NCBI RefSeq assembly: GCF_000015045.1
Contig: NC_008609.1
Coordinates: forward strand, 3,771,501 to 3,835,500
From: Pelobacter propionicus DSM 2379
Lineage (GTDB): Bacteria > Desulfobacterota > Desulfuromonadia > Geobacterales > Pseudopelobacteraceae
Length of the DNA: 64,000 bases
Reading direction: 5' to 3'
Below, in pieces: positions 1-64,000 of this stretch. The first letter of the stretch is position 1; every line of letters starts with the position of its first letter. The notes beneath the pieces are model-generated. The model worked only from the letters and a program-made list of their open reading frames with translations, was not told the DNA's origin and did no database searches. A program made the position numbers and the translations under genes.

Positions 1-97
1 CATGGGGGACGCAGGCCAGCAGGAAAGCGGCAAAGAAGGCAAAAACATAGGGGCGCATGCTTATGGTGCCGATGGCTATATTCAGGTAGTCGTTCAT
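1..97 (-). CDS. N-terminus of a membrane protein, probably carotenoid biosynthesis family (DUF422/CruF-like); partial
   Basis: Only the first 32 codons lie in the window; the gene runs off the left edge. Translation from the ATG at 97 begins MNDYLNIAIGTISMRPYVFA and continues into a hydrophobic stretch, so an N-terminal membrane segment is clear. The pattern of a short polar start, then a TI-x-MRPYVF motif and a transmembrane helix, resembles the DUF422 carotenoid-biosynthesis membrane proteins of Geobacter; that assignment rests on so few residues that it is only a suggestion. The start lies 6 bases after the stop of the upstream 613-residue gene, so the two are probably cotranscribed. Confidence 0.45.
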   Translation of the reverse strand, partial: MNDYLNIAIGTISMRPYVFAFFAAFLLACVPH

Positions 98-103
98 GGT
101 GTC

Positions 104-1945
104 TCAGCTTAAGCCCTTTCTGATCTGGTAGAGTTCCTCAAGATCCAGGCCATTTTTCTCGTAGTAGTCACGCTCCAGCTCCTCCACATAGAAGCGGTCC
201 AGGCCGGAGTTCTCCAGGAAGTCCTCCCGTAGCCCGACGTTGCATTCGGAGATAATGGTGGGGAGCAGGGTGTGCAGGTACATGGCCTCTTTCTTGATGG
301 TGAAGATGGTCTCGTTGAACAGGTGGTCGGGGATGTCGCCCTGGATCCGTTTCCTGGCCTTGAGTTCTTCGGTCACCTCCCGCCGCAGTGCCTGCTGGTC
401 GGCTTTGGTGGTGAAGCGGGAGTAGAAATTGCGGATGCGGTCGCGCACATGCTCCAGAAGCGCCAGGTAGATGCGCTCCTCCTGGTCGATATCCAGAAGC
501 CGCCTCGCCAGGGCCTCAATGGATGATGCGCTGGCCTCGATCTCCTCCAGCCCGTCCATCAGTGCCTGGACCTTGCGGCGGCCGAAGCGCCCCAGGTAGG
601 CGTTTCCGAACAGGTCACGGATGAACAGCTCCCTGAAGCAGTCCCGGCGCAGGTTGTCGAAGGCGGCCTTGTGTTCCACAAGGCCGCGCAGCATCTCGTC
701 GTTGATGCGCACGTTTTCCATGAAGGCCAGGTTGTTGATCAGGTTGGCGACACCGTCGAAGCGGTCCAGGTAGGTGATCACATAGGAAAAGCCGTCCAGC
801 AGGCCCGGGTCGGCGCCGTCGCGGATCTTCTCGTCGCACTCTTTGCTGGCGTCCAGCAGGAGCTGGTCGAAGGCGTGGTCGCGCTTCTCCATGGCGCTCT
901 TCTTGGCCTTTATCAGCCTGAACATGTCTTCCCGGTCGATGCGGCTCTCGATCATCTTCTCCCGCAGGAAGATGCCCTGCAGTATCTGGCGGGTGGTGGC
1001 CAGATAGTCGCTCTCCTCCACGCTTGTCAGGTTGCGGCCGTTTTTGAGCATCTCGTCAAGGGTATAGAAAAGCGCTCCGGGGAGCTTGTTGCGCACCGAG
1101 AGGGTCTTCAGGCGGGTTAGGCGCGCGTTGTCCAGGCTGCCGATCTCCCCCCTGGCATTGCAGGCCAAAAGGATGCTGCGGTACTCGTCCACGATGCGCC
1201 TGTTGGCCGGATGGCGGTACATGACGTCGATGCGGATGCGCTCCTGCTGGTAGCGGTCGATGCGATGCCGTGCCGCCAGGGTCACCAGGCGGCTGTAGTC
1301 GTCGTCGGAGATCTTTTTGCTCTGGAAGTAGAGTCGGCGGAACAGGTCGCGGTACTCGCGATGACCGCGGTTGACCAGCTTGATGATGAACAGCTGGGCC
1401 GCCTCGTCCTTGAGCAGCGGAAAGATCTCCGTTACCAGGGCGTCGTCGCGCTCCTCGCCCACCGTCTCGGAGCGCTTGAGCACCTTGCCCACCAGCCTGA
1501 CCAGCTCCTCCTGCTGTTCCTTCAGGGGGAGGGAGAGCCGGCCGGAGTGGACGAAGAAGAAGTAGTTGCAGACCGCGTTGCCGTCCAGGAAGATAGCGTC
1601 GTAGCTCTGGCTCCCCGAGGTGAGGTCGCTGAAGCGGACCACGGTGCTGGCGTCGTCCGCTTTAGCGCCGTACATGACCAGGCGGTTGATGATCTCCGGC
1701 TTGGTGAGGTCCGAGGTGGGCTGGTCCACGCCGAACATGTACTCGCAGAAGTAGCCGCCGTTGCCCAGATACCCGATCCCCTGGGACGTGATGGTGAACT
1801 CGTTGCCCGGCGAGAAGATGCGCAGCCGCTCCTCCTCCTGGACGATATTGAAGAAGTAGCGCTGGTACGCCTCGGTCCCCACCACCATGGCGTAGTACTC
1901 GATCCCGTCGGCTGCCTGTCCGTGAAGTCTGATGTCCTTGTGCAT
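104..1945 (-). CDS. Conserved protein of unknown function, 613 aa (possibly TIGR04442 family)
   Basis: A full-length soluble protein with no signal peptide, no clear transmembrane segment and no catalytic motif I can name. It is rich in charged, helical sequence, especially in its C-terminal two thirds. Its length and Geobacterales context fit the uncharacterised family labelled TIGR04442, but this is memory of a family and not a motif match. The ATG at 1945 is preceded by a GGGGGA ribosome binding site, which lies next to and partly inside a CCCCGG-ACT-CCGGGG hairpin. It sits between a hydrolase gene upstream (2002-2769) and a membrane protein gene downstream, all on the minus strand, and probably forms an operon with them. 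The function is unknown. Confidence 0.75.
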   Translation of the reverse strand: MHKDIRLHGQAADGIEYYAMVVGTEAYQRYFFNIVQEEERLRIFSPGNEFTITSQGIGYLGNGGYFCEYMFGVDQPTSDLTKPEIINRLVMYGAKADDASTVVRFSDLTSGSQSYDAIFLDGNAVCNYFFFVHSGRLSLPLKEQQEELVRLVGKVLKRSETVGEERDDALVTEIFPLLKDEAAQLFIIKLVNRGHREYRDLFRRLYFQSKKISDDDYSRLVTLAARHRIDRYQQERIRIDVMYRHPANRRIVDEYRSILLACNARGEIGSLDNARLTRLKTLSVRNKLPGALFYTLDEMLKNGRNLTSVEESDYLATTRQILQGIFLREKMIESRIDREDMFRLIKAKKSAMEKRDHAFDQLLLDASKECDEKIRDGADPGLLDGFSYVITYLDRFDGVANLINNLAFMENVRINDEMLRGLVEHKAAFDNLRRDCFRELFIRDLFGNAYLGRFGRRKVQALMDGLEEIEASASSIEALARRLLDIDQEERIYLALLEHVRDRIRNFYSRFTTKADQQALRREVTEELKARKRIQGDIPDHLFNETIFTIKKEAMYLHTLLPTIISECNVGLREDFLENSGLDRFYVEELERDYYEKNGLDLEELYQIRKGLS

Positions 1946-1955
1946 AGGTTTGATC

Positions 1956-1970
1956 CCCCGGAGTCCGGGG
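1956..1970 (-). promoter_or_regulatory. Hairpin next to the ribosome binding site of the 613-aa gene
   Basis: On the minus strand the leader reads CCCCGG, ACT, CCGGGG, GATC, eleven bases before the ATG at 1945. The G-rich 3' arm is part of the only Shine-Dalgarno-like sequence, so folding would partly hide it. A translational control role is inference. Confidence 0.35.
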
Positions 1971-2001
1971 AGGGGCGGCGCCGAGCCTCCTGCCGGGCGG
2001 C

Positions 2002-2769
2002 TCAGTCCGTATCCTCCAGTTCAAGCTCCATGCCGTCGTAGGCGAATTCGAATCCGGACGGCAGCCTCACGCCATCGCTGTAGAGGACGTCGTGGGACAG
2101 GTGGGTCAGGATGGTGCGTCCCGGCCGCAGCCGGCTCACGGCCGCTATCGCCGTTTCGATGTTGAAGTGGGACGGGTGCGGGTTCCAACGCAGACCGTCG
2201 ATGACCAGGATCTCCAGTCCCCACAGCAGCGGCAGGGACGACTGGGGGATCTCGTTGCAGTCGGTCAGGTAGGCGAAGTTCCCGATGCGGTACCCCAGGG
2301 CCGAGATGGCGCCATGGGTAAGCGGCACCGGGATCACGGTCAGGCCGAACAGCTCGAAGGGGGCGGAGATGTTGTGAGCTTTCAGCAGCGGCGTGTAGCT
2401 CGAACCCTCGTGTTCCCTGAAGATATAGGAGAATCCGTTCATCAGGGTGGCAAAGGTGGCTGCCGACGCGAAGCAGGGGACAACCCGCTTGTGGAGAAAG
2501 TGGAAGCCGCGCAGGTCGTCGATGCCGTTGACATGATCCGCATGGGGATGGGTGAAGAGCACGGCATCGATATGCCTGACCTTCTCGCGCAGTGCCTGGT
2601 GACGCAGGTCGGTGGCGGTGTCCACCAGGATGTTCTTCCCTCCGTGGCGGATGAGCAGCGACGCCCTGGTGCGCACGTCGCGCGGGTCATCCGAGGAGCA
2701 GACCGCGCAACCGCATCCAACCATGGGCACCCCGGTGGAGGTCCCGCTGCCGAGTATAATACACTTCAT
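2002..2769 (-). CDS. MBL-fold metallo-hydrolase, PhnP-like
   Basis: A 255-residue cytoplasmic metallo-beta-lactamase-fold enzyme. The dinuclear metal motif HxHxDH is present as THPHADH (His74, His76, Asp78, His79), and the N-terminus carries the GSGTSTGVP loop and a Cys-x-Cys-x2-Cys cluster (residues 19-24) typical of PhnP-type phosphodiesterases. The family hydrolyses cyclic phosphate diesters or related phosphoesters; without other phn genes nearby the substrate cannot be named. Further conserved histidines occur in the PLTHG and ILTHLSHD segments. I start at the ATG at 2769, with AAGGA eight bases upstream; an in-frame TTG sits directly before it at 2772. It is the first gene of the minus-strand group and diverges from dapF. 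Confidence 0.85.
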   Translation of the reverse strand: MKCIILGSGTSTGVPMVGCGCAVCSSDDPRDVRTRASLLIRHGGKNILVDTATDLRHQALREKVRHIDAVLFTHPHADHVNGIDDLRGFHFLHKRVVPCFASAATFATLMNGFSYIFREHEGSSYTPLLKAHNISAPFELFGLTVIPVPLTHGAISALGYRIGNFAYLTDCNEIPQSSLPLLWGLEILVIDGLRWNPHPSHFNIETAIAAVSRLRPGRTILTHLSHDVLYSDGVRLPSGFEFAYDGMELELEDTD

Positions 2770-2871
2770 CAACTGTGTCCTTCTCTGGAATTTGTCGTGA
2801 AACTATCAGAATTGACCTCCCCAGGCAAGGCCGTTTTCCCCGGCTGAAAAGGGCTGATGGAGCGGCGGGCT

Positions 2872-2885
2872 CCAGAACGTTCTGG
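2872..2885. promoter_or_regulatory. Perfect 14-bp palindrome in the MBL hydrolase/dapF divergent region
   Basis: CCAGAACGTTCTGG is a perfect palindrome about 100 bp upstream of the MBL hydrolase start and 185 bp upstream of dapF. It could be an operator or a chance repeat. The rest of the 297-bp gap (2773-3069) holds only the candidate dapF promoter. Confidence 0.3.
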
Positions 2886-3000
2886 CCCGGGTTCGCATCC
2901 GCTCGCCTGCCCGCGGGGCCGCGGGGGGAGCAAAGGGTATGGGTTCACAACAGCCCGTCGACATTGGGTTTGCGGCGTCTGCACGACACATCAAATATGC

Positions 3001-3029
3001 TTGTTGCGCTGGCGCGGATTTGCTATGGT
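3001..3029 (+). promoter_or_regulatory. Candidate sigma-70 promoter of dapF
   Basis: TTGTTG, a 17-bp spacer and TATGGT match the -35/-10 layout reasonably well. The expected start near 3036 lies 34 bases before the dapF ATG. The -10 box is not a strong match, so this is a candidate only. Confidence 0.4.
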
Positions 3030-3069
3030 AGCGCATCATGGCACAGATATGCAAAGGGGAAGACAATTC

Positions 3070-3906
3070 ATGAAATTCACGAAAATGCAGGGCGCTGGAA
3101 ATGATTACGTCTATGTGAACTGTTTTGAGGAGACGGTTGCCGATCCGCGCCAGGTTGCCATACAGGTTTCCAACCGCAACTTCGGCATCGGGTCGGACGG
3201 CCTGATCCTGATCATGCCCTCCACAACTGCCGATGTCCGCATGAGGATGTTCAATTCCGACGGCTCCGAATCGGAGATGTGCGGCAACGGCATCCGCTGC
3301 GTGGCAAAATACGCCTTTGATCACGGCATCGTATCCAAGAAGGAGATCACCGCCGAAACCGGGGCCGGCATCCTGGCCCTGCGCCTGATAGCGGGCAGTG
3401 ACGGAAAGATCGCAAAGGTGCGGGTCAACATGGGACCTCCCCGCCTGGCCAGGAGCGAGATCCCCATGCGGGGCGATGCGGCTCCCCAGGTGGTGGGCGA
3501 ACAGCTGACCATACTGGACCGCACCTTCAACATCACCTGCGCCTCCATGGGCAATCCGCACTGCGTGATCTTCGTGGATGACGTGGCCGGCTTCCCGGTC
3601 TCCACCTATGGCCCGCTGATCGAGAACCACGAACTGTTCCCCAACCGCACCAACGTGGAGTTCGTCCAGATTATCTCCCGCACCGAGGTGCGTCAGCGCA
3701 CCTGGGAGAGGGGCGCGGGCGAGACCCTGGCCTGCGGCACCGGTTCCAGCGCCGTCACGGCGGCCTGCGTACTGAACGGCTTGACGGAAAAGCGCATACT
3801 CAACCACCTCTCGGGCGGCGACCTGGAGATGGAATGGGCCGAGGACGGCAACATCTACATGACCGGCCCGGCGGTGGAGGTGTTTTCCGGAGAGATCATG
3901 CTGTAG
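3070..3906 (+). CDS. dapF: Diaminopimelate epimerase
   Basis: This 278-residue cytoplasmic enzyme interconverts LL- and meso-diaminopimelate, the last step before lysine and peptidoglycan precursor synthesis in the DAP pathway. It is cofactor-independent and uses two cysteines as acid and base. Both are visible: Cys71 in SEMCGNGIRC and Cys222 in LACGTGSSA. The N-terminal FTKMQGAGNDYV block and the MGNPHCVIF segment near residue 160 are also family hallmarks, and the length is normal. The reading frame is open further upstream, but MKFTKMQG is the usual start and has AAGGGGA at the right distance. It appears monocistronic, with glgP starting 183 bp later. Confidence 0.97.
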   Translation: MKFTKMQGAGNDYVYVNCFEETVADPRQVAIQVSNRNFGIGSDGLILIMPSTTADVRMRMFNSDGSESEMCGNGIRCVAKYAFDHGIVSKKEITAETGAGILALRLIAGSDGKIAKVRVNMGPPRLARSEIPMRGDAAPQVVGEQLTILDRTFNITCASMGNPHCVIFVDDVAGFPVSTYGPLIENHELFPNRTNVEFVQIISRTEVRQRTWERGAGETLACGTGSSAVTAACVLNGLTEKRILNHLSGGDLEMEWAEDGNIYMTGPAVEVFSGEIML

Positions 3907-4089
3907 CCCCCCGTTCCAACAGGTGGCGTGTTCCTGAAATCGTGACGCGACGCGGGACGCTTCGGGGAATACCCATCACCATCCGTTGCCTGACGTGGCT
4001 CTCCCGTGGTTAGCCCGCTTCCGGTAGAGGAACAAGATCCGGCCAGCTCCATGACGCTGTCCCAATCGTGGCATATCAGGAGTATTCTC
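3907..4089 (+). other. dapF-glgP intergenic stretch, nothing recognised
   Basis: These 183 bp hold no convincing terminator or promoter. The glgP frame is open back to 4006, but the sequence upstream of 4090 does not look like the family N-terminus. Confidence 0.5.
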
Positions 4090-6654
4090 ATGGATTTCAG
4101 CAAGATGCTGCACACCTTTTCCGTGGTCCCCTCCCTGTCCGGCGACCTTTCTCCGCTCCAGCGCATCGCCTACAACCTGTGGTGGTGCTGGGAACCGGAC
4201 GCCATCAACCTGTTCCGCCGCATGGATGCCGACCTGTGGCAGGCCACCCGCCACAACCCGGTGGAGATGCTGGGAATTCTGCAGCAGACCACCCTGGAAA
4301 CGCTGCAGAGCGACGAGGGCTTCATGGCCCACCTGAAGATGGTGGACGAGAAGCTGGACGACTATCTCCAGGAAAAGACCTGGTTCCAGAAGAACGCAGA
4401 CGGCCATTCCACCATGAAGGTCGCCTATTTTTCCATGGAATACGGGCTGCACGAATCGATTCCGATCTACTCCGGCGGCCTGGGCATCCTGGCCGGCGAT
4501 CACCTCAAGTCTGCCAGCGATCTGGGGATCCCGCTGGTGGGGGTGGGACTGCTCTACCGCCAGGGGTATTTCCGCCAATACCTGAACAACGAGGGGTGGC
4601 AGCAGGAGTACTACCCGGAGAACGACTTCTACAACCTGCCCCTGGTGCTGGAGCGGGACGACAGCGGGACTCCCCATACCATCGAACTGGAGTTCGGCCC
4701 CCGGAAATTTCTGGCCCGCATCTGGCGGGTGCAGGTCGGCCGGGTGCCGCTCTATCTGCTGGACACGAACCTGGAGGAGAACAGCCCTGAAGACCGGCTG
4801 ATCACGGCCAAGCTCTACTTCGGCGACCAGGAGATGCGCATGCTGCAGGAGATCCTGCTGGGGATCGGCGGCATCCGTGCCCTGCGGACCATGGGCATTC
4901 TTCCCAATATCTGCCATATGAACGAAGGACACGCCGCTTTTCTGGCTCTGGAGCGTATCCGCCTGCTGATGGAGCGGCGCGACGTGGACTTCAGCGAGGC
5001 CCGCGAGATCGTCCGCGCCGGAAACGTGTTCACCACCCATACCCCGGTGGAAGCGGGCATCGATCACTTCCCGGAGTCGCTGCTGGAGAAGTACTTCGGC
5101 CGCTACTACCACTCCCTCGGCCTGAGCAGCAACGAATTCTTCGGCCTGGGGCGCCAGAACCCCAAAAACCACCAGGAGAGCTTCTGCATGGCGGTCCTGG
5201 CGCTGAAGCTGGCCAGCCACGCCAACGGCGTCAGCCAGTTGCACGGCGAGGTGTCGCGCAAGATGTGGCGCAACATCTGGCCGGAACTGCCCGATGAGCA
5301 GCTGCCGCTAACCTACGTTACCAACGGCGTCCATACCCGCACCTGGATGTCCTACCAGATGAGCAGCCTGCTGGTGCGCTACCTGGGAAACCGCTGGAGG
5401 GACGACCCGGCCGATCACGGCGCCTGGCGACGGATCGCCAGGATTCCCGACGCGGAGCTGTGGCGGACCCAGCAGAGCTGCCGTGAAAAGTTGGTGGATT
5501 TTGCCCGCAAACGCCTGAAACAGCAGCTGGTCAAGGTGGGGGCCACCCTGAAGGAGATCTCCATTGCCGAAGAGGTTCTGGACCCGGAGGTGCTGACCAT
5601 CGGTTTTGCCCGGCGCTTCGCCACCTACAAGCGGGGCACGCTGCTCCTGCGCGACCTGGACCGCCTGGCCCGCATCCTGAACAACCCGGAGATGCCGGTG
5701 CAGATCATCTTTGCCGGCAAGGCCCATCCCCAGGACCATGAGGGGAAGGAGCTGATCCGCCAGATCGTGCAGGTCTCCCACCAGGAACGCTTCCGCCACC
5801 GCATCGTGTTCATCGAGGACTACGACATGGAGGTGGCCCGCCACCTGGTTCAGGGTGTGGATGTCTGGCTCAACACCCCATTGCGCCCCATGGAGGCCAG
5901 CGGCACCAGCGGCATGAAGGTGGCCTTTAACGGCGGCCTGAACATGAGCGTGCTGGACGGCTGGTGGTGTGAGGGATACCAGCGCAACAACGGCTGGGCA
6001 ATCGGCAAGGGCGAGGTATACGAGGATACGGAGTACCAGAACCAGGTGGAGGGACGCGCCGTCTATGACCTGCTGGAAAAGGAGGTCGTGCCGCACTTCT
6101 ATGAGCGGGGGAGCGACGGCATACCCCGTGCCTGGGTCGGCACCATGAAGGCATCCCTGCAGAGCCTCTGTCCGGTATTCTCCACCGAGCGCATGGTACA
6201 GGAGTACACCACGACCACCTACATCCCTTCCTATGCGCAGTGGAACAGACTGGTGGCGGACGATCTGGCCCTGGCCCTGGACTTGGCCCGCTGGAAGGAG
6301 CGCATCTTCAAGGCCTGGCCCCAGGTACGCATCGAGCATGCCGAGGCACAGGTTTCCGAGGCGGTGGCGGTGGGGAGCAGCATTCCCATCGGCGCCAGGG
6401 TGGCCCTGGGCGAACTGGAGTTGGACGAGGTGGCCGTGGAGGGGTACTTCGGCGTGCTGGATTCCACCGGCGTCATCCAGGGGGGGGAGAGCGTCACCCT
6501 TGAACATGTCAGTGCCCTGGGCAATGCCGTGCACCAGTTCGCCGGCCGGATAGAGTGCCGCTTCTGCGGGCGCCACGGCTTCATGCTGCGCGTCATGCCG
6601 CGCCACAAACTGCTGGGCCCTATCTATGAACCCGGCTATCTGCTCTGGGGATAG
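4090..6654 (+). CDS. glgP: Alpha-glucan (glycogen/maltodextrin) phosphorylase
   Basis: An 854-residue GT35 phosphorylase that releases glucose-1-phosphate from the ends of alpha-1,4-glucans with pyridoxal phosphate as cofactor. It is of the Thermotoga-like bacterial type with an N-terminal DUF3417 region (about residues 10-120, containing NLWWCWEPDA). The catalytic core shows AYFSMEYGLHESIPIYSGG, the FARRFATYKR block, and EASGTSGMK, whose lysine is expected to hold the cofactor. MDFSKMLHTF at 4090 is preceded by AGGAG at good spacing, and the in-frame sequence before it looks non-coding. With the sugar phosphomutase gene at 9355 it suggests glycogen use, though a FliK-like gene pair separates them. 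A G8 run lies at 6480-6487. Confidence 0.95.
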   Translation: MDFSKMLHTFSVVPSLSGDLSPLQRIAYNLWWCWEPDAINLFRRMDADLWQATRHNPVEMLGILQQTTLETLQSDEGFMAHLKMVDEKLDDYLQEKTWFQKNADGHSTMKVAYFSMEYGLHESIPIYSGGLGILAGDHLKSASDLGIPLVGVGLLYRQGYFRQYLNNEGWQQEYYPENDFYNLPLVLERDDSGTPHTIELEFGPRKFLARIWRVQVGRVPLYLLDTNLEENSPEDRLITAKLYFGDQEMRMLQEILLGIGGIRALRTMGILPNICHMNEGHAAFLALERIRLLMERRDVDFSEAREIVRAGNVFTTHTPVEAGIDHFPESLLEKYFGRYYHSLGLSSNEFFGLGRQNPKNHQESFCMAVLALKLASHANGVSQLHGEVSRKMWRNIWPELPDEQLPLTYVTNGVHTRTWMSYQMSSLLVRYLGNRWRDDPADHGAWRRIARIPDAELWRTQQSCREKLVDFARKRLKQQLVKVGATLKEISIAEEVLDPEVLTIGFARRFATYKRGTLLLRDLDRLARILNNPEMPVQIIFAGKAHPQDHEGKELIRQIVQVSHQERFRHRIVFIEDYDMEVARHLVQGVDVWLNTPLRPMEASGTSGMKVAFNGGLNMSVLDGWWCEGYQRNNGWAIGKGEVYEDTEYQNQVEGRAVYDLLEKEVVPHFYERGSDGIPRAWVGTMKASLQSLCPVFSTERMVQEYTTTTYIPSYAQWNRLVADDLALALDLARWKERIFKAWPQVRIEHAEAQVSEAVAVGSSIPIGARVALGELELDEVAVEGYFGVLDSTGVIQGGESVTLEHVSALGNAVHQFAGRIECRFCGRHGFMLRVMPRHKLLGPIYEPGYLLWG

Positions 6655-6694
6655 ACTTCAGATGCTTTGCACCATCAGGGCGCGGTAGTCAGTC

Positions 6695-8887
6695 ATGGCC
6701 ATAGGCTCGGACATTCAGCAGCAGGTTTTCGATCTTCTCTCCAAGGCATCGAATTTCTCCTTTGTCAGCGCCGACCGGGACACGGCGGGAATCATCGGCC
6801 TGACTCCCGGTCAGAGGGTGACGGCCCAGGTACTGACAACACTCCCCGACAGCCGGGTGCAGGTGCGGCTCGGTTCGGAGACACTGAACCTCAACCTGCC
6901 CATGCCGGTGCGATCGGGGCAGAACCTGGAGCTGACCTTCGTCTCCTCCGAACCGCGCTCGACCTTTGCCATTGCCCGCCAGGGTGGAACAACGCCCCCC
7001 ATCACCCTTTCCGATGCCTCCCGGCTGCTGGGACTCCTGGCACACAGCGAACAGATCAATGATCCCCGGCTGCGCTCATCCCTGCAGAGCATCAGCGGGC
7101 TGCTGCGAAGTTCAGCGGGGGAATCGGGGGTTCTGGCCAACCTGATGGACGAAGCGCTGACCTATGGAACCGCCCGCGGAGGAGAAACGGCCCTGCCGCG
7201 AACGGCCGCCGGCTCCTTCCCCGTTAGCGGCGGGGAGACGGCAACAGCCCAGGCCCGCCTGACCGCCTTCGAATCCGGCGCCTCCCAGATCCTGCTGCAG
7301 ATAGCCCGCAATTCCCGTTTCACCCTGGTGGAGGCGATCAATTCTCCGGTGGTTCCCCTCTCGCTCCTTCCCGGCCAGGAGGTGGATGCCGCGGTGCAGG
7401 GTACGCTCCCCGGCGGACGGGCATTTGTCACGGTGGCAGGCACGACCCTGGAGCTGGTGCTGCCGCGCACGGTACAGCAGGGTGAGATTCTGCGGCTGAC
7501 CTTTATCTCCTCCGACCCCAAGCCGACCTTCGCCATGGCACGCCCTACCCCGGAGGGCGCCCAGGGGGGCCTGAGCAATGCCGGACGCTGGCTGAGTAGC
7601 CTGGAGCACAGCCAGGGGGGGATATCGGTCCAGCAGAGCCACGTGCTGGACCGGCTCGCATCGGTACTGAGAAGTCTTCCAGCCGACTCGCCTGCTTTCA
7701 CGGCGATCCTGGACGAGGCCATTACCTACCAGACGGTCATGGAGGGGGGACGACAGCATGGCGCGGAGAGCGCTGTCTCGCTCATGGCACGGCAAGCAAC
7801 GCAGCAGCAAGGCAATGGCATCGTACTCAGCGATGACATGGCCAGACTGCTCCAGGCCTTGATCAGGGGGAACCGGCTGGCCCTGGTGGAGGCGCTCAAC
7901 CAGCAGACCCAGGGAGTTTTTTTCTCCGCCGGACAGCAGTTGAAAGGCGAGGTACTGGCGTCCTTGGGTGGTGGGCACTTCACGGTACTGGTTGCCGGCC
8001 AGATGCTGGAATTCACCATGCCCAGGGGGACGCGCCTTGGTGACCGGGTCAGCCTCTTCTACATCGCGGGCAATGCCCGGCCGACCTTTCTGATGACCCG
8101 CTTCGGAAGGCCGGGGGACTCGAGGGTCAGCGAAACCGGCCGCTGGCTGAGCGGTTTTCTCGGTTCTACCGCGGAAAGCGCGCCGGCACAGGAGACTTTG
8201 GGCATTCTGCGGATTCTGCTCTCCGGACCACCAACGGACGGCGCGCACGTAGGAAGCATGCTCCAGCAGGGGTTGCGGGAGAGTGGCCTGTTCTACGAGT
8301 CGCATCTGGCACGCTGGTTCGGCGGCGAGTACCAGCTGGAGGATCTGCTCAGGGAGCCCCAGGGTCGCCTGTCCCGGCTGAACCAGTCACTACCGGACAC
8401 GCCGCCGCTGGATCACCAGGGCGAGGGGACGCCGCAGCCGGCGTTGAAAGATGCCACGCTGGAGGCCATGGAAGCTGCCTTCCAAAAGGCCGGCCGGGTC
8501 TTGGGCCATGAAGATGTGGCTGACCAGAGCACTCTGCCGCTGCTGCGGCAGCAGCTGGAATCGCTGCAATCGGGACAGATCATCTTTCGAGGACAACTCT
8601 TTGAGGGACAGCCGCTGGAGTGGGCGGTGGGCGAGCGCGAGGCCCGAAGGAACAGGGAAGGGGGCCAGGAGCGAACCTGGGATACGACGTTACGGGTTGA
8701 CCTGCCCCGGCTGGGAGCCGTTGCGGCCAGGCTGACGCTGGACGGCAATCGGGTGGCAATCGAATTACGTGCCGGAGAGTCCGGAGCAGTGGAACTGCTG
8801 GGAAGAGAACGCGGGAAGCTGGTGGAGCAGTTGCAGGCCGCCGGCCTGGAACCTGCTGAAATCGGTGTGCTTCATGACGAATCCTGA
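6695..8887 (+). CDS. FliK-like protein with three internal repeats (hook-length-control type C-terminus)
   Basis: A 730-residue protein. Its C-terminal part (about 620-725) resembles the C-terminal domain of flagellar hook-length control proteins. The N-terminal two thirds contain three copies of a roughly 60-residue beta-rich unit, starting near residues 36, 220 and 410. Each has a PGQxVxAxV-like opening and ends in an xFIxSxPxPTFxMxR-like segment, and helical linkers of about 120 residues follow. Its last 14 bases overlap the next gene, which encodes an FlhB C-terminal-like protein, so the two are translationally coupled. FliK and FlhB-tail proteins work together in export switching, and a similar pair (ylqG/ylqH) exists in Bacillus. 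It is 6.4 kb from the main flagellar locus, whose own fliK is at 22402. The start ATG has only a weak ribosome binding site. Confidence 0.7.
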   Translation: MAIGSDIQQQVFDLLSKASNFSFVSADRDTAGIIGLTPGQRVTAQVLTTLPDSRVQVRLGSETLNLNLPMPVRSGQNLELTFVSSEPRSTFAIARQGGTTPPITLSDASRLLGLLAHSEQINDPRLRSSLQSISGLLRSSAGESGVLANLMDEALTYGTARGGETALPRTAAGSFPVSGGETATAQARLTAFESGASQILLQIARNSRFTLVEAINSPVVPLSLLPGQEVDAAVQGTLPGGRAFVTVAGTTLELVLPRTVQQGEILRLTFISSDPKPTFAMARPTPEGAQGGLSNAGRWLSSLEHSQGGISVQQSHVLDRLASVLRSLPADSPAFTAILDEAITYQTVMEGGRQHGAESAVSLMARQATQQQGNGIVLSDDMARLLQALIRGNRLALVEALNQQTQGVFFSAGQQLKGEVLASLGGGHFTVLVAGQMLEFTMPRGTRLGDRVSLFYIAGNARPTFLMTRFGRPGDSRVSETGRWLSGFLGSTAESAPAQETLGILRILLSGPPTDGAHVGSMLQQGLRESGLFYESHLARWFGGEYQLEDLLREPQGRLSRLNQSLPDTPPLDHQGEGTPQPALKDATLEAMEAAFQKAGRVLGHEDVADQSTLPLLRQQLESLQSGQIIFRGQLFEGQPLEWAVGEREARRNREGGQERTWDTTLRVDLPRLGAVAARLTLDGNRVAIELRAGESGAVELLGRERGKLVEQLQAAGLEPAEIGVLHDES

Positions 8888-9200
8888 CAGCGACGAGCGC
8901 AAGGCTGCCGCCATTTCCTACAAGCAGGGCTATTACGCGCCGGTGGTGGTGGCCCGCGGCAAGGGGGTCATGGCAGAGGCAATCATTGCCTGCGCCCGCG
9001 AGGCAGGAGTTTATATTCACGAATCGCCGGAACTGGTCCAGCTGCTGATGCAGGTTGACACGGACCAGTTCATCCCGCCCGAACTCTACCGGGCGGTGGC
9101 TGAAGTGCTGGTGTGGCTGTACAGGATGGAAGCGGAGACCGGGGGAACGCACCCCATTGACCGCGAACGTCATGGCATCGCCGGCATGGAATCAGAGTGA
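8874..9200 (+). CDS. FlhB C-terminal-domain-like export switch protein, stand-alone
   Basis: A 108-residue protein that aligns with the cytoplasmic tail of FlhB: both have APVVVA(K/R)G, then MA(E/Q)AI, IPxxLYxAVAEVL and a Y/R-rich end. The membrane domain is absent. The autocleavage motif NPTH, present in the true FlhB at 30377, is also missing: the sequence begins near the point where cleaved FlhB would start, reading KAAAISYKQGYYAPVV. It therefore resembles an already processed FlhB tail. The ATG at 8874 lies inside the preceding FliK-like gene. A role as partner or modulator of the type III export gate is inferred from family and pairing; a separate function is possible. Confidence 0.8.
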   Translation: MTNPDSDERKAAAISYKQGYYAPVVVARGKGVMAEAIIACAREAGVYIHESPELVQLLMQVDTDQFIPPELYRAVAEVLVWLYRMEAETGGTHPIDRERHGIAGMESE

Positions 9201-9354
9201 TTCCGGTTTCAAATCAAAGATGATATCAAGGCGGCGAGGAAGAAGGCGACGAAGGCGTACAGGCAGTACGTTGAGGAGCCTTGAACGAGCCAACGAAGAG
9301 AGCGCTTTGAGTTGGGATTGGAATGACACCATACCGTTACCTGTTGGAGGATCG

Positions 9355-10791
9355 ATGCGGATCAAGTTTGGGACCGATGGCTGGCGTGGCGTGATCGCCC
9401 GTGATTTTACCTTTGACAACCTCTCTCTGGTGGCCCAGGCCACCATGGATTACCTCATTCAAACCAATGCGGCCGGCAGGGGATTGGTAGTCGGTTACGA
9501 CCGTCGCTTCCTGTCCCGCGAATTCGCCCGTCGGGTGGCCGAGATCGCCGCAGGCAACGCCATCAGGGTGAGGCTGAGTGACGGCTATGCACCAACTCCG
9601 GCCATTTCCTGGGCAGTGCGGGAGAGCGGAGCAGGAGCGGGCATAATGGTCACCGCCAGTCATAATCCTCCGGAGTATAACGGCTTCAAGATCAAGGAGG
9701 CTTTTGGCGGCTCCGCCCTCCCTTCCACCACCAGTGCCCTGGAGGAGATCGTGGCCGCCAATGTGGCGACTGGCCGCCCCATCCAGGAGCGCCCCTTCGA
9801 TGATGCCCTGAGGGAGGGGATGATCGAGTATTTCGATCCTTGCCAGGGCTACTTTGAGCAGATCAGGCGCTATGTTGACCTGGATCTGATTGCCGAATCC
9901 GGTATCGCGGCGGTGGTGGACCCCATGTACGGTGCCGGATGCGGCGCCATCCCACGCCTGCTGGCAGGGGTGGACGAGATCCACTGCGTTGAGAACCCCT
10001 GCTTTGGGGGCCAGCCCCCCGAGCCGATCGGGGAACATCTGGCCGAGCTTTCCGCTCTGGTGGCCGGCGGCACATACCGGGTTGGGCTTGCCCTGGACGG
10101 TGATGCCGACCGTATCGGGGCGATTGACGAGAACGGTGACTTCTTCTCCTCCCACTGCATCTTCACCGTCATACTGCGTCATCTGATCGAGCACAAGAAG
10201 TTGCGTGGCGGGGTGGTCAAAACCGTTTCCTCCACCCGCATGGTAGATCTGCTGGCAGCCAGGTACGGGCTGCGGCTCTTCGAGACCCCCATTGGCTTCA
10301 AGCATATCTGTGAATTGATGCTGAAGGAGGACATCCTGATGGGGGGCGAGGAATCGGGAGGGCTGGGGGTGAAGGGGCACATCCCCGAACGGGATGGCAT
10401 CCTTATGGCACTCTTATTGCTTGAAGTCATGGCGGTTAACGGCAAGGGACTGCGGCAGCTGCTGAATGAGACCATGGACGAGATCGGCCATTTTTTCTAT
10501 CGGCGCATAGATCACCGCATTGCGGAAGATGCCAAGGAACGGCTGGTTGCAAGGCTCAGGACAGAGCCGCCAGCAGAGATTGCCAGCAGGATGGTCGTTG
10601 CCACCAACTTCAGTGACGGCTTCAAGTTCTTCTTCGAAAACGGCGACTGGCTCCTGATCCGGCCGTCAGGCACCGAGCCGGTCTTGCGACTCTACAGCGA
10701 GGCCACCTCCCCCGATCGGGTCGACCAACTTCTGAGGGAGGCGGAACTCCTCGCCGGCGTGGCACCAGGCTGTCAGCCGGCTTCTCTGTAA
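9355..10791 (+). CDS. Phosphoglucomutase/phosphomannomutase family protein
   Basis: A 478-residue alpha-D-phosphohexomutase that moves phosphate between C1 and C6 of glucose or mannose through a phosphoserine. The active serine is Ser102 in TASHNPPEYNG, the metal-binding loop is DGDADR, and the C-terminal phosphate-binding loop is RPSGTEP. Sugar-binding GGEESGG is also present. The family cannot be split into glucose or mannose enzymes by motif alone, so no symbol is given. The frame is open upstream, but MRIKFGTDGWRG is the normal N-terminus and has TTGGAGG eight bases before it. The 154-bp gap before it shows no promoter I would defend. Confidence 0.93.
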   Translation: MRIKFGTDGWRGVIARDFTFDNLSLVAQATMDYLIQTNAAGRGLVVGYDRRFLSREFARRVAEIAAGNAIRVRLSDGYAPTPAISWAVRESGAGAGIMVTASHNPPEYNGFKIKEAFGGSALPSTTSALEEIVAANVATGRPIQERPFDDALREGMIEYFDPCQGYFEQIRRYVDLDLIAESGIAAVVDPMYGAGCGAIPRLLAGVDEIHCVENPCFGGQPPEPIGEHLAELSALVAGGTYRVGLALDGDADRIGAIDENGDFFSSHCIFTVILRHLIEHKKLRGGVVKTVSSTRMVDLLAARYGLRLFETPIGFKHICELMLKEDILMGGEESGGLGVKGHIPERDGILMALLLLEVMAVNGKGLRQLLNETMDEIGHFFYRRIDHRIAEDAKERLVARLRTEPPAEIASRMVVATNFSDGFKFFFENGDWLLIRPSGTEPVLRLYSEATSPDRVDQLLREAELLAGVAPGCQPASL

Positions 10792-10902
10792 CAACGTTCG
10801 GACCAGAAAAAAAATGATGAATTTTATGGATACTATGGTATTACTCATCGAACAAATAGACCCTGCCGCACGAGCGGGAAACCGAAAGAGGAGGATTCTG
10901 AA

Positions 10903-11268
10903 ATGGCAAACATTCTCATAGTCGACGACTCATCCACCATGCGAAAGATTATTTCACGTTCACTGCGTCAGGCAGGTCTGCCGGTTGACGAGGTATATGA
11001 AGCGGGCGACGGCATCGAGGGATTAAACGTACTCGCCTCCGGCAAAACGGTTAACCTGATCCTCTCCGACATCAACATGCCCAACATGGATGGACTGGAG
11101 TTCGTCAAAACGGTCAGGGGCAATGGGAACACCGTTCCCATCGTGATGATAACCACCGAGGGGGGCGAGGAAATCATCAAGGAGGCCATCGGAAACGGGG
11201 CCAGCGACAGCATCAAGAAGCCATTTACCCCGGATCAGCTTCAGGAGAAGCTGGGAGGCCTCCTATGA
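10903..11268 (+). CDS. cheY: CheY-type response regulator (receiver only)
   Basis: A 121-residue single receiver domain. The acidic pair is Asp8-Asp9, the phosphoacceptor is Asp56 in LILSDINMP, and the conserved lysine lies in IKKPF. Such proteins carry the chemotaxis signal from CheA to the flagellar switch FliM/FliN, both encoded about 16 kb downstream. An AGAGGAGGA ribosome binding site precedes the ATG. Its stop overlaps the next start (ATGAG), and the next gene encodes the matching phosphatase type CheX. No cheA, cheW or receptor gene is adjacent, so its kinase is elsewhere. Confidence 0.93.
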   Translation: MANILIVDDSSTMRKIISRSLRQAGLPVDEVYEAGDGIEGLNVLASGKTVNLILSDINMPNMDGLEFVKTVRGNGNTVPIVMITTEGGEEIIKEAIGNGASDSIKKPFTPDQLQEKLGGLL

Positions 11269-11771
11269 GCCTTAACCCCGATATTGCCGCATCCAATATC
11301 TTTACCGAAGAGCAGTTGGCAAAGTATGTCATCGATGCGACACAGGAAGTGTTCTCCACCATGATCATGATGGATGCTTCTGACGACTATCCTCTCCAGG
11401 AGCCGATCAACCGCTTCCAGTGCAGCATTACCGGCATGGTCGGCTTTGCCGGCACCTACTCCGGCGTCATCTCTATCCACTGTCCGGTATCGTTGGCCCT
11501 CAGGATCACCTCCAGCATGCTTGGCATGGAGTGCGACGAGGTTAACGAGGACCTCAATGACGCCATAGGCGAAATAGCCAACATGCTGGGCGGCAGCGTC
11601 AAGCAGGTGCTCTCCAAGGGGGGCCTCGATGTGAAGCTGTCGATTCCCACCGTGATCTCCGGAGAAGATTATACGGTCAACTCTCTCTCCGACATGGATT
11701 GCGTCGTAATTCCCTTCAAAATCGATGACGACAGATTTCTGGTAGGCCTGACCCTCAAGAAGGAAGATTGA
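11265..11771 (+). CDS. cheX: Chemotaxis protein CheX (CheY-P phosphatase family)
   Basis: This 168-residue protein belongs to the CheC/CheX/FliY group, which dephosphorylates CheY-P. The diagnostic ExxN catalytic pair appears in DAIGEIANMLGG (Glu and Asn around residues 101-104), with one such motif as in CheX. The surrounding beta-strand pattern (GMVGFAGTYSGVISIH and VISGEDYTV) also fits. It overlaps cheY by four bases, so the kinase target and its phosphatase are made together. Its length is close to the family norm of about 155. Confidence 0.9.
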   Translation: MSLNPDIAASNIFTEEQLAKYVIDATQEVFSTMIMMDASDDYPLQEPINRFQCSITGMVGFAGTYSGVISIHCPVSLALRITSSMLGMECDEVNEDLNDAIGEIANMLGGSVKQVLSKGGLDVKLSIPTVISGEDYTVNSLSDMDCVVIPFKIDDDRFLVGLTLKKED

Positions 11772-11842
11772 TGTCGTTATCTCATGCCCTGATCTGCCGC
11801 CCGGTGTGGTAGGACTGATCCTGAACCGGAAGATTACGCACC

Positions 11843-12946
11843 ATGGATGGTTATACCACGCTACATGAAATGCTGGAGTCTGCCCTGAAGCAGGCTGGCG
11901 AAGAGAGCGGCATGCTCCTTGGCCAGGACCTTAGCATTTCCCTCACCGATTCTCTTGCCACCAACAAAACGGCATACTTCGGCGAACTTGACGACTCCAT
12001 TTTCGTCATCGGCGTCGACTCGCGCGAAGCCTATGTCGGCCAGTTCTATCTCGTATTCTCGCTGCGTGACGCCATTGTCATGAGCAGTACCCTGCTGGGC
12101 ATCCCCCCGGCGCGCATCCAGGAGAAGAGGCGCCTTGCCATCATCGAAAACGATGATATCGATGCTTTTTCCGAGATCGGGAACATGGTTAACGGCTCCT
12201 TCAACACGGTATTTCAAGGGACCTTGCCCAACAAGGTTCACCTGAAGGTACTGCCCCCAAAAAAATTCGTTCCGGACATAGACCAGTTGTCCGAAGACGA
12301 GCCGATTCCTGAAAATGAATACCTCATGTTCCGCTCTCGTCTCGAGATGGCGGATCAGGAGTTGAATTACCTTGATGTGCTGATACCGGTATCACTCGGC
12401 AATCAGTTTGACCCTCCCCCGGAACCCGTGGAACAGGTTGCGCACGACACGGTGGAGGGCGATGAGCCTGTTGCTGCCGAAGCCGCTCCCGTTTCGCCCG
12501 AGGAAGGCGTGGCTGGTGGTGGCGCCCCCCCCGTCTCCGGAGAGGAGGGTGTCGACAGTATCGTACTCCTCCAGGATGATGGTGATGCGCGCCGCCTGCT
12601 CGCTGACGCCGTGACGTTCACCGGCTTCCAGGTGGTGGAGGGAACGCTGGATGACAATATAAAAGATCTCTTTTCCGGTCGGAACGTGCGACTGGTCATT
12701 ATCGGTTCGGTGGATGCGGATGACCGGGAACTGGCGGTATGTATAAAGGTCATGGCTCTGCGCCAGGATTCCCCTCCGCCAATAATGATGAGTGCCGAAC
12801 GCTGGACACGGACCGCTGCGCTGAAGGCGCTGAAATATGGAGCGCGGGACATTGCCCTCACCCCCTGCAGCGAAGATGAGCTGGCAGCCAAGGTCCGCAG
12901 ATGCTGCAAGCTGGCAGACCAGCATCCCCTCGACAAGCAGCTGTGA
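11843..12946 (+). CDS. CheX-like domain fused to a degenerate receiver domain
   Basis: A 367-residue protein in two parts joined by a Pro/Glu/Ala/Gly-rich linker (about 195-235). Residues 1-190 are CheC/CheX-like, with the ExxN pair in FSEIGNMVNGSF. Residues 235-360 have a receiver fold (SIVLLQDDGDARRLLADA and an ALKALKYGARDIALTP end), but the usual phosphoacceptor aspartate is absent (LVIIGSVDADD) and the conserved lysine of the T/KP loop is missing (ALTPCSEDEL). It is therefore probably a pseudo-receiver that binds a partner and is not itself phosphorylated. It follows cheX by 71 bp in the same direction. A role in tuning CheY-P levels or in scaffolding is inferred. Confidence 0.8.
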   Translation: MDGYTTLHEMLESALKQAGEESGMLLGQDLSISLTDSLATNKTAYFGELDDSIFVIGVDSREAYVGQFYLVFSLRDAIVMSSTLLGIPPARIQEKRRLAIIENDDIDAFSEIGNMVNGSFNTVFQGTLPNKVHLKVLPPKKFVPDIDQLSEDEPIPENEYLMFRSRLEMADQELNYLDVLIPVSLGNQFDPPPEPVEQVAHDTVEGDEPVAAEAAPVSPEEGVAGGGAPPVSGEEGVDSIVLLQDDGDARRLLADAVTFTGFQVVEGTLDDNIKDLFSGRNVRLVIIGSVDADDRELAVCIKVMALRQDSPPPIMMSAERWTRTAALKALKYGARDIALTPCSEDELAAKVRRCCKLADQHPLDKQL

Positions 12947-12959
12947 ATGGATGGGCGCC

Positions 12960-15092
12960 ATGAGCCGTGCATACGATATCCGCAGAGACATACGGCGTTT
13001 TCTTTCGCTGCACGCCCTATCGGTCACGCTGTTGACGGCCCTGCTTTCCGGCTTCATGACCTCTCCGGCAGTGGCATCACTTCCAGCCAACAGCCTCCAC
13101 CGAGTATCCCTCCGCCAGAAGCAGCATTTCACACGCATTACCATCGCGCTTGAAAATCGGCCGCACTACACCCTGTCACGCCTGCCCGGCAACAGGCTGC
13201 GCATCAGGCTTGCGGATACGGATGGCCCCCTGCTCAAAAAATTTCGTCGTTATTCCGATACCAACCTGGGAGGAGTCGTTTTCTCCCGGAGCGGGGACAG
13301 CCTGGTCCTGACCTTCCCCTTTGCCACCGACCGGATATGGCGCGATGTCAGCGTGGACGGAGTAAACGCGATAACCCTGGATATCGGCACACAGTTTGGT
13401 TCGCCGCTCCCCCCTGCGCAACGCTCCGGACGTGATCGGATCTGGAGCGGTGTTGAAAAACTGGTGCGTGATTTCGATCCTCCGCTAAAATCCGAGTTTC
13501 CGTTCGTTCCCACGGACCAGATACTGCTGAAAAACCTGCTGGACAGAGACGGTCAGGAAGTCTTCCTGGCGGCAGAGGCGGCCCTCTACAAGGGCAACCT
13601 GTCGGAGGCGGAAGAGGGCTTTGCCCAGTTCACATCACGGAAAACAGCCATACAACCACTGGCCCTGTACCGCCTCGGAGAGACCCACTACAAGCTGCAG
13701 AAGTATTCCCAGGCACTTTCCTCATTTCGCGAGGCGGAAAAGCTCTGGCCGGCATTTCTGAACCTGAATCCGGCGGTAACCTTCTACTACGGGGACAGCA
13801 TCGCCCGCGGGGGCGATCTGAGCGCCGCACGCAGCCTGCTTTCCGGGCTGATCGCCCGCCTGGCCGAGAAAAAGTTCGCTCCGGTTCTTCTCGTACGAAT
13901 GGCGGATATTCTGGTTCGCCAGGGACACGAACAGGAGGCGTTGGGTGTCTACCGCACGGTTTCAGAGAACTTCCGGGACAACAAGGCCACCTGGATAGCC
14001 ATGCTCAGACTTAAGGATCGCGACTTCCTGCAGGCAACCCCCTGGAATTATCTCAGCCTGGGAAACGCCTACCTGGATATCTACCGCCAGAGCAATGATA
14101 TCGACCTGCGCGAGGAGTCCCTGTTCAAATACGTCCTCCTGGAATCCCTGCACGGTGAGGCTTCCGATGCGCTCAGACAGGTTGTGATGTTCCAGAGAAA
14201 GTACCCGCGGGGAGTCTATGCGGCGGTCTGCAGGACCATTCGAGAAGTGCTAGTCGCCCAGGTATACCGCGAGACCGAATGGGCCAGGAAATCATCCGGA
14301 CTGATCCTTTTTGCGGAGGAGCACCAGGATTACCTGGCCGAGTGCATGGAGCAGCCCGAGTTTCTGCAAAAGATAGTACGGGCCTACGAGACTGCCGGAC
14401 GCCCCATCGAATTGATCAGACTGCTCAGCTTTCTGCTTGAACGGCAATGGGCCTCTGCCGGTGCGCCCTTCATGTACGAAACGGTTGCGGAAAATGCCGA
14501 ACTGCTGGGCGATACCGTTATGGCGGAAAAATACATGCGAATGTTCCTCCAGAAATTTGCATCCCATCCGCGGGCACGGCTGATTCTGGAGCGACTGGGC
14601 GGCCTCTTGTACAGCGAGGGGAGACACCAGGAAACGCGGGATACGCTCCTCTGGCTTTTGAACAGAGGAGAAAAGGCGCGCATGGCGGAGAGCTATTACT
14701 ACCTCGGACGTTCCCTCTGGGCGCTGCGCCAGTTTGCGCCAGCCTATCGCTCGATGGAACTGTACCTGCCACGGGGTGTCGACCATACGGGCAAGGCGGC
14801 GCGACTGTTACCCGACGCCTATTACGTCGCCGCGTCGGCACGGGAATCCGCGGGGGACAGGAAGGGCGCCTTAAGGCTTATTGAGGCGGGATTGAAAAAA
14901 CCGGATTTGGAGGGGAGAGACGAACTGCTCTACAAGGCGGGAGAGCTTCACCTGCACGCAGGCAGGACGCAACGCGCCCAGACCTATTTTGAACAGGTTG
15001 CCACCAAGGGGAGCGACCCTGATTGGCAAAACCTCGCTCGCCACGCCCTGCAAACGCTGGAAACAAACGCCGGCAGCAAAGCCACTCCCTAG
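12960..15092 (+). CDS. Secreted TPR-repeat protein with AMIN-like N-terminal domain
   Basis: A 710-residue protein with an N-terminal signal peptide: basic residues, then a hydrophobic stretch ending in SPAVA near residue 40. Residues 45-140 form a beta-rich module resembling AMIN domains, which bind cell-wall polymers; this is a resemblance only. From about 180 to the C-terminus the sequence is helical with repeated TPR-like units such as ALYRLGETHYKLQKYSQALS. It should act in the periplasm as a protein-protein scaffold. It is the last gene before the flagellar locus and is followed by a strong terminator. An in-frame ATG at 12951 is an alternative start; neither has a strong ribosome binding site. 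A motility-related envelope role is suggested by position only. Confidence 0.8.
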   Translation: MSRAYDIRRDIRRFLSLHALSVTLLTALLSGFMTSPAVASLPANSLHRVSLRQKQHFTRITIALENRPHYTLSRLPGNRLRIRLADTDGPLLKKFRRYSDTNLGGVVFSRSGDSLVLTFPFATDRIWRDVSVDGVNAITLDIGTQFGSPLPPAQRSGRDRIWSGVEKLVRDFDPPLKSEFPFVPTDQILLKNLLDRDGQEVFLAAEAALYKGNLSEAEEGFAQFTSRKTAIQPLALYRLGETHYKLQKYSQALSSFREAEKLWPAFLNLNPAVTFYYGDSIARGGDLSAARSLLSGLIARLAEKKFAPVLLVRMADILVRQGHEQEALGVYRTVSENFRDNKATWIAMLRLKDRDFLQATPWNYLSLGNAYLDIYRQSNDIDLREESLFKYVLLESLHGEASDALRQVVMFQRKYPRGVYAAVCRTIREVLVAQVYRETEWARKSSGLILFAEEHQDYLAECMEQPEFLQKIVRAYETAGRPIELIRLLSFLLERQWASAGAPFMYETVAENAELLGDTVMAEKYMRMFLQKFASHPRARLILERLGGLLYSEGRHQETRDTLLWLLNRGEKARMAESYYYLGRSLWALRQFAPAYRSMELYLPRGVDHTGKAARLLPDAYYVAASARESAGDRKGALRLIEAGLKKPDLEGRDELLYKAGELHLHAGRTQRAQTYFEQVATKGSDPDWQNLARHALQTLETNAGSKATP

Positions 15093-15120
15093 ACACCTGG
15101 CTTGGAAGTGCTGTCAAAAT

Positions 15121-15188
15121 AGCGACTCTGTCAGGGTTTTGACAGAGTTTTCTATTTTTGCTGAGCCTTTAGCGACTCCGTCTGTCGG
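15121..15188. promoter_or_regulatory. Direct repeats upstream of the flgB sigma-54 promoter (candidate enhancer sites)
   Basis: AGCGACTCTGTC at 15121 and AGCGACTCCGTC at 15171 are near-identical and exactly 50 bp apart. They lie about 45-110 bp upstream of the -24 element, where enhancer-binding activators of sigma-54 normally sit. CTGTC recurs at 15182-15186. Binding by a flagellar master activator is inference. Confidence 0.4.
15125..15160 (+). terminator. Intrinsic terminator after the TPR gene
   Basis: ACTCTGTCA, a six-base loop and TGACAGAGT form a perfect 9-bp stem followed by TTTCTATTTTT. It separates the chemotaxis/TPR unit from the flgB operon. The same stem carries CTGTC/GACAG half-sites that recur upstream of flhA, so it may also serve as an activator site. 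Confidence 0.75.
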
Positions 15189-15228
15189 CTTGTCATAGCT
15201 TCGAATGCGACAGCAACGCACCCACCAG

Positions 15229-15246
15229 TAGGCACATATCTTGCAA
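15229..15246 (+). promoter_or_regulatory. Sigma-54 promoter of the flgB operon
   Basis: TAGGCACATATCTTGCAA matches the consensus, with GG at 15231-15232 and GC at 15243-15244 (exact N10). Transcription is expected to start near 15256, 18 bases before the flgB ATG. Very similar elements precede flhA and flgF. Confidence 0.85.
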
Positions 15247-15273
15247 ATTAATGAGCGCCAGAGGAGGGACACC

Positions 15274-15696
15274 ATGCCGATAGATGGTCTATTTAGCAGC
15301 ACCATAGATATCCTCAGCAAGAACATCGATTTGCGGGCAAAACAGCACAACCTGGTTTCCTCCAACATCGCCAATGCTGAAACGCCAAACTATGTTCCAA
15401 AGGCTCTTGTATTTGAGGACGAACTTCAGGGAGCCATCAAGGGAAACCCCACGACAACCGGATCAACAACCAATCCCCGCCACATCCCCCTGAAGGGGGG
15501 AGGCGGCACTATTCACTCGGTTCAGGGACAAGTTATCGAGTCTCCAGCCAAAACACCGGGGAAAGACGGCAATGCGGTGGAGCTTGAAGGAGAGATGAGC
15601 AGAATGGTGGAGAATCAAATCCTGTACAACGCCTCGGTGCAGATCCTGACCAAGAAATTTGAGGGATTGCGTACGGCTATCAAAGGACAACAATAA
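15274..15696 (+). CDS. flgB: Flagellar proximal rod protein FlgB
   Basis: A 140-residue rod protein exported by the flagellar type III system, which forms part of the proximal rod in the periplasm. It has the rod/hook-family N-terminal block NLVSSNIANAETPNYVPK and the C-terminal amphipathic helix, whose helices pack in the axial structure. It has no cleavable signal, as expected. MPIDGLF is preceded by GAGGAGGG; the in-frame sequence upstream (from 15241) overlaps the promoter and is not a start. It opens the flagellar locus under a sigma-54 promoter, and its stop overlaps flgC by one base. Confidence 0.95.
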   Translation: MPIDGLFSSTIDILSKNIDLRAKQHNLVSSNIANAETPNYVPKALVFEDELQGAIKGNPTTTGSTTNPRHIPLKGGGGTIHSVQGQVIESPAKTPGKDGNAVELEGEMSRMVENQILYNASVQILTKKFEGLRTAIKGQQ

Positions 15697-16133
15697 TGGA
15701 CTTTTTCAGTGCAATGAATGTCAGTGCTTCTGCCCTATCGGCTGAACGCACGAGGATGAATCTGATTTCCAGCAATCTGGCGAATGCCAACGCAACACGC
15801 ACTCCCGAGGGAGGGCCATACAAGCGTAAGGACGCCGTTTTTGCGGCCACCCCGGTTGAGGGGCGTTTCGCCAGGGCCTTGGATGGTGCCGCCAACAGGG
15901 AAATTCGCCAAGTCGAGGTTCAGCAGGTGGTTGAGGACCAGAGCCCACCCCGCATCCAGTATGACCCCAGCCACCCCGATGCCAATCCCCAGGGATATGT
16001 GGCCATGCCCAATGTGAACGTCATTGAAGAGATGGCGGACATGATCGGCGCCAGCCGCACCTATGAGGCCAATGTTACCGCGGTACAGACAGCTAAAAGC
16101 ATGGCCCTGAAGGCGCTGGAGATCAGCAAGTAA
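15696..16133 (+). CDS. flgC: Flagellar proximal rod protein FlgC
   Basis: A 145-residue axial protein, partner of FlgB, FlgF and FliE in the proximal rod. The family signature appears in [20 protein letters not shown] near the N-terminus, and the C-terminal [20 protein letters not shown] helix is typical. It starts at the ATG inside the flgB stop (TAATG), so the two are translationally coupled. The length is as usual. Confidence 0.95.
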
Positions 16134-16177
16134 TCTGCGTACTGCTTGAAAGCGGATCAGGAAAGGAGGCTTTTCGT

Positions 16178-16480
16178 ATGGAGTTGAATGGCATTGAAAG
16201 CGGGCTTGGAATCGGCAGTGCCTTTCCCGCAACCGGCAGCGCCAAGCAGACGTCGCCAGTTGAGGGCGCCGGCAAATTTTTCACTGAACTGGTTTCCAAG
16301 GTAAATGACCTTCAAAACCAGTCTGACAGGGCGATTCAGGGCCTTGCCAGCGGAGAGAACAAAAATCTCCACGAAGTCATGATCTCAATGGAGAAGGCCA
16401 GTATCTCCTTTCTCTTCATGTCACAGGTTCGCAATAAGGCAATTGAAGCCTATCAGGAAGTCATGAGGATGCAGTTGTAA
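16178..16480 (+). CDS. fliE: Flagellar hook-basal body complex protein FliE
   Basis: This 100-residue protein joins the MS ring (FliF) to the rod and is the first axial subunit exported. The C-terminal [23 protein letters not shown]-type helix region, ending [11 protein letters not shown], is characteristic (LHEVMI and AYQEVMRMQ). GGAAAGGAGG precedes the ATG. Its place between flgC and fliF is the common order. Confidence 0.95.
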
Positions 16481-16561
16481 TGCTCACGGCACTCCGTATC
16501 TTTAAAAACGGTTGGTCACGCTGGAACCGCATCAACGTCGGAAAGGACGGGGCGACAGGTC

Positions 16562-18148
16562 ATGCCTGAAGGATTACAGAGACTCATAGAGCCTTTCATG
16601 GCCCTCTCCCCTGGCAAACGCATGCTGATTGCCGGGGTGGCTATCCTCTCGGTTGCCGCATTTGCGGTTCTCATATTCGTGGCAAACCGCGTTGACTACC
16701 GCCCCTTGTTTACGAATCTGAGCACAGAAGATGCTGCCGAAATAGTCAAGAAACTGAAGGACAACAAGACCCCCTACCAGATTACCGCTGACGGCAAGGG
16801 TATCATGGTGCCGGCTGATCTGGTCTACGAGCAACGCCTCGCCCTGGCGTCCGAAGGTCTGCCCCAGGGCGGAGGCGTAGGCTTTGAGATTTTTGACCGA
16901 AAAAACTTCGGCATGACAGAGTTCGTCCAAAAAATCAACTACCAGCGCGCCCTTCAGGGAGAACTCTCTCGTACAATCTCGCAACTGAACGGCGTTGAGC
17001 AGGCCCGCATCCATCTTGTTATTCCTGAAAAATCACTCTTCAAGGAAAACGAGAAACCATCCACCGCCTCGATTGTACTTAAAATGAAGTCAGGCCGTTC
17101 CCTCCGCCAAAACGAAGTCCAGGGAATCGTGCATCTGGTCGCCTCGTCAATCGAGGGGATGGAGGCTGATCAGGTCACGGTACTCGACAGCCGTGGCAAG
17201 GTTCTCAACAAGGGGGGGGGGGACCCAGATCCAACATCCAAGGCCACCTCCGTCATGCAGGAGACCCAGCGGATTTATGAAAAAAACGTCGAAGAACGTA
17301 TCCAGTCCATGCTGGACCCCGTCGTCGGTTCCGGCAGAGCCATTGCTCGTGTTTCGGCGCTGTTCGACTTTAAGCAGGTTGAACGACTCGAGGAAAAGTT
17401 CGACCCCGAGAGCATAGCGGTCAGGAGCGAACAGCGTTCCGAGGAGAAAGGTGCGACAGCCGTCAATGCAGCAGGGGTACCCGGGGTGCAGACAAACCTT
17501 GGGAGAACTGGGGCGGGCGGAGCCACGCAAGCCGGTGGTGCCGCAAAAAACGACGAGACGCTTAATTACGAGGTCAGCCGTACCACGGCCAAGATTATCG
17601 AACCGGTGGGTGCGCTCAGCAGATTATCAGTTGCCGTGCTGGTCGATGGCAAGTATGCGTTGCCAACCGCAGTCAAGGATGGGCAAACCGCCACCCCCAA
17701 GTACATTCCCCGCTCACCCGAGGAATTACAGAAAATAGAAGCACTTGTGAAAAGCGCCGTGGGATTCAATGCCGAACGTGGCGACCAGCTGGCAATACAG
17801 AACATACCTTTTCAGGACACGGGCGAACTGGGCAATATCGAGACACAGAAGTGGTGGAACAACCCCTTTTTCATGTCGCTGTTCAAGAATCTGTTGATTG
17901 GACTCGGCTTCATGGCGTTGATCATCTTTGTCATCCGGCCTCTGCTCGTGTCGCTTAAAATCGTGCGTCCATCTGCACGCGAATCCATAGAAACCGTCCA
18001 TGAAATATCGGACAAACTGACCTCGGCGGAACGTGCCCAGATTTCCATGCAGATGGCGGAACAGCAGAACCTGATAGACACTGCAAAAAAGGATCCCTAC
18101 CAGGTCGCCCAGATCCTTCAGAACTGGATCGGGGAAGACAGCAAGTAA
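16562..18148 (+). CDS. fliF: Flagellar MS-ring protein FliF
   Basis: A 528-residue inner-membrane protein that forms the MS ring, the base of the motor. It has a first membrane helix at about residues 20-45, periplasmic ring-building domains with the NYQRALQGELSRTI and VEQARIHLVIPEKS segments, a second helix near 440-465 (LIGLGFMALIIFVIRPLL), and a cytoplasmic tail that binds FliG, encoded next. The gene contains an uninterrupted run of 11 G at 17212-17222, encoding a Gly-Gly-Gly linker near residue 218; slippage there would break the frame. As given, the frame is intact. It is slightly shorter than the enterobacterial protein. Confidence 0.96.
   Translation: MPEGLQRLIEPFMALSPGKRMLIAGVAILSVAAFAVLIFVANRVDYRPLFTNLSTEDAAEIVKKLKDNKTPYQITADGKGIMVPADLVYEQRLALASEGLPQGGGVGFEIFDRKNFGMTEFVQKINYQRALQGELSRTISQLNGVEQARIHLVIPEKSLFKENEKPSTASIVLKMKSGRSLRQNEVQGIVHLVASSIEGMEADQVTVLDSRGKVLNKGGGDPDPTSKATSVMQETQRIYEKNVEERIQSMLDPVVGSGRAIARVSALFDFKQVERLEEKFDPESIAVRSEQRSEEKGATAVNAAGVPGVQTNLGRTGAGGATQAGGAAKNDETLNYEVSRTTAKIIEPVGALSRLSVAVLVDGKYALPTAVKDGQTATPKYIPRSPEELQKIEALVKSAVGFNAERGDQLAIQNIPFQDTGELGNIETQKWWNNPFFMSLFKNLLIGLGFMALIIFVIRPLLVSLKIVRPSARESIETVHEISDKLTSAERAQISMQMAEQQNLIDTAKKDPYQVAQILQNWIGEDSK
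17212..17222 (+). repeat. Poly-G tract (11 G) inside fliF
   Basis: Eleven consecutive G bases span the codons AAG-GGG-GGG-GGG-GAC. This is the longest homopolymer I noticed in the window. It could be a slipped-strand contingency tract or a hypervariable linker; it is also a spot where sequencing or assembly errors are likely. Confidence 0.9.
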
Positions 18149-18179
18149 TACCGTATAAGCGAGGATTGGCAAGAAAACT

Positions 18180-19172
18180 ATGACAGGTACCGACAAAGCT
18201 GCCATCCTGCTCCTCTATCTGGGTAACGAGGTTACCAGTCAGGTGTTCGAGCACATGGATGACGATGAAATAAAGAAGATTAGCAAGAGCATGGCAAAAC
18301 TGGGCCATATTTCCCGCGGCACGATTATGGAGGTGGTGGAAAACTTTACCACCGTCATTAATCCTGAATCCGGAATATTCGCCCAGGGAGACGAGTTCGT
18401 GCGCAAGATTCTTGAAAAAGCCCTCGGGCCGGCCAAGGCGGAGATACTCATGGAAGAGCTTCAGGCCTCCAGTTATGGTGACCTGGTGGATATTCTCGCC
18501 AACATGGATGCTAAGAGTATTGCAAATTTCCTCTCCCAGGAACATCCGCAAACCGTGGCGGTTATTCTTGCAAAGCTGAAATCGAAACAGACCAGTGAAA
18601 TCATCAGCCTGCTCCCCCAGGAACTGCAGGCCGAAGTCGTGTTGCGCATTGCGGATGTCGAGCAAGTATCACCGGAGATCCTGCAGGAAATCGATGACGT
18701 GATGAAGAAGGAAATCAAATCCATGGGGGGGGTGCAACGCTACAAGGTTGGTGGCATCGACAAGGTGGTGGATATGTTCAACCACTTTGATCGAAGCAAA
18801 GAAAAGCAAATACTCGACAAACTGGATGTTCTGAGTCCGCCCCTGGCAGAGATTATCCGCAAACACCTCTTCACCTTTGAAGATGTGTTTCAACTGGATG
18901 ACCGCAGCATCCAGTCAATTATGCGGGAAATCAGCAACGACACCTTGACTCTAGCCATGAAAACGTCCCCTGACGAGGTTAAGGACAAGATCTTCAAAAA
19001 CATTTCCAGCAGAGCCGCGGAGATGATCAAGGAGGACCTTGAGGTCATGGGCCCAGTACGCCTCTCCGATGTGGAAAAGGCCCAGGGAGAGATCATCAAG
19101 ATCGTCAGGAAGATGGAGGAAGAGGGAAAGATTGTATTGGCTGGACGTGGTGGAGACGATGTCCTCGTCTAG
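18180..19172 (+). CDS. fliG: Flagellar motor switch protein FliG
   Basis: A 330-residue cytoplasmic C-ring protein that couples stator force to rotation and sets direction. The middle-domain EHPQTVAVILA motif is present near residue 120, and the charged C-terminal torque helix region (about 270-310, with EMIKEDLEVMGPVRLSDVE) is intact. It binds FliF (upstream) and FliM (26775). The ATG at 18180 has only a distant AGGA. Its final 14 bases overlap fliH, consistent with coupling. Confidence 0.95.
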   Translation: MTGTDKAAILLLYLGNEVTSQVFEHMDDDEIKKISKSMAKLGHISRGTIMEVVENFTTVINPESGIFAQGDEFVRKILEKALGPAKAEILMEELQASSYGDLVDILANMDAKSIANFLSQEHPQTVAVILAKLKSKQTSEIISLLPQELQAEVVLRIADVEQVSPEILQEIDDVMKKEIKSMGGVQRYKVGGIDKVVDMFNHFDRSKEKQILDKLDVLSPPLAEIIRKHLFTFEDVFQLDDRSIQSIMREISNDTLTLAMKTSPDEVKDKIFKNISSRAAEMIKEDLEVMGPVRLSDVEKAQGEIIKIVRKMEEEGKIVLAGRGGDDVLV

Positions 19173-19911
19173 GATCATTAAATCATCGCAGGTTGGGGCC
19201 GGTACTGTCGGCACATATTCCTTCCAGCCCATCAACCAGGCGGCCACGAACCAGACAACCGACGAGGCATCCGGCGGGTTTGTGGCAATGGGACTTTTTG
19301 ACTCGTCAGAATTAAAAAACGTCAAACCACACCCTCAGGAAGAAGAGCCGCTTACAATTGATGAGCCCCCAGCAGTCACCCTGCTCGAAGAGGATCTGCA
19401 GCGGCGCCTCTCCGAGGCCTTCGAGAATGGCCTCATCGAAGGTAAAAACCTGGCTGAACGGGGACTTGTGAATGTATTCCGCTCACTCAGAGCAGCCGCG
19501 GAAGGTGTGCAAGATCTTCGCGAAAAAGTCATGCGAGAGTCCGAGGACGACCTGATAAACCTGGTCATGATGGTGGCACGCAAGGTCATTTTACGGGAAG
19601 TTACCCAGGATCGTGGTATCGTGCTAGGCGTTGTGCAAACGGCCATATCGGCTCTTTCGGAGCGCTGCGAAATTACCATCCGCCTTAACCCAGATGACTA
19701 CATCCTGATAACCACCGACCACGATGATTCCTTCCGAAGGGAGATGCTGACGGAGAGAATGCAGCTCAAGTCGGATCCAGCAGTCCTTCAGGGCTTTTGC
19801 CAGATCGACTCGGAAATAGGAACACTTGATGCCGGCATCGATGCGCAGTTGGATGAAATCTTCCGAAACATGCATGAGAAACGCACCCTGTCCAAGGGCA
19901 TTGATGAATAG
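19159..19911 (+). CDS. fliH: Flagellar assembly protein FliH
   Basis: A 250-residue cytoplasmic protein that binds and regulates the export ATPase FliI. It has a variable N-terminus, then a long charged helical region (about 90-150), then a conserved FliH/YscL domain with LVMMVARKVILREV and ITIRLNPDDY. MSSSRIIKSS at 19159 with GGTGGAG upstream fits the family; the frame is open further upstream only because it runs inside fliG. Its neighbours fliG and fliI support the call. Confidence 0.88.
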   Translation: MSSSRIIKSSQVGAGTVGTYSFQPINQAATNQTTDEASGGFVAMGLFDSSELKNVKPHPQEEEPLTIDEPPAVTLLEEDLQRRLSEAFENGLIEGKNLAERGLVNVFRSLRAAAEGVQDLREKVMRESEDDLINLVMMVARKVILREVTQDRGIVLGVVQTAISALSERCEITIRLNPDDYILITTDHDDSFRREMLTERMQLKSDPAVLQGFCQIDSEIGTLDAGIDAQLDEIFRNMHEKRTLSKGIDE

Positions 19912-19928
19912 CCACGGGAGAGCATGTT

Positions 19929-21248
19929 GTGCCCAAGTCATCCATTGATCTGGCAAAATACCGCTTTGCCGTGGAAAATGCGACCCCGATCAGATTGAAT
20001 GGCAAGGTTACCCAGGTGGTGGGACTCGTTATCGAGGGGTATTGTCCCGACACATCCGTCGGGGCTATTTGCGAGATTCGTCCACAGGTGGGTGAACCGA
20101 TCCCGGCCGAGGTAGTTGGTTTCCGCAACAACAAGACATTGCTGATGCCATTGGGGGAACTGAGGGGAGTCGGGCTGGACAGCCTCATCTCCATCAGGAG
20201 AGAACAGGCTTCCATGGGAGTTGGTCCGCTCATGCTGGGGCGAGTCATCGATGGGCTTGGTAATCCGATCGATGATAGAGGTCCCCTGCACGTGGAGGAG
20301 GAGTATCCGATTTACGCGACGCCGGTCAATCCCATGACACGGCCTCCCATTCGCAAACCACTGGATCTGGGCATCAGGAGCATAAACGGGTTGCTGACCT
20401 GCGGTCAAGGGCAGCGTGTCGGAATTATGGCTGGTTCAGGTGTCGGTAAGTCGACACTGCTGGGCATGATTGCACGCTATACCGAGGCGGATGTGAACGT
20501 GATCGCCCTTATCGGTGAACGGGGACGAGAATTACGCGAGTTCATCGAGAAGGATCTTCAGGAGATTGGCCTCAAGAAATCCGTTGTCGTGGTGGCCACC
20601 TCTGATCAACCTCCACTGGTACGTATGCGTGGCGCCTACATCGCCACAACCATTGCCGAATACTTTCAGAAACAGGGCAAGAAAGTGCTGCTCATGATGG
20701 ACTCCGTGACACGGTTTGCCATGGCCATGCGCGAAGTTGGACTTGCCATCGGTGAGCCACCTACCACCAAAGGGTACACACCGTCGGTATTCGCTGCCTT
20801 GCCGAAGCTACTCGAACGCGCCGGAAATTTTACCGATGGCAGCATTACCGGTCTGTATACGGTTCTTGTGGAGGGTGATGACTTTAACGAACCGATTTCC
20901 GATGCCGTGCGGAGTATCCTTGACGGGCACATCGTTTTGACCCGCAACCTGGCTTCCCGCAACATCTACCCACCCATCGATATTCTGGCTAGTGCCAGCA
21001 GGGTCATGAACGATGTGACCGTTACCGATCACCAGGAACTGGTCGGCAAGTTCAAGGAGGCGATGGCCACATACCGTCAGTCCGAAGACCTCATCAATAT
21101 CGGTGCGTACAAATCAGGCAGCAACCCAGGCATAGATTATGCAATATCAAAAATGGATGGAATGACAGCATACCTGAAACAGGCTGTGCGAGACCCGGCT
21201 AATCTTCAAGAATCCGTTGAGAGCTTGAAAGCTCTTTTTCAGGATTAA
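19929..21248 (+). CDS. fliI: Flagellum-specific export ATPase FliI
   Basis: This 439-residue ATPase of the F1-beta-like family powers unloading and export of flagellar subunits at the cytoplasmic face of the export gate. Walker A is GSGVGKST, the IGERGRELREF block follows, and LLMMDSVTRFAMA is the Walker B region. The C-terminal segment ends with the usual SLKALF. The start is a GTG (VPKSS) preceded by GGGAG. It lies between its regulator fliH and fliJ. Confidence 0.96.
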   Translation: MPKSSIDLAKYRFAVENATPIRLNGKVTQVVGLVIEGYCPDTSVGAICEIRPQVGEPIPAEVVGFRNNKTLLMPLGELRGVGLDSLISIRREQASMGVGPLMLGRVIDGLGNPIDDRGPLHVEEEYPIYATPVNPMTRPPIRKPLDLGIRSINGLLTCGQGQRVGIMAGSGVGKSTLLGMIARYTEADVNVIALIGERGRELREFIEKDLQEIGLKKSVVVVATSDQPPLVRMRGAYIATTIAEYFQKQGKKVLLMMDSVTRFAMAMREVGLAIGEPPTTKGYTPSVFAALPKLLERAGNFTDGSITGLYTVLVEGDDFNEPISDAVRSILDGHIVLTRNLASRNIYPPIDILASASRVMNDVTVTDHQELVGKFKEAMATYRQSEDLINIGAYKSGSNPGIDYAISKMDGMTAYLKQAVRDPANLQESVESLKALFQD

Positions 21249-21274
21249 TCTGTCTGCCGTAAAGAAAGGGGTTG

Positions 21275-21727
21275 ATGTTCGTGGCGACGGCTAAGCAGTT
21301 CGAACTGGAACAGGTACTCAAATATCGCCTGGATGTGGAACGCCTCAGGAAGCAGGAGTTCGCCACCGCAAAGCAGGGCTTTGATCATGCCCATGAACGA
21401 CTAAAACGAGAAGAAGCACAGACTCAGAGCATCTCTCAGGAGTTTTTTATTCGGCAGAGCGAGTTGGGTTCCATTGAGGAAATTCGCAGATATGCGGATT
21501 TTTTTGCGCGCAAGCGTGAAGAAATCAAGACTCATAAAAAGCATGTCGATCATCTGGGGCACATCCTGAGCGAACGGCGCGCCACCCTATTGGACGCGAC
21601 CAAAGACAAGAAGGTTCTGGAATCACTCAAAGAAAAGAAAGCTACCGAGTTCAAGCTGGAAATGGACAGGAAAGAACAGTCATTCATGGACGAGATCGCA
21701 GTGCAAAAAAAAGATGAGAGGGCCTGA
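21275..21727 (+). CDS. fliJ: Flagellar export protein FliJ
   Basis: A 150-residue, highly charged coiled-coil protein, as expected for FliJ, the stalk-like partner of FliI that also handles empty chaperones. Nearly the whole chain is helical with heptad-like Leu/Ala spacing. FliJ is poorly conserved, so position directly after fliI carries much of the evidence. I start at ATG 21275; a TTG lies in frame one codon upstream, and AAAGGGG serves as ribosome binding site. Its stop overlaps the next start (TGATG). Confidence 0.85.
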   Translation: MFVATAKQFELEQVLKYRLDVERLRKQEFATAKQGFDHAHERLKREEAQTQSISQEFFIRQSELGSIEEIRRYADFFARKREEIKTHKKHVDHLGHILSERRATLLDATKDKKVLESLKEKKATEFKLEMDRKEQSFMDEIAVQKKDERA

Positions 21728-22266
21728 TGGTTCGCCCATTGCTCGTGATCATTGCCATCCTGTGTTCCTGCCTTCTTCCTTCAGCGTCTCCCTACAGACA
21801 GATCATGGCGGCAACGGAAGAGGGAGTTGATCCGAAGAAAGGGGGGGGGACAGACCAGCCATTGAGTGCGTCCCGTGCCGCTCGTGAGGAAAAAGCAATC
21901 CAGGATGCCCGCCGCCAACAACTGGCGGAACGGGAAGCAGCCTTGGCCGCCAAGGAACAGGAGTTAAAGAAACTGGGTACCCGGCTCGAGTTACAGATCA
22001 AATCGCTGGATGAGTCCAAGAAGCGATTGGACGATTCAGTGAAGGTTAAAAAGCTGCTGCAGGATGAAAAACAGAAAAAGATGATCGCTGTTTTCAAGAA
22101 GATGCGACCTGAACAGGCTGGACAATTGATGGACAAACTCGAAGAGGATAAGGCTATCTTTTTGCTCAACCAAATGGATACCAAAACAGTATCAAAACTG
22201 GTTCCTTACTTGAAACAACCCAGAGTTGTCAAATGGATCACGGAAAACCTGAAAGGCATGCCTTAG
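21727..22266 (+). CDS. MotE-like protein: signal/anchor, coiled coil and MgtE-N-type domain
   Basis: A 179-residue protein with an N-terminal hydrophobic segment (residues 3-22; signal peptide or membrane anchor), a long coiled coil (about 55-115), and a C-terminal MgtE intracellular N-like domain (VFKKMRPEQAGQLMDKLEED, then FLLNQMDTKTVSKLVPYLK). This layout is that of MotE, a periplasmic chaperone of the stator protein MotC in alphaproteobacteria; in Geobacterales it is a standard unnamed member of the fliJ-fliK interval. A G9 run at 21841-21849 encodes Gly-Gly-Gly. The exact role here is unknown. Confidence 0.75.
   Translation: MVRPLLVIIAILCSCLLPSASPYRQIMAATEEGVDPKKGGGTDQPLSASRAAREEKAIQDARRQQLAEREAALAAKEQELKKLGTRLELQIKSLDESKKRLDDSVKVKKLLQDEKQKKMIAVFKKMRPEQAGQLMDKLEEDKAIFLLNQMDTKTVSKLVPYLKQPRVVKWITENLKGMP
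21841..21849 (+). repeat. Poly-G tract (9 G) in the MotE-like gene
   Basis: Nine G in a row encode Gly-Gly-Gly after KK, the second longest G run seen in the flagellar locus. The reading frame is intact as given. Confidence 0.85.
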
Positions 22267-22337
22267 CGGCCTTTACGCGAATATGTTTTGAGCGGTCGCA
22301 GCCCAATCAAAACCACAAGTTTTTTTCAGTTTTTGTA

Positions 22338-22373
22338 TTTTATGGACAGCATGCTCTGTCCACGTCCATAAAA
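22338..22373 (+). promoter_or_regulatory. Hairpin upstream of fliK containing GACAG-N6-CTGTC
   Basis: TTTTATGGAC and GTCCATAAAA form a perfect 10-bp stem around a 16-base loop. GGACAG...CTGTCC (22344-22361) offers an alternative inner pairing. It lies between the MotE-like gene and fliK, just before a full AAAGGAGGTGA ribosome binding site. It may be an RNA structure or an operator; no GG-N10-GC promoter is present in this 135-bp gap. Confidence 0.5.
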
Positions 22374-22401
22374 AATACTTAGGAAAGGAGGTGAGACTAT
22401 T

Positions 22402-24114
22402 ATGAATGAAGGACAGATGATCATGCGGTTGCCGCTTGGCGCGTCGCCTGCTTCTCCCATGGCAGCCTTCTCAAAAGGCGTGCCGGCACCTGTAGGAGGA
22501 GCAAATGAATCCGATTTTTCAGGTGTTTTGCGGGGCTCGTTACCTGACACCAGCAACGAATTACCCCAGAGTCATGCTGGCTTAACAGCTGTATCACCAG
22601 AACCACCGGAAACAGCAGGTATAGATCTTTTCATGCTTCAGGTCGATTCCTTGTCTGCCGCAATGGCAACGCTGTCGGCCAAGGAAACAGAAGGAGGTCC
22701 GGCGACCTCTTCAGCCCTGCGGGACGACGCGGAACCTCTCAAGCCCACGGAACAACAGCAGGAACTCAACCCACAGAATGTGGCACTTTCCGCGGCTGCG
22801 CTCCAGATGGTTGCAGTACAGCAGAGCAACGGCAGAATGCCGGAATCAGCGACGACCAGTACGTCTGCGGAAAACGTAGCAGTACAGACCACCAGAACCG
22901 CGGAAACATATCAAGCATTACAGAGCCTGTCGTTAACGGACGGGGGAACTTCTGCAGCGCCAACCAATGACCTACAACAGAATAACGTGGCGCCGGCACT
23001 GCAACCAGCGCCTCAACAGCCAATGACGCATCCATCAACAAGCACGCCAGTCCCCCTAAGAACCACAGATCAGCCGGCGCTTCACAACAGCTCGTACGAA
23101 GGCCTGATTTCTCTGGCAGATGAAGCCGTAGTGCCAGAGACCGAGTCGAACATGGCAGTGACATCGGTGCAGACGCCCTCAGCTGTCGTTTCGCGACAAT
23201 CTGAAGCGACATACAGCAGAGGCTTGGTACAACCGGTTCTGGATGCCTATCTCCAGCCATCGCCCACCTCATCCAGAAACAGTGGCGTGAATTCCATCGC
23301 GGAAACCCAAACCATGGAGGAAACAGGTACAGAGACTGTACAGACAGTCCTGATGCGACGAACGCCGGCAGCAGTTCTGCACCCTGTAGTTCCGCAAGCA
23401 CAAGAAGACGTGGCATCATCACAAACGGACTTAGCCGAGGCAGTTGATGGTACGGCTTCCCGTAACGAAACTGTAGCGCGAGCGGCACTGACGAAAACAA
23501 CGTCGTCAGAATCCGGAGCATCAACCGGTGAAGAGGGCAGTAGTACGTTTCGCCAACAGCTAGAGATGCATCCGCATGTGACGCAGATAAAAACCGAGCA
23601 GACGCACGCAACAGCCGACTCAAGCGACACTTCAGGCAATGCAACGATCCATACGGATGTGATGGATCAGGTTACGGGCCAGATCAGGGAACACCTGGCA
23701 GGTCGCGACATCAAGGGGGGAGCAGAGCAGATCGTTATTCGCCTCTCTCCAGACAACCTAGGTGAACTGAAATTGAACCTGCGGATGGAAAACCAGTGCC
23801 TGAAGATAGAGATCGTAGCGGAAAACAGCATGGTACGCGACACCCTGATAAAGCACTCCGACACGCTTAAGGAGTCGCTTGCCAACCAGAACATCACAAT
23901 GGAAACATTCGATGTTTCGACGGGAAGCAACAGGAATGGGGCGCCATCCTATGGCCAGGGCCAGACAGACTGGCAGGGACTGGCACGGCAGCGCCAACAA
24001 CAGGCCGCCTTGCACTCTTCGGGAGGCTATCACCAGAGCGACACACCAGTTTTCCCGAACAAAGCGGTGTATCTGGCATCAGAGGAACATTCGATGCTTG
24101 ATGTTCATTTCTAG
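22402..24114 (+). CDS. fliK: Flagellar hook-length control protein FliK
   Basis: A 570-residue protein that measures hook length and triggers the switch from hook to filament export by acting on FlhB. The first ~430 residues are low-complexity and rich in Ala, Thr, Ser, Pro and Gln, as usual for the ruler region. Residues about 440-535 are the conserved Flg_hook domain, with IVIRLSPDNLGELKLNLRME and NSMVRDTLIKHSDTLKESL. It has an unusually complete ribosome binding site (AAAGGAGGTGAG). It is followed by flgD and the hook gene, its substrates in the assembly pathway. A second FliK-like gene is at 6695. Confidence 0.92.
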   Translation: MNEGQMIMRLPLGASPASPMAAFSKGVPAPVGGANESDFSGVLRGSLPDTSNELPQSHAGLTAVSPEPPETAGIDLFMLQVDSLSAAMATLSAKETEGGPATSSALRDDAEPLKPTEQQQELNPQNVALSAAALQMVAVQQSNGRMPESATTSTSAENVAVQTTRTAETYQALQSLSLTDGGTSAAPTNDLQQNNVAPALQPAPQQPMTHPSTSTPVPLRTTDQPALHNSSYEGLISLADEAVVPETESNMAVTSVQTPSAVVSRQSEATYSRGLVQPVLDAYLQPSPTSSRNSGVNSIAETQTMEETGTETVQTVLMRRTPAAVLHPVVPQAQEDVASSQTDLAEAVDGTASRNETVARAALTKTTSSESGASTGEEGSSTFRQQLEMHPHVTQIKTEQTHATADSSDTSGNATIHTDVMDQVTGQIREHLAGRDIKGGAEQIVIRLSPDNLGELKLNLRMENQCLKIEIVAENSMVRDTLIKHSDTLKESLANQNITMETFDVSTGSNRNGAPSYGQGQTDWQGLARQRQQQAALHSSGGYHQSDTPVFPNKAVYLASEEHSMLDVHF

Positions 24115-24132
24115 AAAGGACGGTGAATTCGT

Positions 24133-24795
24133 ATGATCACAAGTATAACATCGGCAACCGACTCCACCACGACTTCCGCCGCGATCAAGTCGTCCCTGGG
24201 CATGGATTCCAGCGATTTTTTACAACTGTTCATCGCACAGATGCAATACCAGGACCCTCTGGCGCCTACGGATGCCACGGCCATGATGAACCAGCTCTCA
24301 CAACTATCGCTGGTTGAACAATCGTATAACCAGACGACTGCACTAAGCAACCTCTTGGCGGCACAGAACAACTCCTTAAGCATGGGATCAGTTTCATTCA
24401 TCGGTAAAACAGTCAAGGCCAACGGAGATGACATCGTCTTTGACGGCACTTCATCCCCATCCCTGCAGTATAACCTGTCATCAGCTTCAGCCGCGACAAC
24501 ACTCACCATCTCCGATTCTTCGGGCGAGAGTGTCAGAACTGTGTCCCTCGGTGCGCAATCAACGGGAGATAACAGCTATACTTGGGACGGTTGCGATAAC
24601 AGCGGAAACAAACTTTCCGCCGGCGCGTACACCTTTTCCGTTTCGGCAAAAACCGGCAGTGGAGCTTCTGTGACGGCAAAAACCTACACGACGGGAGTTA
24701 TTGACGGTGTCAACCTTACAAGCACGACCCCGTACCTCTCCATAGGGACGGTCTCTGTTCCGTTGACGGACGTGCTCAACGTCAGTGGGGCATAG
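24133..24795 (+). CDS. flgD: Flagellar hook capping/assembly protein FlgD
   Basis: A 220-residue exported scaffold that caps the growing hook. The N-terminal FLQLFIAQMQYQDPLAPTD block (residues 28-46) is the family signature, and the C-terminal half has the beta-sandwich with YTWDGCDNSGNKLSAG. The start follows AGAAAGGA at rather long spacing. It lies between fliK and the hook gene, the typical order. Confidence 0.95.
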   Translation: MITSITSATDSTTTSAAIKSSLGMDSSDFLQLFIAQMQYQDPLAPTDATAMMNQLSQLSLVEQSYNQTTALSNLLAAQNNSLSMGSVSFIGKTVKANGDDIVFDGTSSPSLQYNLSSASAATTLTISDSSGESVRTVSLGAQSTGDNSYTWDGCDNSGNKLSAGAYTFSVSAKTGSGASVTAKTYTTGVIDGVNLTSTTPYLSIGTVSVPLTDVLNVSGA

Positions 24796-24798
24796 ACT

Positions 24799-25185
24799 AT
24801 GGTTGACTCTATTTTTTTCCCGAATCCGGTTCAACCGGGCAAGACCGACCGCACACAACTATCCAAGAGCAACGGATCGGATAGGGTCACCGGTCAGTCA
24901 TTCGCATCGATCCTTGATTCCAAGGATCCCCAAGGGGTTAAGTTTTCGCAGCACGCCCAGGACCGTCTCAGGGCGCGCAACATTACCCTGTCGGCCAATG
25001 ATCTCGCCAATCTGGAAGGCGCCGTTAACAGCGTAGCCCAGAAGGGTGGCAAAGAATCACTGGTCATGATGGGGGATGCTGCATTGGTGGTGAGCGTCAA
25101 GAACCGTACCGTGGTGACAGCCATGGACCGGACACAGATGAAGGGTAACGTGTTTACCAACATCGACTCAGCAGTTATCATCTAA
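24799..25185 (+). CDS. Flagellar operon protein, TIGR02530 family
   Basis: A 128-residue protein found almost only between flgD and flgE in flagellar operons of many Gram-positive and deltaproteobacterial species. The conserved core is VKFSQHAQDRLRARNI, a helical region and the ALVVSVKNRTVVTAMDR end, and all parts are visible. Its biochemical role is not established; position suggests a part in hook assembly. It starts three bases after the flgD stop. Confidence 0.88.
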   Translation: MVDSIFFPNPVQPGKTDRTQLSKSNGSDRVTGQSFASILDSKDPQGVKFSQHAQDRLRARNITLSANDLANLEGAVNSVAQKGGKESLVMMGDAALVVSVKNRTVVTAMDRTQMKGNVFTNIDSAVII

Positions 25186-25227
25186 CATCAGGACAAAACA
25201 GGGCTGGACCTCCCTGAGGAAGCCCGC

Positions 25228-25253
25228 GAAGCGCCGATCGATTGACGCGCTTC
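25228..25253 (+). repeat. Inverted repeat before flgE
   Basis: GAAGCGC and GCGCTTC enclose a 12-base loop 35 bp before the hook gene. There is no T tract. It may slow RNA decay or pause transcription before the highly expressed hook gene; this is inference. Confidence 0.35.
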
Positions 25254-25288
25254 ACTAACAACTCAAAGAAGTATCAGGAGGCAAGACC

Positions 25289-26068
25289 ATGAGTCTCACA
25301 TCAGCAATGCTGACCGGTGTAACCGGTCTTCTGGCCAACGCGGAAGACATCAACGTTATCGGCAATAACCTTGCCAACGTCAACACCGTTGGTTTCAAGG
25401 GCAGCCGTACGCTGTTTTCCGATCTGCTGTCCACTAACATTGGTAACGACTCCCAGATCGGTCGCGGCACGCAGATTCAAAAGGTTGACAATATCATCAG
25501 CCAGAGTTCATTTGATACGACGGAAATCACCTCTGACCTGGCAATCCAGGGATCGTCTTTTTTCCTGCTTGAATCTACTACCGGTTCACGATACGTAACC
25601 AGGGCCGGAGCGTTTCGAATGAATGAAGATGGGTATCTCGTAAATCCCGACGGTTATTTCGTCCTTGACGAAGCTGGGGCCAGAATACTACTGGACCCCG
25701 CCGGTACCACCATAACGAGCATAGATTCTGAAGGTGAAATCACCTATGTCGATTCTGCCAATGCTACACAAACCTATGGCACCAAAATTGGCGTAGCAAC
25801 GATTCCGAACGTCGGAGCTCTGCAAAAGGCAGGCGGCACCCTCTATGATGTGGCTGCCTCGGTTGCGGCTGGCAGCGGGGCAATCACCCCTTCAGCTGCT
25901 GACGGCGTTGTCAACAAGATCTATTCCAACTCTCTGGAGGCAAGCAATGTGGACATGGCATCCCAGTTTGTCAGGTTGATCCAGACTCAGCAGGCGTATA
26001 CCGCCAATTCCAAGACTATTACCACGGCGGATGAGATGACCGATGTGGTTTTGAACCTGATCCGTTAA
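25289..26068 (+). CDS. flgE: Flagellar hook protein, short form
   Basis: This 259-residue axial protein of the FlgE/F/G family has the N-terminal NVIGNNLANVNTVGFKGSR block and the C-terminal SNVDMASQFVRLIQTQQAYT and ADEMTDVVLNLIR helix. Position after flgD and the TIGR02530 gene marks it as the hook subunit. It is much shorter than the 400-residue enterobacterial FlgE but close in length to the Bacillus hook protein (about 264), so the surface-exposed D2 region is reduced. flgF and flgG proper are at 36892 and 37677. AGGAGG precedes the start, and a terminator follows. Confidence 0.85.
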   Translation: MSLTSAMLTGVTGLLANAEDINVIGNNLANVNTVGFKGSRTLFSDLLSTNIGNDSQIGRGTQIQKVDNIISQSSFDTTEITSDLAIQGSSFFLLESTTGSRYVTRAGAFRMNEDGYLVNPDGYFVLDEAGARILLDPAGTTITSIDSEGEITYVDSANATQTYGTKIGVATIPNVGALQKAGGTLYDVAASVAAGSGAITPSAADGVVNKIYSNSLEASNVDMASQFVRLIQTQQAYTANSKTITTADEMTDVVLNLIR

Positions 26069-26092
26069 TCCGACCATATACTGTCCGTATAA

Positions 26093-26123
26093 GGCCTCCG
26101 GTGCTCTCGATGCCCCGGAGGCC
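26093..26123 (+). terminator. Hairpin terminator after flgE
   Basis: GGCCTCCGG and CCGGAGGCC form a 9-bp perfect stem with a 13-base loop, followed by TTCATTCTC. The T tract is weak, so partial read-through into fliL is likely. No promoter for fliL was recognised in the following 100 bp; an AAAACGA-N5-TCGTTTT repeat lies at 26151-26169. Confidence 0.65.
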
Positions 26124-26222
26124 TTCATTCTCAATGTTTAATTGATTGCAAAAACGAAAAAATCGTTTTAAATAGTAACAAGCCAATTCATTGATTTTAT
26201 TACTCAACCATGGAGGACCCAC

Positions 26223-26756
26223 ATGGCCAAGGACGAGCAGGAATCCGCGGAAGTTGAAGGTGGCAGCAACAAGAAAAAGATGTTCATCATTATCGGCGCT
26301 GCCGTGGCCGCGGTCGTTATCCTTGGTGTCGTGGCGTTCATGCTGATGGGTAAGGGTGGCAGCGACGAGAAAGGCAAGGAAGGCGAGGCCAAGACCGAGG
26401 CCAAGGCCGAGGGAGGACATGGGGGGGAGACAACCGCGGGAAAAGAAGGGGCCGCGGCGGCCAACATTTATCCCCTGGAGCCGTTCATCGTCAATATCTA
26501 CGATGGACAGGAACTGCGATATCTGAAGGTAAAGGTTGAAATGGAAATGGCCGGTTCGACCAAGGGCGATTTGGACGCTCGACTGGCCCCGATGCGAGAC
26601 ACCATACTGGTTCTGCTGAGCTCGAAGACTTTGCAAGATCTCCAGGATCTTCAGGGCAAGAACCAGCTCAAGGATGAAATTCTGGTGTCGGTGAACAAGA
26701 TTATTACGCCTGCCAGGATAACCAAGGTCTATTTTACCGACTTTGTCGTCCAGTAG
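26223..26756 (+). CDS. fliL: Flagellar basal body-associated protein FliL
   Basis: A 177-residue single-pass inner-membrane protein next to the stator that supports motor torque. It has a short cytoplasmic start, a membrane helix at about residues 20-42, a Lys/Glu/Gly-rich linker (45-80), and the conserved periplasmic domain beginning YPLEPFIVNIYD and ending ITKVYFTDFVVQ. GGAGGA precedes the ATG. It leads the switch and export-gate genes fliM-flhB. Confidence 0.94.
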   Translation: MAKDEQESAEVEGGSNKKKMFIIIGAAVAAVVILGVVAFMLMGKGGSDEKGKEGEAKTEAKAEGGHGGETTAGKEGAAAANIYPLEPFIVNIYDGQELRYLKVKVEMEMAGSTKGDLDARLAPMRDTILVLLSSKTLQDLQDLQGKNQLKDEILVSVNKIITPARITKVYFTDFVVQ

Positions 26757-26774
26757 GGTATCTTGCGAACCGGA

Positions 26775-27752
26775 ATGGAAAAAATTCTTTCAAAAGCCGA
26801 AATTGAAGCACTTCTCAATGCCGTGTTCGAAGGTCGTATTGAGCCTGAGAGAGAACTGGCCAAAGCCGAGGGGAGCGTAGTCACCTATGACCTCTTCAAC
26901 ACCGAGGCCCATAAGGGCTTTGTCCCCAATCTCGACATCATATATGACAGCTTCATCCGCTATAACCGAGTCAGCCTCTCCAATCGACTGCGCAAGGTTG
27001 TTGAAATTAAAAAAATCGGCGCCCGCTCCTATAAGTTCGACGATTTTATTCAAACGCTTCCCTCTCCGGTTTGCATGGCTATTTTCAAGATCGAGCCTCT
27101 CAAGGGAGCTGCTCTGATCTCCTTTGACAGTACGCTTGTGCTTTCGCTTGTGGACAGTCTTCTGGGAGGTACCGGCACAAGCAAGGTCTCCATGGCAAAC
27201 CGTATGTTTACCTCCATAGAACTGCGTCTGGTGGAGAAGATCGTTGCGGACATTCTGCAGGATCTGGAAAAGGCCTGGGCGCCGCTCTATGCTACACACA
27301 TGAACCTGCTGCGCATGGAGATGAACCCTCGCCTAATCAATATCGTCCCGCCTGAATACCAGATCGTGACCATGTCGCTCAAGATTCAGATCGAAGACAT
27401 ATCGGGTAATATGGTCTTTGCCGTCCCCTACATGACAATTGAGCCGATTCGTGACAAGCTCAAAGCGGGGATGCAGTTTGATCTTATGGCTATCGACCCT
27501 CAGTGGTCTTCCCGCCTGTCATCCGGTCTCATGGAGGCTCCGCTTGAGATTGTCGTCGAGATGGGTAATGCCAATATAACACTCGGTGAGCTTCTTGATC
27601 TAGCAGCCGGAGATACGATCATGCTCGATAAACCCTGTTCCAGTGAGTTGCTCGTAAAAGTGGAAGGGACAACTAAGTATTTTGCCATTCCCGGCATTCG
27701 TCATGGAAACAGGGCGATACAAATAACTGCGATAGGGGGCAGTGGTGAGTGA
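26775..27752 (+). CDS. fliM: Flagellar motor switch protein FliM
   Basis: A 325-residue C-ring protein that binds CheY-P and passes the signal to FliG. The N-terminal ILSKAEIEALLNAV segment is the CheY-P binding type, the middle domain is CheC-like (SLVDSLLGG and LRLVEKIVADIL), and the C-terminal domain matches FliN (EAPLEIVVEMG, ITLGELLDLAAGDTIML). MEKILSKAEI is the usual start but has a weak ribosome binding site. An in-frame TTG at 26763 with AGGG upstream is an alternative, adding four residues. It overlaps fliN by eight bases. Confidence 0.94.
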   Translation: MEKILSKAEIEALLNAVFEGRIEPERELAKAEGSVVTYDLFNTEAHKGFVPNLDIIYDSFIRYNRVSLSNRLRKVVEIKKIGARSYKFDDFIQTLPSPVCMAIFKIEPLKGAALISFDSTLVLSLVDSLLGGTGTSKVSMANRMFTSIELRLVEKIVADILQDLEKAWAPLYATHMNLLRMEMNPRLINIVPPEYQIVTMSLKIQIEDISGNMVFAVPYMTIEPIRDKLKAGMQFDLMAIDPQWSSRLSSGLMEAPLEIVVEMGNANITLGELLDLAAGDTIMLDKPCSSELLVKVEGTTKYFAIPGIRHGNRAIQITAIGGSGE

Positions 27753-28044
27753 TAAGCCTGAATCAAACGAGACGGAAATAGACAGAAAGAACCTCGACTT
27801 CATTCTTGACATCCCCCTTCAGGTCACTGTTGAACTGGGAAGAACTAAGTTACTGGTCAAGGACATACTGCAGTTGAATCAGGGGGCTGTTGTTGAACTC
27901 ACCAAGCTTGCCGGCGAACCGCTGGACATCTTTGTAAACTCTAAGCTGGTTGCCCGTGGCGAGGCAGTGGTAGTAAACGAAAAATTTGGTGTGCGCCTGG
28001 TCGACATCGTCAGCCCCAACGAGCGGGTGGAGAAGATTTTGTGA
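27745..28044 (+). CDS. fliN: Flagellar motor switch protein FliN
   Basis: This 99-residue C-ring protein forms the lower ring with FliM. The SpoA-type domain is clear: ILDIPLQVTVELGRTKLLV, LQLNQGAVVELTKLAGEPLDI and the end GVRLVDIVSPNERVEKI. Two adjacent GTG codons could serve as start; I use the one at 27745, five bases after GGGGG. It overlaps both fliM and fliO, so translation is coupled through all three. Confidence 0.95.
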   Translation: MSDKPESNETEIDRKNLDFILDIPLQVTVELGRTKLLVKDILQLNQGAVVELTKLAGEPLDIFVNSKLVARGEAVVVNEKFGVRLVDIVSPNERVEKIL

Positions 28045-28466
28045 AAAGAGCGGTCATCGCGCTGCTCCTCACCCTTCCCTCATATGCCTGTGCCGCTGGA
28101 GTTCCCGGCCAGGAGTACAGCTTTCTCTCCAGTTTTATTCAAATGTTAGCGGCTCTATCCATCGTGATCGGGCTGATTCTGATAACCAGACATTTTTCCG
28201 AAAAACTGCTGAAAGGTGCAGATGCCAATAGATGTGCTTCGAGGCACATTCGCCTGGTGGAGACACGCGCCATTGCGCCCAAAAAGGCACTTGTTCTCAT
28301 AGAGGTTGGGGGCGAATATCTCCTGCTGGCCAGTACGGAAAGCGGACTGAGCCTGCTGAAGCAGGTAGAGGTTTTTGAAGAAATTGAGGTTCTTGAGGAT
28401 GACGGTCGTAGGCGGCCGGAGTTGTTCGGACTATTTCGCAAAAGCGTGGAAAAACGGAGAAACTGA
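28041..28466 (+). CDS. fliO: Flagellar biosynthetic protein FliO
   Basis: A 141-residue small membrane protein that helps assemble the FliP ring of the export gate. A signal-like hydrophobic start (to ACAAG near residue 19) and one membrane helix (about 32-48) precede a cytoplasmic part with the HIRLVETRAIAPKKALVLIEV block typical of FliO. The start is a GTG that overlaps the fliN stop. FliO is weakly conserved, but order fliN-fliO-fliP makes the call firm. Confidence 0.88.
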   Translation: MKRAVIALLLTLPSYACAAGVPGQEYSFLSSFIQMLAALSIVIGLILITRHFSEKLLKGADANRCASRHIRLVETRAIAPKKALVLIEVGGEYLLLASTESGLSLLKQVEVFEEIEVLEDDGRRRPELFGLFRKSVEKRRN

Positions 28467-28467
28467 T

Positions 28468-29241
28468 ATGTTACCGGGCCTGTCCGTTTCCAGGTGGATA
28501 CACATTCTAACGCTTTCCCTGCTATCCTTGGCATTGGCGTCAGGTCTGGCTTACGCGGAACCGGCAACACTCCCCTCCCTATCCATCGGTGTAGGAACGG
28601 CCACCAAGCCGGGGGAATTTACCACAACGATCCAGATTTTTTTCCTGCTCACCATCCTTTCGCTTGCTCCCGGATTATTAATCATGACCACGGCGTTTAC
28701 CCGTATCGTGGTGGTATTATCCTTTTTACGCACAGCCATGGGAACACAGGGGGCTCCATCAAATCAGGTTATCCTGGGTCTTTCCATGTTTTTAACCTTC
28801 TTTATCATGAGTCCGGTATGGCAGCAGATCAACAACGAGGCATACCAACCCTGGAAGGCGCAACAGATATCCCAGACAATCGCCATTGATCGGGCGATTA
28901 TGCCGGTGAGACGTTTCATGCTTTCCCAGACCAGAGAGAAGGATCTGGCACTGTTTGTAAGCCTCTCCAATCTACCTCGTCCAAAAAACGCAAATGATAT
29001 TCCTACATTAACCATTATTCCCGCATTCATGATATCCGAACTCCGCACCGCTTTTCAGATCGGGTTTCTTATCTATATTCCCTTTATCGTGGTCGACATG
29101 GTAGTTGCGTCGGTGCTCATGTCCATGGGTATGATGATGCTCCCGCCAGTCATGATTTCGCTTCCATTCAAGATTCTTCTGTTTGTTCTTGTGGATGGCT
29201 GGGGGCTGGTAATAAGCTCCCTGGTCAAGAGTTTTGGATAA
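28468..29241 (+). CDS. fliP: Flagellar export gate protein FliP
   Basis: A 257-residue integral membrane protein, the main subunit of the FliP5Q4R1 export channel. It has a cleavable signal peptide (to about residue 30, ending GLAYA), then membrane helices with the hallmark TTAFTRIVVVLSFLRTAMGT and the C-terminal LPFKILLFVLVDGWGLV. It starts one base after the fliO stop. An earlier in-frame start inside fliO would not give the family N-terminus. The length is normal. Confidence 0.96.
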   Translation: MLPGLSVSRWIHILTLSLLSLALASGLAYAEPATLPSLSIGVGTATKPGEFTTTIQIFFLLTILSLAPGLLIMTTAFTRIVVVLSFLRTAMGTQGAPSNQVILGLSMFLTFFIMSPVWQQINNEAYQPWKAQQISQTIAIDRAIMPVRRFMLSQTREKDLALFVSLSNLPRPKNANDIPTLTIIPAFMISELRTAFQIGFLIYIPFIVVDMVVASVLMSMGMMMLPPVMISLPFKILLFVLVDGWGLVISSLVKSFG

Positions 29242-29304
29242 TTCGCGCATTCTGGCTGCGTTTGAAATGCAGCCGCTGGCGACGAGCCGATCCGAGGTTA
29301 TGCC

Positions 29305-29574
29305 ATGACACCCGAACTGGTAATCCAGCTAGCCCGACGCAGTTTTGAGGCGACTCTCCTCTTATCAGCCCCCCTGCTGATCTTTAGTTTGGCGGTCGGC
29401 CTTCTCATCAGCATTTTTCAGGCGGTAACCTCTATCAACGAGGCCACCCTGGCGTTTGCCCCCAAAATCGTTGCCGTGATGGTTGCCATGGTCATCTTTT
29501 TTCCCTGGATGATGACCTATATGTGCGACTTCACCCGCGAAATCTATTCCTTCATCTCCATCATGAGGCGCTGA
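29305..29574 (+). CDS. fliQ: Flagellar export gate protein FliQ
   Basis: This 89-residue protein has two transmembrane helices, at about 16-40 and 50-75, and is part of the export channel. LLISIFQAVTSINEATLAFAPKI, here spanning residues 34-56, is the signature region (FQAVTSINEATL). Length and position between fliP and fliR are as expected. Confidence 0.96.
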   Translation: MTPELVIQLARRSFEATLLLSAPLLIFSLAVGLLISIFQAVTSINEATLAFAPKIVAVMVAMVIFFPWMMTYMCDFTREIYSFISIMRR

Positions 29575-29578
29575 CCCC

Positions 29579-30373
29579 ATGTTTCCTCTGCTCCCCTTCC
29601 CTTCCCAGCGGGAGATCATTCTCTTTGCGCTCGTGCTTGGCAGGATGGCGGGGATGTTCAGCGCGTTACCGGTATTCGGCGGCAAGCGACTGCCGCTGCA
29701 GATCAGGGTCGTCGCCGTGATGGCGATGAGCCTGATCTGTTTTCCCCTTTTGAACGTGAATGCACCCAATATACCCGACGACACTATCTCCCTGGCGTTG
29801 CTGGCGCTTCGTGAAGTCATGATTGGCATTACCCTCTCCTTTGTGACCCAGATCATCTTCTCAGCAGTTGAATTCAGCGGGCAAATCATAGGCATGCAAA
29901 TGGGATTCACCATGGCGGCGATAATGGACCCGACCCACGGCACCCAGAGCCAGGTCATGTCGGTAATGCAAAGTCTTCTGGCCACGCTGATGTTTCTCTG
30001 CATGAGCATTCACCACCTGTTCATTCGGGCCATTGTTGACAGCTTTCACATAATTCCCCTTGGCGTCTGGCATCTCAACGGAGAAATAATAACCTTCCTC
30101 ACCAGGGCAACCGCTGATGTTTTCGTTCTCGGTGTTCGACTGGCAGCTCCGGTAATGGTTGCACTGCTGCTCACCAGCGTGACGCTCGGCATCATGGCTC
30201 GCTCTTTCCCCCAGATGAATGTCTTCATGATCAGCTTTCCACTCAATATCGGAATTGGATTTATCATTCTTGGTGCGACACTGCCTATGTTCTTCCATGT
30301 TCTCGAGGTGTCGTTCGGTTCCGTCAAGGAGCAGATTGATACAATATTCCGATTAATGGCAAAGGGGGGATGA
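29579..30373 (+). CDS. fliR: Flagellar export gate protein FliR
   Basis: A 264-residue polytopic membrane protein, the single-copy subunit of the export channel. It has about six hydrophobic segments; GRMAGMFSALPVFGGKRLP and the GQIIGMQMGFTMAAIMDP block are diagnostic, as is the PQMNVFMISFPLNIGIG end region. It starts four bases after fliQ. The flhB reading frame opens directly after its stop. Confidence 0.96.
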   Translation: MFPLLPFPSQREIILFALVLGRMAGMFSALPVFGGKRLPLQIRVVAVMAMSLICFPLLNVNAPNIPDDTISLALLALREVMIGITLSFVTQIIFSAVEFSGQIIGMQMGFTMAAIMDPTHGTQSQVMSVMQSLLATLMFLCMSIHHLFIRAIVDSFHIIPLGVWHLNGEIITFLTRATADVFVLGVRLAAPVMVALLLTSVTLGIMARSFPQMNVFMISFPLNIGIGFIILGATLPMFFHVLEVSFGSVKEQIDTIFRLMAKGG

Positions 30374-30376
30374 TTC

Positions 30377-31447
30377 CTGAGCCAGGACGCAGACAAGCAT
30401 TCCAAAACAGAGCAACCCACTGCAAAAAAACTCGAGAAATCGCGGGAAAAGGGTTCCCCGCCCACCAGTATCATGATGACCTCCACCTTTACCCTGATGG
30501 TTGGCATGATCTGTCTGTACGTATTCGGCAGCTTCATGATGAGCAGCATTGAAAGGCAAAGCGAAGAGATCCTGGAAGGGGTGGGCAGCTTCGAACTGAC
30601 CGAGGGGAATGTATATCTGCTTGTCCTGAAGCTGTTCTTTCTCATACTGGTTGTGCTTGCTCCCCTGGTTGTAACGGTCATGCTGACCTCGATTGCCTCC
30701 CATGTGATTCAGGATGGAGGAAGGTTCGAATTCCAGTGGCAACGCGTGACATTTGACATTACCAAGCTAAACCCCCTCAACGGATTCAAGCGGCTGTTCA
30801 ACAAAACCGCCCTTGTCGAGATCCTGAAATCCTTTCTCAAATTAGTGGTAATCGGCTGGATCGCTTATCGTGTGCTCAAAGACGAGGTCCAGAATATCGC
30901 CCTGCTGGCAGATGCGGACATGGTTGGCATACTTGCCTACATGGGGCGCGTTGCATTCAAGATAGTTGTGCACACATGTGGAATCATGCTCATTATTTCC
31001 ATTCTCGACCTGATGTACGTCAAATGGAACTATCTTGACGGGCTCAAAATGACCAAACAGGAGGTCAAGGATGAGCACAAGGAACAGGAAAATCCCGAGA
31101 TAAAGGGACAGATCAAGAAAATGCAGTATCAGGCAGCCAAACGACGCATGACTAAAATCATCCCCACGGCCGACGTTGTCATCACCAACCCGACCCACTA
31201 TGCCATTGCGCTAAAATATGACCGCCAGCGAATGATTGCTCCCGTGGTGGTGGCCAAGGGGGTAGATATCATGGCCCAGGCAATCAAGAAAATCGCGCAG
31301 GAGAGCAGCGTCACGCTTGTGGAAAACCGTTTCTTGGCACGGGAACTTTATGACCAGGTCGAGGAAAATGAGGCCATCCCCGAAACACTCTATGCTGCCG
31401 TTGCGGAAGTGTTGGCGTATGTGTATCGCCTCAAGGGGAAGACCTGA
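30377..31447 (+). CDS. flhB: Flagellar export switch protein FlhB, probably with a CTG start codon
   Basis: A 356-residue export-gate protein with four membrane helices and a cytoplasmic tail that self-cleaves at NPTH (Asn271-His274) to switch substrate class. The first in-frame ATG is at 30473, but starting there would remove the conserved cytoplasmic N-terminus. That N-terminus is encoded in frame from a CTG at 30377 (SQDADKHSKTEQPTAKKLEK), eight bases after AAGGGGGGA. Between the fliR stop and this point there is no ATG, GTG or TTG in frame. The family nearly always begins with a KTEQPTxKKLE-type motif, so CTG is the most economical start. The tail carries APVVVAKG and IPETLYAAVAEVL, which recur in the stand-alone protein at 8874. 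Confidence 0.9.
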   Translation: MSQDADKHSKTEQPTAKKLEKSREKGSPPTSIMMTSTFTLMVGMICLYVFGSFMMSSIERQSEEILEGVGSFELTEGNVYLLVLKLFFLILVVLAPLVVTVMLTSIASHVIQDGGRFEFQWQRVTFDITKLNPLNGFKRLFNKTALVEILKSFLKLVVIGWIAYRVLKDEVQNIALLADADMVGILAYMGRVAFKIVVHTCGIMLIISILDLMYVKWNYLDGLKMTKQEVKDEHKEQENPEIKGQIKKMQYQAAKRRMTKIIPTADVVITNPTHYAIALKYDRQRMIAPVVVAKGVDIMAQAIKKIAQESSVTLVENRFLARELYDQVEENEAIPETLYAAVAEVLAYVYRLKGKT

Positions 31448-31517
31448 GTAGGAACCCTGGTCGCCAAAAGGCATATAACGTGAAAACAATAGGCATGCCT
31501 CCCCACGGGTCAAAGCA

Positions 31518-31553
31518 TTGACAGAATTCAATTCATTGACAGCTTCTTCTGTC
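31518..31553. promoter_or_regulatory. Repeats upstream of the flhA sigma-54 promoter (candidate activator sites)
   Basis: CATTGACAG occurs twice, 18 bp apart, and the second copy forms GACAG-CTTCTT-CTGTC. These lie 95-130 bp upstream of the -24 element. TCTGTCGG here also occurs upstream of flgB, and GACAG-N6-CTGTC also precedes fliK. Confidence 0.4.
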
Positions 31554-31645
31554 GGACCTCCCTGCTGAAGTACTACCTCGAACCGCAAACAGCATGAAGG
31601 TGGCACACTTGGGGAGGCTCCCTGCTACGTTTTACGACAAGGCAA

Positions 31646-31663
31646 GCGGCACAATTATTGCGT
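31646..31663 (+). promoter_or_regulatory. Sigma-54 promoter of flhA
   Basis: GCGGCACAATTATTGCGT has GG at 31648-31649 and GC at 31660-31661 with exact N10, and GGCAC as in the consensus. Transcription is expected near 31673, 36 bases before the flhA start. It lies in the 261-bp gap after flhB, so flhA-flhF-flhG-fliA can be a separate unit. Confidence 0.85.
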
Positions 31664-31708
31664 ATCAGCTAAAAACATCAGATCAACATTTTTGGAATGG
31701 GAACATCA

Positions 31709-33796
31709 ATGTCAAACAGTACCGTCAAAGCAATAGAATCGAGCGGATTTCGGAAGAATTCCGACATCTATGTGGCTATTGCCCTGATCGGTGTTCTGTC
31801 GCTGATGATCATCCCGCTCCCCTCCTTTCTGCTGGATGTTTTTCTGGCAGCCAACATCACCATTGCCCTCTGCATCCTGCTGGTCTGCCTCTATACCACC
31901 CACCCGCTGGATTTTTCCGTTTTCCCTTCGGTTCTGCTGGTCACGACACTCTTTCGCCTGGCGCTGAATATCGCCTCCACACGCCTGATCCTCTTGCACG
32001 GAAGTGAGGGTGTAGAGGCGGCCGGAGCGGTCATCAAAGCGTTTGGTCAGTTTGTCGTCGGCGGCAACTATGTTGTCGGAGCCGTTATTTTTCTGATTCT
32101 GGTAATCATAAATTTTGTGGTTATCACGAAGGGTGCCGGACGGGTTGCCGAGGTTACCGCCCGTTTTACGCTGGATGCCATGCCGGGCAAACAGATGGCC
32201 ATCGATGCCGATCTTTCGGCCGGCCTGATCACCGAGAAGGACGCCAGGTCACGCCGCCTCAAGATCTCCCGGGAGGCCGACTTCTACGGCTCCATGGACG
32301 GCGCCAGCAAGTTTGTGCGCGGCGACGCCATTGCCGGCATCCTTATCGTCATGGTCAATATCTTCGGCGGCCTGATCATCGGAATCTTTCAGCAGGGGAT
32401 GCCGATTCAGGACGCCCTCACCAACTATACCCTGCTGACCATCGGAGAGGGCCTGGTTGCCCAAATTCCCGCATTGATTATCTCCACAGCTGCGGGCATC
32501 ATCGTAACCCGCTCTGCCGACGAGGACAATTTTGGTAATGAAATAACAGGGCAGTTCCTGAACTACCCCAAGGCCTTCTATGTTTCCTCAGGGGTACTGT
32601 TTCTGTTTGCGCTGATTCCCGGTCTGCCTCACTTTGCCTTTTTGCTGCTTTCGGGAACAACGTATCTGGCCGGCAAAATGGCTCGCGAGAAGACGCAGGT
32701 CATAGAGGAGATGGCTGCCTTGCCAGCAACTGCTGAGGGCGAGGAGGGTATTGATCAGGCATCGGTCATTCGCCCCCTGGACGTGCTGGAACTTGAAGTC
32801 GGCTATGGCCTTGTACCCATGGTTGACGCCTCCCAGGATGGTGAGCTCTTGGAACGCATTCGCTCCATCCGGCGTCAGTACGCCCAGAAACTTGGGTTTG
32901 TGGTGCCTCCCATCCATATCCATGACAATCTGCAGCTCAAGCCGTACGAGTATAACCTGCTTATCCGCGGCGCACGGGTTGGCGGCAGCGAACTTACCGG
33001 CCAGTATCTGGCAATGGACTCCGGGGCTGTTACCGGCTCTATCGAAGGGGTCAGCACAACTGAACCGGTTTTCGGGCTTCCCTCGGTCTGGATCAGCTCC
33101 GAAGGGCGTGATGACGCTCAGTTCAAAGGGTATACCGTTGTTGACAGCACAACGGTGGTGGCTACACATATCAGCGAAATCGTGAAACGACATGCCCATG
33201 AGCTTGTTGGACGCCAGGAGCTGCAACAATTGCTGGACAACCTTGCGGTTACGGCTCCCAAAGTCGTGGACGAACTCATCCCCAACCAGCTTAACCTGGG
33301 CACGGTGCTGCGTGTGGTCAAGAACCTGCTGAAGGAGGGCGTTTCGATCCGAGATATGCGCACCATACTGGAGACACTGGCTGACTATGCTACGCTGACC
33401 AAGGATCCCGACGTGCTGAGCGAGTTCGTTCGCCAAGGTTTGGGCCGCTTCATTGTCGATCAGTACAAACTTGACGACAACATGCTCTGCCTGGTTACCC
33501 TGAACAGGGATGTGGAGGACATCATCGCCGAGGCGATCCAACCTTCGGATCAGGGTGGTTTTCTGGCCATAGAGCCCAATACCGCCCAGATGATAATAAC
33601 CGCGATCCGCTCCATGGCGGACCGTTTTGGTCCCAGCGGTGCACAACCGGTACTGCTGGCTTCCCCGTCCATCCGCAGACACGTAAGAAAACTGATCGAA
33701 CGCTTTGTCCCACACATGGCGGTTCTCTCCCACAACGAGATTCCACAGAATATAAAAATTCAATCACTAGGGGTGGTAACCATAAATGCTGGTTAA
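31709..33796 (+). CDS. flhA: Flagellar export gate protein FlhA
   Basis: A 695-residue membrane protein that forms the nonameric export ring, receiving substrate-chaperone complexes and using the proton gradient. It has about eight membrane helices in residues 20-330, including the FHIPEP-type block GRVAEVTARFTLDAMPGKQM followed by IDADLSAGLI, and a large cytoplasmic domain with LRVVKNLLKEGVSIRDMRTI. I use the ATG at 31709 (GGGA six bases upstream); the ATG at 31697 is in frame but has no such site. It has its own sigma-54 promoter, and its end overlaps flhF. Confidence 0.95.
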   Translation: MSNSTVKAIESSGFRKNSDIYVAIALIGVLSLMIIPLPSFLLDVFLAANITIALCILLVCLYTTHPLDFSVFPSVLLVTTLFRLALNIASTRLILLHGSEGVEAAGAVIKAFGQFVVGGNYVVGAVIFLILVIINFVVITKGAGRVAEVTARFTLDAMPGKQMAIDADLSAGLITEKDARSRRLKISREADFYGSMDGASKFVRGDAIAGILIVMVNIFGGLIIGIFQQGMPIQDALTNYTLLTIGEGLVAQIPALIISTAAGIIVTRSADEDNFGNEITGQFLNYPKAFYVSSGVLFLFALIPGLPHFAFLLLSGTTYLAGKMAREKTQVIEEMAALPATAEGEEGIDQASVIRPLDVLELEVGYGLVPMVDASQDGELLERIRSIRRQYAQKLGFVVPPIHIHDNLQLKPYEYNLLIRGARVGGSELTGQYLAMDSGAVTGSIEGVSTTEPVFGLPSVWISSEGRDDAQFKGYTVVDSTTVVATHISEIVKRHAHELVGRQELQQLLDNLAVTAPKVVDELIPNQLNLGTVLRVVKNLLKEGVSIRDMRTILETLADYATLTKDPDVLSEFVRQGLGRFIVDQYKLDDNMLCLVTLNRDVEDIIAEAIQPSDQGGFLAIEPNTAQMIITAIRSMADRFGPSGAQPVLLASPSIRRHVRKLIERFVPHMAVLSHNEIPQNIKIQSLGVVTINAG

Positions 33797-35126
33797 GACC
33801 TTTCAAGCTCCAAGCATGGCAGAGGCTCTGCGTAAGGTTAAGGCGGAACTTGGCTCCGATGCCATGATTCTTTCGACCAAACAGGAAAAGACCGGCGGTT
33901 TTTTAGGTTTTTTCCGCAAAAACGTCTACAAGGTGACTGCGGCCGTCGACCCGGCCCACAAAGCCGCTCCGCTCGCCCCGCCTGCGATGTCCGCCGCCTT
34001 TCGCGAGCAACCGCAGAGGCAGCGGACTGCCAAGGAAGATCTGGAAAATTCGATGCTTGCTCCACTGGCCCGCGAGCTGAGGGAGCTGCGCGAAAAAGTA
34101 GAAGTACTGTCTCGGGGCAAGGAAACGACAAAGAACGAGGAACCAGCGGAGACTGTTTCCCAACCGGACTCCCTCGAAAGTGGCTTAAACATTCAGAATA
34201 TTCCGCGGGGCGATCTGGAGGAGATCAAGAAGCTGTTACTCAACACCCTTGCCAGGAACCAGGAAGGGGACGTCAAGACGGTTCAGTGGCCTGCCGTGCC
34301 GGATGGAGCCGGGACGGAAAAACCGTCCGGCACTGACTCTTCAACCAATGCCTCTCCACTGGCCCAGGAGTTGAGCCGGAGCGGCATATCCAGTGATCTG
34401 GTTGAGACGATCCTTGACGCCCTCGACAAACTACCAAGTGGGGGAGGAAATCAGGCGCTCAAGAGCCGCCTTAGTGAGGTGTTCGGGCGCTTGATTCGCT
34501 TTGCCGGCACCCTGAAGGTACGCAAGAACGCTCCCCGTATCATCGCACTGGTGGGTCCCACCGGAGTGGGCAAGACCACCACAACCGCAAAACTTGCCGC
34601 CATGCATGCATTCAATCGTGGCAACAAGGTTGCGTTGATTACGATGGATATTTTCAGGGTCGGAGCTATTGAGCAACTGAAGACCTATTCACGCATCATG
34701 GGCATTCCCATAGAAGTGGCTTCTACGCCAAAAGAACTTGAAAGTGCGGTGGAGAAGCATGCCGACTGCGACCTGATATTTATCGATACGGCGGGGAGAA
34801 GCCACAAGGACACGGAAAAGCTGAACGAGATGAAACAGTTTTTCGCGGACAAGATCCCGATGGAAGTTTTCCTCTGCCTGTCGGCTACGACCAAGGATCG
34901 GGAGCTGACTGAAATTCTGAACTGTTTCAGCATTTTTCAAATCAGCAAGGTCGTATTCACTAAAATCGATGAGAGCGAGAGCTTTGGCAACATGATCAAT
35001 GTGCTGATGAAAGGCAATCTGCAGGTAGCTTATTTCACGACAGGACAACGGGTTCCTGAAGACATAGAAGTGGCAACTCCATCCAAGCTGGCTGACATGA
35101 TCCTGAGAGGGGCGACAAATGAGTGA
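33786..35126 (+). CDS. flhF: Flagellar SRP-type GTPase FlhF
   Basis: A 446-residue GTPase related to Ffh/FtsY that sets flagellar placement and early assembly, usually at the pole. Residues 1-60 are the variable B domain start (MLVKTFQAPSMAEALRKVK), a long charged linker follows, and the NG domain occupies about 200-446 with P-loop GPTGVGKTTTTAKLA, ITMDIFRVGAIEQLK and IDTAGRSHKD. It overlaps flhA by 11 bases and flhG by 8. Together with flhG it indicates controlled number and position of flagella. Confidence 0.95.
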   Translation: MLVKTFQAPSMAEALRKVKAELGSDAMILSTKQEKTGGFLGFFRKNVYKVTAAVDPAHKAAPLAPPAMSAAFREQPQRQRTAKEDLENSMLAPLARELRELREKVEVLSRGKETTKNEEPAETVSQPDSLESGLNIQNIPRGDLEEIKKLLLNTLARNQEGDVKTVQWPAVPDGAGTEKPSGTDSSTNASPLAQELSRSGISSDLVETILDALDKLPSGGGNQALKSRLSEVFGRLIRFAGTLKVRKNAPRIIALVGPTGVGKTTTTAKLAAMHAFNRGNKVALITMDIFRVGAIEQLKTYSRIMGIPIEVASTPKELESAVEKHADCDLIFIDTAGRSHKDTEKLNEMKQFFADKIPMEVFLCLSATTKDRELTEILNCFSIFQISKVVFTKIDESESFGNMINVLMKGNLQVAYFTTGQRVPEDIEVATPSKLADMILRGATNE

Positions 35127-36045
35127 GGTCACCGTAAAAGGCGATCAGGCTGAAACCTTGCGGGAGATGGCGCGGTCGGCCACCAAAGTCCAAGGGGTTG
35201 ATTCCTCTCAGGGACCGTCAGTTGCCGACCAGCACGGACTTCGCGTCATATCGGTAACGAGCGGCAAAGGAGGAGTGGGCAAGAGTAATGTCGTCTCCAA
35301 TCTTGCGATCGCCCTGTCAACACAGGGAAAAAAGGTACTGATCCTTGATGCCGACCTCGGGTTGGGAAACCTGGATGTGCTATTGGGACTCTCGCCACCC
35401 TACAATCTGAACGACGTCCTGAATGGCGAGAAGAGCATCTCGGAGATAATTGTGGACGGGCCCGCAGGCATCAAGATTATACCCGCCGGATCCGGCGTTC
35501 AGGAGTTCACCAGTCTGGGTCAGCATGAGAAGCTCAAGCTTCTGGACGAACTGGATATGCTGGAGGAAAAGTTCGACATCATGATTGTGGATACCGAGGC
35601 AGGGATATCCGAGAATGTGACCTATTTTTCCGTGGCGGCCCAGGAGATCATTGTCGTGGTTACACCCGAACCGACCTCCATCACCGATGTCTACGCCCTG
35701 ATCAAACTGCTGGCCACTCGCTATTCCGAGCATCACTTCAAGGTCCTCGTCAACATGGCCAAAGACAGTGAGGACGCCCTGGAAGTTTTTCGCAAACTGG
35801 CCAACGTGGCTGGCCGCTTTCTCGATATTTCCCTCGACTATCTAGGGTGTGTGATTAAGGATGAAAAGGTGGTCGAGGCGGTTAAAAGGCAAAAAGCGGT
35901 TTCTGAACTGTTTCCCGACTCCGAGGCAGCCGCCTGTTTCACTACATTGGCCAAGCGGGTTATCGAATCAACGCGCCACAAGCGCCTCAAGGGTAATATT
36001 CAGTTTTTCTTCCGTCGCTTTCTTGACAATCCCACTGGCACCTGA
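35119..36045 (+). CDS. flhG: MinD-like ATPase FlhG (FleN), flagellar number regulator
   Basis: A 308-residue ParA/MinD-type ATPase that limits flagellar number and stimulates FlhF GTPase activity; in pseudomonads its orthologue FleN also restrains the sigma-54 activator FleQ. The deviant Walker A is SGKGGVGKSN, followed by ILDADLGLGNLDVLLGL and MIVDTEAGISENVTYF. The N-terminal ~30 residues include an ETLREMAR segment resembling the DQAxxLR motif that contacts FlhF. It overlaps flhF and is followed two bases later by fliA. Confidence 0.94.
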   Translation: MSEVTVKGDQAETLREMARSATKVQGVDSSQGPSVADQHGLRVISVTSGKGGVGKSNVVSNLAIALSTQGKKVLILDADLGLGNLDVLLGLSPPYNLNDVLNGEKSISEIIVDGPAGIKIIPAGSGVQEFTSLGQHEKLKLLDELDMLEEKFDIMIVDTEAGISENVTYFSVAAQEIIVVVTPEPTSITDVYALIKLLATRYSEHHFKVLVNMAKDSEDALEVFRKLANVAGRFLDISLDYLGCVIKDEKVVEAVKRQKAVSELFPDSEAAACFTTLAKRVIESTRHKRLKGNIQFFFRRFLDNPTGT

Positions 36046-36047
36046 TC

Positions 36048-36800
36048 ATGTCTTCCACCACTAAGGCATTCAACGACACCGACGAAACTGCCCCCCTCAC
36101 CCGTGAGGAATTGATCGTAAAGCATATGCCCATGGCCCGCTACCTGGTGGCCAGGATTTCTCCTCAACTGCCGCCCCATCTCGATCAACAGGACCTGATG
36201 AGTGCGGCAATGATTGGCCTGATACATGCTGCGGACCGATTCGATCCAAATCGGGGGGTTCTGTTCAAGACATTCGCCGAGCAACACATTCGGGGCACGA
36301 TTATCGACGAATTACGCTCATATGATGTGCTCAGCCGCACGATGCGCGACAAGTACAAGCGCCTGAGCCGGCAACTGGTGAGTCTTGAGCATCAACTGGG
36401 ACGCAATCCCACCAGCGAAGAGGTGGCTGAATCATTGGGAATCGGACTCGAGGAATACTATGAACTGCTGGACGACGTTCACGCCTACTCATTTATCAGT
36501 ATTGACGACAGCTGGGATGATGATGAGGGCAATAGCCTCTGTCTCGGTGATGTGCTGTGCGAGAGCGAAGCAAAAAGCCCCCAGCAGCAGGTCATGACGA
36601 TGCAGCTTGCCGAGGAGCTGGGAAAGGCAATTGATGCTTTGCCGGAAAAAGACCGTCTGGTTGTGACCCTCTACTACAAAGAGGATCTCAGGCTAAAGGA
36701 GATCGGCGAGGCCATGGGATTGACCGAATCACGCATTTCCCAGATTCTCAGTCAGGCCATGGTCAGATTGAGGAGCAAGTTGAAGCTGCACAAGAACTAG
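36048..36800 (+). CDS. fliA: Flagellar sigma factor 28, FliA
   Basis: A 250-residue alternative sigma factor that directs late flagellar genes such as flagellin. Region 2 is seen in LMSAAMIGLIHAADRFDPNRG and FKTFAEQHIRGTIIDELR, region 3 around EHQLGRNPTSEEVAESLG, and region 4 with its helix-turn-helix in LKEIGEAMGLTESRISQILS. The length is normal. Its antagonist FlgM is not encoded in the usual place between flgJ and flgN. It ends the flhA unit. Confidence 0.95.
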   Translation: MSSTTKAFNDTDETAPLTREELIVKHMPMARYLVARISPQLPPHLDQQDLMSAAMIGLIHAADRFDPNRGVLFKTFAEQHIRGTIIDELRSYDVLSRTMRDKYKRLSRQLVSLEHQLGRNPTSEEVAESLGIGLEEYYELLDDVHAYSFISIDDSWDDDEGNSLCLGDVLCESEAKSPQQQVMTMQLAEELGKAIDALPEKDRLVVTLYYKEDLRLKEIGEAMGLTESRISQILSQAMVRLRSKLKLHKN

Positions 36801-36844
36801 CATCTGGTGTGGTCACCGCTGACACAGCACCACCCGAAACTCAG

Positions 36845-36862
36845 ACGGCACAACAAATGCAT
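36845..36862 (+). promoter_or_regulatory. Sigma-54 promoter of the flgF operon
   Basis: GACGGCACAACAAATGCATA-type element with GG at 36847-36848 and GC at 36859-36860, exact N10, and GGCAC as at flhA and flgB. Transcription is expected near 36872, 20 bases before flgF. Confidence 0.82.
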
Positions 36863-36891
36863 ATATTTGTTAAGCCCAAAGGAGACAGATA

Positions 36892-37629
36892 ATGAACAGC
36901 GGCATGTATGCGGCACTGTCTGGCAGTATTGCGGCAATGAAGCGAATGGACACCATCAGCAACAACTTGGCCAATGTCAATACTCCCGGATTCAAAAAGG
37001 ACAAGATGCTCTTCGAGAGCATGCTGGCCGGCACCTCCAATCCTCCGGCCGTACCGCAGAGCAGCACGGCTGATCCGATCATGCAGAAGGAAAGCGTGTA
37101 TATCGACTACGGGGTTGGTTCCGCTAGCCAGACCGGCAATCCCCTTGATTTCGCAATTGACGGGGACGGTTTCTTTGTCATCCAGACACCACAAGGACGG
37201 GCTTACACACGCCAGGGCAATTTCCGGTTGTCTGTCGATGGAACCCTGGTCACCGCCGACGGGTTTCCGGTCCTGGGTCAAGATGACGTCATCCGTATTC
37301 AGGGCGGGCAGGTGGATGTGAATTCCAGGGGAGAAGTAACGGTTGATGGAACGCCCACGGGAACCATGATCAGTATTGTGGATTTTCCAAAACCGTACAA
37401 TCTGACCAAGGTCTCCAGCGCGCAGTTTGTTCCCGCCAACCCTCAGGCGACACCCCAGGCAGCGACCGGCAGCATCAGGCAGGGCCAGCTGGAGGGGTCA
37501 AATGTGGACACAATTACCGAGATGGTGCAGATGATCGAAACAACACGTTATTTTGATGCCTGTCAGCGAGTCATCAAGGGTTTTGACGATATGGTCGGAA
37601 AAGCCGCCAACGATTTAGGCAAGCTGTAA
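36892..37629 (+). CDS. flgF: Flagellar rod protein FlgF
   Basis: A 245-residue proximal rod protein of the FlgE/F/G family. It has the N-terminal DTISNNLANVNTPGFKKDK block and a C-terminal helix region (SNVDTITEMVQMIETTRYFD), and is shorter at the end than FlgG. MNSGMYAALSGS is the typical FlgF start. AAGGAGA precedes the ATG. It leads the flgF-flgL unit under a sigma-54 promoter. Confidence 0.93.
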   Translation: MNSGMYAALSGSIAAMKRMDTISNNLANVNTPGFKKDKMLFESMLAGTSNPPAVPQSSTADPIMQKESVYIDYGVGSASQTGNPLDFAIDGDGFFVIQTPQGRAYTRQGNFRLSVDGTLVTADGFPVLGQDDVIRIQGGQVDVNSRGEVTVDGTPTGTMISIVDFPKPYNLTKVSSAQFVPANPQATPQAATGSIRQGQLEGSNVDTITEMVQMIETTRYFDACQRVIKGFDDMVGKAANDLGKL

Positions 37630-37676
37630 GCCGCCAATTTCACATACCAACACGAGAAGAGAAAAGGAGTTGACAT

Positions 37677-38465
37677 ATGATGCGCGCACTTTGGACGGCT
37701 GCGTCGGGTATGCAGGCACAACAGAAGAACATTGACGTTGTGGCGCACAACCTTGCCAACGTCAATACTACCGGTTTCAAGAGAAGCAGGGCCGACTTTG
37801 AGGATCTTATCTACCAGAACCAGAGGTCAACCGGGTCTCCCGCAACCAACACCACACAGGTTCCTACCGGTATCCAGATCGGCCTGGGAACGCGTTTGGC
37901 TTCGGTCTCCAAATTATTCACCACCGGCGATTTCAGCCAGACCGGCAATGAACTGGATATCGCCATCGAAGGGGACGGTTTTTTCCAGATCCAGATGCCC
38001 GATGGTACAACCGCCTATTCCAGGGCAGGTGCGTTCAAGAAGGATGACCAAGGGCGTATCGTAACTCCGAATGGGGACCCGCTTCTGCCGGAGATCGTAA
38101 TTCCCAACAACACCACCAAGATTGACATCGGTAGTGATGGAACGGTCTCCGCGACCCAGTCCGGTCAGACAACCCCCACCACCGTCGGTACGATCCAACT
38201 GGCACTCTTCGCAAACCCGGCCGGCCTCTTCAGCATGGGCAAAAACCTGTACAAGGAAACGGATTCCTCGGGAACTCCCACAACCGGCACTCCCGGACAA
38301 GATGGCCTGGGCACCGTTGCCCAGGGAATGCTTGAGATGAGCAACGTCAGTGTGGCGGAAGAAATGGTCAATATGATCATAGGCCAGCGTGCCTATGAGG
38401 CTAATTCCAAGGCGGTGCAGGCTGCGGACGAGATGCTGCAGACCGCCAACAACCTGAGACGTTAA
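37677..38465 (+). CDS. flgG: Flagellar distal rod protein FlgG
   Basis: A 262-residue distal rod protein; about 260 is the universal length. [20 protein letters not shown] is the hallmark N-terminus, followed by [21 protein letters not shown], and the C-terminus ends with [14 protein letters not shown] strong AAAGGAG site precedes the ATG, and a second in-frame ATG follows directly. Confidence 0.97.
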
Positions 38466-38475
38466 GCACAGGCAT

Positions 38476-39192
38476 ATGATGCGAAGTACCTTGCTGATCA
38501 TAATTGCGATGGTGCTGTTGCCTTCTGTGGCAATGGCCGAGCCATCGCGTATTCCTGCAGGCCGTGCGGCGGAAGTCCAGCGGGCGGTGCTGTCCTATGT
38601 GCAACAGAGGACAGCCGACATCGGTTGCGAGACCCGTATCAAACGGTTGACCATCTCCGGCAATCCCTCGTTTCCAGCCGGTACGCTGGATTACGAGGTC
38701 GTTGCCCCCCAGCAGTGGGAGGGATGGGGAAGGGCGGGCATCAGTGTTGTCGTCCGCAAAGGGACTCGGGTTGTCGGCAATCTTACGGTGTGGGTCGAGG
38801 TTGAGGCGCTTGTGGACATGGTGGTGACGGTGCGCCAAATCAATCATGGCAGTGTCATAACCACAGCTGATCTTGCCCTGCGAAAACAGGACATTGCGGC
38901 TGTTCAGGGACGCTACCTGGCAAGAACCGAAGATGCGGTTGGGAAAAAGGCGCGCGTAACCTTGAGACCCAATGCCGCGATCAGGAGTGACCAGCTTGAG
39001 AAGGTCCCGTTGATCAGAGCGGGCCAACTGGTCACCATTATTGCGGAAAATGAACGCATGCGCATCACGGCAACCGGCAAGTCCAAAAGTGCAGGCGCCG
39101 AGGGAGACACGATCACTGTCCAGAACCTGGGCTCTCTCAAGGAACTGCCGGCCAGGGTTCTGGACAGCACTACTGTACTGATCGTGTTTTAA
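38476..39192 (+). CDS. flgA: Flagellar P-ring assembly chaperone FlgA
   Basis: A 238-residue periplasmic protein that assists assembly of the FlgI P ring. A signal peptide ends at VAMA near residue 21. The SAF-like C-terminal domain (about 110-235) includes VRQINHGSVITTADL and GKKARVTLRPNAAIRSDQLE, typical of FlgA. It starts 10 bases after flgG and is followed by the ring genes flgH and flgI. Confidence 0.92.
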   Translation: MMRSTLLIIIAMVLLPSVAMAEPSRIPAGRAAEVQRAVLSYVQQRTADIGCETRIKRLTISGNPSFPAGTLDYEVVAPQQWEGWGRAGISVVVRKGTRVVGNLTVWVEVEALVDMVVTVRQINHGSVITTADLALRKQDIAAVQGRYLARTEDAVGKKARVTLRPNAAIRSDQLEKVPLIRAGQLVTIIAENERMRITATGKSKSAGAEGDTITVQNLGSLKELPARVLDSTTVLIVF

Positions 39193-39241
39193 CGTCGTTT
39201 GCCGTTTGTTGGATTCAGCTTTATCCGATGAGGTCGGAACC

Positions 39242-39919
39242 ATGAAATGTACAGCATCTACAATACTGCTGGCAACTGCGTTGCTCTCGGGATGCGTAAC
39301 GCAAACCGCCGATGTGAGAACAACGACCTTTGACCAGCAGCTTCCACGGCCCCAGGCCGACTACTCAAGAGGTTCCATCTGGCAGGCAAGCTCCGCCGGA
39401 CTGGTGGAGGATCTCAAGGCGCGGCGAAAGGGCGATATCATCACCATCGTGATTACGGAGACGGCCAACGCCTCCAAGGAAGCCAAGACCGATACCTCGC
39501 GAGACACCACGATCAATGCGGGCATCCCCAATTTTCTGGGGCTTGAAAATGCCGGTTTCCTCAAGAACAATATGGATCTGAGTAAACTGATCAACGCCAA
39601 TGTCGCTTCCGAGTATGAAGGCTCCGGCTCCACGTCCCGTAAGGAGACCCTCAATGCCACCATTTCAGCCAAGGTGATCGATGTGCTTCCCAACAGCAAT
39701 CTGCTAATCGAGGGACGTCGAAATGTCAAGGTTAACAATGAGGACCAGATCATCATTATCGAGGGCACGGTCAGGCCGTCCGATATCGGCCCTGACAATG
39801 TGGTCAACTCCATCTATATTGCCGACGCCAGGATAAGCTATTCCGGCAAGGGGATCATCTCCGATCGTCAGAGCCCGGGCTGGCTGATGAATATCGTAGA
39901 CAAGCTGTGGCCGTTTTAA
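39242..39919 (+). CDS. flgH: Flagellar L-ring lipoprotein FlgH
   Basis: A 225-residue outer-membrane lipoprotein that forms the L ring, so the cell is Gram-negative. The signal peptide ends in the lipobox LLSGC, with Cys18 the lipidated residue. The domain shows WQASSAGLVEDLKARRKGD, a VITETANASKEA segment and the conserved NSNLLIEGRRNVKVNNEDQ region. The frame is open upstream to 39206, but the ATG at 39242 gives a proper signal peptide and follows a GAGGTCGGA site. Confidence 0.95.
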   Translation: MKCTASTILLATALLSGCVTQTADVRTTTFDQQLPRPQADYSRGSIWQASSAGLVEDLKARRKGDIITIVITETANASKEAKTDTSRDTTINAGIPNFLGLENAGFLKNNMDLSKLINANVASEYEGSGSTSRKETLNATISAKVIDVLPNSNLLIEGRRNVKVNNEDQIIIIEGTVRPSDIGPDNVVNSIYIADARISYSGKGIISDRQSPGWLMNIVDKLWPF

Positions 39920-39967
39920 GAATGGCGCCATCCTTCGCTTGATGGTGGCATACAAGGGTATACAAAC

Positions 39968-41062
39968 ATGAAATCATTCATCGCAGCCTGTTGCATGCTT
40001 CTTCTGCTGACAACCGCTGCCCATGCGGTCCGCATCAAGGATTTGGCATCTTTTGAAGGAGTGCGTGAGAACCAGTTGGTGGGATATGGCCTCGTGGTGG
40101 GGTTGAACGGCACCGGTGACAGCGATCAGGCCCGTCTGCAACTACAATCCGTGGCTACCATGCTTGAGCGGATGGGGTCAACCATAAGTGCCAGCCAGAT
40201 CAAGCTCAAAAACGTGGCCGCCGTCATGGTAACGGCGACCCTGCCCCCCTTTGCCAAGCAGGGAAATCAGATGGATGTCACGGTATCTTCGCTGGGAGAT
40301 TCCAAGAGCATCGCCGGCGGGACACTGATCATGACTCCTCTCAAAGGCGCCGATAATCAGGTCTACGCCGTGGCCCAGGGATCCGTACTCACCAACTCAT
40401 TCGCCTTCGGCGGTCAGGCAGCCACTGCCCAAAAAAACCACCCCACGGCAGGCCGGATTCCCAGCGGCGCCTTGGTGGAACGAGAATTGCCCAATACGTT
40501 GGCGGGCAAGTCGCAGTTGCGTTTGAATCTGGCTCAGGCAGACTTTACAACGGCATCCCGAGTCGCCTCCGCTGTCAACGGAAAGTTCGGCGCCGGAGTC
40601 GCAACAACAGGTGATCCTGGTGCAGTAATCATCCAAATACCAGGTAATTACACATCAAGGGTTATCGATTTTGTAGCGGCTGTCGAGACTCTCGACGTTC
40701 TTCCCGACACCGTTGCCAAGGTTGTGCTGAATGAACGAACTGGCACCATCGTCATGGGAGAACGGGTGCGGATTTCCACCGTAGCAGTGTCCCACGGCAA
40801 TCTGTCGCTGGTGATCAAGGAGACGCTGCAGGTCTCCCAACCGGCTCCTCTCAGTTCGAGAGGTGAAACCCAGGTAGTGCCCCGAACCCAGGTGAAGGTG
40901 GAGGAGGAGGCGCGCCGCCTGATGCTTCTTCAACAGGGCGCCACCATAGGTGACGTGGTCAGGGCTCTTAACACTCTGGGGGTAACTCCCCGCGACTTGA
41001 TAGGCATTCTCCAGGCAATCAAGGCTGCCGGTGCGCTTCAGGCCGAACTGGTAATTATCTAA
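39968..41062 (+). CDS. flgI: Flagellar P-ring protein FlgI
   Basis: A 364-residue periplasmic protein that forms the P ring in the peptidoglycan layer. A signal peptide ends at AAHA (about residue 20). The mature start VRIKDLASFEGVRENQLVGY is the family signature, and the end shows VVRALNTLGVTPRDLIGILQ and AIKAAGALQAELVII. Length and order after flgH are standard. Confidence 0.97.
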   Translation: MKSFIAACCMLLLLTTAAHAVRIKDLASFEGVRENQLVGYGLVVGLNGTGDSDQARLQLQSVATMLERMGSTISASQIKLKNVAAVMVTATLPPFAKQGNQMDVTVSSLGDSKSIAGGTLIMTPLKGADNQVYAVAQGSVLTNSFAFGGQAATAQKNHPTAGRIPSGALVERELPNTLAGKSQLRLNLAQADFTTASRVASAVNGKFGAGVATTGDPGAVIIQIPGNYTSRVIDFVAAVETLDVLPDTVAKVVLNERTGTIVMGERVRISTVAVSHGNLSLVIKETLQVSQPAPLSSRGETQVVPRTQVKVEEEARRLMLLQQGATIGDVVRALNTLGVTPRDLIGILQAIKAAGALQAELVII

Positions 41063-41116
41063 CTGGTCCATTATCACTCAAGAAAACGTTCAATCAGGCG
41101 ATAAGAAGAACTACTC

Positions 41117-41488
41117 ATGGACATCATAAATTCAGTCAACCTCCCCATAACAGGAGACAATGCCGCGGAAAAAGCCCGGCAGTTGCAACGCCAGGCAGCG
41201 GCCGCGACCGGTCTCAGCGACAGACAGAGGCAGCAAGCAAAGAAGATTTCCCAGGATTTCGAGGGTGTCTTTATCGGCATGATGCTAAAGGCCATGCACG
41301 ATACGGTGGGGCAGGACAAACTCACCGGTGGTGGTCACGGAGAAGACGTCTTCCGTTCCCTGCTCGATCAGGAATATGTGGCAGCCGCTGTCAAACGAGG
41401 CGGATTTGGACTGGCGAAATACATAGAAAAAGAGATCATTCAGCAGGAGAGCCAAAGGGTACCCCCCGGAATAGATCGGCAGGAATAG
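41117..41488 (+). CDS. flgJ: Rod-binding protein FlgJ, N-terminal-domain form
   Basis: This 123-residue protein corresponds only to the rod-cap (Rod-binding) domain of FlgJ, with KKISQDFEGVFIGMMLKAM and the YVAAAVKRGGFGLAKYIEK end. The peptidoglycan hydrolase domain found in enterobacteria is absent, as in many deltaproteobacteria, so wall opening must be done by another enzyme. It is followed four bases later by flgN. Confidence 0.9.
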   Translation: MDIINSVNLPITGDNAAEKARQLQRQAAAATGLSDRQRQQAKKISQDFEGVFIGMMLKAMHDTVGQDKLTGGGHGEDVFRSLLDQEYVAAAVKRGGFGLAKYIEKEIIQQESQRVPPGIDRQE

Positions 41489-41491
41489 AGA

Positions 41492-42007
41492 ATGGAGTCG
41501 CTGGAGATTGATTTTATGGTACTGAAAAAAATGATGACAGCGGTAACAGCCCAAGCGGCTCTTCTGGACGAACTGCTGGAATTACTCGGACGGGAAACCA
41601 CCGAACTGAGTGCTGTGAACATAGCCGCGATGACGCAAACAAATCAGGCAAAAGAAGCGCTGCTCAAAAAGATTTCTGAAAATGCCCAGGTCATGCAGCA
41701 GGCAATCGCAGACATGGCCACGGGGGAGGATTTGGCTCCAGATTCGCCATTCGGTGTTGTTGCCGAGCACCTGTCAAAAAAGGGACTTACCGAACCGCTC
41801 ATCTGGCAGGCGAGACTAAAGAGCACTGCCGAAAAGATTCGCCAAGTCGCCACAACGAACCACGGCATAGCAGAGCGATTCTCGTCTACGATCGCAACCT
41901 CGCTCAATCTTGTAACGCGAATCATCAACCAGTCCAACGTGTACGGCGCCACCGGCGGATACAAGAAGAGCACTACCGGTGCGGTTATGATCAACAGGGA
42001 GGCATGA
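41492..42007 (+). CDS. flgN: FlgN-type export chaperone
   Basis: A 171-residue, largely helical cytoplasmic protein of the FlgN family, which keeps the junction proteins FlgK and FlgL export-ready; both are encoded next. The family signature is weak, but LDELLELLGRETTELSAVNIAAMTQT near residue 25 and the C-terminal YGATGGYK segment fit. The genes flgJ-flgN-flgK are contiguous, and the usual flgM between flgJ and flgN is not present. Confidence 0.82.
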   Translation: MESLEIDFMVLKKMMTAVTAQAALLDELLELLGRETTELSAVNIAAMTQTNQAKEALLKKISENAQVMQQAIADMATGEDLAPDSPFGVVAEHLSKKGLTEPLIWQARLKSTAEKIRQVATTNHGIAERFSSTIATSLNLVTRIINQSNVYGATGGYKKSTTGAVMINREA

Positions 42008-42008
42008 C

Positions 42009-43379
42009 ATGGGACTTTCCTCGGCAATGGAAATCGGAAAACGGGGACTGATCATCTACCAGGTTGCAACCGAGGTAACCGGCGAGAACATAGCGAATGT
42101 CAACACAGAGGGATACTCCCGTCAGAGAGTCATACTAGAGACGTCGCCACCTACCACGCACAATGGTTTTCCTCTGGGCACGGGGGTCAAGATCTCCACG
42201 GTGGAACGCTATTACGACAGTCTTTTACAGCAGCAGCTGGTAACCGCCAACTCCGCCAGCGGGTATGATACGCTCTGCTCCGAGGTGCTGCAACAGATAG
42301 AGCCATCGTTCAACGAGCTTACCAACGACGGAATAGGCTCGGCCATTACAAATTATTTTCAGGCCTGGGAGGATCTCTCAACCAACGCATCAGGGACCAC
42401 GGAACGCCAGGTACTGTTGAGCCAAGCCCAGGTTCTGGTCGAAAGTTTCAATTCCGTCAGCACCACGCTCACCGACACCATCAAGGCCCAGGACTCCTCC
42501 CTGACCGCGCTGACCGCGGACATCAACAACAAACTGACCAACATTGCTACGTTGAACGCCCAGATAAAACAGACCGAGCTTGTCAGCGGAAATGCCAATG
42601 AGATGCGGGATCAGCGAGATCTTCTGGTAAAGCAGTTGGCGGAGCAGATGGGAATCAAGTATACGGAAAACGCCGACGGAACGACGGACGTCTATGTGCA
42701 GGACTCGACACCAGCCACCTACTACCTCGTGCAGGGCAATCAGGCAGGTTCGCTGACTGTCGGCGGTACCTCACCGGCTCGAACCGTAACGATAGATTCC
42801 GTGAGCGGAGCCACCAAAACGGTGGACAGCACCCTCTATACCGCCCAGGACGGCGGCACACTCTGGGCAACCCTGCAGTTGCGGGACGTAATCATCCCCG
42901 ACTATATCGACCAGCTGGATGACTTGGCATCGACCATCATTACCGACGTCAACACCCAGCATCAGGCGGGATTTGATATCAACGGCGATCCTGGCGCTGA
43001 CTTTTTCTCCGGCACATCAGCCGCAACGTTCAGCGTGAGCATCACCGATCCTAACAACATCGCAGCAGCCGGATCATCCGCAGCAGCACCGGGCGGCAAC
43101 GGCAATGCCCTGCTGATTGCCGACCTTCAGTCAGGTTTCAGCATATCTTATAACACGCTGGTCTCCCAGATCGGCCTCGACGTTGACCAGGCCGAGACCG
43201 TTGTGGAGCAAGACGAGGCATATCTGAAGCAACTCAATACGCTGCGCGATTCCAAATCAGGTGTCTCGCTGGACGAAGAACTGACAAACCTGGTCATGTA
43301 TCAGCGATCGTATCAGGCTTCCGCAAAGCTGATCACAACGGTTACTGAAATGATGGATACGCTTCTTGCCATGGTGTGA
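42009..43379 (+). CDS. flgK: Hook-filament junction protein FlgK (HAP1)
   Basis: A 456-residue exported protein that forms the first layer between hook and filament. The N-terminal block TEVTGENIANVNTEGYSRQR is diagnostic, and the C-terminal helix region (NLVMYQRSYQASAKLITTV, MMDTLLAMV) is intact. It starts one base after the flgN stop, with the AGGGAGG site inside flgN. Confidence 0.95.
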   Translation: MGLSSAMEIGKRGLIIYQVATEVTGENIANVNTEGYSRQRVILETSPPTTHNGFPLGTGVKISTVERYYDSLLQQQLVTANSASGYDTLCSEVLQQIEPSFNELTNDGIGSAITNYFQAWEDLSTNASGTTERQVLLSQAQVLVESFNSVSTTLTDTIKAQDSSLTALTADINNKLTNIATLNAQIKQTELVSGNANEMRDQRDLLVKQLAEQMGIKYTENADGTTDVYVQDSTPATYYLVQGNQAGSLTVGGTSPARTVTIDSVSGATKTVDSTLYTAQDGGTLWATLQLRDVIIPDYIDQLDDLASTIITDVNTQHQAGFDINGDPGADFFSGTSAATFSVSITDPNNIAAAGSSAAAPGGNGNALLIADLQSGFSISYNTLVSQIGLDVDQAETVVEQDEAYLKQLNTLRDSKSGVSLDEELTNLVMYQRSYQASAKLITTVTEMMDTLLAMV

Positions 43380-43470
43380 CATGCTACTGATTTTAAACGA
43401 TTACGCAATCAGGGAACATGAGACCCGTCTGCATGACCCTGTCACTGCGCATGGAATAAGGAGTTAACTC

Positions 43471-44358
43471 ATGAGAATCACCGCTAACGCTACTGCTTTC
43501 AATGCTCTGTATAATATCCAGCAGGGCCGTTCAAAGCTTGACACGCTCACGGAAAAGATCGCCTCAGAACTGAATGTCAATCGCCCCAGTGATGACCCGA
43601 TCGCAACCAGCCTGCTCCTGTCGACCAACGATCGCCTGCAGGCGGTGGAACAGTACGGCAGCAATATATCCAAGACAAACACCTGGTTGAGCATGACCAG
43701 CACGGCGCTGCAGGGAATCTCCGATACCCTGACGACCGCCAAGTCGCTGATGTCGACCATCGGCAGCGGCACGAGCGACCAGACAGCACGGGAGAGCGTG
43801 GTTGCCCAACTGACAGCGCTGCGCGAACAACTCGCCGATTTCGGCAATACAAAATATCTCGACCAGTATCTATTCTCGGGTTCACAGACAGCGACAAAAC
43901 CCTTTGACCGTACCGTCGGGAGTATCGGCTATAACGGTGACTCCATCGTCAATTCCATCAGAATCGACAGCGCGGCAACCGAGGAGTTGAACATCACCGG
44001 CGACCAGGTACTAACATCCAGCACTGGGGTCAATATCCTCGATACCATGGACCAGTTGATCACCGCCGTCACCAATAATGACGTAGCCTCCATCCAGTCC
44101 CTTACCGCAGACCTGGACACCGGCTTTAACCAGATCACCAACCAGCAGACCGAAGTGGCGTCCCGGATCACCCGACTGGATGGCGCTGCAAACATGCTGA
44201 AAATCACCAAGACTACCTTGGAAAACATCATCAGCGACACCCAACTTGCCGATACGACCAAACTGGCGGTGGAACTCAGCCTGCAGGAAACGGCCTACAA
44301 GGCTTCCCTTTCGGCAACGGCAAAGATTCTCAATCTCTCCCTGCTGGACTATCTGTAG
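43471..44358 (+). CDS. flgL: Hook-filament junction protein FlgL (HAP3)
   Basis: A 295-residue flagellin-like junction protein that lies between FlgK and the filament. The N-terminus MRITANATAFNALYNIQQGR and RPSDDPIATSLLLS resemble flagellin, and the C-terminal helix ends AKILNLSLLDYL. An AAGGAGTTAA site precedes the ATG. It closes the flagellar locus; the filament gene, cap gene, csrA and fliW that often follow are not in the window. Confidence 0.94.
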   Translation: MRITANATAFNALYNIQQGRSKLDTLTEKIASELNVNRPSDDPIATSLLLSTNDRLQAVEQYGSNISKTNTWLSMTSTALQGISDTLTTAKSLMSTIGSGTSDQTARESVVAQLTALREQLADFGNTKYLDQYLFSGSQTATKPFDRTVGSIGYNGDSIVNSIRIDSAATEELNITGDQVLTSSTGVNILDTMDQLITAVTNNDVASIQSLTADLDTGFNQITNQQTEVASRITRLDGAANMLKITKTTLENIISDTQLADTTKLAVELSLQETAYKASLSATAKILNLSLLDYL

Positions 44359-44376
44359 AGTAAAGGCTTCCCAACA

Positions 44377-44425
44377 CTCAACAAAAAAAGGCGTCGCCAG
44401 AATGGCGACGCCTTTTTTTGTTGAG
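44377..44425. terminator. Strong bidirectional terminator between flgL and the GNAT gene
   Basis: A perfect 22-bp stem with an AGAAT loop: the GC core GGCGTCGCC/GGCGACGCC is flanked by seven A and seven T, extended by CTCAACA/TGTTGAG. It can end transcription from flgL (plus) and from the acetyltransferase gene (minus). Confidence 0.93.
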
Positions 44426-44501
44426 TTGCGTCAAACTGATGCGTATGCAGGGAAACGTTGGGAACAGGTAGGTGGCGCAGAACCGTAACTTCATTTTGGT
44501 G

Positions 44502-44963
44502 TCACTGCTGGCGTGCCTTGCTCATAATGACAACCGCGAAGCTGCTTCCATCGAACGACTCCGTGCGCGTGACAACATAACCAAGCCGCTCATACAGACG
44601 CATGTTGCCCAGACTCAGTTCGCCGGTAAAGAGTTCCCATGCCTGCGTCGTGTCGAATCTGGCCTCAATGGCTCCCATCAACCTGGCTCCAATTCCCTGC
44701 CTGCGGAAATCTGGATGCACCATCAGCCGTCCAATCAGGCAAATACCCTCTTTCATGCAGCCCTTCACCGAACCGATGATCTTACCCCCACTCACCGCCT
44801 TGAGGATGGTCGTGCGCTCGAAATCAGGCAATAAATCATCAACAGTCTGGGTCAGGGGCGGAATCGCGTAATCGTCATAGATGAGCGCCTCGGAGAGAAA
44901 GGCCAGTTTCTGCAGTTCAATGATCTCGGCAGCATCGGCAACCGTTGCGTCCAGAATATCCAT
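44502..44963 (-). CDS. GNAT family N-acetyltransferase
   Basis: A 153-residue acetyl-CoA-dependent acetyltransferase. The acetyl-CoA binding loop is seen in HPDFRRQGIGARLM (R/Q-x-x-G-x-G/A), preceded by the LMV strand, and a typical NMRLYERLGY follows near the end. The substrate cannot be predicted from sequence. It lies 21 bp downstream of the helicase gene on the same strand and is probably cotranscribed with it. Confidence 0.88.
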   Translation of the reverse strand: MDILDATVADAAEIIELQKLAFLSEALIYDDYAIPPLTQTVDDLLPDFERTTILKAVSGGKIIGSVKGCMKEGICLIGRLMVHPDFRRQGIGARLMGAIEARFDTTQAWELFTGELSLGNMRLYERLGYVVTRTESFDGSSFAVVIMSKARQQ

Positions 44964-44984
44964 GGTTCCCCCCGTAGTGCGTTG

Positions 44985-47273
<2,289 letters not shown>

Positions 47274-47438
47274 GCCGTCATTTGTAGTCCCTCACCGCGG
47301 GAGCGTCAACGAAAAAAGCCGGCCGGGAAGCAGTGCCGCTGCCCGTTTTTCCACGCTCCGTCATCGGACGCCGAGCAGGGTGCTGGCATGTTCGATGCAC
47401 TCATCGTGATCTCAGACTGCATCCGGGAGGGAAACGAT

Positions 47439-48005
47439 ATGAGAAGCATACTGATTTGCGATGATGAACCGGTGGTCCGGATGAGCCTGAAGGCAATGCT
47501 GCTGGATGCGGGATTCGATGAGGTTCTGGAGTGCGGGGACGGCAAAAGCGCCGTGGAAATGGCACTGGCCGGTTTTCCCGATATGGCGATCCTGGATGTT
47601 GCCATGCCGAAACTGGACGGCATTAGCGCCGCAACGGAGATCAGAAAGAAGCTCAAGATTCCGATCCTGCTTCTGACCAACTGTTACGACGTACGGACGG
47701 CGAAACGGGCAGCGGAAAGCGGAATTGCCGCTTTTTTAACCAAGCCTTTGCGCGAACAGGACCTGCTTCCGGCCATCGAGATCGCCATGGCCCATGCGGA
47801 TGAGGTTGATGGCCTGAAGGAGAAGATCGACGATCTGCGGGAAGTTATCGAGAACAGGAAGATTATTGAGAGGGCAAAGGGGATGCTGATGGAGACGGAG
47901 CGGTTGAGCGAGGCCGACGCCTATCGCACCCTGCAGAAGATGGCCATGGACAAGCGCAAAACCCTGCGTCAGGTAGCGGACAGCATCCTGAAAAGCGCGA
48001 AATAA
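47439..48005 (+). CDS. ANTAR-domain response regulator (GnfR/EutV/NasR-like antiterminator)
   Basis: A 188-residue two-domain protein. Residues 1-120 are a receiver with Asp8-Asp9, phosphoacceptor Asp53 (AILDVAMPKLDG), Thr80 and Lys102. Residues about 128-186 are an ANTAR RNA-binding domain: a coiled helix (GLKEKIDDLREVIENRKIIE), then RAKGMLM, SEADAYRTLQKMAMD and LRQVADSIL. Phosphorylated ANTAR proteins bind leader RNAs and prevent intrinsic termination. In Geobacter sulfurreducens such a regulator (GnfR, with kinase GnfK) acts on nif leaders. Leaders with matching structure precede nifB, nifV and nifH in this window. No histidine kinase gene is adjacent. GGGAGGGAAA precedes the ATG; the open frame upstream overlaps the helicase promoter region. 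Confidence 0.92.
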   Translation: MRSILICDDEPVVRMSLKAMLLDAGFDEVLECGDGKSAVEMALAGFPDMAILDVAMPKLDGISAATEIRKKLKIPILLLTNCYDVRTAKRAAESGIAAFLTKPLREQDLLPAIEIAMAHADEVDGLKEKIDDLREVIENRKIIERAKGMLMETERLSEADAYRTLQKMAMDKRKTLRQVADSILKSAK

Positions 48006-48056
48006 TCCGCGCAGCACGCCTGGCTGGGGAGAAGCGGAGGGAATCATCAAAAAAAC

Positions 48057-48084
48057 TTGACGAAAACGGATTATTGAATAAATG
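48057..48084 (+). promoter_or_regulatory. Candidate sigma-70 promoter before the BTAD regulator gene
   Basis: TTGACG, 16 bp and TAAATG lie in an AT-rich patch within the 266-bp gap 48006-48271. The -35 match is good and the -10 is moderate. The rest of the gap holds nothing I recognise. Confidence 0.35.
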
Positions 48085-48271
48085 TTGTCGGGCGCGCCCA
48101 AGAGGTGACATGGAATGACACACTGGCCAGCCCCCGGGCATTCGCCGGCTCCGGACCATCGAGCCGCGGCTTTGCCGTTCGCTGGCTGGGCAAAAAGGGG
48201 AGTCGCCTCCCTGCCCCCTCCCTCAGCTGCCTGCAGCGGTTTTGCGACGGGACGCATCTCTCCGAGCCGAC

Positions 48272-51200
48272 ATGAATTTAAGAATCAACAAAATCAACCG
48301 ACCGCTGCTGACGGATATCGTGCCGCGCGAACGGCTGTTCCGCCTGCTGGACGGTGCCCTGAAAAGGCAGGTTGTCTGGGTGCACGGCCCCGGAGGTTCG
48401 GGAAAGTCCAGCCTTGTGGCAAGCTACATTGATTCCCGCGCCCTTCCCTGTCTCTGGTACCAGGTGGACAGGGGCGATCAGGACGTTGCCACACTCTTCT
48501 ATTACCTTGGCATGGCCCTGGAAAATGCCGGTTTTTCCACAGAGGCGCCCTCCCTTCCCCTGTTGACACCCGGCCAGCATCCTGAACTGGAACTCTTCGC
48601 TAAACGCTATTTCGAGAGACTGTTTGCCGCGCTTCCCTCCTCCTGTGTACTGGTTTTTGACGACTGCCACGAAGTGGCCGATGACTCCCTGTTTCACCGG
48701 ATTCTGCGAAACGGCCTCTATGAGATCCCCGATGGAATCCATGTCGTTGTCATCAGCCGCAACGCGGTCCCTTCCTCCCTGATCCACCTTCGATCCCGCA
48801 GCATGCTGAACACAATCAGCTGGAGCGCCCTCCGTCTGACACCCGCGGAGACGGAGGCGATAATCCGCGCGCGAAGGGCAGATCACGTCGACCGGGAGGA
48901 TGCACGGCGACTGCACGAGAGGATTCAGGGCTGGGTGGCTGGACTGGTGCTTGTCCTCGAAGGGGGATATGCCAACATATCCGACGCCGTGCCTGAAATG
49001 CAGCCGGTGCAAGAGGTGTTCGACTATTTCGCCGCTGAACTGTTCGCCGGCATGGATGAGGCAACGCAGATTTTCCTGCTCAAAACAGCCGTCTTCTCCG
49101 AGGTCGCGCCGTTCCCCGCGCAAAGGCTCACGCAGCAGCACGATGCCGGGCGCATCCTCTCCTGGCTGTATGAAAAGAACTGCTTCACCGAGCGGCGCTA
49201 CGAGGGGGGCTCGATGTACCGTTACCACCCCCTGTTCCGTGAGTTCCTGCTGGAGCGCGCCTGCCAGTTCTTTTCTCCTGACGAGATGCGCGGCATCCGG
49301 CACACCGCGGCAATCGCCCTGGAGGAGTCGGAGCGCCAGGAAGAGGCCACGGAGCTGTTTATGGCAGCCGCAAGCTGGCAGGATGCTGCGCGGCTGATCA
49401 TTCGCATCGCCCCGGCCTATCTGGCCCAGGGACGCGGCAAGACCGTGCAGCAATGGCTGGAGCGTCTGCCCGAAGAACTGGCACAGAGGCATCCCTACCT
49501 CCCCTTCTGGCAGGGAGCCTGTCGTCTACCCGAAGCACCCCTTTCCGCTTTCACCGATTTCAAGCGCGCCTACCAGATTTTCCAGCAGCACGACGACAGG
49601 GTCGGCATGTGTCTCTCCTGGGCGGCCGGCGCCAATGCCACGCTCTACTCCGATTCCATCTATCATGAGTGGATACCGGAGATGGAGTCGTACATGCGCC
49701 AGTATCACGTCTTTCCTTCCCCGGAGATCGAGGCGCGGGTCATTACCAGCATGTTCAATGCCATGTCTTTCCAGCAGCCCGACCATCTCCGCATCAGGGA
49801 ACTGGAAGAGCAAAGCTACGGACACTTCTGGCAAGAGCATTGTCTCGATTCCGACGCACGGCTAAAAACCGGCGTGTATCTGGCGGTTTTCAACCTCTGG
49901 TGCGGTGAGATACAGAGGGCCAGCCTCATCGCCGACAGGCTCGATCTTATCTCGCAAGCCGCCAGCGTATCCGACCTGACCAGCTTTACCATCAAGACCA
50001 CCCAGGCCCTGGTGGACTTCTTCACCGCTTCCTTCGGCGCCTGTCGCCAGCGAGTCTTCGAGGCGCTCCAGCTGGCCGAAGAGACGGGTATCCGCGCCTT
50101 GTACCTGCACGTCATGGGACATGGGCTCGCCGCGGCCCTGAGTGACGGCGACCTGGATACCGTGGACACGCTGCTGGCCAGGATGCGGGACAACCTTGAC
50201 CGGGCCGGAGAGTTGGACCAGGCCTACTACTACTTTTGCCTCGCCTGGCGGGCGAGACTGGAGGGCGATCTGGAGGGGGCCTTCCACAACCTGGCCATAA
50301 CCTCCCCCTTCATGGAAAGCGTTGATAACCTTCCCTCCCACGCCATCGCCCACATCGCCCTTGCCGAACTGTACTGTCGGCGAGGGGACGGGAAGGCTGC
50401 CCAGGGGCATGTGGCCCTGGCACGCCAGTTCGGGGAACGGCTGCGCAGCCATGTGGTGGAGTTCATGTGCCTGCTGCTGGAGGCGGACCTCAATCTGGAG
50501 CAGGGACGGGCAGGGGAGGGGATCGCCTGTTTGCGAGCGGCTCTGGCCCTGGGAAGAAGCCATGGCATAGTCAACATGTACTGGTGGCAGCCGGACACCA
50601 TGGTCCGGCTCTGCATGAGAGCCCTGCGGGAGGGGATAGAAGCCGGGTATGTCAGTGCCCTGATCCGACGTCGTGGCCTCGTTCCGCGAACTCCGCCCCT
50701 TGACATGGAGGAATGGCCCTGGCCGGTGAAGGTGTATACCCTGGGGCGTTTCGAACTGCACGCCAATGGCAATCCGGTACTGTTCAGCGGCAAAGTGCAG
50801 AAGAAGCCACTGGAAATGCTCAAGGTCCTGCTTGCACTGGAAGGCAAGGAGTCACATGAAGGGCAGATTGCCGACCTTCTCTGGCCCGAAGCAGAGGGAG
50901 ACACGGCCCGAAAATCGCTGAAAAGCACCCTGCACCGCTTGCGTGACCTGCTGGGAAACGAGAAGGCGGTACTGATGCGCGAGGGGAGGCTCATTCTGGA
51001 CCGTTACCAGGTTTGGACGGATGTCCTTGCCTTTGAAGAACTGCTGGCCAAGGCCCGGGTGAAAAAGGATGCCGCCGATGAGGCGGAAGCCATCCGCCTG
51101 ACCGAGAAGGCTCTTGCCCTGTATCGTGGCCACTTCCTCGATCAAGTAAGTGACACCCCCTGCATCATTGCCCTGCGAAACCGGCTTCAGGGGAGGTTCA

Positions 51201-51457
51201 GGAATGCAATCCTCGCCCAGGGGAACCTGTGGCGCGACAGGGGGGACCTGGATCGGGCCATGGAGTGCTATCTGAGGGGAGTGGAGGTTGATGACCTGGC
51301 AGAGGAGTTGTACCGCAACCTGATGTCATGCTACCTGTCGGCAGGCCTGCGGGGGGAACTGCTGACCATGTTCCGGAACTGCGGCGATGCTCTGGCCCTG
51401 CACGGGCTCTCCCCCTCACGGGAAACCGTGGCACTCTACAGACAGGCATTCCTCTGA
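48272..51457 (+). CDS. MalT-like STAND ATPase with C-terminal winged helix and BTAD domain
   Basis: A 1061-residue regulator. The N-terminal NTPase has P-loop HGPGGSGKSSL (near residue 40), Walker B VLVFDDCHE, and an HPLFREFLLE segment typical of MalT/LuxR-type large ATP-binding regulators. A helical, TPR-like sensor region spans about 350-800. The C-terminus has an OmpR-like winged helix (VKVYTLGRFELHANG to LKSTLHRLRDLLG, about 820-905), then a bacterial transcriptional activation domain (about 910-1055) as in SARP/AfsR proteins. The fused order MalT-like plus OmpR-like/BTAD is a known type, but the ligand and targets are unknown. Three 11-bp direct repeats lie 109 bp downstream. I use ATG 48272; a TTG at 48242 is in frame. 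The gene follows the ANTAR gene. Confidence 0.88.
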   Translation: MNLRINKINRPLLTDIVPRERLFRLLDGALKRQVVWVHGPGGSGKSSLVASYIDSRALPCLWYQVDRGDQDVATLFYYLGMALENAGFSTEAPSLPLLTPGQHPELELFAKRYFERLFAALPSSCVLVFDDCHEVADDSLFHRILRNGLYEIPDGIHVVVISRNAVPSSLIHLRSRSMLNTISWSALRLTPAETEAIIRARRADHVDREDARRLHERIQGWVAGLVLVLEGGYANISDAVPEMQPVQEVFDYFAAELFAGMDEATQIFLLKTAVFSEVAPFPAQRLTQQHDAGRILSWLYEKNCFTERRYEGGSMYRYHPLFREFLLERACQFFSPDEMRGIRHTAAIALEESERQEEATELFMAAASWQDAARLIIRIAPAYLAQGRGKTVQQWLERLPEELAQRHPYLPFWQGACRLPEAPLSAFTDFKRAYQIFQQHDDRVGMCLSWAAGANATLYSDSIYHEWIPEMESYMRQYHVFPSPEIEARVITSMFNAMSFQQPDHLRIRELEEQSYGHFWQEHCLDSDARLKTGVYLAVFNLWCGEIQRASLIADRLDLISQAASVSDLTSFTIKTTQALVDFFTASFGACRQRVFEALQLAEETGIRALYLHVMGHGLAAALSDGDLDTVDTLLARMRDNLDRAGELDQAYYYFCLAWRARLEGDLEGAFHNLAITSPFMESVDNLPSHAIAHIALAELYCRRGDGKAAQGHVALARQFGERLRSHVVEFMCLLLEADLNLEQGRAGEGIACLRAALALGRSHGIVNMYWWQPDTMVRLCMRALREGIEAGYVSALIRRRGLVPRTPPLDMEEWPWPVKVYTLGRFELHANGNPVLFSGKVQKKPLEMLKVLLALEGKESHEGQIADLLWPEAEGDTARKSLKSTLHRLRDLLGNEKAVLMREGRLILDRYQVWTDVLAFEELLAKARVKKDAADEAEAIRLTEKALALYRGHFLDQVSDTPCIIALRNRLQGRFRNAILAQGNLWRDRGDLDRAMECYLRGVEVDDLAEELYRNLMSCYLSAGLRGELLTMFRNCGDALALHGLSPSRETVALYRQAFL

Positions 51458-51565
51458 ACCAGGTCCCGGAGTGCGCCATGGCCAGGCCATACCCTGATCC
51501 GGCGCTCTCCGCTCATACCCCCGCCTCCCGGATGAGCTCTTTTTCACCCCTGAAGACTTTTCCGC

Positions 51566-51598
51566 AATCCGTATCCAATCCGTATCCAATCCGTAACC
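51566..51598. repeat. Three 11-bp tandem iterons between the BTAD regulator and a receiver gene
   Basis: AATCCGTATCC occurs twice and AATCCGTAACC once, head to tail with no gaps. The 11-bp period equals one helical turn and is the spacing used by OmpR/PhoB- and SARP-type winged-helix proteins. They lie 84 bp before the next gene, where an operator could act. Binding by the neighbouring regulator is inference. Confidence 0.8.
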
Positions 51599-51682
51599 GG
51601 CTGTCGGCTATCCTTGCGCACGTCTCATCTGCCGAGAGGAGAGCATCTGTATCCCGATCGGGTTACGGATCCACGATACGCC

Positions 51683-52051
51683 ATGTGCCAAACAGTCATG
51701 CTCGTCGATGACGAGCCGATCATCCGCAATATCCTGCGCACGATTCTGGAGTATGACGGCTACACGGTGGTTGCCGAGGCAGGTCAGGGTGACGAAGCGG
51801 TTGAGAAGTACCGCCAGCACCGCCCGGAAATCACCATCATGGACCATATCATGCCCGGCAAAAACGGCATAGAGGCCATCAGGGAGATCGTCGATCTGGA
51901 CCGGGATGCCAAGCTGATCATGTGCAGCGCCAGCTGCAGAGGAAAGATCGAAAAACCGGCCATCATGGCGGGCGCCCTGGATTTCATCCCCAAGCCGTTC
52001 ACGGTGAAAGAGGTGCTGGAGGTTGTTGGCCGGATTTCCGGAATGTGCTGA
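51683..52051 (+). CDS. Receiver-only response regulator (CheY-like)
   Basis: A 122-residue receiver domain with no output domain. It shows LVDDEP at the N-terminus, phosphoacceptor Asp in ITIMDHIMPGKNG, a serine in place of threonine in MCSAS, and the conserved lysine in FIPKPF. Such proteins act in phosphorelays or by direct binding; the partner kinase is not nearby. MCQTVMLVDDEP is the shortest complete start but has a poor ribosome binding site. An in-frame CTG at 51650 lies behind GAGGAGAG and would add 11 residues. The gene follows the three iterons and the BTAD regulator. Confidence 0.85.
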   Translation: MCQTVMLVDDEPIIRNILRTILEYDGYTVVAEAGQGDEAVEKYRQHRPEITIMDHIMPGKNGIEAIREIVDLDRDAKLIMCSASCRGKIEKPAIMAGALDFIPKPFTVKEVLEVVGRISGMC

Positions 52052-52128
52052 ATTCCGCATGCCCCCCTCTCCCACCGATGAGCCGCCGGGCAGGGAAAGC
52101 CTCTTCACCCCATTTTACCCACACCCTC

Positions 52129-53034
52129 TCACCAGCATCTCCCCACTGGACTGGCCACCACCAGCTGGCGGGTCAACTCCTCGATCTCGCTGATCACCCT
52201 TCTGTCCATCTTCCTGATCCAGCGCCGGGGTATGCTCTCCATGCCGTAGTATGCGCCGGCCAGCATACCGCAGATGGCGCCGGTGGTGTCGGCATCCCCC
52301 CCCTGGTTGACGGTCCCCACCAAGCACTCCTCGAACGTCCTCCCCCTGAAGAACCAGTGAAAGACCGTCTGCATGGTGTCAGCCACATAGGCGCTGGCCA
52401 GGCCGTGGTACGGCTGGAACGAGAAGCAGGGAAAGCGGGCCACCAGGCCGTCCGCTTCCCGACGCAGTTGCATCTTGGACTGGCCGCACAGGGCTTGGTG
52501 CAGCATGCGCCCGAGGCAGAGGCAGGCCGCGTCGGAGACCGGGTTGTTGTGGGTAAGGTGGGCCTGCTCGAGCATGTATCTGCTGAGTAGAGTCCCATCC
52601 GGCAGCGAGAAGAGCGCCACCGGCAGAAGACGCATTGCGGCACCGTTGCCTGCGTCCCACTGGTTCGGCGGCGCTTCCAGGGTGCCGTTCAGCATGAAGG
52701 CGCGGATCCCCTTGCGACAGGTATCGCCGCAGTCCACCGGACGCGACTTCAGCCAGGCGGCGAAATTGGCCGCAATCCGCTCCAGCGACCATCCCTGGGA
52801 CTGCACAATTGCCCGGGCGATACAGAGGGCCATCTCCGTGTCGTCGGTAATCTGCCCCGGCCTGAGGCGCAACCATCCGCCACCAGTGATATCCCTGAAA
52901 ACCCCGTAGCTGGCCTGGATTTCAGGGGCGGTCATGAACTCCACCGTGGCGCCCAGTGCGTCGCCGATTGCCATGCCGATAAAGGCGGCCCGGGCTCTTT
53001 CGTGGATGTCGTTCAGATCATACTGGCGAAACAT
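52129..53034 (-). CDS. draG: ADP-ribosylglycohydrolase, DraG-like
   Basis: A 301-residue enzyme of the ADP-ribosylglycohydrolase family, which removes ADP-ribose from arginine. The dinuclear manganese motifs are present: AIGDALGATVEF, ITDDTEM, and NQGGDADTTGAI near the C-terminus. DraG reactivates nitrogenase reductase by clearing the target arginine. That arginine (Arg99) exists in the NifH encoded at 58363, and draG sits divergently next to nifB, so a nitrogenase role is likely. The partner transferase gene draT is not in the window. MFRQYDL at 53034 follows AAGGAA; the longer open frame is not needed. Other substrates of this broad family cannot be excluded. Confidence 0.85.
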   Translation of the reverse strand: MFRQYDLNDIHERARAAFIGMAIGDALGATVEFMTAPEIQASYGVFRDITGGGWLRLRPGQITDDTEMALCIARAIVQSQGWSLERIAANFAAWLKSRPVDCGDTCRKGIRAFMLNGTLEAPPNQWDAGNGAAMRLLPVALFSLPDGTLLSRYMLEQAHLTHNNPVSDAACLCLGRMLHQALCGQSKMQLRREADGLVARFPCFSFQPYHGLASAYVADTMQTVFHWFFRGRTFEECLVGTVNQGGDADTTGAICGMLAGAYYGMESIPRRWIRKMDRRVISEIEELTRQLVVASPVGRCW

Positions 53035-53096
53035 GACGGGTTCCTTGGTGGCTGGGACAGCGGGCCGTGGAATGTGTTGCTGTGGCAGATGCATCT

Positions 53097-53114
53097 TGCA
53101 AAAACCAATCCGAC
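53097..53114 (-). promoter_or_regulatory. Weak candidate sigma-54 promoter of draG
   Basis: On the minus strand GG (53111-53110), ten bases and GC (53099-53098) are spaced correctly, with a good -12 half (TTTTTGC) but a poor -24 half (CGGATT in place of TGGCAC). Expected start near 53086, 52 bases before draG. Confidence 0.3.
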
Positions 53115-53308
53115 GGTATCTGACCTGTTTTCAGCGCCGCCGCTCTTGCCCGCAGCCCGGGAAACATGCGTGCCAGGCTAATCCTGCCCAAAATACAGGC
53201 ACGACACAATACAGCGCTACGCCTTCCCGTAATCCCGGCATCACGTTTAGCGGACCATGTGGCTCATGTTTTAGGCGTTTTTACGCTGTTTGGAAAACAA
53301 TGCCGGAA

Positions 53309-53326
53309 TTGGCCTGCTCTATGCTA
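53309..53326 (+). promoter_or_regulatory. Sigma-54 promoter of nifB
   Basis: TTGGCCTGCTCTATGCTA has GG at 53311-53312 and GC at 53323-53324 with exact N10. Transcription is expected near 53336, giving a leader of about 107 bases. No TGT-N10-ACA NifA site was seen upstream; GACACAAT at 53203-53210 is a motif shared with nifV and nifH. The rest of the draG-nifB gap shows nothing else clear. Confidence 0.75.
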
Positions 53327-53345
53327 AGAAAAATTCAGATCATGA

Positions 53346-53427
53346 CCCATCGCAAACGGCATGGGCACATAGAGTATTCGCCAGGGCAACGGAGCCCGCG
53401 GGGATCACCCCGCGGGCTCTTTTTTTT
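53346..53427 (+). promoter_or_regulatory. nifB leader: ANTAR-type antiterminator hairpin overlapping an intrinsic terminator
   Basis: A hairpin GGGC-AACGGA-GCCC (53384-53397) has a six-base loop with A at position 1 and G at position 4. Its 3' arm overlaps the 5' arm of a perfect terminator: GAGCCCGCGGGG, ATCA, CCCCGCGGGCTC (53392-53419), then eight T (53420-53427). The two folds exclude each other. A possible first hairpin, CCCAT...ATGGG (53346-53365), encloses ten bases including AACGGC. The terminator ends 15 bases before the nifB ATG. Confidence 0.75.
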
Positions 53428-53442
53428 GAAAGGAGCAACACC

Positions 53443-54312
53443 ATGACACAAGCATGCGACATGAAGAGAAAAATCCAGGGGCACCCCTGCTTTGGCGGAA
53501 ACCATCACAAAAACGGTCGGATGCACCTGGCAGTGGCGCCGGGCTGCAACATCAAGTGCGGCTACTGTACCCGCAGGCACGACTGCGCCAATGAATCCAG
53601 GCCCGGCGTCACCAGCCGCCTGCTCACGCCGTCGGAGGCGCTGGTGAAGGTGCGCGAGGTCATGGCCAGCCCGGTGGTGGGGCCAATCATCAAGGTTATC
53701 GGCATTGCCGGACCGGGCGACCCCCTGGCCAACGAGGAAACCTTCGAGACCTTCGAACTGGTCAAGAGGGAGTTTCCCCACCTGATGCTCTGCATGAGCA
53801 CCAACGGCCTGCTGCTGCCCGAGTCCATCGACCGCCTCCATGAATTGGGTCTGCACAGCCTGACCGTTACCATCAACGCCATCGATGCCGGGGTGGGCGC
53901 ATGGATCTATCGTCATGTCATCTACCACGGCAGAAGCTACAGCGGTGTTGAAGGGGCGGCCATCCTGATCGCCAACCAGTTTGAAGGACTCAAGAGGGCA
54001 GCTCGACTGGGCATGACCATCAAGGTCAACACGGTTCTCATCCCGGGGATCAACGAGGATCAGATCCCGCTGATCGCCGCCAGGGTCAAGGAGTTGGGAG
54101 CCTTCGTGATGAACATCATGCCCCTGATTCCCCAGGCCGACCTGGCCCATATCCAGCGTCCCTCAGAGGAGCATCTGGCCCAGGTGCGCAAGGCAAACGA
54201 AGGAATCATCGGACAGTTCAGCCACTGCAAGCAGTGCCGCGCCGACGCCATCGGCCTGATCGGCAGTGATATGACGATCGGACAACCGGCATGCATGGCA
54301 CCGCCAGCGTAG
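53443..54312 (+). CDS. nifB: Nitrogenase cofactor biosynthesis protein NifB (radical SAM)
   Basis: A 289-residue radical SAM enzyme that fuses two 4Fe-4S clusters and inserts carbide to make the NifB cofactor, precursor of FeMo-co. The SAM cluster motif CNIKCGYC (Cys-x3-Cys-x2-Cys) is near residue 36, GIAGPGDPLAN follows, and the C-terminal HCKQCRADAIGLIG motif is intact. It lacks the NifX-like C-terminal domain present in many proteobacterial NifB proteins. GAAAGGAG precedes the ATG, directly after the leader terminator, so expression needs read-through. A GNAT gene follows 13 bases later. Confidence 0.95.
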   Translation: MTQACDMKRKIQGHPCFGGNHHKNGRMHLAVAPGCNIKCGYCTRRHDCANESRPGVTSRLLTPSEALVKVREVMASPVVGPIIKVIGIAGPGDPLANEETFETFELVKREFPHLMLCMSTNGLLLPESIDRLHELGLHSLTVTINAIDAGVGAWIYRHVIYHGRSYSGVEGAAILIANQFEGLKRAARLGMTIKVNTVLIPGINEDQIPLIAARVKELGAFVMNIMPLIPQADLAHIQRPSEEHLAQVRKANEGIIGQFSHCKQCRADAIGLIGSDMTIGQPACMAPPA

Positions 54313-54325
54313 GGGCCTCCCTTTC

Positions 54326-55156
54326 ATGGATGTTTTCAGGGGCATGATAATCGGATCGTTTCAGCGGCATGAAATAGCGCAATTCCTGGCTCTGGCCGCT
54401 GCCGAGCAGTGGGTGACCGGGCAGGGAGAACTGGACTTTCTGTTGTCCAGCTTTCCCGCAGGGTGCTTCTGCGTTAGGGACGAAACCGGCAATGGAGCCG
54501 GTTTCGTGACCTCCCTGAAGCATGACCGCAGCGGGTGGATCGGAAACCTGATCGTCAGACCGGACCTCCGTGGAAAGGGAATCGGCGAGGAACTGCTTCT
54601 GCGGGGCGTGGAGGCTCTTCAAGCCGCGGGTGCGGAAACCATCTGGCTGACCGCTTCCGAAATGGGCAGGCCGCTGTACGAAAAGCATGGTTTTGCGACA
54701 ATAGACCGGATCATTCGATGGACAGGTGAGGCGCATGGACTCCCCGATGCCGTTGAAAAACGCGGCACAGCCTCTTTCGACCGTTCCCTTGACGCTCTCT
54801 GCTGGGGTGACCGCCGGGATCGTCTTCTGGAGTGGGTAACGGGACGTGGCCTGGCGATAGCGGAACCGGGAGCATCCGCCATCCTGCAATCTACCGGCGC
54901 AGCCATCCAGCTCGGCCCCTGGGCCGCCGCGGACTGCAATCGCGCCGGGCGACTGTTTGCGTTGGCTCTGACGCTTGCGTCAGCCGGGACGAAAATAATC
55001 TGCGACACGCCGCTTTCCAACGGAACGTGCCAGGAACTCTTGCAAAAAAGGGGATTTAGCAGACGGGGAGAAACACGACTCATGTGCCGCGGCGCGGAAC
55101 CGGCCTACCGGCCGGAATATCTGTATGCATTGGCAACCCTGGGGAGCAGCGGCTGA
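54326..55156 (+). CDS. GNAT-family acetyltransferase, two-domain type
   Basis: A 276-residue protein with one clear GNAT domain (about 10-140), having LIVRPDLRGKGIGEELLLRG as acetyl-CoA loop and GRPLYEKHGF. A second part (about 150-270) resembles the C-terminal Acetyltransf_18-like half of two-domain GNAT proteins. The substrate is unknown. It starts 13 bases after nifB and lies before a strong hairpin, so it should be cotranscribed with nifB and share its leader control. A second in-frame ATG at 54344 is possible. Confidence 0.82.
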   Translation: MDVFRGMIIGSFQRHEIAQFLALAAAEQWVTGQGELDFLLSSFPAGCFCVRDETGNGAGFVTSLKHDRSGWIGNLIVRPDLRGKGIGEELLLRGVEALQAAGAETIWLTASEMGRPLYEKHGFATIDRIIRWTGEAHGLPDAVEKRGTASFDRSLDALCWGDRRDRLLEWVTGRGLAIAEPGASAILQSTGAAIQLGPWAAADCNRAGRLFALALTLASAGTKIICDTPLSNGTCQELLQKRGFSRRGETRLMCRGAEPAYRPEYLYALATLGSSG

Positions 55157-55212
55157 AGCAAGCCCTCCCTTCAGACGTCATGAATTGATCCGCTCCCCAG
55201 GGACCGGGGACG

Positions 55213-55252
55213 CCGCCTCTCTCCGGGCAAACCAGTTGCCGGAGAGAGGCGG
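55213..55252. terminator. Hairpin between convergent GNAT and chemoreceptor genes
   Basis: CCGCCTCTCTCCGG and CCGGAGAGAGGCGG form a perfect 14-bp stem with a 12-base loop. There is no T tract on either strand, so it may block RNA decay or work with Rho. Confidence 0.6.
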
Positions 55253-55262
55253 GCTCCTCAAC

Positions 55263-56534
55263 TCATGCGACCTTGAACCAGGCCGCCGTCCGTTCCAGAT
55301 CGCCGGACAGCTTTGACAGCAGCCGCGCCGATTCCTCGATCTGCTCAGCCGACTCTTCGGTGGATTTGGTTCCGTTGGCGATCTTTTCCACATTCATGGA
55401 CACTTCCGACGTGACCGCCGACTGCTGTTCGGTTGCCGTGGCAATCCTGCTGACCATGTCCATGCTGTTGTTGGATGCGGTTACGATGTACTCCAGAGCC
55501 TGACTTGCCTCTCCCGCCTTTACCAATCCGCCGTCAGCCTCTTTTCTGCTGGTCGACATACTTGTTACTGCATATTCCGTGTCCACCTGTATGGCTTTGA
55601 TCATCCTGCCGATTTCCTGGGTCGCCTTGGCAGTTCGCTCCGCCAGGGCCCGAACCTCGTCCGCCACCACCGCGAAACCGCGGCCATGTTCGCCGGCCCG
55701 GGCCGCCTCAATGGCGGCGTTCAAGGCCAACAGATTGGTCTGATCGGCCACATCCTCGATGGTGGCAACGATATTGCCGATCTGTGCACTGGACTCGCCC
55801 AGTTTTTCAATGGTTTCCGAAGAATCCTGGACGGATTTGACGATTTTGTTCATCTCGGCCACAACTCCGGCAACCGCCTCCATGCCGTTGTTGGCAGCCG
55901 TATTGGTTTCCCTGGCGGCATTGGCGGCCTGTTCGGCGCTTCCGGCTATGTCCTGAAGCGTTTGGGACATCTCCAGTGACGCGTTGGCAACCTGATCCGT
56001 CTGGGCAGCCTGGGCGTGGGCGTTGTGGTTCATCTCCTGGGTGGTAGCAAGCAGTTCCCGCGAGTTGTCCGCCAACGTATGGGTCAGATTGTTGATGTCT
56101 CCTGAAACGGCGCGCAGTTTGTCGATGATCGTTTTCATGGCACAGAACAGCTTGCCGATCTCTTCGTTGCTCTTCACGTTGATGTTCTGGGTCAAATCCC
56201 CTTGGGCGATTTTCTCCAGCGCAATCAGTGCATACCAGAGCGACTTGCAGACAACGGTCCTGACGGTGAAATGGGCCAGCCAGGAGCAGAGCACGATGCC
56301 TGCCAGCAGTATGCCGATGGACAGGTTGCGGAACAGCTCAAACATCCGGGTGCCTTCGGCGATCCGCTCCGGTGCGATCTGGTGCTGGCGCGCGAGCTCC
56401 TGCAGGAAATTTTCGCTGCACCACAGCTGGTACAGAGACAGGGCTCCCAGGCTGACGGCGCACAGCATGACAATGGAGATCGTAATGAACATTTTTGTTG
56501 CCAGACTCTGGCCGTAAAACCATGACTTCAGCAT
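55263..56534 (-). CDS. Methyl-accepting chemotaxis protein
   Basis: A 423-residue inner-membrane chemoreceptor. TM1 is at about 15-38 and TM2 at 70-91, with only about 32 periplasmic residues between, so there is no ordinary ligand-binding domain. A HAMP domain (about 92-145) follows. The signalling domain carries the highly conserved hairpin tip [19 protein letters not shown] and [26 protein letters not shown] at 56534 has AAAGGAGAG at good spacing, and the longer open frame upstream lacks one. It may sense a membrane-related signal or act through a partner. It lies between nifB and nifV but on the opposite strand. Confidence 0.93.
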
Positions 56535-56701
56535 AGTCAATCTCTCCTTTTGATGGCGAAGTGCCGTAATATCATTGGCGTAGTGATAAAACCTTTTTGC
56601 CGCACATTCAAGCGGTAAGCGCACCTCGACAAAAAAAGTTGAACGTCCTGTCAGATCTCGGCGACGTCCTCCGGTCAAAAACGGTAGAAAACGGGGCATT
56701 A

Positions 56702-56726
56702 CACCGGTTCACGACTGCAACCGGTG
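56702..56726. promoter_or_regulatory. Interrupted palindrome between the chemoreceptor and nifV
   Basis: CACCGGTT and AACCGGTG are perfect 8-bp arms around nine bases. The site is about 135-155 bp upstream of the nifV -24 element, a normal enhancer distance, and about 170 bp upstream of the chemoreceptor start. It could serve either gene. Confidence 0.4.
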
Positions 56727-56856
56727 ACATGGAAACGCCACGTTTTTAATTTTCCGGATGCCGGCCACTTGACAGCCCATGATTCGAAGACACAACGCAT
56801 TCGCGCCGCCGCACGGTCATTCCCCTCCCCTGCGGCGGCGCAGCGGTTGCGTCAGA

Positions 56857-56874
56857 GTGGTACGCCCCGTGCAT
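56857..56874 (+). promoter_or_regulatory. Sigma-54 promoter of nifV
   Basis: GTGGTACGCCCCGTGCAT has GG at 56859-56860 and GC at 56871-56872, exact N10, differing from TGGCACG-N4-TTGCA at two positions. Expected start near 56884, only about 12 bases before the leader hairpin. GACACAAC lies at 56789-56796. Confidence 0.65.
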
Positions 56875-56895
56875 GGCATGGGCAGGTTTTGCATC

Positions 56896-56935
56896 CGGCA
56901 ACGGCGCCGCCATTCCATGTATGGAGGCGCTTTGC
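56896..56935 (+). promoter_or_regulatory. nifV leader: ANTAR-type hairpin overlapping a terminator
   Basis: CGGC-AACGGC-GCCG (56896-56909) has the A1/G4 six-base loop. Its 3' side overlaps the 5' arm (56904-56908) of a second hairpin, GCGCC...GGCGC (56904-56930), with inner TCCAT/ATGGA pairing, followed by TTTGC. The nifV ribosome binding site lies just after it. The terminator is weaker than those of nifB and nifH. Confidence 0.65.
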
Positions 56936-56953
56936 TTTATTCAGGGGGAGCCC

Positions 56954-59229
<2,276 letters not shown>

Positions 59230-59249
59230 GCAATTGTCGGAAAGAACAT

Positions 59250-59290
59250 GGGGCGCGGATACTGGGAACGACACGACAACTCCGCGCCCC
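59250..59290 (+). repeat. Stable hairpin between nifH and nifD
   Basis: GGGGCGCGGA and TCCGCGCCCC form a perfect 10-bp GC-rich stem with a 21-base loop and no T tract. It begins 21 bases after nifH and probably stabilises the nifH message. A second small stem, ATTGGT-TACAC-ACCAAT (59347-59363), lies just before the nifD ribosome binding site. Confidence 0.75.
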
Positions 59291-59378
59291 TCGTCTATCA
59301 ACGCGAGCGACCTGCGCGCACCACTGGAAATAAGCACAAAAAACTAATTGGTTACACACCAATCACAAGGAGTACCCA

Positions 59379-60824
59379 ATGTCATCGACAGCGAGAAAGA
59401 TAGAAGGGATCACCAAGGAATCCACCCAGGAGATGATCGACAAGGCCCTGGAAGCCTATCCCGAGAAGGGGAGAAAGAAACGTGCCCCCCATCTGGCGCC
59501 CAACGACCCGGGTGCAAGCTCGGCCTGCGTCAAGTCCAACCGCAAGACCGTGCCGGGCGTGATGAGCGCCCGCGGCTGCGCCTATGCCGGCGCCAAGGGT
59601 GTGGTCTGGGGCCCGATCCGCGACATGGTGCATGTCTCCCACGGTCCGGTGGGATGCGGCTGGTACTCCTGGGGTACCCGGCGCAACATGATGACCGGCA
59701 TCACCGGCGTCAGTAACTTCGCCATGCAGTTCACCTCCGACTTCCAGGAGAAGGACATCGTCTACGGTGGCGACAAGAAACTGATGCAGCTCCTGAGCGA
59801 GACCAAGGAACTCTTTCCCCTGGCCAAGGGGATCTCGGTCCTGTCCGAATGCCCGGTGGGCCTGATCGGCGATGATATCAACAACGTTGCCCGCCAGGCG
59901 GTCAAGGAGCTGGATCTTCCCGTCATCCCCTGCAACTGCGAGGGATTCCGCGGCGTCTCCCAGTCCCTGGGGCACCACATCTCCAACGACACCATCCGCG
60001 ACCACATCATCGGTACCCGCGAATTCGCCGAGCCCGAGACCCCCTATGACATCGCCCTGATCGGGGAATACAACATCGGCGGCGATGCCTGGTCGGTCAA
60101 GCCGATGCTGGAGGAGATCGGGCTCAACGTCAAGGCTGTCTGGACCGGCGACGGTCAGCTGGAGCACATCGCCGCCACCCACAAGGTCAAGCTGAACCTG
60201 ATCCACTGCTACCGCTCCATGAACTACATGTGCAAGGTTATGGAGGAAAAGTACGGTATCCCCTGGCTGGAGATCAACTTCTTCGGCCCCAGCAAGATCA
60301 GGGAGAGTCTGCGCAAGATCGCCGCACTGTTCGACGACACCATCAAGGAGAACGTGGAGAAGGTCATTGCCAAATACGACCCCATGATGCAGGCCGTAAT
60401 CGACGAATACCGCCCCCGCCTGGATGGTAAGAAGGTCATGCTCTACGTGGGCGGCCTGCGCCCCCGCCACACAGTCAGCGCCTATGAGGAATTGGGCATG
60501 GACGTGGTCGGTTCAGGCTACGAATTCGCCCACGGCGACGACTACGAGCGCACCAGCGCCGAGATGCCCGAGGCAACGGTGATCTACGACGACGTGTCCG
60601 AGTACGAACTGGAGGAGTTCGTCCACAAGCTCCGTCCAGATCTGGTGGGAAGCGGTATCAAGGAAAAATACCTGTTGCAGAAGATGGGGATACCGTTCCG
60701 CCAGATGCACAGCTGGGACTACTCCGGCCCCTATGAGGGGTATAAAGGCTTTGAAGTTTTCGCGCGGGACATCGATATGGCGGTGAACAGCCCGACATGG
60801 AAATTCGTCAAGAGCCCGTTTTAA
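59379..60824 (+). CDS. nifD: Nitrogenase molybdenum-iron protein alpha chain NifD
   Basis: A 481-residue subunit that carries the FeMo cofactor and shares the P cluster with NifK. P-cluster ligands appear as Cys67 ([12 protein letters not shown]), Cys93 ([13 protein letters not shown]) and Cys158 ([12 protein letters not shown]). The FeMo-co cysteine is in [11 protein letters not shown], and the FeMo-co histidine is in [12 protein letters not shown]. The length is close to the Azotobacter protein. The molybdenum type is supported by nifB, nifV and sequence motifs. CAAGGAG precedes the ATG. Confidence 0.98.
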
Positions 60825-60825
60825 A

Positions 60826-60907
60826 ACCGGTGAGGAGTGACGTGTGAGGCGTCATGGGGAACTCCCTGTTTTTACCGCCTCACGCCTCGCCCATCACCCC
60901 TCACCTT
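60826..60907. repeat. Imperfect inverted repeat with TCACGCC-like heptamers between nifD and nifK
   Basis: GGTGAGGAGTGACG and GTGTGAGGCG on the left face CGCCTCACGCCTCG and CATCACCCCTCACC on the right. The array is made of short CTCACSC-type units and could fold into a long hairpin. It resembles dispersed intergenic heptamer repeats found in many Geobacter genomes, which is recollection and was not checked. Confidence 0.5.
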
Positions 60908-60960
60908 TCACATTTCCGACCGTGGAACGGATTGGTTCCCGGCGTACAAAGGAGAAAACC

Positions 60961-62424
60961 ATGAGCGCAGATGCCGCCGTCAAATATGTTACCGAAATAA
61001 CCCCAGAGGATGAATCGCGGGTCGCGGAATGGATCAACACCGAGGAGTACAAGGAGAAGAACTTCGCCCGCCAGGCCCTGGTGATCAACCCGGCCCACAC
61101 CTGCCAGCCCCTGGGTGCCGAACTGGTGGCCCATTCCTTCGAGGGAACCCTGCCGTTCGTCCATGGATCACAGGGGTGCGCATCCTACTACCGCAGCACC
61201 CTGAACCGGCATTTCCGCGAACCAGCTCCCGCAGTGTCCGATGCCATGACCGAGGACGGCGCGGTGTTCGGCGGCCAGAACAACCTGCATGAGGCGCTGG
61301 AAAACGCCTATGCGCTGTACAAGCCGAAGATGATCGGGATCTTCACCTCCTGCATGCCGGAGGTCATCGGCGACGACCTGACCGCCTTCATCAAAAATGC
61401 CCGTCAGAAGGGGTTCATTCCCCAGGACTTCCCCGTAGCCTACGCCAACACGCCCAGTTTCAACGGCTCCCATATCCACGGCTACGACTCCATGCTGCTC
61501 TCCATGCTCCAGACCTTGACCGAGGGAAAACGGATGGAGGGGCGCTGCACCGGCAAGCTCAACCTGATCCCTGGCTGTGACTTCAACACCGGCAACTACC
61601 GTGAATACAAGCGCATCCTGAAGGAGTTCGGCATCCCCGCTACCGTGCTTGCCGACATCTCCGATGTGTTCGACTCCCCCCTTGACGGCACCTACCGTCT
61701 CTACCCGGGCGGCACCAAGCTGGAGGACGCGGCCGACTCCATCAACGGCAAGGTAACCATGACCCTGGGCAAATTCGCCACGACCAGGACCTTTAGCTGG
61801 ATCAAGGACAACTACGCCGGAGAGCACCTGTCCTTGCCGACCCCCTTCGGCATCGAGAAGAGCGACGCCTTCATGATGAAGCTGGCCGAACTGTTCGGTA
61901 AACCGGTGCCCGAGTCGCTGAAGGCCGAGCGGGGCAGGGCGGTGGACGCCATGACCGATGCCCACCAGTACATTCACAACAAGAAGTTCGCCGTCTACGG
62001 CGACCCCGACTACCTGCTGGGCTATGTCTCCTTCCTGCTAGAAATGGGTGCACAGCCGTACCACATCCTCTGCAGCAAGGGGAGCAAAAAACTGGAAAAG
62101 GATATCCAGGCCCTGCTGGACAGCTCGCTCTATGGCAAAGACGCAAAGATCTACATGAACAAGGACCTGTGGCACCTGCGCAGCCTGGTCATGACCGATC
62201 CTGTGGACGCCATCATCGGCGATACCCACGGCAAGTTCATCAGCCGCGACGCCAAGATCCCGCTGTTCCGCTTCGGTTTCCCGATCTTCGACCGGGTCAA
62301 CCTGCACCGCTCTCCGCTGATCGGTTACCAGGGGGTGATCAACATGGTCACCACCATCTGCAACAAGTTCATCGACATCACCGATGACACCTGCGATGAC
62401 CGGCATTTCGAGATGATGAGGTAG
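60961..62424 (+). CDS. nifK: Nitrogenase molybdenum-iron protein beta chain NifK
   Basis: A 487-residue partner of NifD that supplies the other half of the P cluster. Ligand regions are NPAHTCQPLGAE, HGSQGCASYYRSTL and TSCMPEVIGDDL. The C-terminal part (DTHGKFISRDAKIPLFRFGFP) is also typical. The frame is open upstream, but MSADAAVKYV follows AAAGGAG and the family alignment begins near here. A terminator follows, and nifEN and nifX are not in the window. Confidence 0.98.
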   Translation: MSADAAVKYVTEITPEDESRVAEWINTEEYKEKNFARQALVINPAHTCQPLGAELVAHSFEGTLPFVHGSQGCASYYRSTLNRHFREPAPAVSDAMTEDGAVFGGQNNLHEALENAYALYKPKMIGIFTSCMPEVIGDDLTAFIKNARQKGFIPQDFPVAYANTPSFNGSHIHGYDSMLLSMLQTLTEGKRMEGRCTGKLNLIPGCDFNTGNYREYKRILKEFGIPATVLADISDVFDSPLDGTYRLYPGGTKLEDAADSINGKVTMTLGKFATTRTFSWIKDNYAGEHLSLPTPFGIEKSDAFMMKLAELFGKPVPESLKAERGRAVDAMTDAHQYIHNKKFAVYGDPDYLLGYVSFLLEMGAQPYHILCSKGSKKLEKDIQALLDSSLYGKDAKIYMNKDLWHLRSLVMTDPVDAIIGDTHGKFISRDAKIPLFRFGFPIFDRVNLHRSPLIGYQGVINMVTTICNKFIDITDDTCDDRHFEMMR

Positions 62425-62453
62425 ATGGAGCAAGGGGATACACGAAAATGACA

Positions 62454-62487
62454 AGGGGCGCTCCATCCGGGGCGCCCCTCTCTGTTC
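62454..62487 (+). terminator. Terminator after nifK
   Basis: AGGGGCGC and GCGCCCCT form an 8-bp stem with a 10-base loop, followed by CTCTGTTCTCGTTT. The T tract is interrupted, so strength is moderate. Confidence 0.65.
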
Positions 62488-62512
62488 TCGTTTCCTATAC
62501 GGCTTGAATTCC

Positions 62513-62542
62513 GCGGCTGGAGCCGCACTCGCTTCGCTGCGG
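62513..62542. repeat. Adjacent inverted repeats between nifK and the small minus-strand gene
   Basis: GCGGCTGGAGCCGC (62513-62526) is a near-continuous palindrome, and CCGCA...TGCGG (62523-62542) overlaps it. They could end transcription of the small gene on the minus strand; there is no clear T tract. Confidence 0.4.
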
Positions 62543-62550
62543 GTCATGCA

Positions 62551-62784
62551 TCAGCAGGGAACGTGAAATTTTCTCCGGCTGCAGAGCCGGGCGTCGTCAG
62601 GTCCCGCAACGTACATCCTTCCCCAGTGCCTGGCAGTCGTCTGGCCACGCTTCTTCTGCCGCCCGGCACGCTTGCGCGCCATGCAGCAGTGAAGAGCGGT
62701 CCAGACTCCCTGCCGGCAGTCCATCCACGAGACATACCCACCATACACGACGACAAGCAGTCCCATCAGCACGATCGGTTCCAC
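62551..62784 (-). CDS. Small membrane-anchored protein of unknown function
   Basis: A 77-residue frame starting at GTG 62784, with a perfect AGGAGG site six bases upstream. Residues 3-18 are hydrophobic (VLMGLLVVVYGGYVS), followed by a strongly basic, cysteine-containing segment with ARKRAGRQKKRGQ and GRMYVAGPDDARLCSRRKF. A short membrane anchor plus a basic cytoplasmic tail is the simplest reading. Other frames over the same bases lack a comparable ribosome binding site. It lies between nifK (convergent) and the motAB genes, 59 bp after motB on the same strand, so it may be the end of the mot unit. I do not recognise the family. Confidence 0.55.
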   Translation of the reverse strand: MEPIVLMGLLVVVYGGYVSWMDCRQGVWTALHCCMARKRAGRQKKRGQTTARHWGRMYVAGPDDARLCSRRKFHVPC

Positions 62785-62843
62785 GGTCTCCCTCCTGTTC
62801 CTCTTTTTGGACAGGATAGCACAGGGGTATGACAGAATACGTC

Positions 62844-63659
62844 CTACTCTGGTTTTGGTTGGTTGGAACTATTTTCCGGTTCGCCCCGTTCCCCTTCGTT
62901 GGAGAGCATGACCAGGTCCACGCGACGGTTCTTGGCGCGTCCCTCAGGCGTGGCGTTGTCGGCCATGGGGCGGAACTCGGCATAGCCGGCTACCGATATC
63001 TTGTCCGGATCAACGCCAAAGTTCCTGATCAGATACTTGAGGCCGTTCACGGCACGGGCAGTGGAGAGTTCCCAGTTGGAGGGGAACTGGGATGTGTTGA
63101 TGGGGACGTTGTCGGTATGCCCTTCCAGGCGCAACGGGTTGCTGTACTGGGTCATTACCTCGGCTATGGTGTTGATCAGCTCATAGGCAGTGGGCTTGAT
63201 CTGGGCCTGCCCGGAATCGAAGAAACCGGCTTCCTTCAGGCTGACAATCAGGCCGCGGCGGGTGATGGTCAGGTTGACCTTGCTCTGGGCGCCCTGCTTG
63301 ACCAGATAGGCTTCGATGGATGATTTGATCTGGCGGAAATCCTTCTCCGTGGCGCGGGTCTTGACCATGCCGCGCGCGCCACGACTCCCCGGCATGACCG
63401 AGACTTCCGGCTTGATGCTGGGGGTGATGCTCATCTGGCTGGAGGGGAGGATGTTCATCTTGGGCGATGGCGCCCCAGCCTGGACCATTCCGAATGACTG
63501 CTGGATGGACTGCATGACCTCTTCGGTTTTCTTCTTGTCGCTCTGGGACATGGCGTAGAGGGTGACGAACACCGCGAAGAGGAGCGTGATGAAGTCGGCG
63601 TAGGAGACCAGCCAGCGTTCGTGGTTGACGTGTTTTTCCGGTTCTTTCTTCCGTGCCAT
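62844..63659 (-). CDS. motB: Flagellar stator protein MotB
   Basis: A 271-residue inner-membrane protein that anchors the stator to peptidoglycan and forms the proton channel with MotA. The single membrane helix begins WLVSYADFITLLFAVFVTLY, with Asp22 as the expected proton-binding residue. An OmpA-like peptidoglycan-binding domain spans about 130-250, with LRLEGHTDNVP and NWELSTARAVNGLKYLI. It is downstream of motA on the same strand with a six-base gap. It complements the flagellar locus, which has no stator genes. Confidence 0.95.
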   Translation of the reverse strand: MARKKEPEKHVNHERWLVSYADFITLLFAVFVTLYAMSQSDKKKTEEVMQSIQQSFGMVQAGAPSPKMNILPSSQMSITPSIKPEVSVMPGSRGARGMVKTRATEKDFRQIKSSIEAYLVKQGAQSKVNLTITRRGLIVSLKEAGFFDSGQAQIKPTAYELINTIAEVMTQYSNPLRLEGHTDNVPINTSQFPSNWELSTARAVNGLKYLIRNFGVDPDKISVAGYAEFRPMADNATPEGRAKNRRVDLVMLSNEGERGEPENSSNQPKPE

Positions 63660-63665
63660 GGCGGA

Positions 63666-64000
63666 TCAGTGCTCCCCTCCCGCGAAGGCCTTCAGTTTCT
63701 GCTCGATGAAGTGCGGGTTCTCGCCGTTCTGGATGGCGATCAGTCCCTCCAAAATCATGACGCGGCGCAGGACCTCTTCCTTCATACGAATCTTGAGCTT
63801 GGTGCCGATGGGGAGACAGATGATGTTGGCCACCATCAGACCGTAGATGGTGGCAACGAAGGCCACGGCGATGCCGGCACCCAGCTTCGAGGTGTCGGAG
63901 AGGTTGCTCATGACATGAATCAGACCGAGCACGGCGCCGATGATACCGATAGTGGGGGAGAAACCGCCGGCCGCCTCGTAGAACTCCACGCTGTGCTTGC
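63666..64000 (-). CDS. motA: Flagellar stator protein MotA, C-terminal part (cut by window edge)
   Basis: About 111 C-terminal residues are present; the gene continues beyond the right edge. The segment GGFSPTIGIIGAVLGLIHVM and the following AVAFVATIYGLMVANIICLP are the third and fourth membrane helices of MotA, including the conserved proline near the channel. The tail after the last helix is short and charged. It is followed by motB, the standard operon order. Confidence 0.93.
   Translation of the reverse strand, partial: KHSVEFYEAAGGFSPTIGIIGAVLGLIHVMSNLSDTSKLGAGIAVAFVATIYGLMVANIICLPIGTKLKIRMKEEVLRRVMILEGLIAIQNGENPHFIEQKLKAFAGGEH

Follow-up and report, generated by a model that had tools for sequence, protein, structure and literature searches.

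The classic case of a gene with a non-canonical start codon is infC, which specifies IF3 and has an AUU-type start. To our knowledge, very few bacterial genes, infC and sigR, are documented to have a conserved non-canonical start with a role. In Streptomyces, sigR starts with GTC (GTT in 2 of 34 species) downstream of a conserved AGGAGGTG and is repressed by IF3; a canonical codon at this site leads to overproduction (PMC5472188). Judged by its sequence, the flhB gene of Pelobacter propionicus is of the sigR and infC kind in its anatomy, but wider in genera. Its nearest precedent is sigR (PMC5472188), with which it shares a conserved non-canonical start, a conserved extended ribosome-binding site, membership of a two-gene pair with balanced products, and misannotation by gene finders. 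In sigR, these traits are seen in one genus, with GTC or GTT at the first gene of the pair and with IF3 control demonstrated; in flhB, in contrast, they extend over nine genus groups, with CTG, ACG or TTG at the second gene of the pair, a Shine-Dalgarno (SD) sequence placed inside fliR, and IF3 control as a hypothesis. In infC as in flhB, a strong SD precedes a codon of a kind disfavoured by IF3; infC, however, is autoregulated by its own product, whereas flhB specifies a component of flagellar export that takes no part in initiation. No paper linking FlhB to a CTG start was found in the open-access literature, which is an incomplete collection, so that priority is not established.

The window analysed, a 64,000-nucleotide stretch of P. 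propionicus DSM 2379 DNA, contains fliR (29579..30373, + strand; TIGR01400 214.7 bits, cut-off 168.6) immediately 5′ of flhB. The final fliR codons are ATG GCA AAG GGG GGA TGA, and the stop TGA (30371..30373, +) lies in the frame of flhB, such that the two genes occupy one frame split by a single TGA, a point absent from the earlier note. The codons 3′ of this TGA read TTC CTG AGC CAG GAC GCA GAC AAG CAT TCC AAA ACA GAG CAA CCC ACT; their CTG (30377..30379, +) is the proposed start of flhB, which from there specifies 356 aa (30377..31447, +). Inside the last fliR codons lies the flhB SD, AAGGGGG (30362..30368, +), contained within AAAGGGGGG and nearly invariant in the family (the sequence of 30361-30370 is AAAGGGGGGA). 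An ATG out of frame with flhB, likewise absent from the earlier note, overlaps the fliR TGA (30370..30372, +) and is not the flhB start. The fliR stop and the flhB start are 3 nt apart in almost every family member and 4 nt apart in L007, a very short distance of the type found in translationally coupled pairs. Such distances couple translation by termination-reinitiation, and subunits of one complex are over-represented among genes so spaced (PMC10666635). Pairs of this sort (PMC10666635, PMC6728339) resemble fliR-flhB, in which the start lies 3 nt past the stop and the partners belong to one complex; typical coupled pairs, however, overlap by 4 or 1 nt and have a canonical start, whereas fliR-flhB has a distance of +3 and a weak codon. 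A conserved RNA hairpin was sought at the junction and none was found (–1.7 kcal/mol, zero covarying pairs).

As the earlier note had stated, the flhB frame contains no ATG, GTG or TTG before the ATG at 30473..30475 (+), 32 codons past CTG 30377, and this ATG acts as a false start for gene callers. The intervening sequence includes a conserved coding N-terminus (DKHSKTEQPT..., 30392..30472, +), which ATG-based annotation drops. When read from the CTG, the product is a full-length FlhB with the N-terminal KTE-P-T motif, scoring 368.8 bits with TIGR00328 (cut-off 349.25) and 381.9 with Pfam PF01312; when read from ATG 30473 it reaches 334.4 bits with TIGR00328 and falls below the cut-off. In the 27 codons running from D6 to the first ATG, differences are found mostly at third positions: two congeners differ there at 2, 1 and 14 sites at codon positions 1, 2 and 3, respectively. 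This protein-level constraint, together with the match between the residues before ATG 30473 and the N-terminus of FlhB from outgroups that start with ATG, makes it scarcely credible that ATG 30473 is the true beginning of an FlhB shorter by 32 residues, even though this is the first canonical start in its frame. The N-terminus is, moreover, important for FlhB function, and the region that would be lost includes residues that are functional in the Salmonella protein (E11 and P28; PMC7064499). The start of flhB is thus placed, with near certainty on this comparative evidence, at CTG 30377. As a separate observation, the window contains at ∼8898-9140 (+) a second, short FlhB-like gene comprising the C-terminal switch domain only, in an open frame of 154 aa; this short paralogue is present in nearly all family members.

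The homologous site was compared across the GTDB family of P. propionicus in 67 flhB loci, representing nine genus groups (among the members are Trichlorobacter, Oryzomonas and Geobacter sp. H7geo), with one genome per species, except that G066 contributed two loci. The codon was CTG in 35 loci, ACG in 29, TTG in two, ATG in one and GTG in none; CTG or ACG, neither of which is an ATG, GTG or TTG start, therefore occupies the site in 64 of the 67. The ACG start is confined to one genus group, which includes three species that are back at CTG. By comparison, fliR begins with ATG at 40 of the 41 loci from the family. In the other families of this order, the corresponding flhB codon is ATG (MSDDKHSKTE, MADEDKHSKTE), and Geomonas and Citrifermentans have ATG there as well. 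The 67 family loci and 16 relatives that use ATG bear out both the proposal that CTG is the flhB start and the accompanying warning that annotation limited to ATG, GTG and TTG removes the conserved N-terminus. The earlier note had also allowed for a sequencing error creating or hiding a normal start, and for relatives with ATG at the site. The former is excluded by the presence of the same arrangement in dozens of independently sequenced relatives; the latter are found outside the family, where ATG is the ancestral state, and not inside it, with the exception of L061. The pattern AAAGGGGGGATGANNN(A/C)(C/T)G was matched exactly once in each of 55 genomes out of the 76 from the family, with no genome matching it more often, and by-eye comparison showed these matches to coincide with the flhB coordinates. 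Editing of TACG from A to I by TadA at the ACG starts was considered and rejected, the product being GCG, which is no better start.

Two loci from nominal family members were set aside from the family set as probable foreign or contaminant copies. The flhB of L038 (G007; 52% identity) has ATG and clusters with outgroups, and that of L085 (G063; 37% identity) also has ATG; both resemble the flhB of other families, which looks like horizontal exchange or bin contamination. Of the two loci of G066, L051 and L082, one is of the CTG type and lies near another genus group, and the other is of the ACG type; given 9% contamination, this suggests a mixed bin. In Selenomonadales (L103, L104, L108, L113 and L117), flhB has a conserved N-terminus, F-N/D-LQ-FA-GEKTEEPT, with no ATG, GTG or TTG close by; the nearest in-frame canonical start is 20–35 codons upstream of it. 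This could reflect a leader that is long and variable, or a further unusual start, and because of the upstream canonical codons no claim of an unusual start is made.

The shared frame of fliR and flhB in P. propionicus, with one TGA between them, raises the question of whether readthrough or recoding of this stop could yield a FliR-FlhB fusion, such fusions occurring naturally (PMC7064499; NF009411). Gene order and, in P. propionicus, reading frame are like those of the fused genes of the Clostridium type (NF009411), from which the present locus differs in that stops separate fliR and flhB, doubled or accompanied by a frame change in several relatives, so that the genes do not form one uninterrupted frame. 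Two stops stand between the genes in L023 and L071 (TGA TAA), L066 (TGA TAG) and L032 (TGA TGA), and L007 has TAG plus a change of frame; these double stops and the frame change rule out a readthrough fusion, for which we leave only a very small probability. In addition, the codon between stop and start varies freely, and a column limited to CTG, ACG and TTG would make no sense for an internal residue. The idea of a conserved leucine inside a fusion is ruled out by codon use and by ACG: CTC, CTT, CTA and TTA are frequent at the true leucine columns of FlhB and never occur at the start site, and ACG specifies threonine. A start at the out-of-frame ATG 30370 followed by a frameshift into flhB is, for its part, extremely improbable. 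This ATG is missing in L004 and L051 (GGC TGA), L007 (GATAGA) and L067 (GTGA), lies only 1 nt from the SD, and opens a frame that terminates after four codons in many ACG species. The ATGA overlap is a frequent coupling arrangement and the G run appears slippery, but the frameshift at the G run was rejected together with the start at ATG 30370.

The CTG start is preceded, 8 nt upstream, by AAGGGGG, which pairs with CCUCCUU of the anti-SD (with one G.U), taken here as the canonical sequence. Calculated against this assumed anti-SD, the SD energy in the family averages –11.1 kcal/mol (range –11.6 to –7.9), that is, an extended SD conserved at the proper spacing, compared with a mean of –3.4 kcal/mol (range 0.7 to –7.2) in the 16 relatives that use ATG. 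The family thus appears to have exchanged a weak SD and ATG for a strong SD and a weak codon. This compensation is not strict, since L032 retains CTG with a weaker SD (AAAGGGGTGA, –7.9 kcal/mol). The sole ATG species in the family, L061 (G064), has AATGGGGGG (–9.3 kcal/mol); its reversion to ATG coincides with this altered SD core and with the replacement of Lys by Met in the tail of FliR, ATG and SD damage together being a single case.

To follow the codon through the family, a FlhB tree was built without the start columns, and directions of change were assigned from the outgroup and by parsimony. The four codon states require five changes on this tree: one between ATG and CTG on the branch leading to the family, a single switch from CTG to TTG, one from CTG to ACG at the base of a genus group, a return to CTG in three species of this ACG group, and a single switch from ACG to ATG. 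Every state except the lone ATG is one mismatch away from ATG. Since the change from ATG to CTG is seen once, the link between the gain of the SD and the loss of ATG is an unreplicated association. Counted inside the family, the start codon has 3, 3 and 0 changes at its three bases, while 42 fourfold flhB columns change on average 21 times each (range 7–31); that the start codon changes so much less than these sites argues that selection acts on the weak codon. In the 34 members that do not belong to the ACG group, each of the 25 fourfold columns with a majority of C also contains A or G, while at the first base of the start only C and T occur; inertia therefore does not explain why ATG and GTG are missing. 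From these comparisons, selection appears to maintain the weak flhB start. It might be argued instead that the CTG or ACG start is genuine but its weakness unselected, ATG having been lost by accident and rescued by a strong SD that brought flhB output back to about its ordinary level. SD compensation of non-AUG starts is indeed a known trend, reported for GUG and UUG (PMC5622118), and in L032 the strength of the SD varies while the codon stays. Start codons, however, usually drift towards AUG (PMC5622118), and with ATG and GTG a single substitution away, their appearance would have been expected repeatedly, as A or G did appear in every comparable neutral C column; the flhB codon changed from CTG to ACG and later returned to CTG without settling on ATG. 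An unselected weakness is consequently considered unlikely, though less so than any of the other alternatives.

The unusual start does not reflect lax initiation throughout the genome, of which no sign was seen among the conserved genes of two comparisons (104 and 47 genes). When 400 kb of P. propionicus was compared with 400 kb of the complete relative G015 (104 conserved genes), flhB alone had a homologous N-terminus extending well past the first ATG, GTG or TTG (33 residues, 25 identical); the other genes flagged looked like noise from leaders or overlapping genes, with the canonical start aligned. When 200 kb of two ACG-group genomes was compared (47 conserved genes), flhB once more stood alone as a convincing case (30 residues, of which 27 are identical). 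A second gene of P. propionicus, located outside the window, is built similarly. This is infC (locus L226, G000:C3:2488798-2489295, – strand), whose frame lacks ATG, GTG and TTG throughout its first 60 codons, ahead of the conserved IF3 sequence. Its junction reads CCCAGGAGGTGCAGTC ATA GCA AAA CCG, and it appears from this sequence to start at ATA behind a perfect AGGAGGTG SD. In this organism infC and flhB have the same architecture, a strong SD followed by a non-canonical start.

The position of the flhB start, the states of its codon, its SD and the selection on it are established by sequence comparison; a low rate of synthesis, coupling to FliR and control by IF3 are what we infer. In the mechanism proposed, the near-cognate CTG 30377 would be decoded by the ordinary initiator tRNA, initiation being enabled by the near-perfect SD that lies 8 nt upstream in the last fliR codons. 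On this view, the pairing of a strong SD and a weak codon 3 nt past the fliR stop had a single origin at the base of the family, from ATG with a weak SD, and has since been kept by selection, the codon moving among CTG, TTG and ACG and almost never to ATG or GTG. Since each export gate contains one FliR and one FlhB (one FlhB per FliP5Q4R1; PMC7064499), 3 nt separate the flhB start from the fliR stop, and CUG is weak (its output in E. coli is 0.86% that of AUG, and it makes up 0.024% of bacterial starts; PMC11497404), the likeliest purpose would be to keep FlhB synthesis low and dependent on the translation of FliR. The near-perfect SD could partly offset the weakness of CUG, and the FlhB start would be subject to discrimination by IF3 in the manner of infC and sigR. 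The suggestion of the earlier note that a rare start limits FlhB dosage is thus plausible, and it is indirectly backed by the selection against ATG and the compensating SD. On balance, a near-cognate start that is under selection, holds FlhB low, is tied to FliR and is probably IF3-sensitive is considered a probable reading. The more far-reaching proposal is of a deliberately weak, one-mismatch flhB start acting across the family as an IF3-sensitive, FliR-coupled dosage device, switching among CTG, TTG and ACG while selection forbids ATG and GTG, with ACG as a natural conserved start in ∼29 species; it is advanced tentatively, at somewhat less than even confidence.

For the family, the immediate consequence is that gene callers restricted to ATG, GTG and TTG truncate FlhB throughout. 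The flhB case covers nine genus groups and includes ACG, and the identity of its codon shifts while the codon remains weak; a codon that shifts and yet stays weak is evidence, from comparison, that selection can favour weak initiation as such. The flhB gene would also offer a clean test of a start codon setting the amount of a subunit present once per machine.
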